Assembly (NCBI RefSeq): GCF_000016285.1
Contig: NC_011989.1
Location: 3,256,001 to 3,320,000 of the forward strand
Source of the DNA: Allorhizobium ampelinum S4
GTDB taxonomy: Bacteria > Pseudomonadota > Alphaproteobacteria > Rhizobiales > Rhizobiaceae
Reading direction: 5' to 3'
DNA: 64,000 nucleotides
Shown: piece by piece, positions 1 through 64,000 of the stretch
Numbering within the stretch: the first letter of the stretch is position 1
Layout of the letters: each line of letters starts with the position of its first letter
The notes under the pieces: model-generated
Seen by the model: only the letters and a program-made list of their open reading frames with translations
What the model was told of the DNA's origin: nothing
Databases searched by the model: none
Translations under genes and position numbers: made by a program

Positions 1-1
1 C

Positions 2-1336
2 GAACAGGCCATGGAGAAATCCGGCGGGGATTGGGGCATTATCGGCGTTAGCCTGATGCGGCCCGACCAGCGCGATGCGCTCGCCCCCCAGGATTTCGCC
101 TATACCGCCGTCGAGCTTGGGCCGAATGGCGAAACACCGCATGTGATCGGCGTGATCAACGATGTGCTGGTGGCACGGGAAAACCAGAGAGCCGTGATCG
201 ACGCGATGAGCGATCCGGCTGTCAAGATCGTCAGCCTGACGGTAACGGAAAAAGGCTATTGCCACGAACCCTCCACCGGCAAACTGAACCGCAACCATCC
301 CGACATCCAGCATGATCTGGCCTATCCAGAAGCCCCCGTCTCCGCCCTCGGCTTTCTGGTACGGGCGCTGGAAAAGCGCCATGCGGCGGGCCTGCGTCCC
401 TTCACGGTGCTATGCTGCGACAACCTGCCGGAAAACGGCAAGGTGGTGCGGGGCGTCGTGCTGGAGCTTGCCGGACTGATCTCATCCGATCTTCAAGGCT
501 GGATTGCCAGTGAAGGTGCTTTTCCCTCGACCATGGTGGATCGGATCGTGCCCGCCACCAAGCCGGAGGATATCGACCGGCTGGCGCAGATCACCGGCGT
601 GCTGGATCTTTCCCCCGTCATGCATGAGCCTTTCCGGCAATGGGTTGTGGAAGACCATTTCGTTGATGGTGAAAGACCGGATCTTGGCGCGGTCGGCGTC
701 GAGCTGGTCAAGGATGTGACGCCGTTCGAGCATATGAAGCTGCGCTGCCTGAACGGCACCCATTCCTCACTTGCCTATCTCGGCTATCTCGCCGGTCACG
801 AAACCATTGCCCAGACGGTGGCCGATCCGGTCTTTGCCCGATTCTGCAAAATGCTGTGGGACACCGAAATCACCCCCGGCCTGAAAGCCCCACCCGGTAT
901 CAGCCTTGGCGATTATACAGCAGCCCTGTTTGACCGTTACGCCAATCCCGCCATCCGCCACCGCACCTGGCAGATTGCCATGGACGGATCACAGAAGCTG
1001 CCGCAGCGAATTCTCGGCACTCTGACGGAGAACCTCGCCGCCAACCGGCCGATCACGGGATTGGCTTTGGCCGTTGCCGCCTGGATGCGTTATGTTGGCG
1101 GTATCGATGAAAAGGGCGACGCCATCGACGTCCGCGACCCGCTGGCCACACGATTGAAAAGCCTGAGCGATGGTGCTGCCGAGCCTGCCGAGAAGGTCGC
1201 GGCGCTGTTGTCGGTGCGCGAGATTTTCCCTGCACCGCTGGCCGACAACCCAACTTTCCGCAACGCGCTGACGACAGCTTATCAAAGCCTTGTGACCAAG
1301 GGCGCGCGACAGACGATAGAGGATTTGAGCCGATGA
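2..1336 (+). CDS. uxuB: D-fructuronate reductase / mannitol dehydrogenase family (5' partial)
   Basis: Long-chain mannitol dehydrogenase family enzyme, most likely NAD-dependent interconversion of D-fructuronate and D-mannonate in the cytoplasm. The frame is open to the left edge of the window, and the first ATG (11) lies inside the family's conserved N-terminal region (DWGIIGV follows at once). About 445 residues are visible against roughly 490 in the family, so the true start is upstream. The family catalytic pattern K-x4-N-x2-H is present: Lys codon at 737, Asn at 752, His at 761. The stop overlaps the uxuA start by 4 bp (ATGA), indicating translational coupling. The next two genes are hexuronate dehydratases, which favours fructuronate over mannitol or tagaturonate as substrate; tagaturonate reductase cannot be excluded from sequence alone. 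Confidence 0.85.
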   Translation, partial: EQAMEKSGGDWGIIGVSLMRPDQRDALAPQDFAYTAVELGPNGETPHVIGVINDVLVARENQRAVIDAMSDPAVKIVSLTVTEKGYCHEPSTGKLNRNHPDIQHDLAYPEAPVSALGFLVRALEKRHAAGLRPFTVLCCDNLPENGKVVRGVVLELAGLISSDLQGWIASEGAFPSTMVDRIVPATKPEDIDRLAQITGVLDLSPVMHEPFRQWVVEDHFVDGERPDLGAVGVELVKDVTPFEHMKLRCLNGTHSSLAYLGYLAGHETIAQTVADPVFARFCKMLWDTEITPGLKAPPGISLGDYTAALFDRYANPAIRHRTWQIAMDGSQKLPQRILGTLTENLAANRPITGLALAVAAWMRYVGGIDEKGDAIDVRDPLATRLKSLSDGAAEPAEKVAALLSVREIFPAPLADNPTFRNALTTAYQSLVTKGARQTIEDLSR

Positions 1337-2526
1337 AAGAGAGCTGGCGCTGGTACGGACCCTTTGATCGCATTACCCTGACCGAGGTCGCCCAGACCGG
1401 GGCCTCCGGCATCGTCAACGCGCTGCATGAAATACCCTATGGCGAGGTCTGGGGCAGCGATGCCATTGCGGCAAGGCGCGACGAGATCGCCGATAGCGGC
1501 TTAGGCCTCACCTGGAATGTGGTGGAAAGCCTGCCGATCCATGAGGATATCAAGCGCGGCGAAGGCGATCTTGAGCGGCTGTTTTCCAATTACCGCCAAT
1601 CGATGAAGAACCTGGCCGATGCCGGTATCCACACGATCTGCTATAATTTCATGCCATTGCTCGACTGGACCCGCACTCAGCTGGATGCGCCGGTTGCGCG
1701 CGGCGGCACCGCCTTGCGGTTTTCCGAACCGCATATGGCCGCCTTCGAGATCCATATGCTGGAACGTGACGGTGCTGAAAATGACTATTCGCCAGAGGTG
1801 CGCGAGGCCGCCAAGGCTTGGTTCGACGCCTCCAGCGAAGGCCTGCGCCAAAACCTGTTGAACAGCATCATGTCCGGCCTGCCCGGTGCCTTCGACCGCT
1901 ACGACATAAGCGGGTTGCGTGAGGCGCTGAAGCGCTATCACGGCATCAGCCGCGATGAGATCCGCGCCAACTATGCACGCTTCCTGGCCGAAGTCATCCC
2001 GACGGCGGAAGAGCTTGGCATGCGGTTTTGCGTACACCCCGACGATCCGCCGCGCGATATTCTCGGCCTGCCGCGCATCGTCTCCTGCGAAGACGACATT
2101 GCCTGGATCATGGAACAGCAACCGGCCCTTGCCAACGGCTTGACGCTGTGCGCGGGCTCGCTGGGTGCCAATCCGAAAAACGATGTGCCTGCCATTGCCG
2201 CACGCTTTGCCGAGCGCATCCATTTCGCCCATCTGCGCAATGTGGCCAAGGAGAAGGACGGTTCCTTCCAGGAGGCCGCGCATCTGGATGGCGATACCGA
2301 CATGGTGACGCTGATTGCCGTGCTGATTGCCGAAGAACGCCGCCGCAAGGCAGACGGTCGCGCCGATTTCGAAATTCCCTTCCGCCCCGATCACGGCCAC
2401 GAATTGCTTGACGATGTCAGCCGTGGCACCCATCCCGGCTATCCGCTGGTCGGGCGTCTGCGCGGTCTGGCGGAACTGCGCGGGGTCATTCGCGCCCTCT
2501 CTCACGGACATGTGCATTATGGCTGA
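1333..2526 (+). CDS. uxuA: Mannonate dehydratase
   Basis: Converts D-mannonate to 2-keto-3-deoxy-D-gluconate (KDG) in glucuronate catabolism. It has 397 residues, against about 394 for the enterobacterial UxuA. It begins with the family opening around WRWYGP and carries the expected metal-binding segments in order: CVHPDDPP, TLCAGSLG, FAHLRN and FRPDHG, supplying the Cys, His and Asp ligands of the metal-dependent TIM barrel. The start overlaps the uxuB-type gene by 4 bp and the end overlaps the altronate dehydratase by 8 bp, so the three genes form one tightly packed operon. Together they bring both branches of hexuronate breakdown (mannonate and altronate) to KDG. Confidence 0.95.
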   Translation: MKESWRWYGPFDRITLTEVAQTGASGIVNALHEIPYGEVWGSDAIAARRDEIADSGLGLTWNVVESLPIHEDIKRGEGDLERLFSNYRQSMKNLADAGIHTICYNFMPLLDWTRTQLDAPVARGGTALRFSEPHMAAFEIHMLERDGAENDYSPEVREAAKAWFDASSEGLRQNLLNSIMSGLPGAFDRYDISGLREALKRYHGISRDEIRANYARFLAEVIPTAEELGMRFCVHPDDPPRDILGLPRIVSCEDDIAWIMEQQPALANGLTLCAGSLGANPKNDVPAIAARFAERIHFAHLRNVAKEKDGSFQEAAHLDGDTDMVTLIAVLIAEERRRKADGRADFEIPFRPDHGHELLDDVSRGTHPGYPLVGRLRGLAELRGVIRALSHGHVHYG

Positions 2527-4051
2527 AGGGACAGGGATAGTGTTGCTGCACGCGGACGACACCGTCGCCATCCTGACCAATCCCGCCCCGGCAGGCGCGC
2601 AGCCGCTTGGGTTTGGCGTGAGCCTTGATCATCCGGTGGCGCGTGGCCACAAGATTGCCCGACAGGATATGGCGGAGGGAGGCAATATCATCAAGTTCGG
2701 ACAGGTGATTGGCTATGCCAGCCGCCCGATCCGGGCGGGTGAGCATGTGCATACCGACAACTGTTCCTTCGGCGCTCACGACCAGCACTATGAGGTCGGC
2801 GCCGATTACCAGAAGGCGCTGGCCGCCATTCCCATTGTTAAGCCTGAGACATTCATGGGCTATCGCCGGGCGAATGGACAAGCGGGAACGCGCAATTTCA
2901 TCGCCATCTGCGCCACCGTCAACTGTTCCGCCACGGTCATCCGGCGTGCTGCCGATGACATCAACCGCTCCGGTATTTTGGCTGACTACCCCAATATCGA
3001 CGGGATCGCCGCCTTTGCGCATGGCACCGGCTGCGGCATGGATGCAGGCGGCGAAGGAGCCGATATTCTGCAACGGGTGCTATGGGGCTACGCCACCCAT
3101 CCCAATGTCGGCGCTGCGGTTTTTGTCGGTCTGGGTTGCGAGGTCATGCAACTCGCCCGGATGAAAATGCTTTATGGTGGCAATGACGAAAGCCGGTTCT
3201 TCGGCCTGACAATCCAGGAGAGTGGCGGCACCGCTGCGACCATCGCGCATCTGATCGACCACATCAAATCCATCCTGCCGGTGGTCAACGCCATCAAGCG
3301 CCAGCCGATCCCGGCCTCGGAGCTAAAACTGGCGCTGCAATGCGGCGGCTCGGATGGGTTTTCCGGCATCACCGCCAATCCGGCGCTCGGCATCGCCTCC
3401 GATCTGCTTGTCGGCCTGGGCGGCACGGTGGTTCTTTCGGAAACCCCTGAGATCTACGGTGCCGAACAATTACTGCTGCGCCGCGCCGCATCAAGCGAAA
3501 TCGGCGAGAAGCTGATTGCCCGCATTCGCTGGTGGGAAGACTATACAAAAATGAACCGTGGCTCGATGGACAACAACCCCAGCCCCGGCAACAAACTGGG
3601 CGGGCTGACCACCATTCTGGAAAAATCGCTGGGCGCTTCCGCCAAAGCCGGCAGCACGCCGCTGACCGACGTGCTGAACTACGCAGAACGGATCGAAACC
3701 CCCGGCTTCGTCTTCATGGACACCCCAGGCTACGACCCGGTCTCTGCCACCGGCCAGATCGCTGGCGGCGCGCAAATGCTGGTGTTCACCACCGGCCGAG
3801 GCTCCGCCTTCGGCTCCAAGCCCACCCCCACCATCAAGCTCGCCACCAACAGCAAATTGTTCGAGGACATGCCCGACGACATGGACCTCAACTGCGGCGA
3901 CATCATCAGCGCCGGGATTTCGGTGGAACAGAAAGGGCGAGAGATTCTCGATCTCGTGCTCGCTTCAGCTTCGGGGCAGAAGACCAAGTCGGAGATTTTG
4001 GGCTTGGGGGATAATGAATTTGTGCCTTGGCAGGTTGGTGCGGTGATGTGA
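2519..4051 (+). CDS. uxaA: Altronate dehydratase
   Basis: Dehydrates D-altronate to KDG, the last dedicated step of galacturonate catabolism. It has 510 residues from the ATG at 2519; the same frame is open further upstream, but that part overlaps uxuA and reads as a shadow. Start at 2519 gives the normal N-terminus: a small SAF-type domain (about residues 1-95) and then the large D-galactarate dehydratase/altronate hydrolase domain. The family hallmark GYRRANGQAGTRN followed by VNCSATV is present, as is a Cys-containing HGTGCGM segment expected near the metal site. It overlaps uxuA by 8 bp. A relative acting on galactarate is possible but less likely next to uxuA. Confidence 0.92.
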   Translation: MAEGTGIVLLHADDTVAILTNPAPAGAQPLGFGVSLDHPVARGHKIARQDMAEGGNIIKFGQVIGYASRPIRAGEHVHTDNCSFGAHDQHYEVGADYQKALAAIPIVKPETFMGYRRANGQAGTRNFIAICATVNCSATVIRRAADDINRSGILADYPNIDGIAAFAHGTGCGMDAGGEGADILQRVLWGYATHPNVGAAVFVGLGCEVMQLARMKMLYGGNDESRFFGLTIQESGGTAATIAHLIDHIKSILPVVNAIKRQPIPASELKLALQCGGSDGFSGITANPALGIASDLLVGLGGTVVLSETPEIYGAEQLLLRRAASSEIGEKLIARIRWWEDYTKMNRGSMDNNPSPGNKLGGLTTILEKSLGASAKAGSTPLTDVLNYAERIETPGFVFMDTPGYDPVSATGQIAGGAQMLVFTTGRGSAFGSKPTPTIKLATNSKLFEDMPDDMDLNCGDIISAGISVEQKGREILDLVLASASGQKTKSEILGLGDNEFVPWQVGAVM

Positions 4052-4059
4052 GGATTCAA

Positions 4060-4085
4060 AAAGCCGGGTGTTTCCACCCGGCTTT
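4060..4085. terminator. Hairpin terminator between convergent uxaA and pntB
   Basis: Perfect inverted repeat AAAGCCGGGTG / CACCCGGCTTT (arms 4060-4070 and 4075-4085) with a TTTC loop. Read on the minus strand it is followed by a T-rich stretch (CTTTTTGAA), so it is best as the pntB terminator; on the plus strand the tail is weaker. It sits in the 57-bp gap between two converging operons and probably serves both. Confidence 0.75.
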
Positions 4086-4108
4086 CCATCTCTCAAACCT
4101 GTCAAATC

Positions 4109-5542
4109 TTACTTAATCATCGGCAACAATTCAGTGATCGACTTCTTCGCGTCGCCATAGAACATCCGCGTATTTTCCTTATAAAATAGCGGGTTCTCGA
4201 TGCCGGAATAGCCGGTGCCTTGGCCGCGTTTGGAGACGAACACCTGCTTGGCCTTCCACACCTGCAAGACAGGCATGCCGGCAATCGGGCTGTTGGGGTC
4301 TTCTTCGGCTGCTGGGTTGACGATGTCGTTGGAGCCGATGACGATGACGACGTCGGTGCTTGGAAAATCGTCGTTGATTTCGTCCATTTCCATGACGATG
4401 TCGTAAGGCACCTTGGCTTCGGCCAGCAGCACGTTCATATGGCCGGGCAAACGGCCTGCCACCGGATGAATGGCAAAGCGCACGTTTTTGCCAGCGTCAC
4501 GCAGTTTGCGGGTGAGTTCCGATACCGCCTGCTGGGCTTGAGCCACCGCCATGCCGTAGCCCGGCACGATGATCACGCTTTCAGCCTCGTTCAGCGCATT
4601 GGCCACGCCTTCCGCATCGATAGCCACCTGTTCGCCCTCGATTTCCATCGCCGGGCCAGTGGTGCTGCCAAAGCCGCCGAGGATGACCGAGATGAAGGAC
4701 CGGTTCATCGCTTTGCACATGATGTAAGACAGGATCGCGCCTGACGAGCCAACCAGCGCGCCGGTCACGATCAGCAGGTCATTGCCGAGCGTAAAGCCGA
4801 TGGCCGCTGCTGCCCAGCCGGAATAGCTGTTGAGCATCGAGACCACCACCGGCATATCGGCACCGCCAATGCCCATGATCATGTGATAGCCGATGAAGAA
4901 GGCCAGCAGCGTCATCAGCACCAGCGCCCAGGCACCAGCGCCGTAGAAATAGGCGATCAACAGCAGGAAGGACAAGGCGGCGGCACCGGCGTTGAGCATA
5001 TGCCCGCCGGGCAACTGCTTGGCCTTGCCATCGATCTTGCCTGCCAGCTTGCCGAAAGCAATGACCGAGCCAGTGAAGGTGACGGCACCGATAAAGACGC
5101 CGAGAAACACCTCGACCTTCATGATCGACAGTTCGACAGGCAGTTTATGGGCGAGAATAGCGGCAAAGCCGGTGAGTGCGGCCCGCGCCGTCTCGTCCAA
5201 CCGGGCAACATGGGCTTCTTCCAGATGGGTGTTATAGCCGATAAACACGGCGGCCAAACCGACAAAGCTATGCAATGCCGCCACAAGCTGTGGCATTTCC
5301 GTCATCTGCACGCGGTTTGCCACGTAATAGCCAAGCACAGACCCACCAGCGATCATCAGTACAATGATGAACCAATGGCCAATGCCGGGGCCGAAAATCG
5401 TGGCGATGACCGCAAGGCCCATGCCGACAATGCCGTACCACACGGCCCGTTTGGCGCTTTCCTGGCCCGACAGGCCACCCAGCGACAGGATAAACAACAC
5501 AGCGGCTGCAATATAGGCCGCAGAAACAATACCAATAGCCAT
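4109..5542 (-). CDS. pntB: NAD(P) transhydrogenase subunit beta
   Basis: Beta subunit of the proton-translocating transhydrogenase in the inner membrane, which uses the proton gradient to reduce NADP+ with NADH. It has 477 residues (about 460 in E. coli). The N-terminal two thirds is a run of hydrophobic helices; the C-terminal part is the NADP-binding domain III, with the [12 protein letters not shown] segment and [22 protein letters not shown] near the end, both typical. It lies 16 bp after pntA, with a GAGGGGG ribosome-binding site in the gap. Confidence 0.96.
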
Positions 5543-5558
5543 AATAACGTCTTCCCCC

Positions 5559-7136
5559 TCAGGACTTCTGGAACATGGCGAGCATACGCCGTGTCACAAG
5601 GAAGCCGCCGACGATATTGATCGTCGCAATCAGCACGGACAGTGCAGCCAGTGTCACCACCAGCCAATTGCCGGAGCCGATCTGGAGCAATGCGCCCAGA
5701 ATGACGATGCCGGAAATCGCATTGGTCAGGGCCATCAGCGGCGTGTGCAGCGAATGGCTGACACCCCAGATCACCTGGAAACCAACGAAGCAGGCCAGAA
5801 CGAACACAATGAAATGGCTCATGAAGCTGACCGGAGCGAAAGCACCCACCAACAGCATCACCGCCGTGCCAATCGCCAGCAGCTTGATCTGATTGGCGGT
5901 CTGCGCCTTGAACTCGGCAGCTTCCTTGGCCCGCTTTTCATCATGGGTCAGTTCCTTGACCTTCTCCTTCGGCTTGGCAGCGGCAATCGCCTGCACCTTG
6001 GGCGGCGGTGGCGGATAGGTGATCGCGCCTTCAAAGGTCACGGTCGCGCCCCTGATAACGTCGTCTTCCATGTTATGGACGAGCTTGCCATCCTTGGCCG
6101 GTGTCAGATCCGTCATCATATGGCGGATGTTGGTGGAATAAAGCGTCGAGGATTGCGCCGCCATCCGGCTGGGGAAATCGGTATAGCCAATGACAATAAC
6201 GCCATTGTCGGACACCACCCGCTGGTCGGCCACGGTCAGATCGCAATTGCCGCCGCGTTCAGCCGCCAGATCGATAATGACAGAGCCGGGCTTCATGGAG
6301 GCCACCATATCGGCCAGCCACAGCTTTGGTGCATCCCGACCGGGGATCAGCGCCGTGGTGATGACGATATCGATATCGGGAGCCAGTTCGCGGAACTTCG
6401 CCAATTGCTTTTCGCGGAATTCCGGCGAAGACGGCGCGGCATAACCACCGGTCGCGGCCCCATCCTGGCTGGCTTCGAATTCGAGATAGACGAATTGCGC
6501 GCCCATGCTTTCAATCTGCTCGGCCACTTCAGGGCGAACGTCGAACGCATAGACGATGGCACCGAGCGAGGTTGCCGTACCGATGGCAGCAAGACCGGCG
6601 ACACCGGCACCGATGATCAGCACCTTGGCTGGCGGAACCTTACCCGCTGCCGTCACCTGGCCGGTGAAGAACCGGCCAAAATTATTGCCCGCCTCGATCA
6701 CGGCGCGATAACCGGCAATATTGGCCATGGAAGACAGCGCGTCCATTTTCTGAGCGCGCGATATGCGTGGCACCATATCCATGGCGATAACGTTGGCGCC
6801 CTTGGCCTTGGCTTCTTCCAGCAGCGCCGTATTTTGCGCGGGATAAAAGAAGGAGATCAGGGTTTTGCCTGGCGCGAGCTTTTCCACCTCAGAGGATTCC
6901 GGCGGACGCACCTTGGCAATCACATCCGCCTGCGCGTAAAGCGCGTCTGCGCTATCGGCGACCGTGACGCCCGCTTTGCGGTAGGCATCGTCGGAAAAAC
7001 CCGCCGCCTTGCCAGCACCCGTCTCGATCAGGCAGGCATAGCCAAGTTTCTGCAATTGTTGTGCGCTGTCGGGCGTCATCGCAACGCGCGCTTCGCCAGC
7101 ATATAATTCTTTTGGTGAGCCTATTGTCAAACTCAT
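5559..7136 (-). CDS. pntA: NAD(P) transhydrogenase subunit alpha
   Basis: Alpha subunit of the membrane transhydrogenase: NAD(H)-binding domain I followed by a short membrane anchor. The start at 7136 ([10 protein letters not shown]) is chosen because AGGAGG lies 5 bases upstream; an ATG 12 codons earlier would put that site inside the gene. It has 525 residues. The Rossmann motif is [13 protein letters not shown]; a proline-rich linker (PPPPPKVQ) and a charged stretch separate the soluble part from about four C-terminal membrane helices. Many alphaproteobacteria split this subunit into two genes; here it is a single fused polypeptide of the E. coli kind. Confidence 0.95.
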
Positions 7137-7434
7137 GGAAACCTCCTGACCCTCGATACGAGGGAACCGCACCAGCTTATAGCCTCCGCGCCCCCCCGTC
7201 CCCGTGACATGATGACCTCATGCCTGCGGCATTTAAGGGAGGTCGCGATTGCAAAACAAGCCTTTGTTAACGCTTTCGGTACGTTCGACTATCGATAAAC
7301 ACGGCTTTGCCGACAAACTGGCAAAACCACCAGTGCTTGGCCGGTCTGTGTACAACCGCTACCCCGTGGAAACGTGAGGGCTGCTCCAAAACGACCCTCC
7401 TCACAGGCAACCAGATACCAGAAAAGCACAGGCC
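7137..7434. other. Intergenic region between pntA start and gbpR stop
   Basis: 298 bp with no convincing gene. It must contain the pntAB promoter (minus strand, towards 7136) and the 3' end of the gbpR transcript. No strong -35/-10 pair or rho-independent terminator was seen. Short open frames here overlap the gbpR 3' end and have no ribosome-binding site. Confidence 0.5.
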
Positions 7435-8367
7435 TCAGCGCGTGATGAATTCCTGAAGGACGAGATCCTGAAGGCGGGCGGCGAGCGTTGACATATGGCG
7501 GTTTTTCATACTGATCAAATGGTAGGGCAAGACGATAATCGGTCTGCGGATCTTCAGGCGGCACAGCCCAGCCCCGGTTGTCTGGCGACAGAGCAGGTCG
7601 GAAACCTCCCGCGACAGTGGCGTGATCGCATTGGACGCGGCAATCATCGCAATCATCACCAGCAGCGACGTGGTGTTGACGACATCCACCGGCAGCGTTG
7701 TTCCCGCATCGATGAAGGCGTTTTCAACGGCCTGGCGCACCGGCGCGCCCGGCCCCTGCATCACCCAAGGAAAATGCAGCAGGTCGGTCATGCGCAGATC
7801 CGTCGAATTGGCCAGGGGATGGCTCTGGTGGACGATCAGGTCCACTTCCTCGGTGCGGGCATGACGAATATGGAATTGACGGGCATCGACACCAACAGGG
7901 ATCCGCCCCAGCACAAAATCGAACTGTCCCGAAACAAGATTGGAGATCAGCGTGCCGCTTGGTGCCACATCGACGTAAATATCGGCGGTCCGTGCCTCCG
8001 CCTTCAGGGTGCTGATGGCCGGCACGATATAGCCGAGCGCACCACCCGTCACCGCCCCGACGCTGACCGTGCCGGATGCGCCACGCTTGATCGCATCCAC
8101 CTCGCGCATCGCCTCGCGCATTTCCTGAAGCAGGATTTCCGAGCGTCGCACCAGCGCCGCCCCCACTTCTGTCGCCTCCATACCCTTGGGCGTGCGCAGA
8201 AACACCGCCGCGCCGACGATCCGCTCAATTTCGGCCAGCATGCGCGATGCCGCAGGCTGGGTCATCGAGACCTGGCCTGCGGCAAGGCTCAACTGTCCAA
8301 GATCGCCAATCGCCTTGATCAAGGTGAAATGCTTCGGCTGGAGCCGGTTTGCCGGTGTATTATTCAT
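7435..8367 (-). CDS. gbpR: LysR-family regulator GbpR (galactose-binding protein regulator)
   Basis: LysR-type regulator of 310 residues. N-terminal winged helix-turn-helix (about residues 15-75, with LSLAAGQVSMTQPAASRMLAEIE as recognition region) and then a periplasmic-binding-like effector domain. It is divergent from chvE, exactly the arrangement known in Agrobacterium, where GbpR controls chvE expression in response to sugars. That family and context knowledge gives the name; the sequence alone shows only a LysR protein. No clear Shine-Dalgarno precedes the ATG; instead a 16-bp inverted repeat starts 8 bp upstream (8375-8390), which could allow autorepression. Confidence 0.87.
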   Translation of the reverse strand: MNNTPANRLQPKHFTLIKAIGDLGQLSLAAGQVSMTQPAASRMLAEIERIVGAAVFLRTPKGMEATEVGAALVRRSEILLQEMREAMREVDAIKRGASGTVSVGAVTGGALGYIVPAISTLKAEARTADIYVDVAPSGTLISNLVSGQFDFVLGRIPVGVDARQFHIRHARTEEVDLIVHQSHPLANSTDLRMTDLLHFPWVMQGPGAPVRQAVENAFIDAGTTLPVDVVNTTSLLVMIAMIAASNAITPLSREVSDLLCRQTTGAGLCRLKIRRPIIVLPYHLISMKNRHMSTLAARLQDLVLQEFITR

Positions 8368-8374
8368 ACAGCGT

Positions 8375-8390
8375 ATATCAAGATTGATAT
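8375..8390. promoter_or_regulatory. Inverted repeat, candidate GbpR operator 1
   Basis: ATATCAA-GA-TTGATAT, perfect 7-bp arms with a 2-bp centre, 8 bp upstream of the gbpR start codon. The position suggests a role in gbpR autoregulation. Assignment to GbpR is inference. Confidence 0.5.
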
Positions 8391-8398
8391 GGGGAATG

Positions 8399-8415
8399 TC
8401 AAATAAATCATTTGA
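8399..8415. promoter_or_regulatory. Inverted repeat, candidate GbpR operator 2
   Basis: TCAAAT-N5-ATTTGA, perfect 6-bp arms. It shares the TCAA/TTGA half-site with the repeat at 8375-8390 and is centred 24 bp from it, roughly two helical turns, as expected for paired LysR sites. Confidence 0.45.
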
Positions 8416-8593
8416 ATGACATATCGGGACGGATAAGAGTTCACCATGGATCGTGTAGTGCTTATAAAGCCTGCCAGATTCTTTGCGGCGAACAGAAGGA
8501 GCTGGGGCCGCTTCTGCATGACGTGCCAGACCGGAAACGGATTACGCGCCAGATCATGTAGCGGATTTATATGGAAACCAAGGGAGGTTCCTC

Positions 8594-9658
8594 GTGAAGA
8601 CACTCGTAAAACTTTTTGCGTCCATCGCTTTGGGCGCAGCCGTCATGTCGTCGTCTGTATTTGCAGCCGACAAGGGCACGGTTGGCATTGCCATGCCAAC
8701 AAAGTCTTCGGCCCGCTGGATCGATGACGGCAACAACATCGTCAAGCAGCTCAAGGAAGCCGGTTACACCACCGACCTTCAGTATGCTGACGACGATATC
8801 CCGAACCAGCTCTCGCAGATCGAGAACATGGTCACCAAGGGCGCCAAGGTTCTGGTCGTCGCCGCCATCGACGGCACGACACTGTCCGACGTGCTGAAGC
8901 AGGCCCATGACGCGGGCATCAAGGTCATTGCCTATGACCGCCTGATCCGCGACAGCGCCAATGTCGATTACTACGCAACCTTCGACAACTTCCAGGTCGG
9001 CGTCTTGCAGGCTGGCACGCTGGTTGACGGCCTCGGCCTCAAGGACGGCAAAGGTCCGTTCAACATCGAGCTGTTCGGCGGCTCGCCTGACGACAACAAC
9101 GCCTTCTTCTTCTACAATGGCGCAATGTCGGTTCTCCAGCCTTACATCGACAGCGGCAAGCTGGTCGTGAAGTCCGGCCAGACCGGCATGGACAAGGTCG
9201 GTACGCTGCGTTGGGATGGTGCCGTTGCCCAGGCCCGTATGGATAACCTGCTGTCGGCCTATTACACCGACGCCAAGGTCAATGCCGTTCTGTCTCCTTA
9301 TGACGGTATCTCCATCGGCATCATTTCCTCGCTGAAGGGCGTTGGCTACGGTTCCAAGGACCAGCCGCTGCCATTCATCTCCGGTCAGGATGCTGAAGTG
9401 CCTTCGGTCAAGTCGATCATTGCCGGTGAGCAGTATTCGACGATCTTCAAGGACACCCGCGATCTCGCCAAGGTGACCGTTTCCATGGTCAACGCGCTGA
9501 TGGAAGGCAAGACGCCTGAAGTCAACGACACCAAGACCTACGACAACGGCGTCAAGGTGGTTCCGGCTTACCTGCTGAAGCCCGTTGCTGTGACCAAGGC
9601 CAACTACGAAAAGGTCCTGGTTGAAGGCGGCTACTACAAGGCCGACCAGCTGAAGTAA
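8594..9658 (+). CDS. chvE: ChvE, periplasmic multiple-sugar-binding protein
   Basis: Periplasmic aldose-binding protein: it delivers sugars to the GguAB transporter and, in Agrobacterium, interacts with VirA to boost virulence induction. GTG start at 8594 with a strong AGGGAGG site 6 bases upstream. It has 354 residues, the same length as Agrobacterium ChvE as remembered. Signal peptide residues 1-24 (cleavage after SVFA). The mature part starts [20 protein letters not shown] and has the family blocks [31 protein letters not shown] and [14 protein letters not shown] terminator directly downstream (9668-9706) should make this gene more highly expressed than the transporter genes behind it. Whether this strain carries vir genes cannot be seen here. 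Confidence 0.96.
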
Positions 9659-9667
9659 CAAAAAGCG

Positions 9668-9706
9668 GCCGGAACTTTTCAAGCAAAAGTTCCGGCTTCC
9701 TTTTTA
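9668..9706 (+). terminator. Terminator/attenuator between chvE and gguA
   Basis: Perfect 12-bp stem GCCGGAACTTTT / AAAAGTTCCGGC (9668-9679, 9685-9696) with a CAAGC loop and a T-rich tail TTCCTTTTTA. It ends most chvE transcripts while partial read-through can feed gguAB, a usual device for abundant binding proteins. Confidence 0.85.
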
Positions 9707-9727
9707 TTGTCGCCCGCCTGCGCATTT

Positions 9728-9758
9728 CTACTGTGGATTTGGCCTACTGTGGATTTGG
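9728..9758. repeat. Tandem direct repeat upstream of gguA
   Basis: CTACTGTGGATTTGG occurs twice in a row (9728-9742 and 9744-9758, 16-bp period), 25 bp before the gguA start. It may be a recent small duplication or a regulator or processing site; no function is known to me. Confidence 0.8.
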
Positions 9759-9783
9759 GCGGCCGTGGCTCTGGAACGATATT

Positions 9784-11319
9784 ATGGAAAATACCATCCT
9801 CGAAATGCGGAACATCACCAAGACGTTCCCGGGCGTGAAAGCGCTTGAGAATGTGAACCTCAAGGTTCGCCGTGGTGAAATCCATGCATTGGTGGGAGAG
9901 AACGGGGCCGGAAAATCCACCCTGATGAAAGTTCTCTCCGGCGTTTACCCCGCAGGAACCTATGATGGCGACATCGTCTATGATGGCGAAGTGCGCAATT
10001 TCAAGGTGATCAAGAATAGCGAAGAAATTGGCATCATCATCATCCACCAGGAACTGGCTTTGGTTCCGCAGTTGTCGATTGCCGAAAACATCTTCCTTGG
10101 CAACGAAATTGCCAGCAACGGCGTCATCAGCTGGGAAGAAACCTTCAGCCGCACCAAGAAGCTCCTCGCCAAGGTTGGCTTGAAGGAGCAGCCATCAACG
10201 TTGGTGACGGATATCGGTGTCGGCAAGCAGCAGCTGGCGGAAATTGCCAAGGCGCTGTCAAAAAGCGTCAAGCTTTTGATCCTCGATGAGCCAACTGCCT
10301 CGCTTAACGAAACCGACAGCGACGCGCTGTTGAACCTGTTGATGGAATTCCGCGAACAGGGCATCACCTCGATCATCATCACCCATAAGCTGAACGAAGT
10401 GCGCAAGGTGGCCGACCAGATCACCGTGCTGCGCGACGGCATGACGGTCAAGACTTTGAACTGTCATGAGGAAGAAGTCAGCGAAGACGTCATCATCCGC
10501 AACATGGTCGGCCGCGACCTGGAAGACCGATACCCGCCACGCGACGTGCCGATTGGCGAAACCGTTCTTGAGGTTAAGAACTGGAACGCCTTCCACCATC
10601 AGCACCGTGACCGCCAGGTTCTGCATGACATCAACGTGTCAGTGAAACGCGGCGAAGTCGTCGGCATTGCCGGGCTGATGGGCGCCGGTCGCACAGAATT
10701 CGCCATGAGCGTGTTTGGCAAAGCCTATGGTCACAAGATCAGCGGCGATGTTCTGATCGACGGCAAGCCGGTCGATGTCTCGACCGTGCGCAAGGCCATC
10801 GACGCGGGTCTCGCCTATGTCACCGAAGACCGCAAGCATCTGGGCCTGGTTCTGGCCGAAACCATCCTGCACAACACCACGCTTGCCAATCTGCCCGGCG
10901 TGTCCAAGGCCACTGTCATCAACGATATCAGGGAAATCAAGGTCGCCACCGATTATCGCTCGAAGCTGCGCATCCGTTCGCACGGCATCTACCAGGAAAC
11001 CGTCAATCTATCGGGCGGCAACCAGCAGAAGGTGGTTTTGTCGAAATGGCTGTTTTCCAACCCGGAAGTTCTCATTCTCGATGAACCGACCCGTGGTATC
11101 GACGTTGGCGCGAAATACGAAATCTACAGCATCATCAACCAGCTTGCAGCCGACGGAAAAGGCGTTCTGATGATTTCATCGGAAATGCCCGAACTGCTTG
11201 GCACCTGCGATCGCATCTACGTCATGAATGAAGGACGCATGGTGGCCGAGCTCTCGAAAGAAGAGGCAAGCCAGGAAAGCATCATGCGCGCTATCATGCG
11301 CTCAGGGGAGAAGAAATAA
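9784..11319 (+). CDS. gguA: GguA, sugar ABC transporter ATP-binding protein
   Basis: ATPase of the sugar importer served by ChvE. It has 511 residues from the ATG at 9784; the open frame extends upstream through the tandem repeat, but [21 protein letters not shown] is the normal N-terminus. It has two ABC domains in tandem: Walker [10 protein letters not shown] and Walker [11 protein letters not shown] in the first; in the second the degenerate Walker [10 protein letters not shown] and signature NLSGGNQQK, with Walker [13 protein letters not shown]. This asymmetric pattern is standard for the RbsA/MglA sugar class. The ribosome-binding site is weak (GGA). The stop overlaps the gguB start by one base (TAATG). 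Confidence 0.95.
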
Positions 11320-12518
11320 TGAGTTCCGTCAACCCTTCCACGGAAGAACAGAACGTGGTGTCGGTCGCCTCCTATATTCGCGCCAATATCCGCGAATATG
11401 GCATGTTGATCGCGCTCGTCGCCATCATGGTGTTTTTCCAGTTCTACACGGGCGGCATTCTCTTCAAGCCGGTCAACCTGACCAATCTAGTTTTGCAGAA
11501 TTCCTTCATCATCATCATGGCGCTTGGCATGCTGCTGGTGATCGTTGCCGGACATATCGATCTGTCGGTCGGCTCCATCGTCGGCTTCATCGGTGCCATT
11601 GCCGCCATCCTGACCGTGCAATGGGGCCTTGGCTTCCTGCCAACGGTTTTGATCTGTTTGGTGATTGGCGGTGTGATCGGTGCGGCACAGGGCTATTGGG
11701 TCGCCTATCACCGCATTCCGTCCTTCATCGTCACGCTGGCTGGGATGCTGGTGTTTCGTGGCCTGACCCTGTTCGTGCTCGGTGGCCGTAACATCGGTCC
11801 TTTTCCGAAGGAATTCCAGCTGATCAGCACCGGCTTCCTGCCGGATCTGTTCGACATGGGTGACATCCATTCGACATCGATTATCCTGACCGTGATCGGC
11901 GCCGTCGCGCTGTTCGTGCTTGCCTGGCGTCGTCGGCAGGTCAATGTCGCCCACGGCATCGATGTCGAGCCGTTCGGCTTCTTCGTGGCGCAGAACCTGA
12001 TCGTCTCAGGCGCTGTCTTGCTGCTCGGCTATCTGCTGTCAACCTATCGCGGCATGCCGAACGTTCTGGTCGTCATGCTCGTGCTGATCATGCTCTATTC
12101 CTTCGTCACCCGCCGCACCACCATTGGTCGCCGGATCTACGCCATGGGCGGCAATGAAAAGGCCACCAAGCTGTCGGGTATCAATACCGAGCGGCTGAGC
12201 TTCCTGACCTTCGTCAATATGGGCGTTCTGGCGGGCCTCGCCGGCATGATCGTCGCAGCGCGCCTTAACTCCGCAACGCCGAAGGCTGGCAGCGGCTTCG
12301 AGCTGGACGTCATTGCGGCCTGCTTTATCGGCGGCGCATCGGCCTCAGGCGGCGTCGGCAAGATCACCGGTGCGGTCATCGGTGCCTTCATCATGGGCGT
12401 GATGAACAACGGCATGTCGATCATCGGTCTCGGCATCGACTTCCAGCAGATGGTCAAGGGCTTGGTGCTGCTCGCCGCCGTGTTCTTCGACGTCTATAAT
12501 AAGAATAAAGCAGCCTGA
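11319..12518 (+). CDS. gguB: GguB, sugar ABC transporter permease
   Basis: Inner-membrane permease partner of GguA, in the branched-chain/ribose permease class. It has 399 residues, mostly hydrophobic, with about ten or more membrane segments; conserved blocks include AGHIDLSVGSIVGF in the second third of the fold and ARLNSATPKAGSGFELDVIAACFIGGAS, both typical of sugar permeases. It is translationally coupled to gguA through a TAATG overlap. A strong stem-loop without a U-tract follows at 12526-12555. Confidence 0.95.
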   Translation: MSSVNPSTEEQNVVSVASYIRANIREYGMLIALVAIMVFFQFYTGGILFKPVNLTNLVLQNSFIIIMALGMLLVIVAGHIDLSVGSIVGFIGAIAAILTVQWGLGFLPTVLICLVIGGVIGAAQGYWVAYHRIPSFIVTLAGMLVFRGLTLFVLGGRNIGPFPKEFQLISTGFLPDLFDMGDIHSTSIILTVIGAVALFVLAWRRRQVNVAHGIDVEPFGFFVAQNLIVSGAVLLLGYLLSTYRGMPNVLVVMLVLIMLYSFVTRRTTIGRRIYAMGGNEKATKLSGINTERLSFLTFVNMGVLAGLAGMIVAARLNSATPKAGSGFELDVIAACFIGGASASGGVGKITGAVIGAFIMGVMNNGMSIIGLGIDFQQMVKGLVLLAAVFFDVYNKNKAA

Positions 12519-12525
12519 CACTTTT

Positions 12526-12555
12526 GGGCCGGAAGCACTCACCTGCTTCCGGCCC
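12526..12555 (+). other. Strong stem-loop after gguB
   Basis: GGGCCGGAAGCA / TGCTTCCGGCCC, 12-bp perfect stem with a 6-base loop, 8 bp after the gguB stop. No run of T follows (GAACCCC), so it is more likely an mRNA stabiliser or pause site than an intrinsic terminator. Confidence 0.65.
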
Positions 12556-12635
12556 GAACCCCACGACGTGCAGCAATCCCGGGAATAATGTGAAGCGGCG
12601 TTCCTGCCGATTGCATGAGAGTAAAACCAGAGACC

Positions 12636-12664
12636 GTTTCAACGCCTCCGTTGCCATATGAAAC
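12636..12664. promoter_or_regulatory. Nested inverted repeats upstream of gguC
   Basis: Outer arms GTTTCA (12636-12641) and TGAAAC (12659-12664) enclose an inner hairpin CAACG-CCTC-CGTTG (12640-12653). It lies 31 bp upstream of the gguC start in a 177-bp gap, where a regulator site or internal promoter would be expected. The function is inferred only from position. Confidence 0.35.
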
Positions 12665-12695
12665 GCTCCATGAAATGTTCCAAGGACACTGAACA

Positions 12696-13661
12696 ATGTA
12701 TCTTTCACAGTTGAAGGCTGGCGGAGTGATCTGCCGGCAGGGTGAAACCGCGCGCCTCGTGCCAGGATTTTCCTCCACCTACGATCTCGCCAAGGCAGCA
12801 ATTGCGGCCAAGGTGTCCATTACCGACCTGATCGCCAAACAAGGCGCTGGCGATACCGTCGATCTCGCAGCCCTTGCCGCCAGCGGCAAGCTGGATTGCC
12901 CGGTGCGTCACCCCGATGCCGCTCATATGTTCCTGACCGGCACTGGCCTGACCCATACCGGTTCGGCATCGGCCCGTGACAATATGCATGCCGACACGGC
13001 AGGCATGAGCGACTCGATGAAAATGTTCCGCATGGGCCTTGAAGGCGGCAAGCCAAAGGCTGGTGAGTGGGGCGTTCAGCCGGAATGGTTCTACAAAGGC
13101 ACCGGCGTCAATGCGATTGCGCCGGGCGACGGGCTGGAATCGCCGTCCTTTGCGCTTGATGGCGGCGAAGAACCGGAAATCGCGGGCTTTTATGTTATCG
13201 ATAACGACGGTACACCGGTTCGTCTCGGCTTTTCGCTCGCCAACGAATTTTCCGACCATGTGACCGAGAAGATCAACTATCTCTATCTTGCCCATTCCAA
13301 GCTGCGCCCCGCCTCATTCGGCCCGGAACTGCTGGTTGGCGATCTTCCGGCCAACGTCACCGGCGCATCGAAGATCCTTCGGGACGGCAAGACGGTCTGG
13401 GAAAAGCCCTTCCTGTCGGGTGAGGACAACATGTCCCACACCATCGCCAATCTGGAATATCACCATTTCAAATACGGATTGTTCTGCCAGCCGGGCGACC
13501 TGCATGTGCATATGTTCGGCACTGCGACGCTGTCCTTTGCCGATGGCTTCAAGACCGTTCCCGGCGACGTGTTCGAAGTCAGCGCCAGCCAGTTCGGCCT
13601 GCCGCTGCAAAACCCGCTGGTGGTGGCGGCGGAAACGCCCTTTGCCGTCAAGACGCTTTGA
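12696..13661 (+). CDS. gguC: GguC / AraD1 family protein
   Basis: Third gene of the ggu locus, 321 residues, starting MYLSQLKAGGVICRQG after an AAGGA ribosome-binding site. It belongs to the fumarylacetoacetate-hydrolase-like AraD1 group: the C-terminal part contains LLVGDLPANVTGASKI and MSHTIANLEYHHFKY and the GDLHVHMFGT segment. In related pathways such proteins act on 2-keto-3-deoxy sugar acids (for example 2-keto-3-deoxy-L-arabonate dehydratase-like steps), and the genomic setting fits that, but the reaction of GguC is not established from sequence. No signal peptide, so cytoplasmic and not a transporter part. The stop codon lies in the arm of a small hairpin (13659-13681). Confidence 0.85.
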   Translation: MYLSQLKAGGVICRQGETARLVPGFSSTYDLAKAAIAAKVSITDLIAKQGAGDTVDLAALAASGKLDCPVRHPDAAHMFLTGTGLTHTGSASARDNMHADTAGMSDSMKMFRMGLEGGKPKAGEWGVQPEWFYKGTGVNAIAPGDGLESPSFALDGGEEPEIAGFYVIDNDGTPVRLGFSLANEFSDHVTEKINYLYLAHSKLRPASFGPELLVGDLPANVTGASKILRDGKTVWEKPFLSGEDNMSHTIANLEYHHFKYGLFCQPGDLHVHMFGTATLSFADGFKTVPGDVFEVSASQFGLPLQNPLVVAAETPFAVKTL

Positions 13662-13735
13662 TGCCGCAATCGGCGGCATCAATACGGCCTGAATAATAGA
13701 AGAGAACGGCGGCGTTCAGCCGCTCAAACTGAACG
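13659..13735 (+). other. Two small inverted repeats between gguC and araD
   Basis: TGATGCCG / CGGCATCA (13659-13666, 13674-13681) includes the gguC stop; CGTTCAG / CTGAACG (13713-13719, 13729-13735) lies 20 bp before the araD start. Neither has a T-tract. They may stabilise or punctuate the operon mRNA. Confidence 0.4.
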
Positions 13736-13755
13736 AAACACGGGATAGAAACGCC

Positions 13756-15501
13756 ATGAGTGGTTTTACACCAAAAGCTTGGCCTCGCAAACTGAGGTCG
13801 CAGGAATGGTACGGCGGCAACTCACGCGATACGATTTACCATCGCGGCTGGATGAAGAACCAGGGATATCCGCATGACCTGTTCGATGGCCGTCCGGTCA
13901 TCGGCGTTCTCAACACCTGGTCGGACCTCACCCCCTGCAACGGCCATCTGCGCGAGCTGGCTGAAAAGGTGAAGGCCGGTATCTGGGAAGCCGGTGGTTT
14001 TCCGGTCGAAGTGCCGGTGTTCTCGGCGTCTGAAAACACCTTCCGCCCGACCGCGATGATGTATCGCAACTTGGCGGCGCTGGCCGTCGAGGAAGCCATG
14101 CGTGGCCAGCCAATTGATGGCGCCGTGCTGTTGGTCGGCTGCGACAAGACGACGCCGTCGCTGGTGATGGCCGCTGCCTCTACCGACATTCCGTCCATCG
14201 TCGTTACCGGCGGGCCGATGCTGAACGGCTATTTCCGTGGCGAGCGTGTCGGCTCCGGCACGCATCTGTGGAAATTCTCCGAGGCCGTCAAGGCAGGCGA
14301 GATGACCCAGGAAGAATTCATGGAGGCCGAAGCCTCGATGTCACGCTCCAGCGGCACCTGCAACACCATGGGCACAGCCTCGACCATGGCGTCGATGGTA
14401 GAATCGCTCGGCATGGCCTTGTCCGGCAATGCCGCCATTCCCGCCGTTGACAGCCGCCGCCGGGTGATGGCGCAGCTTTCGGGTCGCCGGATCGTGCAAA
14501 TGGTCAAGGACGACCTGAAACCATCCGACATCATGACCAAGGAAGCCTTTGAAAACGCCATCCGCATCAATGGTGCCATCGGCGGTTCCACCAATGCGGT
14601 CGTGCATCTTCTGGCCATGGCCGGTCGCTGTGGGATCGATCTGACGCTGGATGACTGGGACCGCTGTGGCCGCGATATCCCCACCATCGTCAACCTGATG
14701 CCATCGGGCGAGTATCTGATGGAAGAATTCTTCTATGCCGGTGGTCTGCCCGTGGTCATCAAGATGCTGGCCGAAGCCGGCAAGCTGCATAAGGACGCGC
14801 TGACCGTTTCCGGCGAAACCCTGTGGGACGAAGTCAAGGATGTCCGCAACTGGAACGAAGACGTCATCCGCCCCTTCGACAAGGCGCTGACCCAGCAGGG
14901 CGGCATCGCCGTGCTGCGTGGAAACCTGGCCCCGAAGGGCTGCGTGCTGAAGCCATCGGCGGCTTCCGCGCATCTGATGAAACATCGCGGTCGCGCTGTG
15001 GTGTTCGAAGACATCGACGATTACAAGGCCAAGATCAATGACGAGGCCCTCGACATTGACGAAACCTGCGTGATGGTGATGAAGAACTGTGGTCCGCGTG
15101 GCTATCCAGGCATGGCCGAGGTCGGCAATATGGGCCTGCCGCCCAAGGTGCTGCGCAAGGGCATTACCGACATGGTGCGCATTTCCGATGCCCGCATGTC
15201 CGGCACCGCATACGGTACCGTGCTGCTGCACACCTCGCCGGAAGCCGCCCGTGGCGGACCGCTGGCCATCGTCAAGAATGGCGACTTCATCGAAATCGAT
15301 GTCGAGGCACGCCGGGTGCATCTGGATATTTCCGACGAGGAAATGCAGCGCCGCCTAGCCGATTGGCGTCCGAATGTCGAGCCGCCAGCCAGCGGCTATG
15401 CCCGCCTGTTCCACGATCACGTGGAGGGTGCCGATACCGGCGCCGACTTCGACTTCCTCAAGGGCTGCCGTGGTGCCGCCGTTGGCAAGGACGCGCATTG
15501 A
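13756..15501 (+). CDS. araD: L-arabinonate (sugar-acid) dehydratase, IlvD/Edd family
   Basis: Dehydratase of 581 residues that removes water from L-arabinonate, and in characterised relatives also D-galactonate, giving the 2-keto-3-deoxy acid. Three Cys expected to hold the [2Fe-2S] cluster are present: Cys61 (LTPCNGH), Cys129 (GCDKTTPS) and Cys202 (SGTCNTMGTAST). These match the Rhizobium leguminosarum L-arabinonate dehydratase pattern as remembered, shifted by two residues. The long YHRGWMKNQGYP start and the lack of an upstream isoleucine/valine gene argue against a biosynthetic IlvD. It sits between gguC and the sugar dehydrogenase in the galactose/arabinose run, which supports a dual sugar-acid role. 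Confidence 0.88.
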   Translation: MSGFTPKAWPRKLRSQEWYGGNSRDTIYHRGWMKNQGYPHDLFDGRPVIGVLNTWSDLTPCNGHLRELAEKVKAGIWEAGGFPVEVPVFSASENTFRPTAMMYRNLAALAVEEAMRGQPIDGAVLLVGCDKTTPSLVMAAASTDIPSIVVTGGPMLNGYFRGERVGSGTHLWKFSEAVKAGEMTQEEFMEAEASMSRSSGTCNTMGTASTMASMVESLGMALSGNAAIPAVDSRRRVMAQLSGRRIVQMVKDDLKPSDIMTKEAFENAIRINGAIGGSTNAVVHLLAMAGRCGIDLTLDDWDRCGRDIPTIVNLMPSGEYLMEEFFYAGGLPVVIKMLAEAGKLHKDALTVSGETLWDEVKDVRNWNEDVIRPFDKALTQQGGIAVLRGNLAPKGCVLKPSAASAHLMKHRGRAVVFEDIDDYKAKINDEALDIDETCVMVMKNCGPRGYPGMAEVGNMGLPPKVLRKGITDMVRISDARMSGTAYGTVLLHTSPEAARGGPLAIVKNGDFIEIDVEARRVHLDISDEEMQRRLADWRPNVEPPASGYARLFHDHVEGADTGADFDFLKGCRGAAVGKDAH

Positions 15502-15516
15502 TCCATCTCTCTCCCG

Positions 15517-15543
15517 TCAAGCGCGCCCCAAAGGCGCGCTTGA
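15517..15543 (+). other. Strong stem-loop between araD and the galactose dehydrogenase gene
   Basis: TCAAGCGCGCC / GGCGCGCTTGA, 11-bp GC-rich stem with a CCAAA loop, followed by CACCATT with no T-tract. Like the element after gguB, it is probably an mRNA-stability or pause structure inside the operon. Confidence 0.6.
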
Positions 15544-15574
15544 CACCATTCAATGACGAGACAGGGAACAGGTC

Positions 15575-16522
15575 ATGACCTCTTCTGAAAACACCGGAAC
15601 CAGGATTGCCCTGGCGCTGGCCGGCGTCGGCAAGATTGCCCGCGACCAGCATATTCCGTCCTGCGAAAACGGCAGTGACTTCGTGATCGCCGCCGCCATC
15701 AGCCGCAATGGCAAGATCGACAGCGCCGAGAATTTCGAAAATTTCGACGTGTTTCTGGAGACCCGCCAGGATATCCGCGCCATCGCCCTCTGCACCCCGC
15801 CTGACGTCCGTTTTGCCATGGCCAAGAAGGCGATTGCCAACGGCCTCGACGTGCTGATGGAAAAGCCGCCTGCCGCAACCATCGGCGAAGCCCAGGCGCT
15901 GGCCGAATTGGCGCGTGACGCGGGCGTCACCCTGTTTGCCACCTGGCATTCCCGCTTTGCCAATGGTGTTGAACCAGCCCGCCAATGGCTCTTGGACAAG
16001 ACCATCACCCGGATTGAGATCACCTGGAAGGAAGATGTCCGTCGCTGGCATCCCGGACAGGCCTGGATCTGGGAGGCTGGCGGTTTCGGCGTGTTCGATC
16101 CGGGCATCAATGCCCTGTCGATCCTGACCGCGATCATTCCAGGCCAAACCATCGTTGAAAAAGCCGCCTTGTCCTTCCCCGCCAATCGCCAGCAGCCGAT
16201 TGCCGCCAGCCTGACGATGCGCAGTGCCGCCGGTGCGCCGATCAAGGCCGAGTTCGACTGGCGCCAGGAAGGTCCGCAGACCTGGGATATCGTCGTCGAG
16301 ACGGATCAGGGCACGCTGAGGCTCGCAAAAGGCGGCGCGGAACTCTATATAAATGAGACACTGACCGTGGAAGGCCCCGACCGGGAATATGCCCGCATCT
16401 ACACGCGTTTTGCCGAACTGGTGCGCAGCCGCGAAAGCGACGTCGATTTCCAGCCGCTTCGGCTGGTTGCCGACGCCTTTCTGACGGCGGAGCGTCATGA
16501 AGTGGAAGCCTTCATCGAGTAA
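15575..16522 (+). CDS. D-galactose 1-dehydrogenase (Gfo/Idh/MocA family)
   Basis: NAD(P)-dependent oxidation of D-galactose (and probably L-arabinose) to the lactone, the first step of the oxidative pathway. It has 315 residues. N-terminal nucleotide-binding fold with GVGKIARDQHIP, then TPPDVRF, and the family's catalytic-region motif MEKPPAAT. The C-terminal domain contains EDVRRWHPGQAWIWEAGGFGVFDPGINALS, diagnostic of the galactose/arabinose dehydrogenase subgroup. It is in one operon-like run with araD and the semialdehyde dehydrogenase. No lactonase gene is seen nearby, so the lactone may open spontaneously or be hydrolysed by an enzyme coded elsewhere. Confidence 0.85.
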   Translation: MTSSENTGTRIALALAGVGKIARDQHIPSCENGSDFVIAAAISRNGKIDSAENFENFDVFLETRQDIRAIALCTPPDVRFAMAKKAIANGLDVLMEKPPAATIGEAQALAELARDAGVTLFATWHSRFANGVEPARQWLLDKTITRIEITWKEDVRRWHPGQAWIWEAGGFGVFDPGINALSILTAIIPGQTIVEKAALSFPANRQQPIAASLTMRSAAGAPIKAEFDWRQEGPQTWDIVVETDQGTLRLAKGGAELYINETLTVEGPDREYARIYTRFAELVRSRESDVDFQPLRLVADAFLTAERHEVEAFIE

Positions 16523-16691
16523 GACCAGTTTTATCGGACGGGATCGACATCAGCCGATTCCGCCCTCCAAGCCGAATGCCCAAGCAAACGATGCGACAAA
16601 GTTTAGACGTCGGCGCATCCAGGGCAAATAGCAGCGCGACCGGTTAATTGCCGTACCGCCTGCCGAACGACACTTTTGAAAGGACTGCTCC

Positions 16692-18206
16692 ATGACGCTG
16701 AACCTCACCGGAAAACACCTGATTGCCGGCGAATGGGTTGAAGGTACGGGAACCTTCAGCTCCAGCCCTGCTTCGGGCGAGAGCCATACATTCTTCCTGG
16801 GCTCCGCCGCTCTGGTCGACCGCGCCATGAAAGCCGCCGAACAGGCCTTTGCCAGCTATGGCTATTCCTCCCGCGAAGAGCGCGCCAAGTTTCTGGAAGC
16901 CATCGCCGAGGAAATCGATGCGCGTGGCGATGAAATCACCAAGATCGGCACCCAGGAAACCGGCCTGCCGGAAGCCAGGCTCGTCGGCGAACGTGGCCGC
17001 ACCACCGGCCAACTGCGGTTGTTTGCCGAGCATATCCGCAAGGGCGATTATCTCGACCGCCGCTACGATGCCGCCCTGCCGGAACGCCAGCCCCTGCCCC
17101 GCCCCGACATTCGCCTGATGCAGCGGCCCATCGGCCCGGTCGGCGTGTTCGGCGCGTCGAACTTTCCGCTGGCCTTCTCCACCGCGGGCGGCGACACCGC
17201 CTCGGCGCTGGCCGCCGGTTGCCCTGTTGTCGTCAAGGGTCATGAAGCCCATCCCGGCACGTCCGAAATCGTCGCCCAGGCGATCCACGCTGCCATCAAG
17301 AGCACCGGTGTTCATCCCGGCACCTTTTCGCTGGTGCAGGGCGGCAACCGCGAAACCGGCGAAGCCATCTGCCTGCATCCGTTGACCCGCGCCGTCGGCT
17401 TTACCGGCTCGCTGCGCGGTGGCCGCGCGCTGTTTGATCTCTGCGTGCGCCGTGATGAGCCCATTCCATTCTTCGGCGAATTGGGATCGGTCAATCCGAT
17501 GTTCCTGCTGCCCGCCGCCGTCTCGGCCCGTGGCGAGGCCATTGCCAAGGGTTGGGCGGGTTCGCTCACCATGGGCGCTGGCCAGTTCTGCACCAATCCC
17601 GGCATCGCCATCATCAAGGCAGGCCCTGAGGCCGACGCCTTCCTGGAAGCCGCCAAGACCGCGCTGGCTGCCGCCAATGCCCAGACCATGCTGACCGATG
17701 GCATTGCCAATGCCTACCGCGAAGGTGCCAAGCGCATCGAGGAAACCTCGGGCGTCCAGTCCGTGCTGACCTCCACCTGCGACCTGCGCAATGCCAAGCC
17801 CTATCTGTTTGCCACGACAGGTGAAAACTGGCTGGCAAACCATGTGTTGAGCGAGGAAGTCTTCGGTCCGCTCGGTGTGTTCGTCACTGTCAAGGACGAA
17901 GATGAAATGGTTGGCATTGCAGAAAGCCTGGTCGGCCAGTTGACCACGACACTGCAAATGGACGACGCCGACGCGCAGATCGCGCGCAAGCTGCTGCCAA
18001 TCCTGGAACGCAAGTCTGGCCGCGTGCTGGCCAACGGTTTCCCGACTGGTGTCGAGGTTTGCGATGCCATGGTGCATGGCGGGCCTTATCCGGCCACCAC
18101 CAATTTCGGCGCAACCTCTGTCGGTACGATGGCGATCCGTCGCTTCCTGCGTCCGGTCAGCTATCAGAACATTCCGGTCGCCCTGCTGCCGGAAGACCTG
18201 CAATAA
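16692..18206 (+). CDS. Alpha-ketoglutaric semialdehyde dehydrogenase (2,5-dioxovalerate dehydrogenase)
   Basis: Oxidises 2-oxoglutarate semialdehyde to 2-oxoglutarate, the last step of the non-phosphorylating L-arabinose route. It has 504 residues, aldehyde dehydrogenase superfamily. Catalytic Cys300 in GAGQFCTNPG, general-base Glu263 in FGELGSVNP, Asn157 in GASNFPL. The CTNPG environment and the lack of the usual GQxC-x4-R pattern are features of the KGSA dehydrogenase subgroup. The 169-bp gap before it holds only a weak inverted repeat (GATGCG 16590-16595 / CGCATC 16614-16619). The start is preceded by AAAGGA. Confidence 0.88.
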   Translation: MTLNLTGKHLIAGEWVEGTGTFSSSPASGESHTFFLGSAALVDRAMKAAEQAFASYGYSSREERAKFLEAIAEEIDARGDEITKIGTQETGLPEARLVGERGRTTGQLRLFAEHIRKGDYLDRRYDAALPERQPLPRPDIRLMQRPIGPVGVFGASNFPLAFSTAGGDTASALAAGCPVVVKGHEAHPGTSEIVAQAIHAAIKSTGVHPGTFSLVQGGNRETGEAICLHPLTRAVGFTGSLRGGRALFDLCVRRDEPIPFFGELGSVNPMFLLPAAVSARGEAIAKGWAGSLTMGAGQFCTNPGIAIIKAGPEADAFLEAAKTALAAANAQTMLTDGIANAYREGAKRIEETSGVQSVLTSTCDLRNAKPYLFATTGENWLANHVLSEEVFGPLGVFVTVKDEDEMVGIAESLVGQLTTTLQMDDADAQIARKLLPILERKSGRVLANGFPTGVEVCDAMVHGGPYPATTNFGATSVGTMAIRRFLRPVSYQNIPVALLPEDLQ

Positions 18207-18221
18207 GCGCGGACGAACAGC

Positions 18222-19163
18222 ATGGCTGACATAACCGAAACGGGTGCAGAGATCGGCCAGCCCTTCGTTGGGCTTGCCGATTGGGGCACCAGCAATTTCC
18301 GCCTCTGGCTGGTGGATGGCGCGGGCAATGTGCTCGGCGAGCGCCAGTCTGCCGACGGCATGTCGGCCTGCGCGGCGGACAACCGGTTTGCAGCCGTGTT
18401 GGAAGAACATCTGGAGGCGCTGTCAGCGCCTCTGGATCTTCCGGTGGTGATCGCCGGCATGGCGGGCGCTCGCGCCGGTTGGCTGGAAGCGCCCTATGTC
18501 GAAACCCCCGCTTCGCTGTCCGGTCTTCATCACCATAGCGTCAGCCCGAAAGCATCGCGCCCGGTTTATATTCTGCCCGGCCTCTGCCAGATCAACACCG
18601 GCCCCTTTGATGTGATGCGCGGCGAAGAAACCCAGCTTGCCGGTGTCGTGGCGGGTGGCATGGCTTCGGGCGTGATCTGCATGCCCGGCACCCATTGCAA
18701 ATGGGTGGATCTGGAAAACGGCGTGGTGCAGAGATTTCGCACCGTCATGACCGGCGAACTGTTTGACCTGATTGCCAAACAATCGATCCTGCGCCTATCG
18801 ATCCAGCAAGCCCCGGCAGAAACCGACCAGACCGTGTTTGCCGATGCTGTCAGCGAAGCGCTGGGCGAAAATTTCACCCTGACCACCAGCCTGTTTTCGA
18901 TCCGTGCCGCCGGTCTGCTTTCATCGCCTGGAGCCAATGAGGCGGCCAGTCGGCTCTCCGGCCTGCTGATCGGCGCGGAAATCGCGGGCATGCGCGAGTG
19001 GATCGGTTCCGGCAAGACCGTGCATATCGTCGGCTCGAAAGCGCTCTCGGCGCTCTATGCCAAGGCGATCACCCTGGCGGACGGCAGTGCCAGCATTCTT
19101 GACGGCAGCGCCCTGGTGCGCGACGGTCTGTTTGCCGCCGCCAAGGCCATTCTTCAAAACTGA
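18222..19163 (+). CDS. dgoK: 2-dehydro-3-deoxygalactonokinase
   Basis: Phosphorylates 2-keto-3-deoxy-D-galactonate to the 6-phosphate (De Ley-Doudoroff pathway). It has 313 residues; conserved N-terminal phosphate-binding segment LADWGTSNFRLWLVD, then GMAGARAGWLEAPYV and PGTHCKWVDLENG, all typical of DgoK. It is 15 bp after the semialdehyde dehydrogenase and 15 bp before the aldolase, so the pair DgoK-DgoA handles the galactose arm. Confidence 0.92.
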   Translation: MADITETGAEIGQPFVGLADWGTSNFRLWLVDGAGNVLGERQSADGMSACAADNRFAAVLEEHLEALSAPLDLPVVIAGMAGARAGWLEAPYVETPASLSGLHHHSVSPKASRPVYILPGLCQINTGPFDVMRGEETQLAGVVAGGMASGVICMPGTHCKWVDLENGVVQRFRTVMTGELFDLIAKQSILRLSIQQAPAETDQTVFADAVSEALGENFTLTTSLFSIRAAGLLSSPGANEAASRLSGLLIGAEIAGMREWIGSGKTVHIVGSKALSALYAKAITLADGSASILDGSALVRDGLFAAAKAILQN

Positions 19164-19178
19164 CGTTAGGACCAGATC

Positions 19179-19826
19179 ATGACCACCACCCATACCCCAT
19201 GGCCGCAGTTGAAGCGCGAACTCGTCGCCATCCTGCGCGGCATCGGTCCTGAGGACATCGAAAGTGTTGTCGATGTGCTTCTGGAACAGGGCTTCGAGGC
19301 CATCGAAGTGCCGTTGAATTCGCCCGATCCGTTCATTTCCATTGAAAAGGCCCGCAAACGTGCGCCTGATGGTGTGCTGATCGGCGCGGGAACCGTACTG
19401 GATGCCGGTTCGGTCGAGCAATTGCACAGTGTTGGCGGCAACCTTCTGGTGACACCGAACACCGACCCGGCAGTCATTGGCCAGGCCGCCCGGCTGGGCA
19501 TGGTCTCCATGCCCGGCGCCTTTACGCCGACAGAAGCGCTGGCCGCCATCAAGGCCGGTGCCTCGGCGATCAAATTCTTCCCCGCCAGCGTGCTGGGACC
19601 AAGCGGCATCAATGCCATCAAGGCCATTCTGCCCGCCAATTTCCCAATCGGCGCCGTCGGCGGCGTTGGCGAAAACAATTTCGGCGACTATCTGAAGGCG
19701 GGCGTCCGCGCCTTCGGCATCGGCACCAGCCTCTACAAGCCCGGCGACAAGGCCGATGTGGTCAAAGAACGCGCCGCAACGCTGGTCGCTGCCTATGATG
19801 CCGCCGTTGCTGCCCATAAGGCATAG
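19179..19826 (+). CDS. dgoA: 2-dehydro-3-deoxy-6-phosphogalactonate aldolase
   Basis: Cleaves KDPGal to pyruvate and D-glyceraldehyde 3-phosphate. It has 215 residues, a class I aldolase of the KDPG/KDPGal family. Schiff-base Lys132 in SAIKFFPAS, Glu43 in AIEVPLNS and Arg20 in AILRG are all in place. PVGGV-type phosphate loop present as GAVGGVGENN. Its pairing with dgoK, not edd, points to the galactonate isomer. Last gene of the run that began with chvE; a hairpin (19841-19874) follows. Confidence 0.93.
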   Translation: MTTTHTPWPQLKRELVAILRGIGPEDIESVVDVLLEQGFEAIEVPLNSPDPFISIEKARKRAPDGVLIGAGTVLDAGSVEQLHSVGGNLLVTPNTDPAVIGQAARLGMVSMPGAFTPTEALAAIKAGASAIKFFPASVLGPSGINAIKAILPANFPIGAVGGVGENNFGDYLKAGVRAFGIGTSLYKPGDKADVVKERAATLVAAYDAAVAAHKA

Positions 19827-19840
19827 GGTTTCATCCACTG

Positions 19841-19874
19841 TCTGCCAGCGTTAACGTCACCATGCGCTGGCAGA
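19841..19874 (+). other. Stem-loop after dgoA
   Basis: TCTGCCAGCG / CGCTGGCAGA, 10-bp perfect stem with a 14-base loop, starting 15 bp after the dgoA stop. There is no good T-tract, so it is only a possible operon-end structure. Confidence 0.45.
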
Positions 19875-19957
19875 TAGAGAGATCGATCTATCCGCCCATG
19901 AAGTACATACCCAAAAAATCCTGTATCATGGATAGGATCTGGTTTGAGGGAATACAC

Positions 19958-20320
19958 ATGCGGCTGATATTGCTGGGCTTGGGCTGGTTTTTCGTCGCGC
20001 TGGGCATTGTCGGCATTTTCCTTCCAGTGCTACCGACCACGCCGTTCATTATCCTTGCCGCCGCCCTGTTTGCTCGCTCCTCGCCGCGCTTTGAGCAATG
20101 GCTGCTCGACCATCCCCGTTTCGGCCAGCCGCTCCTGGACTGGCGCCGCCAAGGTGCAATCTCGCGGCGCGCCAAGGTCGCCGCCGTCCTGGCGATGGCC
20201 GTCAGCTTTGCCGTGATGTGGTTCTTCTCATCCGCACCGCTTTACGTGCGCGTTGGTACCGGGATCATCCTACTCTGCTCGGCGGCTTTTGTCGTCACCC
20301 GGCCTGCGCCGAAACAGTAA
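19958..20320 (+). CDS. YbaN-like DUF454 inner-membrane protein
   Basis: Small membrane protein of 120 residues; function unknown in the family. The start at 19958 (MRLILLGLGWFFVALG) is chosen because GAGGG lies 8 bases upstream and it yields the normal DUF454 length; the frame is open 96 bp further up. Features: first helix ending GIFLPVLPTTPFIILAA (the conserved P-x-LPTTPF signature), a charged region RFEQWLLDHPRFGQPLLDWRRQGAISRRAK, and two more helices. It ends 3 bp from the convergent EamA gene. Confidence 0.85.
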   Translation: MRLILLGLGWFFVALGIVGIFLPVLPTTPFIILAAALFARSSPRFEQWLLDHPRFGQPLLDWRRQGAISRRAKVAAVLAMAVSFAVMWFFSSAPLYVRVGTGIILLCSAAFVVTRPAPKQ

Positions 20321-20323
20321 TCT

Positions 20324-21238
20324 CTATTCCGGCACCGCCGGCAGCACGCAGTCGGTCTTGTTCAAATGCCGCTCGCGGAAGAAGATGAACAGGCCGGAGC
20401 CGATAATCAGGGCCGCGCCGATCACCATGCCGGTGCGCGGCACGTCGCCGAAAAACAGCCAGCCGAACAGCACGGCCCAGAGCAGCAGCGTATATTGCAA
20501 GGGCGCAACCGCTGCGGCATCGGATATTTTCAGCGCCCGGTTGACCAGCATATGCGCCGCCATGGCAACGATGCCAAGCAGGCCCAGCATGACGATATCG
20601 GTGGCGGAACCGATCTCCACCCAATCGAAGGGCGCGAAAAACAGTCCGCCAACCAGCGCCGCCGTCACCTGGAACAGCACCAGCAGCTTATCCGGCGTAG
20701 CCCGCAGCGAACGGCCGGACAGCATCATGAAAGCAAAGGCAGCGCTGCCGATAATGGAGATCAGCGCTGGTGCCGAAAACATCGCCCGCGACGGTTCCAG
20801 CGTGATGATCACACCGATAAAACCGACCACGATGGCGGTGATGCGCCGCCAGCCAAGCTTTTCCCCCAGCAGAAACGGCGCGCAGGCGGCCACATAGATC
20901 GGCGCGGCAAGCCAATAGGTCATCACATCGGCGAGCGGCAGATAGCTGACGGCGTAGTAGAACCCAATGATTTCCACCGTCGAGCACGTCACCCGGGCCA
21001 GCTGCATCCAGGGCCGTTCAACGCTGAGAATAGGCGCAAACCCACCACGCACCAGAAACGGCAGCAGGATCAGCAGCGCCGCGACGCTGCGCAGCACCAC
21101 GACCTGCCCCAGCCCGTAATGGGCCACCAGCGCCTTGGCCATGGCATCGTTCAGCGCAAACATCAGCATCCCCGCCAGCATGATGGCCGGACCGGTGGCA
21201 CGAGAGGTTTGAAAATTGGCGAGGAGCGAACGGATCAC
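20324..21238 (-). CDS. EamA-family (DMT) transporter
   Basis: Inner-membrane drug/metabolite transporter, 304 residues with about ten membrane helices arranged as two EamA repeats (first about residues 15-145, second about 155-290). The repeat ends show the family features: AAPIYVAACAPFLLGEKLGWR at the end of the first and LLWAVLFGWLFFGDVPR in the second. The substrate is unknown. Divergent from the GntR gene, with the 37-bp palindrome (21336-21372) 97 bp upstream of its start, so it is probably a target of that regulator. Confidence 0.85.
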   Translation of the reverse strand: MIRSLLANFQTSRATGPAIMLAGMLMFALNDAMAKALVAHYGLGQVVVLRSVAALLILLPFLVRGGFAPILSVERPWMQLARVTCSTVEIIGFYYAVSYLPLADVMTYWLAAPIYVAACAPFLLGEKLGWRRITAIVVGFIGVIITLEPSRAMFSAPALISIIGSAAFAFMMLSGRSLRATPDKLLVLFQVTAALVGGLFFAPFDWVEIGSATDIVMLGLLGIVAMAAHMLVNRALKISDAAAVAPLQYTLLLWAVLFGWLFFGDVPRTGMVIGAALIIGSGLFIFFRERHLNKTDCVLPAVPE

Positions 21239-21335
21239 GACTGTAGGCCTTGATAAAAGGAAAAACGAATTGGCGCGTCCCTATCATGCGCGGAGCGAAC
21301 CGCCCATACAGATCCGCTGAAATAAGTGTGCGACA

Positions 21336-21372
21336 ACAATTGATAAAGTCATCGGATGACTTTATCAATTGT
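21336..21372. promoter_or_regulatory. 37-bp near-perfect palindrome, probable GntR operator
   Basis: Arms of 18 nt with one central base (21354): CAATTGATAAAGTCATC reads as its exact complement from 21355 to 21371, and A21336 pairs with T21372. Each arm also contains a smaller dyad TGA-N5-TCA. It ends 3 bp before the ATG of the GntR gene and lies in the divergent gap with the EamA gene. FadR/FCD regulators bind palindromes of the type AATTGGT-N3-ACCAATT, which this resembles loosely, so binding by the adjacent regulator is a reasonable inference. Confidence 0.75.
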
Positions 21373-21375
21373 CCC

Positions 21376-22071
21376 ATGAGACCTCTGCAAAAAACCAATC
21401 TGGCCGATGGGGCCGCCGAACGTATTCGAAACGCGCTTAGCCGTGGGACGTGGCGGGTCGGCGAAAAATTGCCGAACGAGCAAGGCCTGTCTGAAGCGCT
21501 GCATGTCAGCCGGGGCACGATCCGCGAAGCCGTGCGGGTTCTGGTGGCGCAGGGCCTGCTGGAAACCCGCCAGGGCTCCGGCACCTATGTGATCAAAGAC
21601 CGCATCACCCCCGAACCGCTGGACCTTGCCCGCCGCACCAGCCTGCGCGACCGGCTGGAGGCCCGGCTGGCACTGGATGTCGAGGGGGCAAGGCTGGCCG
21701 CCATCAGGGCGAGACCGGCCACCATCAGGCAATTACACGCCCTGCTGGATCAGCGTGGCCATTCCGGTGCTGATCCCGACCGTAACGCTTTTATCGCTCG
21801 CGATCTGGCCTTTCACCGGGCGGTGATCGCCGCATCGGAAAACGCCGCCATGCTGGAGCTTTACGAGTTTTTCACCCGCTCGATTACCCAGACCATTGAG
21901 GCGACCACCGGCGGCCTGCTGCCGGAACCGGACCTTGACGCCCACCGCGCCATTGTCGATGCCATTGCCAGCGGCGATCCAGGCCAAGCAGACAGTGCGG
22001 TGCGCGCCTTCATGCAGCCGGTGCTTATCTTTCTCGATGACATTGCCTCCACTGAAAGCCTTAACCGATGA
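21376..22071 (+). CDS. GntR-family regulator, FadR/FCD subgroup
   Basis: DNA-binding regulator of 231 residues. N-terminal winged helix: LADGAAERIRNALSRGTWRVGEKLPNEQGLSEALHVSRGTIREAVRVLVAQGLLETRQGSGTYV is the usual GntR domain (in overview residues 7-75), followed by an alpha-helical FCD ligand domain (about 90-220) with the metal-type residues in DLAFHRAV and LDAHRAIVDAI. ATG at 21376 gives the normal N-terminus; the longer open frame upstream reads through the palindrome. There is no Shine-Dalgarno, since the operator-like palindrome occupies that space, suggesting autoregulation or leaderless translation. It overlaps the MFS gene by 4 bp. Confidence 0.87.
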   Translation: MRPLQKTNLADGAAERIRNALSRGTWRVGEKLPNEQGLSEALHVSRGTIREAVRVLVAQGLLETRQGSGTYVIKDRITPEPLDLARRTSLRDRLEARLALDVEGARLAAIRARPATIRQLHALLDQRGHSGADPDRNAFIARDLAFHRAVIAASENAAMLELYEFFTRSITQTIEATTGGLLPEPDLDAHRAIVDAIASGDPGQADSAVRAFMQPVLIFLDDIASTESLNR

Positions 22072-23348
22072 CGAATGCCCATCCCAAGCTTGATCTTGGC
22101 GACGAATTGCTGATTGATGCGCAGGCCGAAGACGCCCCTCTCCCGCCGCAGGCATCAGGCCGGTCGCCTCTGTCGCGCATCGTTCTGGGCATCAGCCTCG
22201 TGTTGATTGCCTTCAACCTGCGCCCGTTGTTTTCCAGCGCCTCGACACTGCTGCCGGAAATACGCGATCAATTGGGTCTCTCCGTGCTGGGTGCCAGCCT
22301 GCTCACCACCTTGCCGGTGGTTTGCCTTGGGGTCTTCTCACCCTTGGCGCCCAGACTTGGCGACCGCTACGGCGCGGAAAAGACCCTGTTGGCCGTCATG
22401 GCGTTTCTGGCCATCGGCACCGCCTTGCGCGGCTTTTCCAGCCTTCCCACCTTGTTTTTCGGCACAGCGCTTGCCGGTGCCTGCATTGCGGTCGGAAATG
22501 TGCTGCTCCCGGGATTGGTGAAACGTGATTTCCCTGATCGGGCCGCGTTGATGACCGGCTTTTACACCATGGCGCTCTGTGGTGGCGCGGCGGCTGCCGC
22601 CGGGCTGACCCTGCCGATCGAGGCGGCCAGCGGCGGTTCGCTGGCCATCGGCCTTGCCGCCTGGGCACTTCCGGCTGCCGTGGTGTTCCTGCTGTTTCTG
22701 CCGCAGGCCTTTTCCAGTCATGCGGCAAGGCCGGGTTTCAAAACCGACGTGAAAGGCCTTTGGCGTGACCGGCTGGCCTGGAACGTGACGCTTTATACCG
22801 GGTTACAATCGGCGCTGGCCTATTGCGTCTTTGGTTGGCTGGTGCCGATCCTGCGCGAACGTGGGCTGGATGGGGTAACGGCAGGCGCGGTCGTCTCGGT
22901 CTCGGTCATGGTGCAGGCGGCGGCCTGTATTGTCGCGCCGCAGCTTGCCGTTCGGGGCAGGAACCAAAGCCTCGTCAATGCCACTGTAGCCATTCTCGCG
23001 GTCATCGCGCTGATCGGTCTGTTGTTTGCGCCGCTTTCCACCCTGTGGATCTGGGCCGTTCTGCAAGGCATCGGTCAGGGTGGCCTGATTGCACTGGCCA
23101 TGACCGCCATCGTGCTGCGCTCCGGCAGCCCGCAGATTGCCGCCCATCTCTCCGGCATGGCGCAATGCATTGGCTATTGTCTGGCCGCCATTGGCCCGCT
23201 GCTTGTCGGGCTGATCCGTGGCTTCACGGGCAGTTTCGCCTGGGCCGCGCTGCTGTTTGCCGCGCTCGGCCTTGGCGCGACCTGGAATGGCTGGCGGGCA
23301 GGCCGCGATCTGCGGGTCGATGTGGTGATCGACGAAAAACCTCATTGA
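22068..23348 (+). CDS. MFS transporter, CynX/NimT-like
   Basis: Major facilitator of 426 residues with about twelve membrane helices. The N-terminal helix contains LVLIAFNLRPLFSSASTLLPEI, the signature of the CynX/NimT (cyanate/2-nitroimidazole) group; the loop RLGDRYGAEKT between helices 2 and 3 is the standard MFS motif. The unusually long hydrophilic N-terminus (about 35 residues) precedes the first helix. Coupled to the GntR gene by ATGA overlap, so it is almost certainly controlled by it. The substrate is unknown. Confidence 0.85.
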   Translation: MTNAHPKLDLGDELLIDAQAEDAPLPPQASGRSPLSRIVLGISLVLIAFNLRPLFSSASTLLPEIRDQLGLSVLGASLLTTLPVVCLGVFSPLAPRLGDRYGAEKTLLAVMAFLAIGTALRGFSSLPTLFFGTALAGACIAVGNVLLPGLVKRDFPDRAALMTGFYTMALCGGAAAAAGLTLPIEAASGGSLAIGLAAWALPAAVVFLLFLPQAFSSHAARPGFKTDVKGLWRDRLAWNVTLYTGLQSALAYCVFGWLVPILRERGLDGVTAGAVVSVSVMVQAAACIVAPQLAVRGRNQSLVNATVAILAVIALIGLLFAPLSTLWIWAVLQGIGQGGLIALAMTAIVLRSGSPQIAAHLSGMAQCIGYCLAAIGPLLVGLIRGFTGSFAWAALLFAALGLGATWNGWRAGRDLRVDVVIDEKPH

Positions 23349-23570
23349 CACCAAATGGTTAAATCGGAAGAGTAAAAGGACCTGCCACGGAAAATGGCAA
23401 GGTGCATTCCATGCGCGACACTCTCAAGTCTTGGATGGATGTGGGGCCGTCGCAATGGTTTCAAGACGAGAATGTTTGAGCATTGTCTTGCCTTGGAATA
23501 AGGAAATGGACGAGACGTGGGCGGCTCGTCGCGGCGCGCCGGTTGATCGACGGAAAGAGGGGCAATTGTC

Positions 23571-26500
23571 ATGGGTCTGCAACGGATATTCGCCGGGACG
23601 GTGCTTGCCTTCCTGGGTCTCATGCTGCCAGCCTCCATACAATCAGCGATGGCTGCCGAAACCAACCGCAGCATCGCCCTGACCCAGGATGGCGATTACA
23701 GCGGCTTTGACCTGCGCACCGCGCAAAACGTCACGCTGGACCAATGCCAGGCAAGCTGTATCGATGACAAATCCTGCCGCGCTTTCACCTATAATCTCAA
23801 GGCGCGCTGGTGCTTCCTGAAATCGGATTTCAACCAGATCAGCCCCTTTGCGGGTGCTGTTGCCGGTAAGATTGTCACCAGTGCCACTGAGCCGGATATC
23901 GGCGCGCCCGCAAAGCTCGGCTTCATCTCCGATGGTCTGCGCGCACAAGCCAACGCGTTCAAAGCGCGGCTGGCACAGACGGCGGAACAGCCCGAACTGG
24001 GCCTGAACGGATTGATCGGACGCGCCCATGCCAGCCTGTCGGCGGGCAAAGGCACGGACGCCCTGGCCGGGTTTCTGGCCGCCGTCCAGCTTTCCCCTGA
24101 GGATGCCAGCCTGTGGATCAGCGCCGCTCGTGCCGCCAACACCATCAAAGATGATCGCGCAACTGCCAATCAGGGGCTTTACGCTGCCCTTCTCGGCTAT
24201 GACCTGACCCGCAGCGCCAAGGAGCGAGCCGATGCACTGGCTGTGCTGGCCAAAGCGCTGGAGAAAAACGAGAATTTTCGCGCTGCACTGAACGCCTATA
24301 AGGCGAGCCTTGAGCTTATCGCCGATAAATCCGTTCGCGCCGCCTATCTGGCGCTGAAAGCCACCAAGGGTTTTCGCATCACCGGCAATAGCGTCGATGC
24401 CGATGCCGCATCCCCTCGCGCCTGCGTGCAATTTTCCGACCCGTTGATCAATCGCGGCACCGACTATACCGCCTTCGTCACCGTCAATGGCAAGCCTCCA
24501 AAAGTGCTGGAAGCCAAGGACAGCCAGCTTTGCATCGAGGGCCTCGACTATGGCCAGCGCTATACGATTGGACTGCGGGAAGGCCTGCCCTCCTCCGTCG
24601 ATGAGCCGCTGACGGCAAAGACCGATATCGATGTCTATATCCGCGACCGCAGCCCGACCGTGCGCTTTACCGGTGATCATTTCGTACTGCCGTCGGCGGC
24701 ACGGCGCGGCATTCCGCTGGTCTCTGTTAACACCGAGAGGGCCAATCTGAAGCTCTACCGGATTGGCGAACGGGCGATTGCGCCGCTGATGAGCAATTCG
24801 CAATTTCTCTCGCAGCTCAGTGGCTACGGGGCTGACCGGATCGAAAAGGACAATGGCGAACTGGTCTGGCAAGGTGCCATCGACATTGAAAGCAGCCTGA
24901 ACCGTGAGGTCACCACCAGTTTTCCGGTGGACGAGGCTCTGCCGGAACGCAAGCCCGGCATCTATGTGCTGACAGCTGCCGCCGCTGCCGGGAAAAGTGA
25001 CGAATGGGAAGACCGCGCCACCCAATGGTTCCTGGTGTCCGATATCGGCCTTTCCACCTTTGCCGGTACTGACGGGTTGAACGTGTTTGCCCGCTCGCTG
25101 AACTCCGCCAAGCCAATCGCCGGTGTCGAGCTGAAACTGCTGGCCCGCAACAACGAAATCCTCGGCACCGCCACCACCGATGATCAGGGCCGCGCCACCT
25201 TTTCCGCTGGATTGATGCGCTCCGGTGCGGCGCTAGCGCCTGCCGTTCTGACCGGCGAGCAACCGGGCAAGGATTTCGTGTTCCTCGACATGACCAAGGC
25301 CGGTTTCGACCTGTCGGACCGGGGCGTCACCGGGCGCACCGCACCGGGTGCCATCGATATTTTCGCCTGGACGGAACGCGGCATCTACCGCCCCGGCGAC
25401 ATGGTGCATGTGGCAGCCCTGGCCCGCGACATCGGCGCGGAAGCCATTGACGGCCTGCCGCTGACCTTCATTTTCACACGCCCCGACGGCGTGGAATATC
25501 GCCGCATGGTCAGCACCGGTGCAGGTCTTGGCGGTCATGTTGTGGATCTGGCGCTGGATACCTCGGTGATGCGCGGCACCTGGACGCTGGGCATTCATGT
25601 CGATCCGAAAAAACCGGCCATTGCCGAAAAGACCTTTCTCGTCGACGACTTCCTGCCCGACCGGATCGAGTTCGACCTGAAACCGGCAGCAGAGGTGCTG
25701 AAACCCGGCATGCCGCTGTCGGTTGGTGTCGATGGACGCTATCTCTACGGCGCACCGGCTGCTGGCCTTTCGCTGGAAGGCGACATGGTCATCAAGCCGA
25801 CCCGCAGCCGCGACGACCTACCCGGCTTCGTCTTCGGCCTTGCCGATGAAGAGGCCGGAGACAATAGCAGCCTGACGCTGGACGCTCTCGAACCGCTGGA
25901 TGACAAGGGCCATGGCAGCGTCGATCTTCAGGTTGATGATCTGCCCGCTACCACGCAGCTGTTGCAGGCGCAATTGTCCGTGCGCCTGAAGGAAGGCGGC
26001 GGCCGGGCGGTGGAGCGGCAATTGACCCTGCCGGTTGAGACCGGCCAGCCCGCCATCGGCATCAAGCCAGAGTTCTCCGGCGAACTTTCCGAAAACAGCA
26101 CCGGCCATTTCCAGCTCATCGCGCTCGACGCTGATGGCAAGCCGCAGGCGCTTCCTGGTGCAAAGTGGAAATTGTTGAAATTGGAGCGCGATTACCAATG
26201 GTATCGCGACGGCAGCGCCTGGCGCTTCGAACCGATCACCACCACCAAGCTTGCCGCCAGCGGCACGGTCGATATCGGCGCGGAGAAAACCGATCTGCCG
26301 ATGCCGGTCGGCTGGGGCCGTTACCGGTTGGAAGTCGATGCGCCAACACCGAATGGCGCGGCTTCCAGCATCGAATTCAACGCCGGCTGGTTTGTCGAGG
26401 CGGGCTCGACCGAAACCCCGGACGCATTGGAAATCGGCCTCGACAAGCCGGTCTATAAAATCGGTGAAACGGCAAAATTGAAAGTCTCATCGCGCTATGC

Positions 26501-29120
26501 CGGTGAGGTTCTGGTGACCATCGGCTCCGAGACCCTGATCGCGACGCAGACCGCCAGCCTTGCCGCCACCGGCGGTGAGATCGATATTCCCGTCACCGAC
26601 AATATCGGCGCGGGCACCTATATCACCGCAACCCTTTATCGTCCGGGCGAAAGCCAGGAGACCCGTATGCCGATGCGCGCCATCGGCGTCACCTGGCTCA
26701 GTGTCGATCCGGCCAACCGCAAGCTGGCCATCAAGCTGACGCCGCCGCAGCAGATCGAGCCGCGTCGCAAGCTGACCGTGCCGATCAGCGTCACCGGTGG
26801 CGGCAATGATGCCTATGTCACGGTGGCGGCTGTGGATGTCGGTATTCTCAACCTCACCCGCTTTGAGACGCCTGACCCGGATGGCTGGTATTTTGGCCAG
26901 CGGCGTCTGGGCATTGAAATGCGCGATCTCTACGGTCAGTTGATCGACGGATCGCTTGGTGCCATGGGCAAGCTGCGCACCGGCGGCGATGGCGGCATGA
27001 TGGCCTTGCAGGCCAGCCCGCCCAAGGAAAAACTGGTGGCGCTGTTTTCCGGCCCTGTTCATCTCGACCATACCGGCAAGGCGCAGGTGGAATTTGATAT
27101 TCCGCAATTCAACGGCACCGTGCGCCTGATGGCCGTCGCCTGGAACCGCACCGGCATCGGCCATGCGCAAACCGATGTGATTGTCCGCGACCCCGTGGTT
27201 ATCACAGCCTCCCTGCCGCGCTTCCTCGCCCCCGGCGATCAGGCCCGGCTCCAGCTTGATCTGGCCGCCACCGATGCGCCGGATGGAGATTATCTGCTGT
27301 CGCTGAAGGGCAATCCATCCGTGGAAATTGACCCTGCCAAGGCGCAGATTCCAGTGACGCTGAAGGCCGGTGCGCGGACCAGCCTGTCGGTCGGATTGAA
27401 GGGTCTTGTCCCCGGCGATGGCACGGTTTCCGTGGCGCTTACCTCTACCGGAACGGCTTCTGCCGGAGAGACAAATGGTGCAGGAACTTCTGCCACAGGC
27501 GCAAATACCGGGGAGGCAAAGAACACTGGACTGTCGCTCACCCGGTCGCTGGATCTGCCGGTGCGCCCAGCCGCGTTGCCGGTGACGACGCGGCGCGAAT
27601 TGCCGCTGGCGGCGGGTAAGAGCCTGATCGTGGACGGCGATCTTCTGGCCGATAGCGTGCTGCAAGGCGCGTCGCTGAGCATCTCGGTGTCGCGCAGTGC
27701 TAATTTCGACATTGCCGCCCTGCTGACAAGCCTTGACCGCTACCCCTATGGCTGCGCCGAGCAGACCACCAGCCGGGCGCTGCCGCTGCTCTACCTCAAC
27801 GATCTCGCCAATGTCGCCGGTCTGCCCGCTGATGCCGATATCAACCGGCGCATTCAGGACGCCATCTACCGGGTGCTGTCCTATCAGGCAGCACAGGGCA
27901 GTTTCGGCCTTTGGGCACCCGGTTCGGAAGACCTGTGGCTGGACGCCTATGTCAGTGATTTCCTGACCCGCGCACGTGAAAAGGGCTTCGACGTACCCGA
28001 CAACGCCCTGGTGCAAGCGCTCGATAATCTGGCCAACAAGCTCTCCTATGACACCGATGTCGAAGCGCAGGGCAATGAGATAGCCTATGCGCTCTATGTG
28101 CTGGCCCGCAATCGCCGCGCCGCGATCAGCGACCTGCGCTACTATGCCGATACGATGCTGGACCGTTTCCCGACGCCGCTGTCCAAGGCGCATCTGGCTG
28201 CGGCCCTGTCGCTCTATGGCGATCCGGTCAAGGCCGAGGCGATCTTCCGCACCGCAAGCGCCCAGTCGCAGCAAGGCTCGATCACACCAGTCAGCCTGGC
28301 GCGGTCGGATTACGGTTCGCAATTGCGCGACGGCGCGGCCATTCTGGCGCTGGCCGCCGAGGCCCGGCCCGTGCCGCCGATCATCCCGGCGCTCAGCAGG
28401 TCGGTGATCGAAGACTGGAAGCGCAAATCCTATACCAGCACTCAGGAGGAAAGCTGGATGCTGCTGGCCGCCCGAGCGCTGGACAAAAGCGACGATGGCC
28501 TTGCCGTGACCGTCAATGGCAGCCTGAAAACCGGCGGTTACCGGGCGAGGATCGAGGGCGAGGAGCTGATGCATCAGCCGGTGACGCTGGACAATAGCGG
28601 GGCCGATCCGCTGACGGCAACAGTCACCACGGTGGCCGTGCCGAAATATCCGCTGCCCGCGGCCAGCGAAGGCTTCACCATCGAGCGCAGCTATTACACG
28701 CTGTCGGGTGAGAAGGTGAATATCAGCGAGGCGGTGCAGAACCAGCGTTATGTCGTGGTGTTGAAAGTTGCCCAGACTGCTATGGGAGAACCGAGCCTGC
28801 CAACCCAATTGCTGGTGACGGACCTCCTCCCCGCTGGCCTGGAAATCGACAATCCGGCCCTGGTCGGCAGTGCTGATCTGGCCAATTTCGACTGGCTGGG
28901 CGAGACCAAAGCCGCCCATCTGGAATTCCGCGACGACCGCTTTGTCGCCGCCCTCGACAGCGCCAGTCAGGACAGTGGCGACATGGTTCTGGCCTATGTG
29001 GTGCGCGCCGTGACACCTGGTGTGTTCGACCTCCCCGCCGCCAGCGTTGAGGATATGTATCGCCCGCAGCGCTACGCCCGCACCGCGATGGGACGCATGG
29101 AGGTCAAGGCAGAACAGTGA
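23571..29120 (+). CDS. Bacterial alpha-2-macroglobulin with N-terminal PAN/Apple-like domain
   Basis: Large periplasmic protease-trap protein, 1849 residues. Signal peptide residues 1-29 (cut near SAMA-AETN); no lipobox Cys, unlike the E. coli lipoprotein homologue. After the signal comes a Cys-rich PAN/Apple-like module (about residues 35-105: DGDYSGFDL, C-x3-C-x5-C and CFLKSDF), then a helical repeat-like region, macroglobulin domains and the thioester domain with Cys1395-Ala-Glu-Gln1398 in YPYGCAEQTTS. The intact CxEQ predicts a working thioester that traps attacking proteases. It overlaps the pbpC gene by 4 bp (GTGA), the classic A2M-PBP1C pairing thought to defend and repair the envelope. 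Ribosome-binding site AGAGGGG. Confidence 0.93.
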   Translation: MGLQRIFAGTVLAFLGLMLPASIQSAMAAETNRSIALTQDGDYSGFDLRTAQNVTLDQCQASCIDDKSCRAFTYNLKARWCFLKSDFNQISPFAGAVAGKIVTSATEPDIGAPAKLGFISDGLRAQANAFKARLAQTAEQPELGLNGLIGRAHASLSAGKGTDALAGFLAAVQLSPEDASLWISAARAANTIKDDRATANQGLYAALLGYDLTRSAKERADALAVLAKALEKNENFRAALNAYKASLELIADKSVRAAYLALKATKGFRITGNSVDADAASPRACVQFSDPLINRGTDYTAFVTVNGKPPKVLEAKDSQLCIEGLDYGQRYTIGLREGLPSSVDEPLTAKTDIDVYIRDRSPTVRFTGDHFVLPSAARRGIPLVSVNTERANLKLYRIGERAIAPLMSNSQFLSQLSGYGADRIEKDNGELVWQGAIDIESSLNREVTTSFPVDEALPERKPGIYVLTAAAAAGKSDEWEDRATQWFLVSDIGLSTFAGTDGLNVFARSLNSAKPIAGVELKLLARNNEILGTATTDDQGRATFSAGLMRSGAALAPAVLTGEQPGKDFVFLDMTKAGFDLSDRGVTGRTAPGAIDIFAWTERGIYRPGDMVHVAALARDIGAEAIDGLPLTFIFTRPDGVEYRRMVSTGAGLGGHVVDLALDTSVMRGTWTLGIHVDPKKPAIAEKTFLVDDFLPDRIEFDLKPAAEVLKPGMPLSVGVDGRYLYGAPAAGLSLEGDMVIKPTRSRDDLPGFVFGLADEEAGDNSSLTLDALEPLDDKGHGSVDLQVDDLPATTQLLQAQLSVRLKEGGGRAVERQLTLPVETGQPAIGIKPEFSGELSENSTGHFQLIALDADGKPQALPGAKWKLLKLERDYQWYRDGSAWRFEPITTTKLAASGTVDIGAEKTDLPMPVGWGRYRLEVDAPTPNGAASSIEFNAGWFVEAGSTETPDALEIGLDKPVYKIGETAKLKVSSRYAGEVLVTIGSETLIATQTASLAATGGEIDIPVTDNIGAGTYITATLYRPGESQETRMPMRAIGVTWLSVDPANRKLAIKLTPPQQIEPRRKLTVPISVTGGGNDAYVTVAAVDVGILNLTRFETPDPDGWYFGQRRLGIEMRDLYGQLIDGSLGAMGKLRTGGDGGMMALQASPPKEKLVALFSGPVHLDHTGKAQVEFDIPQFNGTVRLMAVAWNRTGIGHAQTDVIVRDPVVITASLPRFLAPGDQARLQLDLAATDAPDGDYLLSLKGNPSVEIDPAKAQIPVTLKAGARTSLSVGLKGLVPGDGTVSVALTSTGTASAGETNGAGTSATGANTGEAKNTGLSLTRSLDLPVRPAALPVTTRRELPLAAGKSLIVDGDLLADSVLQGASLSISVSRSANFDIAALLTSLDRYPYGCAEQTTSRALPLLYLNDLANVAGLPADADINRRIQDAIYRVLSYQAAQGSFGLWAPGSEDLWLDAYVSDFLTRAREKGFDVPDNALVQALDNLANKLSYDTDVEAQGNEIAYALYVLARNRRAAISDLRYYADTMLDRFPTPLSKAHLAAALSLYGDPVKAEAIFRTASAQSQQGSITPVSLARSDYGSQLRDGAAILALAAEARPVPPIIPALSRSVIEDWKRKSYTSTQEESWMLLAARALDKSDDGLAVTVNGSLKTGGYRARIEGEELMHQPVTLDNSGADPLTATVTTVAVPKYPLPAASEGFTIERSYYTLSGEKVNISEAVQNQRYVVVLKVAQTAMGEPSLPTQLLVTDLLPAGLEIDNPALVGSADLANFDWLGETKAAHLEFRDDRFVAALDSASQDSGDMVLAYVVRAVTPGVFDLPAASVEDMYRPQRYARTAMGRMEVKAEQ

Positions 29121-31204
29121 TCCGGCGCAGCAAGACATTCAGCTTGGTGCTGCTGACCTGCCTGCTTGTGGGCGGGGCGGTTTGGCATGGGCTGAACCGG
29201 CTGGATGCGGCCTTCCCGCCGCCGCTTGATGCGATCAGCCCGAATTCGGCGGAACTTCTGGATGCCGATGGGCAATTGCTGCGGGCCTTCACCACGCAGG
29301 AAGGCCGCTGGCGGCTGAAAACCGTGGCCGCCGATGTCGATCCTTTGCTGGTACGCATGCTGGTCGCTTATGAGGACCGGCGTTTCTATCAGCATTCCGG
29401 TGTCGATGGGCTGGCGCTTGGTCGGGCGGCTCTTCAACTCATCCGCCATGGCCGGATCGTGTCAGGTGCCTCAACGCTGTCCATGCAGGTGGCAAGGCTG
29501 ATCGAACCTCGAAAATCACGCTCCTTTCTGGCCAAGACCCAGCAGGCATTGCGGGCCATCCAGATCGAGCACCGGTTGGACAAGGCCGCCATTCTCGATC
29601 TCTACCTGACGCATGCCCCCTATGGCGGCAATCTCGAAGGGGTGCGGGCCGCCTCGCTTGCCTATTTCGGCAAGGAGCCGAAACATCTGACGCCTGCGCA
29701 AGCAGCACTGCTTGTCGCCCTGCCGCAATTGCCGGAACGGCGGCGGCCCGACCGCTTTGCCGATAACGCCCTTGCCGCCCGCGACCGGGTGCTGGCCCGC
29801 ATGGAAAAAGCCGGCATTGTTTCTGCGCAGGACCGGCAATTGGCAAGCGCCGTGCCGATCCCGCAGACAAGGCTGGAATTGCCGATGCTCGCGGCCCATG
29901 TCGGCGATGCCGAGCGACGCAAGCGGCCAGAAAGCCTGACCTATCCGACCACACTCAAAAAAGACGCGCAGGCCGCGCTGGAAACCGTGGCGAGACAAGC
30001 CGCCCAAAGACTTCCGCCAAAAGTTTCCGTGGCAATCCTGGCCGCCGACATCCGCACCGGCGAGATCCTCGCCCGGGTCGGTTCCGCCGCCTATCTCGAT
30101 GCCAGCCGCTCCGGCTGGATCGACATGACGCGCATCAAGCGATCGCCGGGCTCGACGCTGAAGCCGCTGATCTACGGCCTGGCTTTCGAGCAGGGCCTGA
30201 TCGCCCAGGATACGGTGATCGAAGACCGTCCCGCCGATTTCGCCGGCTATCGGCCGAAAAATTTCGACATGCATTATCAGGGCGACGTCACCATTCGCGA
30301 TGCCCTGCAACTGTCGCTGAACGTGCCGGCGGTCCGCTTGCTGGAAGCGGTCGGCCCTTCGCAATTGCTTGCCCGGCTGAAACGAGCCGATATCAGGATC
30401 GATCTGCCCAAGGCAGAAACCCCGGGGCTGGCCATCGCGTTGGGCGGTGCCGGTACGACGTTGAAGGATCTCGTCGGGCTTTATGCCGCCCTTGCCCGGC
30501 AAGGCAGCGCCATCCGACTGCGCGACTGCGCTATGCCCAGTGGCGCTCATGTTCAGCCCGGACGCCTGCTGGAACCGGCAGCGGCCTGGAACGTCACCGA
30601 TATCCTGTCCGGCGTCGCCCCGCCGCTTGGCGCGCTGACTGGTCGGATCGCCTATAAAACCGGCACCAGCTACGGCTACCGCGATGGCTGGTCTATCGGT
30701 TATGATGGCCGCACGGTGATTGGTGTGTGGATTGGCAGGGCGGATAACAGTGCCATTCCCGGCCTGACCGGCTATGGCACCGCAGCCCCTGTTTTGTTTG
30801 AGGCTTTTGCCCGGTCCAAACTGCCGCAAGCCCCCCTGCCCCCGCCGCCGGAGGGCGCCTTGCGGATCGCCAAGAGCGATCTGACACCCGGCCTCAGGCG
30901 CTTCTCACGCGACGCCAGCGGCTTGATTGCCCTCAATGCGCGCGAAAAACCGCCGATGATCGTCTATCCCCCGGAAGGCGCCCATGTGGAACTCGGCCGG
31001 ACCGCCGATGGCGCGCAGCTCCCGCTGGTGCTGAAACTTCAGGCGGGCCGCGCGCCCTTCCGCTGGCTGGCCAATGGACAGGCCTTGCCGGATCTCGCCC
31101 GCACCCGCACCACCCGCTGGACACCCGATGGCAATGGTTACTCGACACTAACGGTGATCGATGCGAGCGGGCGTAGTGCCAGCGTTGGCATTTTCCTTCA
31201 ATAA
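29117..31204 (+). CDS. pbpC: Penicillin-binding protein 1C
   Basis: Bifunctional peptidoglycan synthase, 695 residues, inner membrane anchored by residues 8-24. GTG start overlapping the alpha-2-macroglobulin stop. Glycosyltransferase domain (about 60-230) with Glu86 in the EDRRFYQHSGVD motif. Transpeptidase domain (about 300-560) with SxxK Ser346-Thr-Leu-Lys349, SxN Ser400-Leu-Asn402 and KTG at Lys514. A C-terminal beta-rich extension (about 600-695) fits the BiPBP_C domain typical of PBP1C. Tight coupling to the A2M gene supports a joint role at sites of cell-wall damage. Confidence 0.95.
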   Translation: MIRRSKTFSLVLLTCLLVGGAVWHGLNRLDAAFPPPLDAISPNSAELLDADGQLLRAFTTQEGRWRLKTVAADVDPLLVRMLVAYEDRRFYQHSGVDGLALGRAALQLIRHGRIVSGASTLSMQVARLIEPRKSRSFLAKTQQALRAIQIEHRLDKAAILDLYLTHAPYGGNLEGVRAASLAYFGKEPKHLTPAQAALLVALPQLPERRRPDRFADNALAARDRVLARMEKAGIVSAQDRQLASAVPIPQTRLELPMLAAHVGDAERRKRPESLTYPTTLKKDAQAALETVARQAAQRLPPKVSVAILAADIRTGEILARVGSAAYLDASRSGWIDMTRIKRSPGSTLKPLIYGLAFEQGLIAQDTVIEDRPADFAGYRPKNFDMHYQGDVTIRDALQLSLNVPAVRLLEAVGPSQLLARLKRADIRIDLPKAETPGLAIALGGAGTTLKDLVGLYAALARQGSAIRLRDCAMPSGAHVQPGRLLEPAAAWNVTDILSGVAPPLGALTGRIAYKTGTSYGYRDGWSIGYDGRTVIGVWIGRADNSAIPGLTGYGTAAPVLFEAFARSKLPQAPLPPPPEGALRIAKSDLTPGLRRFSRDASGLIALNAREKPPMIVYPPEGAHVELGRTADGAQLPLVLKLQAGRAPFRWLANGQALPDLARTRTTRWTPDGNGYSTLTVIDASGRSASVGIFLQ

Positions 31205-31515
31205 CATTGATTTACACTTATATATTACAAGCTCATATACCCTCGATAAAAAGGGGGAAATGGCAAATTTAAGTCGATCTTAACAAACACCTCCTAATGT
31301 CGTTGATTGACGATGATGTCGGTTGACCGCCAGCGCCTGCACAATGACTGTGAGAGGTCTGACACGCTTCTGGACAGCGATGGCAGAGACTTGCCGCTCA
31401 AGACATGTCGTCCTTATCCGGAAATCGCTTTGCATTTGCTGCCTCAATCGCTCAACCAAACGCGCCAAAGACGCGTATCCGGCCAGGCGACATGGCTTTG
31501 GAGAAGCTGGACCCC
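31205..31515. other. AT-rich intergenic region before the chemoreceptor gene
   Basis: About 310 bp; the first 100 bp is notably AT-rich (poly-AT and TTAAC stretches) compared with its neighbours, as expected for a promoter. No terminator with a T-tract after pbpC was found. In-frame ATG codons at 31405 and 31492 could extend the chemoreceptor, but both have poor ribosome-binding sites. Confidence 0.45.
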
Positions 31516-34047
31516 ATGTTCATAGATCGCTTGCTGTCGCGTTTCCGCATTCAGACCAAGGTATTGATTTTCATCCTTCCCTTCGTCGTCACCATCGGCG
31601 CGGTCGGCTTCACCGGTCTCTATGCCTCCGGCCTGCTTCAAGGTCGAATGGAGATTTCCAACAGCGTGCTGCAATCCTTGAGCGGGTTTCGCGACGTCTC
31701 TATCGCGATGACGGAATTTCTCGACAAGGCCACAGAGCAAAGCCGCAATGCGGTCACCGAAAAGCTGAAAGAACAGCAGCGGGTGCTCAAGCGCACGCTG
31801 GATCAACTCGATGCCAATGCCGATGGCCGAAGCGAGTTGGAAAAGGCTTCGACCGCCGTCGATGGCGTCGTCAGCCACATGGGCACGCTTTGGTCGCTGC
31901 ACGAAACGGAAGCCAACCTGATCAAGGATATGAACCAGGGCACCGCCAATATTGTCGCCGCCCAGAATGATCTGTCGGAGGCCATGAAGAAAGTGACCTT
32001 GTCGATCCAGGCTGACGAGACCGCCGCCAAGCAGATGCTGCGCGATGCCGACAAGATTGCACTGACCAGCAGTTTTCTGACGGATATCAATCGCAAATTC
32101 GGCAGCCTGCCGACCCCGGAAGAGAAATTCGACTACGTTGCGGCCAATCTCGCCGAAATGAAGACCCGCCAGCCACCCCTGGCCGCTGCCCTGCCGGAAA
32201 AGAACAAATCCGCCGCCCGGACCATTGAGACCATCGTCAAGGATCTCGGCGACATGGTCACAGCAGGTGACAAATCGCCGGAAGTGGCCGAGGCCATGGC
32301 GACCAAGCTGCGGAATTTTACCCAGCTTTCTGCCTATCTCGGCCTTGCCGCCCAACAGAAAATGAAGGATGCCACAGCCCGCTTCGGCGAAATGGACGTG
32401 CCGCTGGAAAAGGCGCAGCTGCTTTTGACCGACGGGCGCGGCCTGATCGATGCCGCCTACAGGTTCCAGATCACCACCGCCAGCTTCATGCTGGCACCGA
32501 CCGAGCAGAATCTCACCAGCCTGCGTCGGGAATTCGCCGGGTTAAAAACAGCGCTCGCTGCACTCAAAGGCACATCCGGCTCGTTTGGCCTCTATGCGCC
32601 GCTTGAAGCCAAGCTGTCGCCCGCCATCGCCCTGATGGAAAAGGCCAGCACCGAACTGGTCAAGATCAGCCAGGATCGCCAATCCAACTTCCAGACCGCC
32701 AGCACCGACCTCGACCGCATCTGGCAGCAGCTGACATCTTTTGCCGAAATGCAAAAAGTCAGCGCCGGGGAAGAACGTCGTGACGCCAATTCGATTTCCA
32801 TCGGCGCCATGACCCTCGGCCTGCTGATTTCACTGTTTGCCGGTATCGGCCTCGTTCTCACCTTCAAGGGACCGATCGGCCAGATTACCGCGGCCATGCG
32901 TCGCCTGGCCGATGGCAAGCTGGACACCGGCATCAGCGGGGAAGCCCGTGTCGATGAAATCGGCGAAATGGCCCGCGCGCTCGGCGTGTTCAAGCAGAAT
33001 GCACTGTCGAAAATCGAGATCGAGCAGCGCAGCGAGGCTGAGCGCAATGAAGCAGAGGAAGAACGCCGCCGCAACGATGCGGAAAAACAGGCGGTCGACC
33101 GACAGATCGAATTTGCCGTCAACGCCCTGGCGGGGGGATTGGGGCGGCTGGCCAGCGGCGATATCTCCGTCACCATCGATACGCCTTTTACCGGTCGTCT
33201 CGAACAATTGCGCGTCGATTTCAACACGTCGCTGCAAAACCTTCAGGACACGATGCGCCAGATCCGCGCCAATACCTATATGATCCAGCGCAATGCAGGC
33301 GAAATGACCGCTGCCGCCGATGACTTGGCCAAACGCACCGAACAGCAGGCCGCATCGCTGGAACAGACCGCCGCAGCCGTCGATGAAATCACCGTGACGG
33401 TGAAATCTTCGACCGAACAGGCGCAGGCCGCCAACACCATCGTTGCCGAGACAAAAACCGCTGCCGATACCTCCTCCAAGGTCGTCGCCAGCGCCATTGA
33501 TGCCATGGGCCGGATCGAAAATGCCTCCGGCCAGATTGTCCAGATCATCGACGTCATTGACGAAATCGCCTTCCAGACCAACCTGCTGGCGCTAAACGCT
33601 GGCGTCGAAGCGGCCCGCGCCGGGGAAGCGGGCAAGGGCTTTGCGGTCGTTGCCCAGGAAGTACGCGAACTGGCGCAACGCTCGGCCAATGCCGCCAAGG
33701 ATATCAAGGCGCTGATCAACACGTCGAGCACGGAAGTCGCCGCCGGTGCAAAGCTGGTGCAGCGCACCGGCGAGGTTCTTTCGGAAATCTCGACGAAAAT
33801 CGTCAGCGTTTCACAGAGGGTCGAAGCGATTGCGCTGGCCAGCCGCGACCAGTCCACGGCCTTGGGCGAGGTCAATTCCGCCGTCAACGGCATGGACCAG
33901 ATGACCCAGCGCAATGCCGCCATGGTCGAGGAAACCAATGCCGCCACCCGCCAATTGGCCGACGAAGCCGATACGCTGATGGGTCTGGTCGATCAGTTCA
34001 AGCTTGGTGCCGATCCAAGAGACCGGGCACAGACCAGAGCCGCCTGA
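31516..34047 (+). CDS. Methyl-accepting chemotaxis protein, transmembrane
   Basis: Chemoreceptor of 843 residues from the ATG at 31516 ([10 protein letters not shown]); starts at 31405 or 31492 are possible. First membrane helix about residues 14-36, then a large all-helical periplasmic sensor (about 37-415), second membrane helix ([22 protein letters not shown]), a HAMP domain ([20 protein letters not shown]), a second HAMP-like unit ([19 protein letters not shown]), and the signalling domain with hairpin tip [24 protein letters not shown]. No CheR-binding pentapeptide at the C-terminus. The ligand is unknown. A hairpin follows at 34073. Confidence 0.9.
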
Positions 34048-34072
34048 ACAAGATCAAAGCTTTCAGCACATT

Positions 34073-34098
34073 GAGCCGGTGGGGAAACCCGCCGGTTC
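34073..34098 (+). terminator. Possible terminator after the chemoreceptor gene
   Basis: GAGCCGGTGGG / CCCGCCGGTTC (two G-T pairs) with a GAAA loop, followed by ACGCATTTTA. GC-rich stem with a short, delayed T run; a moderate intrinsic terminator candidate. Confidence 0.5.
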
Positions 34099-34206
34099 AC
34101 GCATTTTAAGGCCTTGTTTCAGGCTTTGACCAGAACCTGCTTGACTTGAAGGTGGAGCCGCTTCTTAAACACAACGGCTTCGTCCATCTGGAAAGTGAGT
34201 TCTCTC

Positions 34207-35226
34207 GTGCGCTATTTCATCACCGGCACCGCTGGCTTTATCGGCTTTCATCTGGCCCGCCGTCTGCTTCAGGACGGCCATACCGTCACCGGCTATGACG
34301 GGATGACCGCCTATTACAATCTGAAACTGAAAGAAGCCCGCAACGCTGCTCTTGCTCAGTTTCCAAACTTTAGCGGCGTCATTGGCATGCTGGAGGACCG
34401 CGACGCGCTTGAGCGGGCCGTGGATCAGGCCAAGCCCGACGTCATCATCCATCTCGCTGCCCAGGCAGGCGTACGCTACAGTCTAGAAAACCCGAAAGCC
34501 TATCTGGATTCCAACCTGATCGGGTCCTGGAACATCGTCGAGATCGCCAGGCAATTGCAGATCGGCCATTTGATGCTGGCCTCGACCTCATCGATTTACG
34601 GCGCTAATCCGCAGGTTCCCTTCCGTGAGACCGACCGCGCCGACGAGCCGATGACATTCTATGCCGCCAGCAAGAAGGGCATGGAGCTGATGGCGCACAG
34701 CTATGCCCATCTCTACAAAGTGCCGACCACAGCCTTCCGGTTCTTCACCGTCTACGGCCCCTGGGGTCGCCCGGATATGGCGCTGTTCAAGTTCATGAAG
34801 GCCATGCTGGCCGATGAAGCCATCGAGATCTATGGCGAAGGCAAGATGAGCCGCGATTTCACCTATATCGACGACCTGATCGACAGTGTCATCGCGCTGT
34901 CAGCCATTGCTCCCAGCGAGGAAAACCGGGTCCGCACCCCGGAAAACCTGGATACGCTCTCCCATAATGCGCCATTCCGCGTCATCAATATCGGCGGCGG
35001 CCAGCCGATTGCACTGATGGATTTCATCGAAACCATCGAGACCATCATGGGCCGCCCGACCAAGCGCAAAATGCTGCCGATGCAGCAGGGTGACGTGCCA
35101 CGCACCTTTGCCAGCCCCGACCTGCTGGTGGCGCTCACCGGCCAGAAACCGACGACAACACTGGATGTCGGCGTCAAGGCCACCATGGACTGGTATCTGG
35201 AGCATTATCGCCAGCTTGGGCTGTGA
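34207..35226 (+). CDS. lspL: UDP-glucuronate 4-epimerase-type NAD-dependent epimerase
   Basis: Short-chain epimerase of 339 residues that probably interconverts UDP-glucuronate and UDP-galacturonate for lipopolysaccharide or other surface sugars. GTG at 34207 ([13 protein letters not shown]) matches the usual start of rhizobial LspL; an in-frame GTG at 34195 would add four residues but lacks a spaced ribosome-binding site. Motifs: NAD loop GTAGFIG, catalytic Ser in ASTSSIYG, YxxxK as YAASK, and [12 protein letters not shown], typical of uronate epimerases. It converges on a minus-strand set of three glycosyltransferases, suggesting a shared glycan. Confidence 0.85.
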
Positions 35227-35269
35227 TAAGCTGAGCAATCATGCTTAACTTAAAGAGCGTGCAAATACC

Positions 35270-35290
35270 TCACATCTATCAGAGATGTGA
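35270..35290. terminator. Hairpin between convergent lspL and glycosyltransferase genes
   Basis: TCACATCT / AGATGTGA, 8-bp stem with an ATCAG loop. There is no T-tract on either side, so only a weak candidate for a shared transcript end. Confidence 0.4.
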
Positions 35291-35365
35291 CGCATAAAGC
35301 CCCTCACCCCGCCTGCCGTTGCTCCACCAACTCCTTGACCAGCCGCGCCGTTTCCACGGCACCGT

Positions 35366-36466
35366 TCAGCGAAACAGACAGTTTTTAGGAAACTTCAATT
35401 TCAGCGCCTTGGTGATGGCCTTCGCCATGGCCTCGCCATTCAATCCGTCCTCGCCGATGACCACCGCCAGGCCCAGCGCCTCCAATTTTTCCGCCCGCAC
35501 CGTCTGCTCGGTTTCGCCGCCCGCCGCAAACGGCACCAGCAGTGCCGGGCATCTGGCCCGCAACAGATCGCAGACGGTGTTATATCCCGCCTGTGAAATC
35601 GACAGTTTGGCCTTGGGCAACAAGGCCGGGAAATCCGGGCGAAAGCGATGGAGCGCAACGGTGCCGGGTGCGCGCTGGGTAAAGCGCTCATAATCGGCCT
35701 CAGGCAGGTTGGGTCCGGTAATCAGGCACCAGCGCAGCTGTTCACCAAGATCACCGCCGAGACTATCGCGGGCATCCAGCGCCGCTTCGATCAAGGCGGC
35801 ACCGACCGCCCCTCCTCCCGCCGAAATGACAATGTCGAACACCTCGTCTGCCGGATCCGGCTCAGGCGCAGCAACCAGGCCGGTATAATGCAGCTTGTCG
35901 TGAATGGTCTTTGCCAGCGGAAACGTCTCTTCCAGCTCGACGAATTGCGGATCGCCATGCACGAGAACGCCATCGAAATGGTCCTGCACCAGCTTGACGG
36001 TTTCCTTGTCGCGGCCGGGCTTGCGGTTTTCCTGCAAGATGTCGCGCACCGAACTCAGCAGCAACGGCTTGGGATGCGTGGCCTTGATCGCGTCCAGCAG
36101 CGGCAGAAGCTCGAAGCGCACCTGCCTGCGACCGAACGGAAAAGCCTCGATGATGACCACATCAGGCCGCACCGCCTCGAAAGCCGCCAACAGCAGGGCA
36201 GACCGGCTTGTCTCGAAACTCGCATCAACCGGCTTGCCTTCACTATCGACCAGACCGGAAAAGCCCGTGGCTGAGACAACGGCGGGCAATTGCACATGCT
36301 CGATACCCGGTCCCGGAAAGCCCTTGACCGATGTTCCGCCCGTCACCAGCGTCACCGACATGCCAGATTCTGCCATGGCCCCGGCCAATCGGCTGGCGCG
36401 GGCCAGATGGCCAATACCCAGCAAATGCTGCACATAAAAGAATACCCGTTTCGGGCGAAGAGTCAT
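35366..36466 (-). CDS. MurG-like glycosyltransferase, probably frameshifted at its 3' end
   Basis: Predicted glycosyltransferase of the MurG/GT28-like fold (two Rossmann domains), 366 residues as read. N-terminal acceptor-side motif QHLLGIGHLARASRLA, C-terminal donor-binding region SQAGYNTVCDLLRARCPALLVPFAAGGETEQ. The protein ends KLKFPKNCLFR, but right behind the stop, in another frame, the DNA codes for LNGAVETARLVKELVEQRQAG, the kind of C-terminus expected. Adding one A to the A5 run (plus-strand T run 35382-35386) joins the frames and gives 387 residues ending at 35304. It is the third minus-strand gene of a set with a GT4 enzyme and a related MurG-like protein (37819-39027). Target sugar unknown. 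Confidence 0.8.
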   Translation of the reverse strand: MTLRPKRVFFYVQHLLGIGHLARASRLAGAMAESGMSVTLVTGGTSVKGFPGPGIEHVQLPAVVSATGFSGLVDSEGKPVDASFETSRSALLLAAFEAVRPDVVIIEAFPFGRRQVRFELLPLLDAIKATHPKPLLLSSVRDILQENRKPGRDKETVKLVQDHFDGVLVHGDPQFVELEETFPLAKTIHDKLHYTGLVAAPEPDPADEVFDIVISAGGGAVGAALIEAALDARDSLGGDLGEQLRWCLITGPNLPEADYERFTQRAPGTVALHRFRPDFPALLPKAKLSISQAGYNTVCDLLRARCPALLVPFAAGGETEQTVRAEKLEALGLAVVIGEDGLNGEAMAKAITKALKLKFPKNCLFR

Positions 36467-36578
36467 GTACGTATGCTCCTGGGGAGTTTCCGCTTTTCAC
36501 AGAATGGCGAGACGCAAAGAATGCCATATCACGCGCCGTCAAAGGCATATTTCCTGAAATCAGCCCCTATGCAAGCGC

Positions 36579-37814
36579 TTATTGACGGCCAGAAAACAAG
36601 TCCGTCAGGTCACGGATGCTGTTGCGGTAATCGAAATCACGCCGCACCTTGCCCTCGGCGGCGGACCCGAGCCGGGCGCGCAAGGCCGGATCACGCATGG
36701 CCTTTTCCAGCGCCACAGCCAGCGCCTGCGCATCATCAGGCTCCACCAGCAGTCCATTTTCGCCGTCGACGAACAGTTCGGATATCCCCGAGACCGTGGT
36801 GCTGACCGGCATCAGCCCCTGACTTGCGGCCTCCACCAGCACATTCGGCAGGCCGTCGCGGTCGCCATCGGCGGTGATCCGACAGGCGAGCGTAAAAAGA
36901 TCGCTGTCGCGGTAATGGGTCAGCACATCGCGCTGGTCCATCGCCCCTTTCCAGGTGATGCGACTGGCAATGCCAAGCTGATCCGCCAAGGCCTGCAACC
37001 GAACAAGTTCATCACCGCCACCGATATGGGTAAAATGCCAGTTGAGATCGGCGGGAAGCGCTGAAAGCGCCCGCAGCAGCACATCATAGCCCTTCTTTTT
37101 CACCGCACGGCCAACCGACAGCAACCGCAGCGGATCGGCGGTGTCAGATCCATCGCGGGCCGGACGCACGCCCTCGAAATGCGGAAACCGATCAAGATCG
37201 AGCCCGTGGTAGCTCAGGTGGACGCTACCGCGTCCATCGGCCAGAGCGCTCAACCGGTCGAAACCGACTTTCGTGCAGGTCACCACCCAGGTCGCATGGG
37301 CCAATTTATCAGCCAGATCCCAACTTTCCGATGTCCAGATATCCTTGGCATGGGCCGAAACGCTGAACCCCCTGCTGCCAAGCAGGCTGGCATAAAAGGC
37401 GACCGAGGCGGGCGTGTGGATGAAATGCGCATGCAGCCAATCCGCCTTGCCAGGCCATTCGGCCACCAGCACCATGGCCTGACCCAGACGGCGAAACCGG
37501 TTGCGGGAGAAATCGCGCCTTAAATCCTTGAAAAACTGTGTGAGAACCGGGCGAAAACCGGGCAGACGCCGCACGGCCCACAGGGCTTTCAGCACGCGCC
37601 CCGGCTCTTCATGCAGATATTCCGGCAGGTAATGCACCGGCGCCTGGATCTCATCATGGACGGGATGACGCTTTTTGTCAGTCGGGCGGCGCATGGCCAC
37701 CAGCTCCAGCGCAAAGCCAGCCTGCTCCAGGCCCAGCAATTCCTGGGCGATAAAGGTTTCCGACAGGCGCGGATAGCCTTTCAGTAAAACGACAATCTTT
37801 GTTGGCTTCGGCAC
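36579..37814 (-). CDS. GT4-family glycosyltransferase
   Basis: Glycosyltransferase of 411 residues with the GT-B fold. The GTG start at 37814 is chosen because AAGGG sits 7 bases upstream and the protein then begins MPKPTKIVVLLKGYPRLSETF, a usual GT4 opening; the frame is open 36 codons further but overlaps the upstream gene. Acceptor domain with WLHAHFIHTPASVAF and SVSAHAKDIW; donor domain with LLSVGRAVKKKGYDVLLRAL and the E-x7-E pattern in DGLPNVLVEAASQGLMPVSTTVSGI. It starts 4 bp after the stop of the upstream MurG-like gene, so both are co-translated. Confidence 0.87.
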   Translation of the reverse strand: MPKPTKIVVLLKGYPRLSETFIAQELLGLEQAGFALELVAMRRPTDKKRHPVHDEIQAPVHYLPEYLHEEPGRVLKALWAVRRLPGFRPVLTQFFKDLRRDFSRNRFRRLGQAMVLVAEWPGKADWLHAHFIHTPASVAFYASLLGSRGFSVSAHAKDIWTSESWDLADKLAHATWVVTCTKVGFDRLSALADGRGSVHLSYHGLDLDRFPHFEGVRPARDGSDTADPLRLLSVGRAVKKKGYDVLLRALSALPADLNWHFTHIGGGDELVRLQALADQLGIASRITWKGAMDQRDVLTHYRDSDLFTLACRITADGDRDGLPNVLVEAASQGLMPVSTTVSGISELFVDGENGLLVEPDDAQALAVALEKAMRDPALRARLGSAAEGKVRRDFDYRNSIRDLTDLFSGRQ

Positions 37815-37818
37815 GATC

Positions 37819-39027
37819 TTACCCTTGCACCACCGAGAAACGTCCGGCACCGCGCTCCTCCAGACAATCGGCAACGATGCGGGAAATGGTCGGCAAGCCT
37901 TCCAGATGCATGCCCGGCGCACTGATCGAGGGCGGATCGCGTTTCAATACGGCCTTGATGGCCTGGGCAAACGCCATGCTATCGCTGGATTGGTCGGGCA
38001 GGACCATGCTGACCAGACCCAGTTCGCAAGCGCGGGTGGCGCGGATCAGCTGTTCCTCGCGCGGCTCGGTGCGCGGCACGATCAGGGCGGGCTTATCGAA
38101 GGACAGAATTTCGCAATAGGTATTATAGCCGCCCATCGCCACCACCGCCTTGGCACCGGCGATCAGATCTTCCATGCGGTTGTCGAATTCGATCATCGTC
38201 AGCTTGGGATGGCGCGATCCCGCCTCCATGAATTTCTGCCGCAAGTCGGCCGGCATATAAGGCCCCAGCACCACCAGGGCCTGCTGGTCCAGCGTCGGAT
38301 CGGCCTGATAAGCGGCAATGACATCGCGCACCAGATCGCCGCCATCGCCACCGCCACCGGTGGTCACCAGCAGGTAATCTTCCTGGGGCGAGTGATCGGA
38401 CCGGGTTCCCGTCAGGGCATTGCGTTGCAGGAAGCCGACGAAACGCATTTTCGAGCGCAAGGCCTGCGGCGCGTCGATACCGGTCAGCGGATCATAGAAA
38501 TCCGGCGGCCCATAGACCCAGACGTCATCATAGAGCCGGGCGATCTTGGCCAGGACATCATTGCGCTTCCATTCCGCTTCCAGAAGATGCGGCGCATCCA
38601 TCACGTCGCGCAGGCCGAGCACCAGTTTCGTGCCGCGGGTTTTCAGATAGGTCAGCGTGTCCTCCACCTCGCCGCGCAGGCCAAGCGGTTCCTTGTCGAT
38701 GATGAACATGTCCGGCTCGAAACTTTCCGCCGTGTGGCGGATGATCGACTGGCGCATTTTCAGCGTTTCATGCAGATCGATATGACGGTCCATCGAGGTG
38801 TATTCGCCATTGCGCAGCTTGATGACGCTGGGAATTTTGACGAAATCGACCCGGGCGCGATAATCGAAGGCACCGGCAATCGTCGCGCCTGAAATGATCA
38901 GCACTTGCAGGCCGCGATAATCCTCCACCAGCGAATGGGCAATGGTGCGGCAGCGGCGCAAATGGCCGAGACCGAACGTGTCATGGCTGTACATGAGGAT
39001 GCGGGCTTGCCCCAGTCGTCTCGACAT
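37819..39027 (-). CDS. MurG-like glycosyltransferase (COG4671-type)
   Basis: Predicted glycosyltransferase of 402 residues. The ATG at 39027 (MSRRLGQARILMYSHDTFGLGHLRRC) has GGAGAG 9 bases upstream; a GTG nine codons earlier would sit before that site. The N-terminal GLGHLRR motif and the C-terminal AMGGYNTYCEILSFDKPALIVPRTEPREEQ region show the MurG-like donor and acceptor halves; LLVTTGGGGDGGDLVRDV starts the second domain. It shares its architecture with the gene at 35366-36466, so the two are probably paralogues around the GT4 gene. First gene of the three-gene set; substrates unknown. Confidence 0.83.
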   Translation of the reverse strand: MSRRLGQARILMYSHDTFGLGHLRRCRTIAHSLVEDYRGLQVLIISGATIAGAFDYRARVDFVKIPSVIKLRNGEYTSMDRHIDLHETLKMRQSIIRHTAESFEPDMFIIDKEPLGLRGEVEDTLTYLKTRGTKLVLGLRDVMDAPHLLEAEWKRNDVLAKIARLYDDVWVYGPPDFYDPLTGIDAPQALRSKMRFVGFLQRNALTGTRSDHSPQEDYLLVTTGGGGDGGDLVRDVIAAYQADPTLDQQALVVLGPYMPADLRQKFMEAGSRHPKLTMIEFDNRMEDLIAGAKAVVAMGGYNTYCEILSFDKPALIVPRTEPREEQLIRATRACELGLVSMVLPDQSSDSMAFAQAIKAVLKRDPPSISAPGMHLEGLPTISRIVADCLEERGAGRFSVVQG

Positions 39028-39132
39028 GTGGTCAGTCTCTCCGAGAAGTGTCACTGCATGGAACCGTCAATCCGGACGGATTGAGCAACAGCCATGGAAA
39101 TGGATAAGGGTCGCCGTTCCTGTTTACAGCGA

Positions 39133-40317
39133 TCACTTATATGGATCTGCGGCATCCCTAAGACCATCCCCTAGAAAATTGAAGGCAAGAATGATCACGA
39201 TGACGGGAACAACCGGGAACAGCAGCCAAGGATAAAGTGCGATCACATTGACCGAGCGCGCCTCTGTCAGCAACACACCCCAGCTGGTAATTGGTGGACG
39301 AAGGCCAAGCCCTAGAAAACTCAGGGTTGTTTCGCCCAGGATCATGCCGGGAATGGTCAGCGTCGCGCTGGCAATCAGATGCGACATGAAGCCCGGAATG
39401 AGATGACGACCGATGATACGGGCGCTTCCCGATCCCATCATCTGGGCGGCCAGCACGTAATCTTCCTCGCGCAGCGCCAGCAGCTTGGAGCGCACCGCCC
39501 GCGCCAGCCCCGTCCAGTCCAAGAGGCCGAGAATGAAGGTGATGCCGAGATAGACCAGCAGCGGGCTCCAGTCTGGCGGCATGATCGCCGCCAGCGCCAG
39601 CCACAGTGGAATGCTGGGAATGGAATGCAGGACTTCGGTAATGCGCTGCACGACCATATCGAACCAGCCGCCCCAATAGCCGGCCAGCCCGCCGATGACG
39701 ATGCCAAGCACGAAACTGGTCATCACGCCCAGAAGACCGATGGTCAGCGAAATCCGGGCGCCGTAGAGGATGCGAGACAGCACGTCCCGGCCCAGCCGGT
39801 CGGTGCCGAGCAGGAAGAAATTGCCACCTTCCGCCGGACAGACCAGATGCAGATCGCTGTCCACCAACCCCCAGAAACGATAGCTATCGCCCCGGCAGAA
39901 AAACCGCAGCTTCTGCACCTGTTGCGGATCGTCGGTATAGACCCGTTTCAATGTGTCCATATCCAGCGACATCGTCCGGCCATAGACGAAAGGCCCAACA
40001 AACCCGTTTTCATCGAACAGATGCACGGCTTGCGGCGGCGCGTAGATCCGGTCCACATTGCGGGTATGGACATTATAAGGCGCTAGAAACTCGATGACGA
40101 CAATCATCAGATAGGCCGCCAGCAGCAGCATGCCAGAATAATAGGCCAGTTTATGCCGCTTGAACCGCCACCAGGTCAGGCGAAATTGCGAGGCCTGGTC
40201 GACCGGTGAGCGCCGGGATGTGACCTCGTCCTCCGCCGCATAGGGATCGAACGGCAAAGGCGAGACGTAATGCGGTATTGCGCCACCAATGGAGGGGCCA
40301 GCGTGTGTGTCGCTCAT
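39133..40317 (-). CDS. Peptide-type ABC transporter permease (DppC/OppC-like)
   Basis: Inner-membrane permease of 394 residues, longer than the usual 300 because of an extended cytoplasmic N-terminus (about 55 residues) and a large periplasmic insertion between helix 1 and 2 (about residues 75-175, including FFCRGDSYRFWGLVDSDLHLVCP with two Cys). The core begins LLGTDRLGRDVLSRILYGARISL, typical of DppC-type subunits, and has the ATPase-coupling EAA-like loop near AAQMMGSGSARIIGRHLIPG. It overlaps the next permease by 4 bp. Last gene of the operon 45114-39133. Confidence 0.9.
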   Translation of the reverse strand: MSDTHAGPSIGGAIPHYVSPLPFDPYAAEDEVTSRRSPVDQASQFRLTWWRFKRHKLAYYSGMLLLAAYLMIVVIEFLAPYNVHTRNVDRIYAPPQAVHLFDENGFVGPFVYGRTMSLDMDTLKRVYTDDPQQVQKLRFFCRGDSYRFWGLVDSDLHLVCPAEGGNFFLLGTDRLGRDVLSRILYGARISLTIGLLGVMTSFVLGIVIGGLAGYWGGWFDMVVQRITEVLHSIPSIPLWLALAAIMPPDWSPLLVYLGITFILGLLDWTGLARAVRSKLLALREEDYVLAAQMMGSGSARIIGRHLIPGFMSHLIASATLTIPGMILGETTLSFLGLGLRPPITSWGVLLTEARSVNVIALYPWLLFPVVPVIVIILAFNFLGDGLRDAADPYK

Positions 40318-41312
40318 TTGCTGCGCCCTCCCTGCAAGCGGATGCGCGGATCAAGCAGCGCCAGCGCGATATCCGAAATCAACACGCCGATGACCGTTAG
40401 CACCGCCAAAAACATCAGAAACGATCCGGCCAGATACATGTCCTGGTCCTGAAGCGCCCGGATCAGCATCGGGCCGGTGGTTTCCAGCGACAGCACGACG
40501 GCGGTGATTTCCGCCCCGGAAATGATTGTCGGCAGGATGGAGCCGATATCGGAAATGAAGAAATTCAACGACATGCGCAGCGGATATTTGATCAGCACCC
40601 GAAACGGATGCAGCCCCTTGGCGCGCGCCGTCATCACATATTGCTTGTGCAGCTCGTCCAGCAGATTGGCCCTGACACGGCGCACCATGCCAGCGGTGCC
40701 CGCCGTGCCGATGATGATGACCGGAATCCACAAATGTTCGAGGATAGACTTGAACTTGTCCCAGCTCATCGCCTGACCCAGAAAGCGCTGGTCCATCAGA
40801 TGGCCGATGGAAATGCCGAACCAGATATTGGCGAAATACATCATGACAAGCGCCAGGATGAAGTTTGGCACGGCGATGCCGATCAGGCCCAGCAAGGTCA
40901 ACCCGTAATCGCCCCAGCTATATTGATGGGTGGCGGAATAGATGCCGATTGGAAAGGCCAGCAGCCAGGTGACAGCGATGGTGACGGTGGAAACCAGGAT
41001 GGTGAGCCAGACCCGGTCGCCGACCACATCGGCCACTGGCATGCGGTATTCGAAGGAATAGCCGAAATCCCCCTGCACAAAGCCGGTGACCCAGTTGAAA
41101 TAGCGGATCGGCGCAGGCTGATCGAAACCGTAGCGCGCCTTCAAATCCTCGATTTCCTGCAAATCGGCCTTTTCGCCAATGGCCCGCATTTCCTCGACAT
41201 AGCTTTCAAAGTAATCACCGGGTGGCAGCTCGATAATGGTGAAGACCAGCATGGAAATCATGATCAGCGTCGGGATCATCACGGCAATGCGCCAGAGAAT
41301 ATAGCGGATCAT
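40314..41312 (-). CDS. Peptide-type ABC transporter permease (DppB/OppB-like)
   Basis: Inner-membrane permease of 332 residues with about six helices; opens MIRYILWRIAVMIPTLIMISMLVF and has a periplasmic loop after helix 1 (ESYVEEMRAIGEKADLQEIEDLKARYGFDQP), both normal for DppB. Coupling loop at YVMTARAKGLHPFRVLIKYPLR. It overlaps the binding-protein gene and the other permease by 4 bp each, so the complex is made from one mRNA. Confidence 0.92.
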   Translation of the reverse strand: MIRYILWRIAVMIPTLIMISMLVFTIIELPPGDYFESYVEEMRAIGEKADLQEIEDLKARYGFDQPAPIRYFNWVTGFVQGDFGYSFEYRMPVADVVGDRVWLTILVSTVTIAVTWLLAFPIGIYSATHQYSWGDYGLTLLGLIGIAVPNFILALVMMYFANIWFGISIGHLMDQRFLGQAMSWDKFKSILEHLWIPVIIIGTAGTAGMVRRVRANLLDELHKQYVMTARAKGLHPFRVLIKYPLRMSLNFFISDIGSILPTIISGAEITAVVLSLETTGPMLIRALQDQDMYLAGSFLMFLAVLTVIGVLISDIALALLDPRIRLQGGRSK

Positions 41313-43231
41313 GTCGCATCCTCATCATACCAGAATGTATCCGGCATATAGACGCCGAGTTGGGAGGTCGGGACAAAGCCAAACAGGCCTTTTTCCGGCA
41401 GGTTCCTGAGCTTTCGCGATTTCACCACCGGCTGCAAGGCGGAATTGACGATGCCGATGGTAAAGACCTGATCGGTATAGAGCCGCAGCATGTCATGCCA
41501 GATCGCCGTGCGCTCCTCCAGCAGATCGGACTGCCGCCAGGCCCGAAACAGGTCGAGCAACGCCCGCGCCTCGGCAATTTCCGGTGCCCGGCCATCGCCA
41601 CCGCCCGACAGCGTGTGCAGGCCCCAGAGCGGCCATTGCAACTGATCGTCACTGGTCGGCGCCAATTCGCGTGGCGACATGTCGGCGGTCGGCACGCCAT
41701 TGTCCAATCCCTGCCAGACGGCCATCACAGTCTCGCCATTGGTGATGCGGCGGCGAAACAGCTCGCGATGCGAGATATGCACGAAAAGCCGGAAACCGAT
41801 CTTGCGGAAGTGATCGGTGATCAGTTCCAGCACGTCGGAATCGAAGGAGCTTTCCCCGGTGCTCTCGACAATCAGCACCGCCTCGCGCCCATCCGGCAAC
41901 AGGCGAAGGCCATGCCGGTCAGGGCGCTCAAGGCCCGCCTCATCCAGCAGCGCATTGGCCTGATCGGGGTCGAACCCAGCCCAAGCATCGCGATATTCCG
42001 GCTTGAACAGCGGACTTTCGGGCAGAATGGCATTGGCCGAAGCCTGAGCCAGGCCGAAAAACACCGCCTTGTTGATCTCTTCGCGGTTGATTGCCAAGGA
42101 CAGCGCCCGGCGCACCCGGACATCAAGCAGCACCTGTCGCCAGACCAGATCCTTGCAATTCAGGTTCGGCATCAGCGCAATGCGCGCCCCTTGGGTGCGC
42201 TTCCACAGATCGACCTTGATCGGATAGCGTTTCTCGGCGTTTTTCAGGAAGGTATAATCGGCAAAATCCAGATTGGTGAATTGCAGGTCGCTTTCGCCCG
42301 TGCCGGTCTTGGCCGAAATCAGGTCGCCGGAACCAACGCCCATCACCACCTTGTCGATATAGGGCAATTGCACCCCGTTTTCGTCCACCCGGTGATAGAA
42401 AGGATTGCGCTCGAAGATGAACTGGCCCGATGGTGGGGCGGTCCGGGGGATCCAGGCATCCAGCGTCGGCAGATCGGGATTTTCCGGGCGCACGATGCGC
42501 GACATTTTCTGATGCAGCGCCACCCATTCCTGCACGCCGTTTCGTATGGCCAGCTCCTCCAGCTTTTCCTTGGTCTGGTATTTGTGGTGGAACTGCTTGA
42601 GATAGGCGCCGGGCATCATCAGACGCGTTGCGGTCGGGGCGGCAAGCTCGGCCAGGAAATCCGGATTAGGGTCCTCCCAGGTATAACGAACGGTCAGCGC
42701 GTCCAGCACCTCAAAGACCGGCTCCTTGTCATTGACCCGGAAGACCGTGGGAATTCCTCCCTTGTAAAGCTTTTTGTCATGGAACATATCCTCCCAGACA
42801 TAGCGGAAATCCTCTGCCGTAAACGGCGAACCGTCCGACCAGCGATGGCCGTCGCGCAGGTGGAAGGTAAAGATCCGCTCCTCGACCACCTCGAACCGTT
42901 CCAGCAGATCCGGCTGGAAATTGAAGGCGAGATCATAGCCGATCAGCCGACAGTAACAATTGATCGGCATATATCTGATATCGCGCTGGCCGCCGATCAA
43001 CATGCGGATCGTCCCGCCATAGCGTCCGGGCGCTCGCTCAGGCCCTTCAAGGGGCACGACACGCGGCACTTTCGGCAGGCGCTCAGCCATTGGTGGTAGT
43101 TGACCAGCCTCGACCTTGGCTTTCAGTAGTTCCGGTTCACTTGGATGAGACGCCGCCAGAAGCGGGCGGGGCAGAAAGGCGGCGGACATCAGCGCCAACG
43201 CCTGGCGGCGGGTAAGGCGGTGGCGGATCAC
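41309..43231 (-). CDS. ABC transporter substrate-binding protein (family 5), Tat-exported
   Basis: Periplasmic solute receptor of 640 residues. GTG start overlapping the ATPase stop (GTGA). The N-terminus has a twin-arginine type signal (LTRRQALALMSAAFLP, Arg8-Arg9; cut near PLLA), so export is probably folded, via Tat. The body is the extracellular solute-binding family 5 fold: HLRDGHRWSDGSPFTAEDFRYVWEDM is the family signature, and LDVRVRRALSLAINREEI the second. It is longer than dipeptide receptors, which hints at a larger ligand (oligopeptide, opine-like or sugar conjugate); the ligand is not identifiable. Confidence 0.9.
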   Translation of the reverse strand: MIRHRLTRRQALALMSAAFLPRPLLAASHPSEPELLKAKVEAGQLPPMAERLPKVPRVVPLEGPERAPGRYGGTIRMLIGGQRDIRYMPINCYCRLIGYDLAFNFQPDLLERFEVVEERIFTFHLRDGHRWSDGSPFTAEDFRYVWEDMFHDKKLYKGGIPTVFRVNDKEPVFEVLDALTVRYTWEDPNPDFLAELAAPTATRLMMPGAYLKQFHHKYQTKEKLEELAIRNGVQEWVALHQKMSRIVRPENPDLPTLDAWIPRTAPPSGQFIFERNPFYHRVDENGVQLPYIDKVVMGVGSGDLISAKTGTGESDLQFTNLDFADYTFLKNAEKRYPIKVDLWKRTQGARIALMPNLNCKDLVWRQVLLDVRVRRALSLAINREEINKAVFFGLAQASANAILPESPLFKPEYRDAWAGFDPDQANALLDEAGLERPDRHGLRLLPDGREAVLIVESTGESSFDSDVLELITDHFRKIGFRLFVHISHRELFRRRITNGETVMAVWQGLDNGVPTADMSPRELAPTSDDQLQWPLWGLHTLSGGGDGRAPEIAEARALLDLFRAWRQSDLLEERTAIWHDMLRLYTDQVFTIGIVNSALQPVVKSRKLRNLPEKGLFGFVPTSQLGVYMPDTFWYDEDAT

Positions 43232-45114
43232 GAGCGCAACTCCCTTGCATCCACCTCACGGCGGGCCAAAACCAGATGGCCACCACCCAGATCGGCATGG
43301 GCAAGCGTTGCCGGATCGCCTTCGTCGTGAAAATGCCTGGCCCAGCGCTTTTTGGCAGCCAGCGACGGTTCTCCGATCAGGTTGAAATCCATCGGATGAT
43401 CCAGGTTGGGCAGCGGCACCGCCGCCAGCAATTTCTTGGTATAGGGATGGACCGGATCGCGCATGATCACCTCGCAAGGGGCAATCTCGACAATACGGCC
43501 CGCATACATTACCGCCACCCGGTCGGCCATGTAATTCACCACGGCCAGATTGTGGGAAATGAACAGATAGGTCAGGCCAAGCTCACTCTTCAAATCCTTC
43601 ATCAGGTTGAGGATTTGTGCCTGCACCGAGACATCAAGTGCCGAGACCGGCTCATCGCAGATCACCAGATCCGGCCCCAGCGCCAGCGACCGGGCAATGC
43701 CGATCCGCTGCCGCTGCCCACCGGAAAAACTATGCGGATAGCGGCCTAATGCCGTCTCAGGGAGACCAATCGCATGGATCAGCCGGTTGACCAGATCCAG
43801 CCGAGCGGCCCGGTTGCCACGCTCATGAATTTCCAGGGGTTCGCTGATGATGCCGCGCACCGTCATGCGCGGTGACAGGGAAGAGACCGGGTCCTGAAAC
43901 ACCATCTGGATGCGGGTGCGCAGGTCTTGCAGCTTTGGCCCTTGAGCCTTGAGCATATCCAGCGGACCATCGGCACCATGATAGACAGCCGTGCCGTGAT
44001 CAGCGGTGACGCCGCGCATCAAAATCTTGCTGAGCGTGGTCTTGCCGCACCCGCTTTCGCCCACCAAGCCTAAGGTTTCACCGCGAAAAATATCGAAGGA
44101 GACATCGTTGACGGCCAAAGTTGGCGAAGACGGGCGCGAGAAAAACCCGTTCGAGCCCTTGGACTGGAAAGATTTGGAAATATTGCGCACCGAGAGCAAC
44201 ACGCCATCGCCGCCGGACGGCACGCGACATTTGTCCATCAACCGGCCGGTATCGACGCGGATTTCCCGAAGCGGCTTCAGGCGCTCGTTGCGGTCCATGT
44301 CGAAATGCGGCACGGCCTGCATCAGGCCCTTGGTATAGGCATGTTGCGGTGCGCTGAAAATTGCCTCAACCGGGCCGGATTCCATCACTTCGCCGCGATA
44401 GATCACCACCACTTCATCCGCAAGACTGGCGACGACACCCAGATCATGGGTGATCAACAGGATCGCCATGCCAAGCTTTTCCTGCAACTCCTTCAGGAGC
44501 TTGAGGATTTGTGCCTGGATGGTGACATCAAGCGCCGTGGTTGGTTCATCGGCAATCAGCAGCGCCGGATTGCAGATCAGCGCCATGGCAATCATCGCCC
44601 GCTGGCGCATGCCGCCGGACAGTTCGAACGGATACATGGTTGCCACACGGGCCGGGTCGTTGAACCCGACCAGACCCAGCATTTCCTCCAGCCGCTCCTG
44701 ACGTTCGCGCGGCGAAAGCGTGGTGTGGACCCGCAACACTTCCTCAATCTGATTGCCGACGGTATGGACCGGCGAAAACGAGGTCATCGGCTCCTGGAAG
44801 ATCATGCCGATCCGGTTGCCGCGAATCTGGCGGATCTGGCGACCGTCATAGGGCAAGGACAGCAGATCGACCTGGGCTGCCTTTTGCGGATCATTAAAAA
44901 CAACCCGGCCATTGATCTGTGCCAGGTTGGACTCGATCCCCATGATCGAGCGTCCAAGCACGGATTTACCCGACCCGGATTCACCGACCAGCGCCGTGAC
45001 CTTGCCGGGCCGCAGCACCATGCTGAAAGACTTGACCGCCTGGATGCTTGCGCCCAACAGGGGAAAAGACACACTGATATTATCCACATAAAGCAGATCT
45101 GCGCATTCTGCCAT
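43228..45114 (-). CDS. Peptide-type ABC transporter, fused dual ATPase
   Basis: Cytoplasmic ATPase of 628 residues joining DppD- and DppF-like halves in one chain. First half: Walker [12 protein letters not shown], signature [10 protein letters not shown], Walker [13 protein letters not shown]. Second half: [39 protein letters not shown]. Both sites look intact. The usual C-terminal peptide-transporter extension after the first half is shortened ([16 protein letters not shown] region present). First gene of the operon ATPase - binding protein - two permeases, an order different from yejABEF or dppABCDF. Confidence 0.93.
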
Positions 45115-45286
45115 GCGTCACTTTTCCCAACCCGTCTTATGACTTTGTAGGTACCGTATCTTAGCAAATCATTGATGTCTATCGCTGACACACATGCTTT
45201 AATCGCGACCCGGACATGGCTTTACGGCTTGCACATGTCAGTTTTTTATCGGTAGGACTGAAGACTGATAAAATGGACCTGTAATC
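45115..45286. promoter_or_regulatory. Divergent promoter region, ABC operon / GT32-like gene
   Basis: 172 bp between divergent genes. It contains an inverted repeat TTTTATC (45244-45250) / GATAAAA (45267-45273), 16 bp apart, just ahead of the GT32-like start, a possible operator. No promoter elements can be assigned with confidence. Confidence 0.4.
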
Positions 45287-46270
45287 GTGAGTCATGACCT
45301 TCCACCCCGACAGAAAAGTCGCGCCATAATTGCCCAAAGCCTGGAGCTTGCCCGTAAGCGGGAGCCTGAGGCGGCAAAAGCCATACTGGATGGCCTGGCT
45401 GGCGACCATGGCTTGCTGGCGCAGGCCGAATTGGGGCCGGACACCGCCCTTGGCTTGCCGCGCAAACTGCATTCAGCCTATCTGAAGCTGGCCAAGATCG
45501 CGGGCGACCGGCTGCGGGTCACCGGGCTGCAATATACACTTGCGCCACCGCCGGACCTGCTTTTGCCGTTTTCGCGCTTCAGCAGCGATGAGCGGCGAGA
45601 TATGGCGGTGCTGAACCGCGTGCCAGTCCCAAGAGTGCTGCACCAGATCTGGCTCGGAACACTCGCCCTACCACCCGCCTGCCAGGCCTGGGCCAACCAC
45701 TGCGCCCGCCATGGCTTTGCCTATCGGCTGTGGCGCGAGGCCGACCTTGAAGCACAGGGGTTTGACCAGCATCCAAGCTTTAAAGCCATGCTGGCGCGTA
45801 GCGACTATCCCGGTGCCGTGGATGTGGCGCGCTATCTGATCCTTGAGCAATTCGGCGGGATTTACCTCGACTGCGACTGGTATCCGGCCCGCGACGATAT
45901 CGGCTTTGCCGATTGCCTGCCTCTGACCGGGCTTGCCGCCCTTGCCGAGGACACGCCGCGTCAGACCGGCCTTGGTAGCCTGCTGCTGACCAATTCCTTG
46001 ATCGCCAGCCCGCCCGGCCATCCGGTCTTTGCGCGAATTATCGAGGCCATGCCGAAGGCCATGGCGCTGCTGCCGGATGCCCCCGCCTGGTGGTCCACCG
46101 GGCCGCTGCTGATGACCGTGGTGTTTCGAGGCACCAGCTTTACCGTTCCCGATTCCGGCTTTGTGGCCGCCAATCTGGAGCGCGGCGCGCCGTTTGCCGA
46201 GGTGGAGGCAGCGCGGGACACGGCTCTGACCACGGATGACGGATTGCTGATCGGCTGGAAATCCTGGTAG
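45287..46270 (+). CDS. GT32-like glycosyltransferase (DXD sugar-transferase)
   Basis: Predicted cytoplasmic or peripheral sugar transferase of 327 residues, OCH1/capsular-polysaccharide type. The signature is clear: VPRVLHQIWLG, then VDVARYLILEQFGGIYLDCDWYP, with the metal/nucleotide-binding Asp195-Cys-Asp197. GTG start at 45287 with a poor ribosome-binding site; the first 100 residues are helical and not recognised. It ends 4 bp from the convergent deacetylase gene. Acceptor and donor unknown, but the neighbours suggest a surface glycan. Confidence 0.82.
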   Translation: MSHDLPPRQKSRAIIAQSLELARKREPEAAKAILDGLAGDHGLLAQAELGPDTALGLPRKLHSAYLKLAKIAGDRLRVTGLQYTLAPPPDLLLPFSRFSSDERRDMAVLNRVPVPRVLHQIWLGTLALPPACQAWANHCARHGFAYRLWREADLEAQGFDQHPSFKAMLARSDYPGAVDVARYLILEQFGGIYLDCDWYPARDDIGFADCLPLTGLAALAEDTPRQTGLGSLLLTNSLIASPPGHPVFARIIEAMPKAMALLPDAPAWWSTGPLLMTVVFRGTSFTVPDSGFVAANLERGAPFAEVEAARDTALTTDDGLLIGWKSW

Positions 46271-46274
46271 GGGC

Positions 46275-47018
46275 TTATGCTTGCCGCTGAAGCAATGTCC
46301 GCGCACTTTCCCAGCGGCAGGCCGGATGGGTGGCGGTCAGGGCGAACAGCCGCGTCAGGAAATCCCAGACCGTTTGGTCATGAACCAGATGATGGGTCAG
46401 GATGCCAACGGCCTGTAAAGGCTCAGATTCTGGGGCCAGATAGGCAGCCAGTTCCGCAAACAGGATATCGGCATCACGTCCACCCCGCGTCCCGTGCCAA
46501 TCCATCACATCCACATGGGTGTTGAGAAGGGTTAGAGTATTTATGCGTTTCTCGCGGCCAAACACCGACAGCGTTGTAAAGCCGAGACCGGGCAACGCTG
46601 GCACCAGGGCCTTGTCGATCCGGTTCCACGGCGGCACCAGCATCGGCAGCAGTTGTTCACTGTAAAGACCGCGCAGCTTGGCCAATCCCTGGTGCAGCTC
46701 CTCCAGGACGATTGCTGCCGGGCGATGCCCACCCAGTTCCTGCTTCTTTTCACCCGGACCAGCATGGCTCTGGTGGTTCCAGCCATGCACGGCGATGGTG
46801 GCCAGGGATTCTGCCCGCAGCAATCCGGCCAGCGTCACACCCGTCGGCTCGGGAATGACCGCCAGCGTTAGCGGTATCTGGAAGCGGCGGGCAAGCACCA
46901 GCAGGGTCTCCAAGGGATCACTCGGCTCAACCGCATCGTCATCGCGCAGCCAGAATTTGACCGTCTTTCCTTGGGCGGCGAGATCATCGAGGCACTGCCT
47001 CAAGAGAATTTCAGACAT
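46275..47018 (-). CDS. Polysaccharide deacetylase-like protein
   Basis: Probable NodB-fold hydrolase of 247 residues. The ATG at 47018 (MSEILLRQCLDDLAAQG) overlaps the upstream GT4 gene by 8 bp; a longer open frame lies wholly inside that gene. Supporting segments: KFWLRDDDAVEPSD (metal Asp pair), IAVHGWNHQSHA (the HxxxH metal motif), LVPPWNRID and, near the end, GILTHHLVHD. The set matches atypical polysaccharide deacetylases found in rhizobial glycosyltransferase loci. No signal peptide, so it acts in the cytoplasm, perhaps on a sugar precursor. Confidence 0.8.
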   Translation of the reverse strand: MSEILLRQCLDDLAAQGKTVKFWLRDDDAVEPSDPLETLLVLARRFQIPLTLAVIPEPTGVTLAGLLRAESLATIAVHGWNHQSHAGPGEKKQELGGHRPAAIVLEELHQGLAKLRGLYSEQLLPMLVPPWNRIDKALVPALPGLGFTTLSVFGREKRINTLTLLNTHVDVMDWHGTRGGRDADILFAELAAYLAPESEPLQAVGILTHHLVHDQTVWDFLTRLFALTATHPACRWESARTLLQRQA

Positions 47019-48135
47019 TATGATTCCCGCCTTCCGATTCCAGTTTAGCACTATCGCCCAGGCACTGTTCCAGAACAGTGGAGAGCCGGGCGCTGGCCGC
47101 CTCAATCGAGCGATCCTGCTCGACCATCTTGCGGGCCGCTAGCGCCATTGTCTGGCGTTGGGACGCATCGGTCAGCAGGGTCGCTATGGCTTGCGCATAG
47201 GCAGACGCGTCGCCGGGCGGCGTTAAAAATCCCGTTATACCAGGCGCAACCACTTCCGGCACGCCCGCCACGGCCTCCGCCACGACCGGCAGGCCTGCCG
47301 CCTGCGCCTCCAGATAGGCAAGGCCATAGGCTTCGCCATGGCCCGGCCATACATAGACTGATGCAGTCGATAAGATCTCGGCGACGACTTGCGGCGGTTG
47401 CTCGCCCAGGAATTCGACTCGATCCGGCCGAAAGCCGGAAAACAGCGCCCGTACCTCGGCCCCACAAGGTCCATCACCCACCACCTTCAGCCGCCAGGCA
47501 AGATCGGGCAGCAGTGCCAGCGCTTTCGCCAGCGCGCCATAGCTGCTGATCTTATCGCCGGGGCGCATCATTGCAACGGTTGCCAGCAGATGTTGCTCTG
47601 GCTGCCGCAGGCGGGCAAGAAAGGCCTGCGCATCGATAAAAGGGGTTAGCCGAGCCAGCCGGGCTTGCGGAGCGACGGCCTGCAAGCCCTGCATATCCCG
47701 CGCCGTCAGGCAGAGATTGACAGCAGCACTCCTGATCGTATCCAGCAACCTGTCCTGAAAACCAGCCCAGACGCCCAGATTGCGCCGCTGAGAATAGGAA
47801 GCCTCGGCGGTGACATAGGGAATGGCGAACCGGCGGCAGAGCAGCGGTCCGATCAGGTCCGGCGCCTTGTAATAAGGGTGATAGCAAAACCACAGATCCG
47901 GTTTGCCCTGGCGCTGATAAAGCCCGGCCAGCCGCTCGATCTCTTCCTGCGCCGCCTCGGCCAGATCCGGCAGAACCGTCTCCGGCGTCGCGTGGAAACT
48001 GCGCAGATCAGACGCCACGCTGACATCATGGCCCGCCAGCCGCAAAGCCCGCAACAGGAGGCGCGCCATCAGCCGGTCGCCGGAAGGGACCGGATGGTCA
48101 GGGGATTTCAACGGCGCGTAAAAGCCGATTTTCAT
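47011..48135 (-). CDS. GT4-family glycosyltransferase
   Basis: Glycosyltransferase of 374 residues, GT-B fold. The ATG at 48135 (MKIGFYAPLKSPDHPVPSGDRLMARLL) has GAGG 6 bases upstream; the 26 extra codons above it lack a site. Donor-domain features: LKVVGDGPCGAEVRAL, VYVWPGHGEAYGLAYLEAQAAGLPVVAEAVAGVPEVV (E-x7-E). It is coupled to the deacetylase by an 8-bp overlap. Divergent from the nucleotide-sugar dehydrogenase gene. Confidence 0.86.
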   Translation of the reverse strand: MKIGFYAPLKSPDHPVPSGDRLMARLLLRALRLAGHDVSVASDLRSFHATPETVLPDLAEAAQEEIERLAGLYQRQGKPDLWFCYHPYYKAPDLIGPLLCRRFAIPYVTAEASYSQRRNLGVWAGFQDRLLDTIRSAAVNLCLTARDMQGLQAVAPQARLARLTPFIDAQAFLARLRQPEQHLLATVAMMRPGDKISSYGALAKALALLPDLAWRLKVVGDGPCGAEVRALFSGFRPDRVEFLGEQPPQVVAEILSTASVYVWPGHGEAYGLAYLEAQAAGLPVVAEAVAGVPEVVAPGITGFLTPPGDASAYAQAIATLLTDASQRQTMALAARKMVEQDRSIEAASARLSTVLEQCLGDSAKLESEGGNHNV

Positions 48136-48326
48136 GGGCAGCCTCATCGTCATGCAGGGACATGTGCGCAGTCCGCAGGCTGTTGCAAGAGGCAGATGCA
48201 GATTTCTCGCCACCCATCACAGCCGATCAACATTGCCCGACAAGATCATCGCACACCCTTGACATCCCATCATGCGAACCGCAACTGAAGCCGGTATTGA
48301 AATCGCCTGCGGAGCTTTATCCCACC
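48136..48326. promoter_or_regulatory. Divergent gap, GT4 / nucleotide-sugar dehydrogenase
   Basis: 191 bp that must hold both promoters. Open frames run through it in both directions but none begins with a good ribosome-binding site. No operator-like repeat was noticed. Confidence 0.35.
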
Positions 48327-49679
48327 ATGTCCCATCATCCCGTTGCCGCCGAATTGCTGTCCGCCATCCAGTCCCGCCGCGCCAAGGCAGCGGTGATCGG
48401 CCTCGGCTATGTCGGCCTGCCGCTGGCCATCAGTATTGCCAAGGCCGGATTCACGGTGATGGGCTTTGATATCGATGCCGCCAAGATCGACGCAATCGAG
48501 GCCGGAACAAGCTATATTGAGGCCGTACCAGAACATATTCTGCGCGAAGAATGCGCGGCGGGCCGCTTTTCCGCCACCTCGGATTTCCTGGCGCTGGCCG
48601 ATTATGACGTGATCGCCATTTGCGTACCGACGCCACTGACCAAGAACCGCGATCCAGATCTATCCTATGTGGAAAACACCTGCCGCCAGATTGCCAAGTC
48701 GCTCAGGCCCGGCCAGCTGATCGTGCTGGAATCCACCACCTATCCCGGCACCACGCAAGAAGTGGTGAAGCCGATCCTCGAACATTCGGAACTGCGGGCC
48801 GGAGAGCATTTCTTCCTCGGTTTTTCCCCAGAACGCGAAGATCCCGGCAATCGTGAGTTTGAAACCTCGACCATTCCAAAGATCATCGCCGGTGATGGCC
48901 CCGACGCTTCAGCCTTGATGGCGGCGTTTTATGGTGCCGTGGTCAAAACCGTGGTGCCGGTTTCCTCAACGGCGACGGCGGAAGCCGTCAAGCTGACCGA
49001 AAACATCTTCCGCGCCGTCAACATCGCCTTGGTCAATGAGCTGAAGCTGGTTTATGACGCCATGGGCATCGATGTCTGGGAAGTGATCGACGCCGCCAAG
49101 ACCAAGCCGTTCGGCTATATGCCGTTTTACCCCGGCCCCGGCCTCGGCGGCCATTGCATTCCCATCGATCCGTTTTACCTGACCTGGAAATCGCGCCAAT
49201 ATGACCAGCCGACACGGTTCATCGAGCTGGCGGGCGAGATCAACACGTCCATGCCGCATCACGTCGTCTCCAGGCTGGCCGAAGCACTGGACCGCAAAGC
49301 AGGAAAGGCGCTGAGCCGGTCGCGCGTGCTGATCCTGGGTCTGGCCTACAAGAAAAACGTCCCCGACATCAGGGAGAGCCCGTCGCTGCGGCTGATGGAG
49401 CTTATTCTGGAGCGCGGCGCCGAAGTCGCCTATTTCGACCCCTTCCTGCCCGAAATTCCGAAAACCCGCGAATATAGCCATCTGAAAGGCCGCCGCAGCA
49501 TCGCCTGGAACCAGGAAAACCTCGCCGCCTTCGATGCCGTGCTGATCGCCACCGACCATGACACCGTCGATTACCAGCAACTGGCCGATTGGTGTCCGCT
49601 GATCGTTGATACCCGCAACGCCCTTGCCCGCCGCAACATTGCCGATCAGGCAGCGGGCCACACGATTGTGAAAGCGTGA
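48327..49679 (+). CDS. Nucleotide-sugar 6-dehydrogenase (UDP-GlcNAc dehydrogenase, WbpA-like)
   Basis: Oxidises a UDP-sugar to the uronic acid with two NAD+. It has 450 residues from the ATG at 48327; the frame is open 55 codons upstream but the NAD-binding fold starts normally here (AAVIGLGYVGLPLAISIAKAG). Catalytic Cys277 in GPGLGGHCIPIDPFYL; conserved SPEREDPGN and ESTTYPGTT support the UDP-GlcNAc/ManNAc dehydrogenase subgroup over UDP-glucose dehydrogenase. 4 bp before the methyltransferase gene. Likely supplies acidic amino sugars to the nearby glycosyltransferases. Confidence 0.9.
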   Translation: MSHHPVAAELLSAIQSRRAKAAVIGLGYVGLPLAISIAKAGFTVMGFDIDAAKIDAIEAGTSYIEAVPEHILREECAAGRFSATSDFLALADYDVIAICVPTPLTKNRDPDLSYVENTCRQIAKSLRPGQLIVLESTTYPGTTQEVVKPILEHSELRAGEHFFLGFSPEREDPGNREFETSTIPKIIAGDGPDASALMAAFYGAVVKTVVPVSSTATAEAVKLTENIFRAVNIALVNELKLVYDAMGIDVWEVIDAAKTKPFGYMPFYPGPGLGGHCIPIDPFYLTWKSRQYDQPTRFIELAGEINTSMPHHVVSRLAEALDRKAGKALSRSRVLILGLAYKKNVPDIRESPSLRLMELILERGAEVAYFDPFLPEIPKTREYSHLKGRRSIAWNQENLAAFDAVLIATDHDTVDYQQLADWCPLIVDTRNALARRNIADQAAGHTIVKA

Positions 49680-49683
49680 TCCC

Positions 49684-50166
49684 ATGAGCCGTCTCGACAG
49701 TTTCATCAACCGCATGAGCGCCCAGCGCGATCTCTTGAACCATATCCGCGACGCCTATCCCCTGCCCGAAGGGCCGGTGCTGGAAATCGGCCTTGGCAAT
49801 GGCCGGACCTTCAGTCATTTGCGGGAGAATTTCACCGGTCGCCGCATCATCGCCTTCGACCGGCAATTGGGCGCGCATAAAAGCTCCATTCCGCAGGAAG
49901 GCGACCTGATTCTGGGGGAAATCGACCAGACCGGCCAGGACTTCACCGGCTGCGGCGCGGCCTTTGTCCATGCCGATATCGGCACGGGCTATCCCGATCG
50001 GGATGCGGTCACGCTGACCTGGCTGCCGGATATGGTGGCAGGGATGCTGCGGCCCGGCGGCTATGCGCTCAGTGGCCTGCCGCTCGACCACGAAGCACTC
50101 GAGCCGCTACCAGTCCTCGATCATATCGAGAAAGACCGCTATTTCTTCTATCGCCGCCTGCCCTGA
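49684..50166 (+). CDS. Small class I SAM-dependent methyltransferase
   Basis: Probable cytoplasmic methyltransferase of 160 residues. The SAM-binding motif I is VLEIGLGNGRTFSHL, followed by IIAFDRQLG (acidic residue at the end of strand 2) and a later MLRPGGYALSG segment. Shorter than most of the class (the usual range is 200-280), lacking an extra substrate domain. It starts 4 bp after the nucleotide-sugar dehydrogenase and is probably co-translated; a sugar or lipid O-methylation role would fit but is inference. Confidence 0.8.
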   Translation: MSRLDSFINRMSAQRDLLNHIRDAYPLPEGPVLEIGLGNGRTFSHLRENFTGRRIIAFDRQLGAHKSSIPQEGDLILGEIDQTGQDFTGCGAAFVHADIGTGYPDRDAVTLTWLPDMVAGMLRPGGYALSGLPLDHEALEPLPVLDHIEKDRYFFYRRLP

Positions 50167-50191
50167 TTTTTTGCATCGACATCGGTAATGC

Positions 50192-50231
50192 GAGGCATTT
50201 GCCTCAAATCCGCCTGAAATACAGGCGATTT
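50192..50231. terminator. Two hairpins between convergent methyltransferase and cNMP-binding genes
   Basis: GAGGC-ATTT-GCCTC (50192-50205), directly followed by AAATCCGCCTG / CAGGCGATTT (50206-50216, 50222-50231; one bulged C). Located between converging genes; T-tracts are weak in both directions. Confidence 0.45.
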
Positions 50232-50261
50232 GATGATCATAAGATCTTGTTTTGCCGACCT

Positions 50262-50726
50262 CTAATCGACAAGAGAGAGCTGACCCAAGCGAACAGTGTC
50301 GAGTTCGGTTGTCATTGCCCGAAGTCGCTCTGCAAGTGCACGGCTGAACTCCATGCTCATACGCGGGCTATCGGCCATGACCTTGCCAAGACAGTCCTTG
50401 GCGATGCGAAGCGTTTCGACCTCGGTTGCGGCGCGAGCGGTCATCCGTCTCGGACCATGGCAAAGAAGCGACATTTCACCGATGATGGATTTGCTGTCAG
50501 CCTCGCCGATTCTGACTTCACCTGTGGGCGGGCCTGACAGCAAGTCAACCTTTCCCGACAGGATGACATAAGCGGAATCACCGCCATCACCTTGGCGAAA
50601 CAAAATGTCTCCGGGCTTATACGTGGCCCTTTGTGAGGCGAAGGCCAGGAGCTTCAGTTTGCACGGATCAACGTGCTTGAAGTATGGAATATTCCGCAAT
50701 AGCTGCACTTCGTCTCGCAGTAACAT
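50262..50726 (-). CDS. Stand-alone cyclic-nucleotide-binding domain protein
   Basis: 154 residues from the ATG at 50726 (MLLRDEVQLLRNIPYF); TTG and GTG codons just upstream are alternatives. A single cNMP-binding beta-roll: PGDILFRQGDGGDSAYVILSGKVDLL, then the phosphate-binding cassette GEMSLLCHGPRRMTARA with the conserved Glu and Arg, then a helical tail. There is no helix-turn-helix, so it is not a Crp-type regulator; it is a ligand-binding protein that could bind or control a partner. It lies 39 bp downstream of the degenerate ABC-exporter gene on the same strand, almost surely the same operon. Confidence 0.82.
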   Translation of the reverse strand: MLLRDEVQLLRNIPYFKHVDPCKLKLLAFASQRATYKPGDILFRQGDGGDSAYVILSGKVDLLSGPPTGEVRIGEADSKSIIGEMSLLCHGPRRMTARAATEVETLRIAKDCLGKVMADSPRMSMEFSRALAERLRAMTTELDTVRLGQLSLVD

Positions 50727-50765
50727 GCTTGCCACCAACTTCCGGGTTTTCGGTGGCCTGACCCC

Positions 50766-53486
50766 TCATGCCACCAATGCCTTGAAAATATCATTTTCAT
50801 TGCCCAAGGCCTCGAACGTCCCGTCCGCGACCAATGAACCGCTGTCGAGTATCAGAACACGATCAAAGTTTTTTGACAATGATGTGTTCGACAAAACCCA
50901 AAGGATAGAGGGATCATTGTCCTGCTCGCGCAGAAATGCAAGCACATCCTTAACGATATCCTCCTGAACACGCGCGTCGAGGCCCGGCAGGGCTTTGTTG
51001 AAGATATAATAGTCGCACCGCCGCACCAGCGCGCGGGCAAGGTTGAGCTTGTGGCGCTGAACGATGGTCAGCCTGCGGCCACCGCTGCCGATGTCGAACT
51101 CCAGGCCCAGGGCCAGGAATCGCTCTGTCAGGCCTTTCTTCGAGCTTAGTTTTGCCGCCAGCTCGCGGAATTTCGGCAGGGCTTCGGGATTGCGATTGAC
51201 GAGTTTGCCGAAGATCACGTTCTCGCGCAGCGTCGCCGCCGCCATGTAGCGATGCGGATCGTAGCGTTCGATACTATGGCGCAGGTCCGGTGACAGGTTG
51301 TCGTGAAACAGGTCGCGGGCGCCGACAATCTTGTCCATCACTTCAGCCGTCAGCACACCCATACGATAGCGCGGCTCGACATAATTGAAGCTGAGCCGGA
51401 TCATTGCCCGTTGCTCTTCCTCGTTCGGCACCGGCTTGGTCCGGCCTTGAAGGCGTTGCAGGATCTGTTGGTAAAACACCACGTCATCAGCGGTCAGGAC
51501 ATCGAGCTGCTGGAAGAACGGGTGATCGGCTGGCAGACCGCCGAAGATTTCCACAAGGTTTTCCGCAATCAGGAAACCCATCTCGTAAAATAGGCTGAGC
51601 AGACCGGCGCGCTCCAGCACATCATAAAAATAATCGCTTTGATGGGCATAGACAGGTCCATTGACGATCGGACGCAGCGTCCCGAACAACAGGTTTTCTC
51701 CCAATGTCGCCTCGGCATTATAAGCATTGGGGTCAAAGTGAACCACGAGATTGGCAAGACCCTGCCGCTGCAATTCATCACGCAGCGCCAGACGCAACTC
51801 CACCACTTTTTCTGTCAGGTCCGGATATTCAAGCGGATCGACGATGGAATGCAGCGCCAGTTCCATCACGTCGCTGGTCAGTTTCACGGTATCCAGCGCC
51901 GTCAAAATCGATTTTTTCAGGTCGCTGGCTTCACCGTGCAACACGGACGTCGCCCGCCGGTCAATCCAGTCGGCATTGGGATCGAGATCGGAGTTCTCAG
52001 ATAATTGCGCTTCCTTGATCTCCCAACGGCGTTTGATCGCCTCGCGCCCGGTATAGTTCACCGAATTGGTCGGTGCATGTTTCAGCCCGTAAATCAGGTT
52101 TTCCTTGAGGCTGCCATGAAAGAAATAACCGTCGGCAGATACATAGGAAATAGCCCGGCCCGTCACCGATTCCGGCAATTCCAGCAGGTCAGCATCACCA
52201 AGCACGATCTTTCCCGCCACCGGCCAGTTCAACCGGCCAATGGCCTCAGCCATCACTTCCGCACCAACGCCGCGATTGTCGATAGCGGCAATCGTCTCTC
52301 CCTGTCCAATTTTCAGGCTGAGATTTTCCACCACCTTGGCACCGCCGCTATCTTGCAAGGTCACATTCTGCAAGGCGAGTTGGCCAGCACGGGTAGCCAT
52401 TCCCACAGGCGCCAACGCCTGTAGTGCTGGCTCAATCATCTGCGGCGGCTCGAATTGTTCGAGCACCTGTTCATATTTTACCTGAACGTCCTGGCGCGAC
52501 TGGTCCCAGTCGATCAGCTCTTTCAACGGACCGGGAAGATCCTTGTAGGCATTGATGACAGCCACCAGCTGGCCCACGTCCAGACTGCCCTTCAGCGCGA
52601 AATAGCCGCCGATGGAATAGAACAGGAAGGGCGTCAGCTGCGACAGGAAATTATTGAAAAATTTGACGAAAAACTTCCAGCGATAGAGATCGTAGCGAAT
52701 CTTGAAGATATCGCCGAGCCGCTTCGAAATATCGGCGCGTTCATAATTCGACGTATCATATGCATGGATCGTGCCGACGCCATCGACGATTTCTCCGACT
52801 TTTCCGGCCAATTGCCGGGCCTGAAGCTGCCGCTGACGACCAAGAATAAGCAAGCGACGGCGCATTTTGGGAATGATGCCGACCTGAAGCGCCACCATTG
52901 CGCCTGCAATCGTGCCAAGCCAGAAACTTTGCAGGAAAATGAAGAACAGCGCCGCCAAGGCCTGACCGCCCAGCATAGTGGGCTGCACAAAGGCATCCCC
53001 CGTAAAGCCGCCAAACGGCTCGACCTCGTCGCGGACCATGGTCGAGACTTCAGAGGAATGGATCTGCTTGACATAGCTTGGCGGGAACCGCAGCACCCGG
53101 TCCACAAGCTCATAGCGGATCCGCCGCAAAAGGCGTTCTCCAAGCCTACCCTTATAGGTATTGATGTAGAATTTAAACAACCCGTTGATGATCACCAGCA
53201 GCAGGAAGACGCCACTTAACGCCATCAGGCTCGACATGCGATCAAGCGGTATCCCGCCCGAATGCAATGACCAATCGGTCAAAGGCACGGTCCAGTCGAA
53301 GGCAAACAGCGGTTGTCGGGAATCCGGCGCTTCGAACCCGCTTCCCTGGATCGGCCCATTGATGATGCGCTTGGGCAGGTCGAAGGCCAGAAAATACGGC
53401 ACCATCGACAGGATAACAATCGTCAGAACCCAGATCTGCTGCTTGCGCGTATGCCGCCATATATAAAGGAGTAGGCTTTTTTCCAT
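50766..53486 (-). CDS. ABC-exporter-like membrane protein with degenerate, expanded nucleotide-binding region
   Basis: 906 residues from the ATG at 53486 (MEKSLLLYIWRHTRK); an in-frame ATG at 53543 adds 19 residues; neither has a good ribosome-binding site. Residues 17-330 form an ABC-exporter membrane domain with about six helices. The C-terminal half aligns in order with an exporter ATPase but the catalytic residues are gone. The Walker A position reads DNRGVGAEVMAEA (402-415, no Lys-Ser/Thr). The Q-loop Gln is replaced in YVSADGYFF. The signature is GSGGRRLTIVQRHKLNLARAL (from about 799). Walker B is YYIFNKALPGLD (Asn830-Lys831 instead of Asp-Glu). The switch His is replaced by Asn867. The motif (S/T)Lx-EN-xx(Y/F)G occurs three times (459-467, 594-602, 752-760) instead of once, and the segment between Walker A and signature is about 390 residues instead of about 100. 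Paired with a cNMP-binding protein. Function unknown. Confidence 0.8.
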   Translation of the reverse strand: MEKSLLLYIWRHTRKQQIWVLTIVILSMVPYFLAFDLPKRIINGPIQGSGFEAPDSRQPLFAFDWTVPLTDWSLHSGGIPLDRMSSLMALSGVFLLLVIINGLFKFYINTYKGRLGERLLRRIRYELVDRVLRFPPSYVKQIHSSEVSTMVRDEVEPFGGFTGDAFVQPTMLGGQALAALFFIFLQSFWLGTIAGAMVALQVGIIPKMRRRLLILGRQRQLQARQLAGKVGEIVDGVGTIHAYDTSNYERADISKRLGDIFKIRYDLYRWKFFVKFFNNFLSQLTPFLFYSIGGYFALKGSLDVGQLVAVINAYKDLPGPLKELIDWDQSRQDVQVKYEQVLEQFEPPQMIEPALQALAPVGMATRAGQLALQNVTLQDSGGAKVVENLSLKIGQGETIAAIDNRGVGAEVMAEAIGRLNWPVAGKIVLGDADLLELPESVTGRAISYVSADGYFFHGSLKENLIYGLKHAPTNSVNYTGREAIKRRWEIKEAQLSENSDLDPNADWIDRRATSVLHGEASDLKKSILTALDTVKLTSDVMELALHSIVDPLEYPDLTEKVVELRLALRDELQRQGLANLVVHFDPNAYNAEATLGENLLFGTLRPIVNGPVYAHQSDYFYDVLERAGLLSLFYEMGFLIAENLVEIFGGLPADHPFFQQLDVLTADDVVFYQQILQRLQGRTKPVPNEEEQRAMIRLSFNYVEPRYRMGVLTAEVMDKIVGARDLFHDNLSPDLRHSIERYDPHRYMAAATLRENVIFGKLVNRNPEALPKFRELAAKLSSKKGLTERFLALGLEFDIGSGGRRLTIVQRHKLNLARALVRRCDYYIFNKALPGLDARVQEDIVKDVLAFLREQDNDPSILWVLSNTSLSKNFDRVLILDSGSLVADGTFEALGNENDIFKALVA

Positions 53487-53826
53487 CAGCTGGTTATCAC
53501 GCGGACCACTATTCGTGCCGGACAACGCCCGTGCGTCACCCATTCAAGACAATTGTTTATAAGGACAAGCCAGGCTGCCGGAAAGCCATCCTGCCCAGCA
53601 GGATAGCAAAAAAACCAAACCGCAGCACCAAAGTGATCGCAGGTGAGTAGCAAAAAGGCAATCCTTATCCGGCTTACCACCATAGCAAGACCCAAAGACG
53701 TGAACACATCCTCGCCTTGCACGCAAAGAGCCCGGGAAAAGCCGATCTGGCCGGTGTTTCACCTGGAGCCCGCTGCGTTATGCCAGTAGATAATCCTGAC
53801 GGACATCGCTCACCGGATCGGACGCC
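53487..53826. other. Divergent gap between the degenerate ABC gene and sbcD
   Basis: About 340 bp (283 bp if the ABC protein starts at 53543). Contains a small hairpin ATCCTGC-CCA-GCAGGAT followed by an A7 run, but no T-tract in the sense direction. No further gene is supported. Confidence 0.4.
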
Positions 53827-54966
53827 ATGAAAATCCTCCACACCGCCGACCTGCATCTGGGCCGCCAACTGAACGGATTATCGCTGGACGAGGATCAAGA
53901 CGCCATTCTCGATCAGATCGTTGATGCGCTCCGCACCACCCGTGCCGATATCCTGATCATTGCCGGCGATATTTTCGACCGGGCAGCCCCTCCGGCAACA
54001 GCGGTACGCCAGTTCAACGCCTTCCTGTCACGGGTGGCGGCAGAAACCACCGCCGCCGTGGCGATCATTGCCGGCAATCACGATTCAGGCGACCGGATTG
54101 GTGCCATGGCGATCATGACCGACAGGCGCCGCGCGCTCATTCAGGGCCCTATTGCAAGAGATATGACACCCCTTGTCCTGCATGACGCCCACGGACCGGT
54201 GGCGTTTTCCGCCCTGCCCTTCGCCTATGAGTTTGCCGCCCGCGAATGTTTTGCCGACCCGGCCATAGCCACACCGCAAGACGTGTTGGCCGCCCAGGTG
54301 GCCGACGCGCGCCGCAGCCTGCCGGAGGGTGCGCGTTGGGTGGTGATCGCCCACGCCTTTGTCGCGGGAGGAACAAGCGGCGAGACGGAACGTCCGCTGG
54401 CCCGCGTCGGCGGTATTGAGACCGTGTCACCGGAGATTTTCGACGGCGCTCATTATGTGGCACTCGGTCATCTACACCGGCCACAACATGTGTCAGCCCC
54501 TCACATCCGCTATTCCGGCTCACCGCTGGCGTTCAGTTTCGGCGAGGCCAGCGAACAGAAATCCATGACCCTGGTCGATCTCGACGCCGATGGTCGGGTA
54601 CGGATCGAAACCATCGATTTCAACCCACCACGGGCCGTGCGCCTGTTGCGCGGGCTATTGGCCGATCTGCTTCTGGCCCAACCGTCGCAGGACTTCATCA
54701 AGGCGGTGCTCACCGATCCCACCCCACTGATTGATCCGATGAAGCGGTTGCGGGCGGTGTTTCCCAATGCCTGCCAGTTGACCTATGCCCGTGACGAGCG
54801 GGCGCCGGAGCTGAAATTCGCCATCAGCACGGCTGCCCCAGCCGATCCGCTGGAGGTGATCGCCGATTTCATCGCCCAGGTTCGTGATGAGCCGATCTCC
54901 GAGCCAGAACGCGCGCTGATAACGGCCATGCTGGACGATCTGGACGCCGAGGAGAATGCCGCATGA
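53827..54966 (+). CDS. sbcD: Exonuclease subunit SbcD
   Basis: Nuclease subunit of SbcCD, which cuts DNA hairpins and protein-blocked ends during repair. It has 379 residues, calcineurin-like metallophosphoesterase: motifs Asp8-Leu-His10, GDIFD (about 47-51), GNHD (83-86) and ALGHLHRPQH are all present, in order. ATG start at 53827 (MKILHTADLHLGR). It overlaps sbcC by 4 bp. Confidence 0.96.
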   Translation: MKILHTADLHLGRQLNGLSLDEDQDAILDQIVDALRTTRADILIIAGDIFDRAAPPATAVRQFNAFLSRVAAETTAAVAIIAGNHDSGDRIGAMAIMTDRRRALIQGPIARDMTPLVLHDAHGPVAFSALPFAYEFAARECFADPAIATPQDVLAAQVADARRSLPEGARWVVIAHAFVAGGTSGETERPLARVGGIETVSPEIFDGAHYVALGHLHRPQHVSAPHIRYSGSPLAFSFGEASEQKSMTLVDLDADGRVRIETIDFNPPRAVRLLRGLLADLLLAQPSQDFIKAVLTDPTPLIDPMKRLRAVFPNACQLTYARDERAPELKFAISTAAPADPLEVIADFIAQVRDEPISEPERALITAMLDDLDAEENAA

Positions 54967-57900
54967 GACCTGTCCGCTTGGTGATGCAGGCCTTTGGCCC
55001 CTATGCCGGACGCCAATCCATCGATTTTCGCGAAGCCGTCGCCGCTGGCCTGTTCGGCATCTACGGCCAGACGGGATCGGGGAAATCGACGATTTTCAGC
55101 GCCATGACCTTTGCCCTATTCGGGGAAGCGGCGAGAGCCGAGCAGGACACCATCTCGCTGCGCTCCGACCATGCTTCGCCCGACCTAGCAACCGAGGTGG
55201 AATTCGTATTCGATCTTGGCGCCCGCCGCTATGTCATCCGCCGGCGTCCCGAACAGATGCGGCCAAAACAACGCGGCGGTGGCGAAACCCGGGACGCCCA
55301 CGAGGCCTGGCTGTTCGACGCCACCGGGCTTGGTGAAAGCGAAATTACCGCCGCCCAGCCGGGCAAGGTGCTGGCTGAAAAAAAGATCGGTCTGGTACGC
55401 GAAAAAATCACCGATCTGCTCGGTTACGGTCCTGAACAGTTCAAGCAGATCGTGCTTCTGCCGCAGGGCCGGTTCGAGGCCTTTCTTGCCGCCAAAACCC
55501 AGGAACGACAAGATATTCTCAGCGCCCTCTTCGATGTGTCGCTCTATCGCCGGCTAGCGGCAAAACTGAAGAGCGATGCCGAAAGCGCCGAACGGCTGGT
55601 GCGCGAGGAGCGCGCCGTCTGCCTTCGCCGCCTCGGTGCCGACGGGTTCGACAGCATGCAGGCACTGATGGACGGGATTGCCGAGGCGGCATCGTCGCTC
55701 ACCGACCGGCAGCAAGCGGAACAGCATTTACGGGCTGAGGCGGATGCCGCCCGCGCTTCGTTGCAAGCAGCGAGAGACACCGATAACCAGTTCAAGTCCA
55801 TGGACGCCGCTCGTCAGGCAAAACAGAAAACCCTCGACCAGGCCACAGACATGGCCGCGCTGCAAGCGCAGGTCACATCCGCCGAACGCGCCCGGACACT
55901 GGCCGATGCGGAGAACCGGGTGATAGAGGCACAGCGCGAGTGCAAGGATGCTGAGGCCGCGCTGTCTCTGGCAATGCAGATCCAGACATCGACGCAGGCA
56001 ACGGCACAACAAGCGCAAGCTGCCTACCTTCAACAAATACAAAGCAAAAGCGAAATAGAGGCGCTGCGCCGGACAATCGATCAGATGGAACGCGATCGAG
56101 ATGTGCTGGAAAAAGCCACCGGCCTCACCGCATCGGTCGAGGCGGCCAAACGACGCGTGCAGGAGGAACAGGCCGCATTCCGAACCGCAGAGGCCGGTCT
56201 TGCCGAGCTGACTGGCAAGCGGCAAGTCCGGGAACAGGCATTGAAACAGGCCCGCCTTGCCCATGAGCGCAGGCAATCATTGACCGCAAACCTTACGGCC
56301 TTGCAGGCGCAGGTGAAGCAGGCTGAGATTGTGGAACGGGCCGAAAAAGATCTGCAACAGGCCTACCAGCAGTTAAACCATAGTGCAAACATCCATGCCG
56401 AACGACAGGCTCAGACCACCAAGGCCGCAGCACTGTTCGATCAGGCCGAACGTCGGCTTGCCTCCGCGCAGGCTCTCCATTTGGCAGCAAAGCTGGGGCC
56501 TGGTCTCCCCTGCCCTGTTTGTGGCGCAACCGACCATCCGACCCCTGCGATGGGGGACAGCGCCGAGGCCGGATTGGACAAGGCCTTTCGCGAAGCGAAA
56601 CAGGCGCTGGAAAAGGCGCGATTGGAAGAGCAGCATAGCGCTACCGCTCACGCCTCTGCGCAAGCCACCGTTGATGAACGCCAAGGTCGCCTAGGAGATC
56701 TGGAGCGGCCCGAGCAGCAGATCCAGGAGTTGCGCCAGGACATGGAAGGGATGGAGCGTGCCCTTCGCGGGCTCGGCCCGGCCATCGATATCGCCGCTGC
56801 CGAAACCGCGCTGGAAAATCTTGGAAAAGCCATCACCGATGCCCAAGCCCGGCTGGATCAGCACCGGGATCGGCTGGCCGCGCTGAAGACCGAGACCAGC
56901 AATGGTGAAACGCGACTTGCCGAAATGCTCTCCGGCATCGCAGCACATCTGCGGGATAAAGCAGCCCTGGAGCGCCAGCTTCAACAGTCGAAGGCCTTGA
57001 TGACAAGCCGGGAAACGGCATTGAAGCGCAGCGAAGAAGCCGCAACGGCAACGCGCGAAGCGGCATTCAGCGCGCACAAAGACAGCGAAGCCGCCGAAAA
57101 CATCCTGACCGAAAGACAAGCCCGCTTCGAAAAGGAAAATCAGGGTTTCGAGGATCGCCTGCGCGACGCTGGCCTGACGCGCGACGATCTGAACCGCCTG
57201 AAACCTGCAATCATGACACTTGAGCGTGACAAAGCGACGATAGAGACCCACCAGCGCCAATTGCAGCGCGACAGTGAAAAGCTCTTGGAATTGGAGACCG
57301 CGCTCACGGGTAAGCAGCCGCCGGACCTTCTCGCCCATCAAGAGGCGCTTGCGTCCGCTGAAGCCGCTTTCGATACAGCCGTTACACTGCGCGCAGCAAC
57401 GGCGGCTCGGCTCGATCACCTGCAAAACTTGCGCAAAGAGCTTGCCGGCATCGCCAAACGGCTTGACGAAGCCGAGGCAACCTCCGGCCCTCTGCGGGAG
57501 CTGGCTGGCCTGTTCGATGCCCAGAACCGGCAGAAACTGAAACTGGAAACCTTCGCCATCGGCGCGATGTTCGAACAGGTCTTGCAAGCAGCCAACCTGC
57601 GGCTGGGACCGATGACCAATGGCCGCTACAGGCTGGAACGTGACATCGAATCCGGTGGCCGGGGTAAGCGTGGGCTGGGCATTCTCGCCTTCGATGTCCA
57701 TACCGGCAAGGCAAGACCCACCGCGACACTTTCCGGTGGTGAAACCTTCATCGCCGCCCTGGCACTTGCCCTGGGTCTGGCCGACGTGGTCGAAAGCGCC
57801 AGCGGCAAGGTGCGCCTCGATACGATTTTCCTCGATGAAGGCTTCGGCAGCCTTGATACGGAAAACGGCTCAGGCACACTTGATCTGGTCTTGCAGGCTT

Positions 57901-58037
57901 TGAATAGCCTAGCCAGCCAGAACCGCACTGTTGGACTGATATCTCATGTTCCGCTTGTTCAGGAAGCAATTCCGAATGGTTTTTACGTCAGGAAGGACAG
58001 CGATGGCAGCCATGTGGAAGCTCGAGGAATGATGTAA
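54963..58037 (+). CDS. sbcC: Exonuclease subunit SbcC
   Basis: SMC/Rad50-like ATPase subunit of SbcCD, 1024 residues. N-terminal Walker A GQTGSGKST (Lys41-Ser42), Q-loop region with VLLPQGRFEAFLAAKTQERQ, two long coiled coils, and in the middle a zinc hook Cys517-Pro-Val-Cys520. C-terminal signature ATLSGGETFIAALALALGLAD and Walker B LDTIFLDEGFGSLD. All parts look intact, so the complex should be active. It ends in front of a strong terminator. Confidence 0.96.
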   Translation: MRPVRLVMQAFGPYAGRQSIDFREAVAAGLFGIYGQTGSGKSTIFSAMTFALFGEAARAEQDTISLRSDHASPDLATEVEFVFDLGARRYVIRRRPEQMRPKQRGGGETRDAHEAWLFDATGLGESEITAAQPGKVLAEKKIGLVREKITDLLGYGPEQFKQIVLLPQGRFEAFLAAKTQERQDILSALFDVSLYRRLAAKLKSDAESAERLVREERAVCLRRLGADGFDSMQALMDGIAEAASSLTDRQQAEQHLRAEADAARASLQAARDTDNQFKSMDAARQAKQKTLDQATDMAALQAQVTSAERARTLADAENRVIEAQRECKDAEAALSLAMQIQTSTQATAQQAQAAYLQQIQSKSEIEALRRTIDQMERDRDVLEKATGLTASVEAAKRRVQEEQAAFRTAEAGLAELTGKRQVREQALKQARLAHERRQSLTANLTALQAQVKQAEIVERAEKDLQQAYQQLNHSANIHAERQAQTTKAAALFDQAERRLASAQALHLAAKLGPGLPCPVCGATDHPTPAMGDSAEAGLDKAFREAKQALEKARLEEQHSATAHASAQATVDERQGRLGDLERPEQQIQELRQDMEGMERALRGLGPAIDIAAAETALENLGKAITDAQARLDQHRDRLAALKTETSNGETRLAEMLSGIAAHLRDKAALERQLQQSKALMTSRETALKRSEEAATATREAAFSAHKDSEAAENILTERQARFEKENQGFEDRLRDAGLTRDDLNRLKPAIMTLERDKATIETHQRQLQRDSEKLLELETALTGKQPPDLLAHQEALASAEAAFDTAVTLRAATAARLDHLQNLRKELAGIAKRLDEAEATSGPLRELAGLFDAQNRQKLKLETFAIGAMFEQVLQAANLRLGPMTNGRYRLERDIESGGRGKRGLGILAFDVHTGKARPTATLSGGETFIAALALALGLADVVESASGKVRLDTIFLDEGFGSLDTENGSGTLDLVLQALNSLASQNRTVGLISHVPLVQEAIPNGFYVRKDSDGSHVEARGMM

Positions 58038-58064
58038 CAGCTGATCACGTCTCATCCGCTTTAT

Positions 58065-58099
58065 ACGATGAGTCATTGAAAATGACTCATCGTTTTTTT
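58065..58099 (+). terminator. Rho-independent terminator of sbcDC
   Basis: ACGATGAGTCATT / AATGACTCATCGT (58065-58077, 58081-58093), 13-bp perfect stem with a GAA loop and a T7 run (58093-58099). 27 bp after the sbcC stop. Confidence 0.93.
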
Positions 58100-58102
58100 G
58101 CA

Positions 58103-58135
58103 AATGTCTCAAACACTTGATGCATTTGAGACATT
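58103..58135. repeat. Second inverted repeat after sbcC
   Basis: AATGTCTCAAA / TTTGAGACATT, 11-bp perfect arms with an 11-base loop, immediately beyond the sbcC terminator and 50 bp from the 3' end of the convergent chemoreceptor gene. No T-tract; it might end the minus-strand transcript or bind a protein. Confidence 0.6.
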
Positions 58136-58184
58136 GATAAGCTGCTGAAGGCGAGTATGAGGGAGCATCTGCGATACCTTGGTA

Positions 58185-60110
58185 TTAAGTGAGTTGATGA
58201 AAGCGATCATCTTCTGCGTCAGGGCCACCCATGGAAAGATCGAGAGCAAAGCCCTTCGCGCGGGCTTGCTGCGCCGCAACGGATCGGTTTGCCATTGGCT
58301 TGCGAACCGGCTGGGCCGATGGCGCTGCCTTTCGAACTGGTGCAATTGACACCCGCGATTTGCGTGCCTGGGAATCGCCATTGTCACTGGTCTGGAAGAA
58401 AGTCAGCGAAGACTGCAATTCTTCCGCCTGAGACGCAAGCTCTTCAGAGGTGGCCGACATTTCCTCCGAAGCACTGGCATTATGCTGCGTGACCTGGTCC
58501 AATTGCTGAATGGCCTCGTTTATCTGGGAGGCTCCCAAATCCTGTTCACGGCAGGAGGCCGAAATTTCCGTGACGAGTTCGGCGGTCTTGCGAATATCAG
58601 GAACGAGCCGGTGCAGCATTTCACCAGCAGAGGTCGCTGCCTTGACGGTCTCGCTAGACAGACCGCTGATCTCTCCTGCTGCGGCCTGTGAACGTTCAGC
58701 AAGCTTGCGGACTTCGGATGCAACAACAGCAAAGCCTTTGCCATGCTCACCTGCACGGGCGGCTTCAACCGCGGCGTTCAGTGCCAGGAGATCTGTCTGA
58801 CGAGCGATTTCCTGAACGATGGAAATTTTTTCTGCGATCGTTCGCATCGCATTGACGGCTTTATCAACCGCCTCGCCGGATAACTCGGCATCTTTCGCAG
58901 ACTGGCGGGCAATCTTCTCTGTCTGTGATGCATTATCGGCGGTTTGCTTGATATTAGCGGCCATCTGCTCCATGGACGCCGACGCCTCTTCAGCAGCAGA
59001 GGCTTGCTCTGTCGCGCCCTGCGAGAGCTGCTCGGAGGTGGAGGAGAGCGCCTGGCTGCCGCTCGTCACCTGATCAGCCGCACTGGCAACACCCGTTGCA
59101 AAGGCCGTCAGGTTATCGACCAATGAATTGATTGCATCCTTCATTTTCTGATGGTCGCCTTCACAAGCAATCTCCACATGTTCCGTCAAATCGCCGGTGC
59201 TGACGAGATTAAGTACTCGATTGCCCTCACCAATCGGCAACAGGATGGCATCCAGCATGCCGTTTATCCCTGAAACCATCTTGGAAAAATCTCCGACAAA
59301 CCGAGTGGCGACACCTCGCTCGCTCAAATTGCCTTCCGTCGACGCAACGGTTAAACGGCGGATTTCGGTGACGATGTCTCGGAAATTGCTCCTCAGCGTT
59401 TCTACCGTTTCGTTGATGAACGCCTTCTTTCCTGGAAATTGCTCGAGCGCCGCGTCAAAATTGCCTTCGCCGAATTCTTTGATGCAAGCCATTGCCTTTT
59501 TCTTCACAACGATATGGCCATTGACCATGTCGTTGACACCCTTTGCCATCACCGCAAAGTCGCCTTTAAACCGCTCGACAGGCACGAAGACGTCGATATC
59601 ACCCTTATCGTGCTCGGCGGACATCCGGTTCATTTCGGCGATAAAGCCCTTGAGATTGCCACGCAAAGTTTCCACCGTGTCATTGATGAATGCCTTCTTG
59701 CCCGGGAACCGCTCAAGCGCAGCCTCAAAATTTCCTTCGCTGAACTCCTGAACGCAGGCCATCGCCTTCTTTTTTACCGATATATGGCCAGCGACCATTT
59801 CGTTGATGCCCTTCGCCATGACGGAAAGATCACCCTTGAAGGCATCGACCGGAAGGATCGCATCAATATCGCCCTTGTCGTGGTCCACTGACATGCGAGT
59901 CGTGGCATCGCGGAGGTCGGAGACTGGACGCATAGCTGCGTCGAGCAATCTGTTGACCGCGTCCAGCAGCATCTTTGCTTCGCCGGTCGCAATGTCCACC
60001 TGCGCGCGACGCGATGTATCGCCATCAGCCATACTGCGCGTCAGATTTTCGATCTCTGTAATTGCTAGTTGTGCTCGGGAAGATTTTTTGAACTGTGTGT
60101 ATAAGGACAT
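58185..60110 (-). CDS. Cytoplasmic methyl-accepting chemotaxis protein with tandem HAMP-like repeats
   Basis: Soluble chemoreceptor of 641 residues: no membrane helix and no signal peptide. Residues 72-161 and 162-251 are near-identical 90-residue units (each RMS-x3-DHDKGDID ... VKKKAMAC ... [16 protein letters not shown]), and 252-290 is a more distant partial third copy ([19 protein letters not shown]). Each resembles HAMP-type signal-relay helices. Then the signalling domain with tip [22 protein letters not shown]. Long charged C-terminal tail ([14 protein letters not shown]) without a CheR pentapeptide. Convergent with sbcC. Confidence 0.9.
59358..59897 (-). repeat. In-gene tandem duplication, period 270 bp
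   Basis: Codes for the two 90-residue units of the soluble chemoreceptor (59628-59897 and 59358-59627). The exact multiple of three and equal length point to an in-frame duplication retained for signalling geometry. Confidence 0.8.
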
Positions 60111-60543
60111 CGTGAGCCATCCAACGCGTTACAATAAGTCTATCAATCTGGATCGAAGGTGAGTGTCATTCGCCAGGCATGACCCGGACGAATTCGTCAT
60201 GCTCCTCAAAAGTCGACAATCCGATTATTATGAAGAACAATAAAGGATTCGTGAATAGAAGAGGTCGCTTATGAAATGACACCTAATACCTTCGGCTGAA
60301 TGATGCCTTCAGGCCTTTGAAACTGAGCGAGGCGGAAGAATTTCAGGGCAAGCAAGCCCCGAGATCCAGCAAAATTTGCAAGTTTGCAATTTCACTTATT
60401 GGCATTGAATTTGTGCGTTTAGGTTTGCTGCATCTGGCGGTTAAGTTTGCGCAGTGTTCAGGATTTATGTTGAAAGTGACGGCTGGGGGATTGTGAAGCG
60501 CTATGATGAGGGCCGTGTTGGCGCAACCGAAGCCCAGAAACGC
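60111..60543. other. Gene-free gap between chemoreceptor gene and rRNA operon end
   Basis: About 430 bp without a supportable gene. The part next to 60110 should carry the chemoreceptor promoter (minus strand). The middle is AT-richer than the rest of the window. No tRNA, repeat or mobile-element end was found. Confidence 0.5.
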
Positions 60544-60575
60544 AAAAATCCCGCAGCGTTTAAGGCTGCGGGATT
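60544..60575 (-). terminator. Terminator of the rRNA operon
   Basis: On the minus strand AATCCCGCAGC / GCTGCGGGATT (11-bp stem, 7-base loop) followed by TTTTTGCG. Lies 12 bp downstream of the tRNA-fMet 3' end. Confidence 0.88.
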
Positions 60576-60585
60576 GATGTAAGTT

Positions 60586-60664
<79 letters not shown>

Positions 60665-60691
60665 TTATATATTTTTATTCGTTAACGGAAT

Positions 60692-60713
60692 AAGGGTCGC
60701 TTGAGCGACCCTT
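60692..60713 (-). other. Stem-loop between 5S rRNA and tRNA-fMet
   Basis: AAGGGTCGC / GCGACCCTT with a 4-base loop, in the spacer. Likely an RNA-processing structure; the minus-strand tail has no T-tract. Confidence 0.5.
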
Positions 60714-60782
60714 TATGTTTTCGGCGGGGCCGATGTTTATGAGAGAAGATGATTGATTTGAGTATGAACATTGCGCTTAGCA

Positions 60783-60900
60783 GACCTGGCAGCGACCTAC
60801 TCTCCCGCGTCTTAAGACGAAGTACCATTGGCGCAGGGGCGTTTCACGGCCGTGTTCGGAATGGGAACGGGTGCGGCCGCCCCGCCATGACCACCAGGTC
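60783..60900 (-). rRNA. rrf: 5S ribosomal RNA
   Basis: About 118 nt; ends pair as GACCTGGTGGTC (5') with GCTGCCAGGTC (3'). Inner segment CCGTTCCCATTCCGAACACGG is the conserved 5S core. Ends are approximate to one or two bases. Confidence 0.95.
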
Positions 60901-61127
60901 AGCTAAGGGCAATGTTGATGAGAAGCTGGCGGGCATTGCCCGTTTTCTTATTGTGTGAACACGTCATTCCGCGACGTTTTGCTTGGCACTTTCGGACGAA
61001 GTCCGCAAGCGCAAGGCGCGTCGCCGATCGTTCGGCGCCCTCGCGGAGCATAGGCTCGTATACGAGCCGCTCATGCGTGAGCGCTAAACAGATGGCTCAT
61101 CGACGAAGTCGATGAGCATGGTCAATG
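60901..61127 (-). other. 23S-5S internal transcribed spacer
   Basis: About 227 bp with processing structures: a hairpin GCTCATCGAC-GAA-GTCGATGAGC (61095-61117) right after the 23S 3' end, a perfect 16-bp palindrome GGCTCGTATACGAGCC (61053-61068), and GCCGA-TCGT-TCGGC further on. No tRNA inside. Confidence 0.75.

Positions 61128-64000
<2,873 letters not shown>

Follow-up and report, generated by a model that had tools for sequence, protein, structure and literature searches.

An ABC-exporter-like protein with a degenerate ATPase half and its cyclic-nucleotide-binding neighbor in Alphaproteobacteria

Textbooks present ABC exporters as motors driven by ATP. In SUR1/SUR2 and CFTR, which still bind ATP, the exporter fold does not pump but has been turned to regulation or conduction. 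In TAP, TmrAB and BmrCD, one ATPase half is degenerate and the partner half keeps its active site, and in SbmA/BacA an exporter-like membrane half works without an ATPase domain. Here, we analyzed a gene pair in a 64,000-nucleotide stretch of Allorhizobium ampelinum S4 DNA (the window), in which an ABC-exporter-like gene is followed by a gene for a cyclic-nucleotide-binding (CNB) protein. The family to which the larger protein belongs differs from type IV (ABCB/MsbA-type) exporters in its lost catalytic residues and its CNB partner, and adds a long insertion between the Q-loop and the signature. As we read the family, it would share a re-used exporter fold with SUR1/SUR2 and CFTR, ATP binding being theirs; we know of no CNB partner or triplicated helical subdomain in those proteins. 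The degenerate half is common to the window protein and TAP, TmrAB and BmrCD, but no gene for a competent partner was found beside the window pair. Unlike SbmA/BacA, the family retains a folded but degenerate ATPase domain, and Pfam, which listed four families for the window protein, gave no SbmA_BacA match up to E 1.

The ABC-exporter-like ORF lies where the first-pass annotation, made from the sequence alone, had placed it (Table 1). Pfam recognizes ABC_membrane at residues 104-330 (E 1.3e-20), and ABC_tran stays below its cut-off (20.3 vs 25 bits). The AF2 model (pLDDT 76.6) adopts an exporter fold and its structural matches in the PDB are exporter-fold entries, so that the protein has the build of a type IV exporter, ABC_membrane and then a RecA-like plus helical ATPase domain. 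The best 25 of 108 NCBIfam matches all fall short of their curated cut-offs, the top one being MsbA_lipidA (131.6 vs 602 bits). The catalytic positions were assigned by alignment with three exporters from this genome whose motifs are intact. A428 and E429 stand in place of the Walker A Lys and Ser/Thr, A470 in place of the Q-loop Gln, N849 and K850 in place of the Walker B Asp-Glu, and S885 in place of the switch His; thus, none of the six catalytic residues of an ATP-driven type IV exporter is left, and the LSGGQ signature reads LTIVQ. Both halves therefore look as first annotated, an exporter-type membrane half joined to an ATPase half stripped of these residues. Judged from its sequence, the protein is an MsbA-type (type IV) exporter fold with a pseudo-ATPase nucleotide-binding domain.

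Table 1. Features of the gene pair and its neighborhood, in window coordinates.
Feature	Coordinates	Strand	Basis
DXD sugar transferase	45287..46270	+	Pfam Gly_transf_sug; homologues in 13 related loci
Polysaccharide-deacetylase-like by eye only, no Pfam/NCBIfam match	46275..47105	-	homologues in 76 related loci
GT1-type glycosyltransferase	47011..48213	-	Pfam; homologues in 103 related loci, perhaps not all orthologues
Nucleotide-sugar dehydrogenase	48162..49679	+	Pfam, NCBIfam TIGR03026 over cut-off; homologues in 29 related loci
Methyltransferase (Methyltransf_17)	49684..50166	+	Pfam; homologues in 57 related loci
Stand-alone CNB protein, 154 aa from ATG	50262..50726	-	Pfam cNMP_binding E 5.7e-19; known CNB structures related
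Phosphate-binding cassette GEMSLLCHGPRR, Glu and Arg kept, unusual residues after Arg	50445..50480	-	family alignment
ABC-exporter-like protein, degenerate ATPase half, 925 aa	50766..53543	-	Pfam ABC_membrane; AF2 exporter fold
Switch position, Ser885 in place of His	50889..50891	-	alignment to intact exporters
Degenerate Walker B YYIFNK, residues 845-850	50994..51011	-	alignment to intact exporters
Degenerate signature LTIVQ, residues 825-829	51057..51071	-	alignment to intact exporters
Expanded helical region with repeats, residues 476-818	51090..52118	-	profile comparison, models
Motif copy 3, TLRENVIFG, residue 771	51207..51233	-	alignment, profile comparison
Motif copy 2, TLGENLLFG, residue 613	51681..51707	-	alignment, profile comparison
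Motif copy 1, SLKENLIYG, original Q-loop region, residue 478	52086..52112	-	sequence, alignment
RecA-like core, first part, residues 385-475	52119..52391	-	model strands 389-469
Q-loop position, Ala470 in place of Gln	52134..52136	-	alignment to intact exporters
Degenerate Walker A DNRGVGAE, residues 422-429, Lys to Ala, Ser/Thr to Glu	52257..52280	-	alignment to intact exporters
Transmembrane half, residues 20-370	52434..53486	-	Pfam, model helices; coordinates derived from residue numbers

The motif (S/T)LxEN-xx-(Y/F)G occurs three times, at spacings of 135 and 158 residues, exactly as the first-pass annotation had read it. The internal triplication proposed from this pattern stands for copies 2 and 3, whose surrounding profiles share 82 columns in hhalign (E 4.6e-17, probability 98.8); for copy 1 the aligned stretch shrinks to 25 and 31 columns (E 2.5e-6 and 2.7e-5). 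Because the match between copies 2 and 3 is strong, and probabilities stayed between 0.1 and 2.0 in seven controls run against membrane segments, the likeness goes beyond chance. By profile comparison, then, copies 2 and 3 are true internal repeats, and the motif Asn is invariant in both across 116/116 family rows. Within a model of the insertion, residues 606-748 weakly match the helical subdomains of exporter ATPases. As this match comes from a second structural aligner only and has a modest Z, we take it as supporting, not decisive; Foldseek alone found no match to the insertion model up to E 0.001.

The CNB gene starts 39 bp after the stop codon of the ABC-like gene, and its product is 154 aa long from the ATG at 50726, or 158 aa from a TTG. 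The sole Pfam domain is cNMP_binding, which scores over the cut-off. The C-terminal helix-turn-helix of CRP/FNR transcription factors is absent and Pfam finds no DNA-binding domain in the protein, in agreement with what had been described from the sequence. Across the family, the pocket keeps its Gly in 158/158, the phosphate-binding Glu in 148/158 and the Arg in 157/158 sequences; window protein and family alike thus have the cNMP_binding domain with the cassette Glu and Arg that characterize CNB proteins. From this conserved pocket we infer cyclic-nucleotide binding by the small protein, although the window protein departs from the usual cassette beyond its Arg (Arg-Arg-Met vs Arg-Thr-Ala in most of the family). 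The same domain, with a Gly-Glu and Arg cassette, is found in PDB 5d1i, CRP-family proteins, PKA, PKG, SthK and mll3241. Unlike those, the family CNB proteins stand alone, without a DNA-binding or enzyme domain, beside or fused to an exporter-like protein. Identity between 5d1i, which is reportedly the subject of a crystal-structure paper, and the family proteins is about 34-36%.

The degenerate ABC-like family is present in 107/289 sampled alphaproteobacterial genomes. It is unnamed in Pfam and NCBIfam, and we found no description of it in the open-access literature, to which our search extended. Among 115 distinct members, none has all six catalytic residues and 34, the window protein and 33 others, have none; the Walker A Lys is kept in 53 and the Ser/Thr in 10, the Q-loop Gln in 19, the Walker B Asp in 21 and Glu in 42, and the switch His in 23. 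The degenerate state is thus conserved across relatives, and homologues with intact motifs, which the first-pass annotation had named as the sign of recent decay, are absent from these 115 members. Since the distant member L164 keeps five of the six residues, some members may still use ATP, and ATP-independence of every member is not supported. Compared with another A. vitis strain, the whole gene, including its degenerate half, has a dN/dS of 0.021, and values over all comparisons range from 0.02 to 0.19. Purifying selection acts on the entire ABC-like gene, degenerate half included. Of four regions compared, the membrane half is the most conserved: its dN/dS is the lowest in 4/4 comparisons where the values are finite, and in a fifth it has the smallest of those that are finite. 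Some relatives consist of the membrane half alone, without an ABC ATPase domain, and in branching order they fall together with the main family; no separate ABC ATPase gene was seen among the scanned neighbors of L089, L090 and L092.

As expected of genes that travel together, a CNB gene is adjacent or fused to the ABC-like gene in 88/94 contexts. The same holds at 29/30 relatives' loci, where the single miss is a contig end, and at 78/80 named loci, where one miss is. In 11/94 contexts the two are fused, with the CNB domain at the C-terminal end, into proteins of 976 to 1103 aa; the 1067-aa L029 type is one such natural fusion. The CNB gene is missing from the fetched context of three full-length members (L115, L169 and L175) and from that of L095-L097, a divergent subfamily. 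The neighborhoods, whose glycan genes the first-pass annotation had left aside, also point to a client. A related glycosyltransferase is found in 63/93 and 74/80 contexts, and none in 30/93, as raw counts with no random-locus baseline; in R. leguminosarum the gene order is GT-GT-GT-ABC-CNB. The flanking glycosyltransferase genes make a surface-glycan or glycolipid pathway the probable client.

A source of cyclic nucleotide is suggested by a paralogue of the window ABC-like protein (54%), which lies outside the window in the same genome and is adjoined by two nucleotide cyclases. Of three class III cyclase (PF00211) genes in this genome, two lie directly upstream of the paralogous pair and the third on another contig; no cyclase match was found within the window. 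PF00211 occurs in 106/107 family-positive vs 87/182 family-negative genomes, kinship being ignored, and when genomes with a cyclase are compared within size bins, those with the family have the higher median copy number in all four bins. Physical linkage is scarce: a cyclase is found close to the pair in just 7/100 contexts, or 8 when a weak match is counted, and in 9/80 named loci. Because this linkage is not clearly above the level anticipated for cyclase-rich genomes, the argument rests on the genome's own paralogous pair. One cyclase beside the paralogue, with an N-terminal region that is hydrophobic by eye, and one beside L205 combine Fer2 and cyclase domains. In this they resemble CyaC of Sinorhizobium meliloti, whose partners named in the accessible part of its description are transcription factors, with no ABC-like partner there (PMC10463352). 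A type I secretion link, at first suggested by the lengths of the ORFs next to the paralogue, was dropped because Pfam identified the two cyclases at that place; a true exporter and HlyD pair stands beside L101 only, among ten proteins scanned.

We see about an even chance that the pseudo-ATPase exporter-fold protein and a controlling cyclic-nucleotide partner form one membrane device in a surface-glycan pathway. The helical subdomain is what, in normal exporters, holds the membrane half by its coupling helices. Here, the sequence shows this subdomain duplicated to give three Q-loop-like modules per chain, with the models in support. The CNB protein would take up cyclic nucleotide in its conserved pocket and, as adjacency and natural fusions suggest, dock on the pseudo-ATPase domain, so that ligand binding instead of ATP hydrolysis would switch the membrane half. 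Such a switch may let a substrate pass down its own gradient, or may bring glycosyltransferases into position. More tentatively, and at less than even odds, members may be ATP-free exporter-fold transporters or channels, widespread in the class, which cyclic nucleotide opens by way of a CNB subunit that is docked or fused; the tripled dead ATPase domain would then be the mechanical transmission between that subunit and the membrane half. The family, present in over a third of the sampled genomes, would show how a motor can become a signal-controlled device, the fold kept, the motor lost and a cyclic-nucleotide receptor attached. Whether transporter or scaffold, it may be driven by a signal rather than ATP. 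Besides transcription factors, bacterial cyclic AMP or GMP would have a membrane protein as a direct target, and genes annotated merely as ABC transporters in rhizobia and agrobacteria would gain meaning.

Several other explanations bear on the same observations. The protein could be a SUR-like scaffold or regulator that never transports and instead holds and regulates partner glycosyltransferases in response to cyclic nucleotide. The lack of catalytic residues in the window protein, the glycosyltransferase neighbors and the extra helical modules, which could serve as docking surfaces, are all consistent with this, as are SUR entries among the structural matches, though these are just some of many exporter-fold rows. 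However, the low dN/dS of the membrane half fits a working pathway at least equally well, and we consider a pure scaffold unlikely. It is less probable still that, in the manner of TAP or TmrAB, the protein supplies the degenerate half to an ATP-driven exporter heterodimer whose competent half is encoded elsewhere. Degenerate halves are known in that class, the structural matches include TmrAB, TM287/288 and BmrCD, and the genome has other exporters, three of them with all six residues. Nevertheless, the genes scanned next to the window pair include no exporter half, the fused members are too short for a second exporter half, and, because the signature is lost besides the Walker motifs, neither composite site would be canonical.

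An ATPase that is still active on non-canonical residues, and that cyclic nucleotide merely regulates, would agree with the frequent retention of the Walker A Lys and the catalytic Glu and with the five residues of L164, but it sits poorly with the window protein and the 33 others that keep none, and we regard it as very improbable. Motif loss by itself could also resemble decay. A recent pseudogene or decaying copy is nonetheless barely conceivable, and we rule out recent decay, given the full-length frames of relatives, the low dN/dS throughout, the wide presence of the family and a degenerate N849 that is invariant in 51/51 rows of alignment A2.

We also asked how the family relates to MsbA2 (SMb21191) of S. 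meliloti, a polysaccharide exporter encoded beside glycosyltransferase genes on pSymB, according to two papers (PMC3687685, PMC12239276). The order reported there is acyltransferase-GT-GT-msbA2 (PMC3687685). The family locus on the same plasmid, L268, reads OppB, OppC, GT28, GT1, GT28, ABC-like, CNB, FkbM, and because this order differs, we judge it unlikely that the family member is the symbiosis protein MsbA2. At L284, a 597-aa exporter with a full ABC_tran match follows two GT2 ORFs; by gene order alone, MsbA2 is more likely L284 than L268. SMb20813 was weighed as another candidate identity for the family member; in the portions available, one paper terms it the S. meliloti msbA homologue, and another mentions SMb20811 only.

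The 925-residue ABC-like ORF has kept none of the six catalytic residues when aligned with three intact exporters from the same genome. Two A. vitis records match this protein at 99%, and Agrobacterium (Allorhizobium) vitis or a very close relative is thus the most likely source. Erosion of the catalytic residues extends across the family, which we followed in an alignment of 115 distinct members that includes five from a divergent subfamily. Walker A Lys is found in 53 members and Ser/Thr in 10, the Q-loop Gln in 19, Walker B Asp in 21 and Glu in 42, and the switch His in 23; no member has all six, and 34 have none. Among the 116 alignment rows, which contain one duplicate, Glu or Asp occupies the Walker A Ser/Thr position in 83 and Asn the Walker B Asp position in 62. 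The member closest to intact, L164, retains five of the six and, judged by these residues, may represent an ancestral form or one that is still active. Purifying selection acts on the ABC-like gene: compared with a second A. vitis strain its dN/dS is 0.021, and four orthologues at greater distance, with synonymous sites almost saturated, give 0.096 to 0.187.

The small cyclic-nucleotide-binding (CNB) protein, of 154 residues, begins 39 bp beyond the end of the ABC-like ORF. A paralogue of the window protein (54%) lies on another contig of the same genome, and it too is followed by a CNB protein. In relatives, a CNB gene was present at 29 of 30 loci, the single miss falling at a contig end. We then considered 100 contexts plus the window, taken from 87 of the 107 family-positive genomes and from partial matches of a 397-genome phylum sample; seven contexts (L089-L094 and L180) hold no full-length family ORF, leaving 94. 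CNB is fused to the ABC-like protein in 11 of these, lies on the same strand no more than 140 bp away in 76, and is about 620 bp distant in one (L134). It was not found in the fetched context in six: L095-L097, of the divergent subfamily, and L115, L169 and L175. Like L115, the latter two, both of the same family f97, have a full-length ORF, with no CNB gene found in the fetched neighbourhood. Outside the 94, the divergent loci L093 and L094 carry CNB-bearing ORFs of 320 aa at about 1 kb and 503 aa at about 4 kb, respectively. Named Rhizobiales loci have CNB in 78 of 80 cases, the misses being L209, at a contig end, and L214.

The phosphate-binding cassette of CNB is conserved: its Gly is kept by all 158 distinct sequences, its Glu by 148 and its Arg by 157, with Thr directly after the Arg in 135. 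At that site the window CNB has an unusual Arg-Arg-Met, shared with the A. vitis relative L188, and its ligand or affinity may therefore differ from the family's.

Coordinates of the window features and of selected family loci
Feature	Locus	Position	Strand
ABC-like ORF	window	50766-53543	minus
Phosphate-binding cassette of CNB, with Arg-Arg-Met	window	50445-50480	
Family member closest to intact	L164	5652-8330	
Family ORF of 1340 aa	L102	5485-9507	
Metallo-beta-lactamase-fold gene in the cluster that holds the paralogous pair and two cyclases	L088	4069-4899	
Membrane-half-only relative, ~400 aa	L089	7540-8781	
Membrane-half-only relative, ~400 aa	L090	7531-8730	
Membrane-half-only relative, ~400 aa	L091	7001-8200	
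Membrane-half-only relative, ~400 aa	L092	1-1149	

Building on the established catalytic-residue loss, repeat, pairing and conserved CNB pocket, we propose that a cyclic nucleotide would bind CNB, which would dock onto the dead ATPase domain, and that the three helical modules could pass the change on, either into the membrane half or to glycan-pathway enzymes acting as partners. The output might be transport, conduction or scaffolding.

The cyclase domain PF00211 is matched three times in the genome, and two of these matches lie directly upstream of the paralogous pair. One of these two has Fer2 and cyclase domains after an N-terminal part that looks hydrophobic by eye, an arrangement that the published layout of S. 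meliloti CyaC resembles; CyaC is reported to respond to quinone redox state (PMC10463352). Six Rhizobiaceae genomes (L201-L206), with 4 to 5 cyclases each, have a cyclase downstream of the pair, with Fer2 confirmed for L205, the one checked, and the L098 context holds a cyclase of Fer2 type. As raw counts, without a chance expectation, a cyclase occurs in 7 contexts out of 100, or 8 if a weak match is counted, and at 9 of 80 named loci. PF00211 is present in 106 of 107 family-positive versus 87 of 182 family-negative genomes among the 289 alphaproteobacterial genomes sampled (Fisher p 1.2e-23, uncorrected for phylogeny); PF00211 counts of about 11 look truncated by the search. A metallo-beta-lactamase-fold gene appears in 35 contexts, among them those of the A. 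vitis paralogue and of L201-L206. The L205 protein reaches 50 of 400 bits against the NCBIfam cyclic-nucleotide-degrading phosphodiesterase model, far under its cut-off, and RNase Z scores higher, so involvement in cyclic-nucleotide turnover is only a lead. The L088 gene is a possible cyclic-nucleotide phosphodiesterase, likewise a weak lead.

Near the window pair lie a GT1 glycosyltransferase, a DXD sugar transferase, a nucleotide-sugar dehydrogenase and a methyltransferase. At the related loci, the GT1 has homologues in 103 cases and a deacetylase-like neighbour in 76; the SbcD gene on the opposite flank was found at no loci other than the two from A. vitis. Related glycosyltransferases appear in 63 of 93 contexts and 74 of 80 named-locus contexts; genes of this kind are common, and these counts are raw, without a random-locus baseline. 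R. leguminosarum and S. meliloti share the order GT-GT-GT-ABC-CNB.

The family was found in 25 of 60 relatives and 107 of 289 Alphaproteobacteria. One member, L102, has about 440 additional residues at its N-terminus. In the 397-genome phylum sample, 39 genomes gave matches with E no higher than 1e-30; the sole one outside the class is a membrane-half-only protein. No Pfam or NCBIfam model names the family, and we found no description of it in the open-access literature searched. Plasmid records label members 'ABC transporter ATP-binding protein' or similar; a Ruegeria member recorded as 'cyclic nucleotide-binding domain-containing protein' is, by its length and name, an ABC-like/CNB fusion.

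In a tree of membrane halves, the membrane-half-only proteins group with the main family (support 95/99) and not with intact exporters, whose placing is unsure as the branches to them are very long. L089 and L090 adjoin copper-resistance genes, multicopper oxidase among them, and L092 lies near cytochrome c genes. Because these relatives branch with the main family, and because L089, L090 and their scanned neighbours have no ABC ATPase domain, our data suggest that, in this lineage, the membrane half can be maintained in the absence of an ATPase. These relatives may handle metals as exporter-fold proteins that need no ATP. The divergent subfamily L093-L097 lies outside the main-family group of the tree and has the same repeats as the main family; in L095 the gene that comes next has a metallo-beta-lactamase domain at its end, and L097 has cyclase domains alongside.
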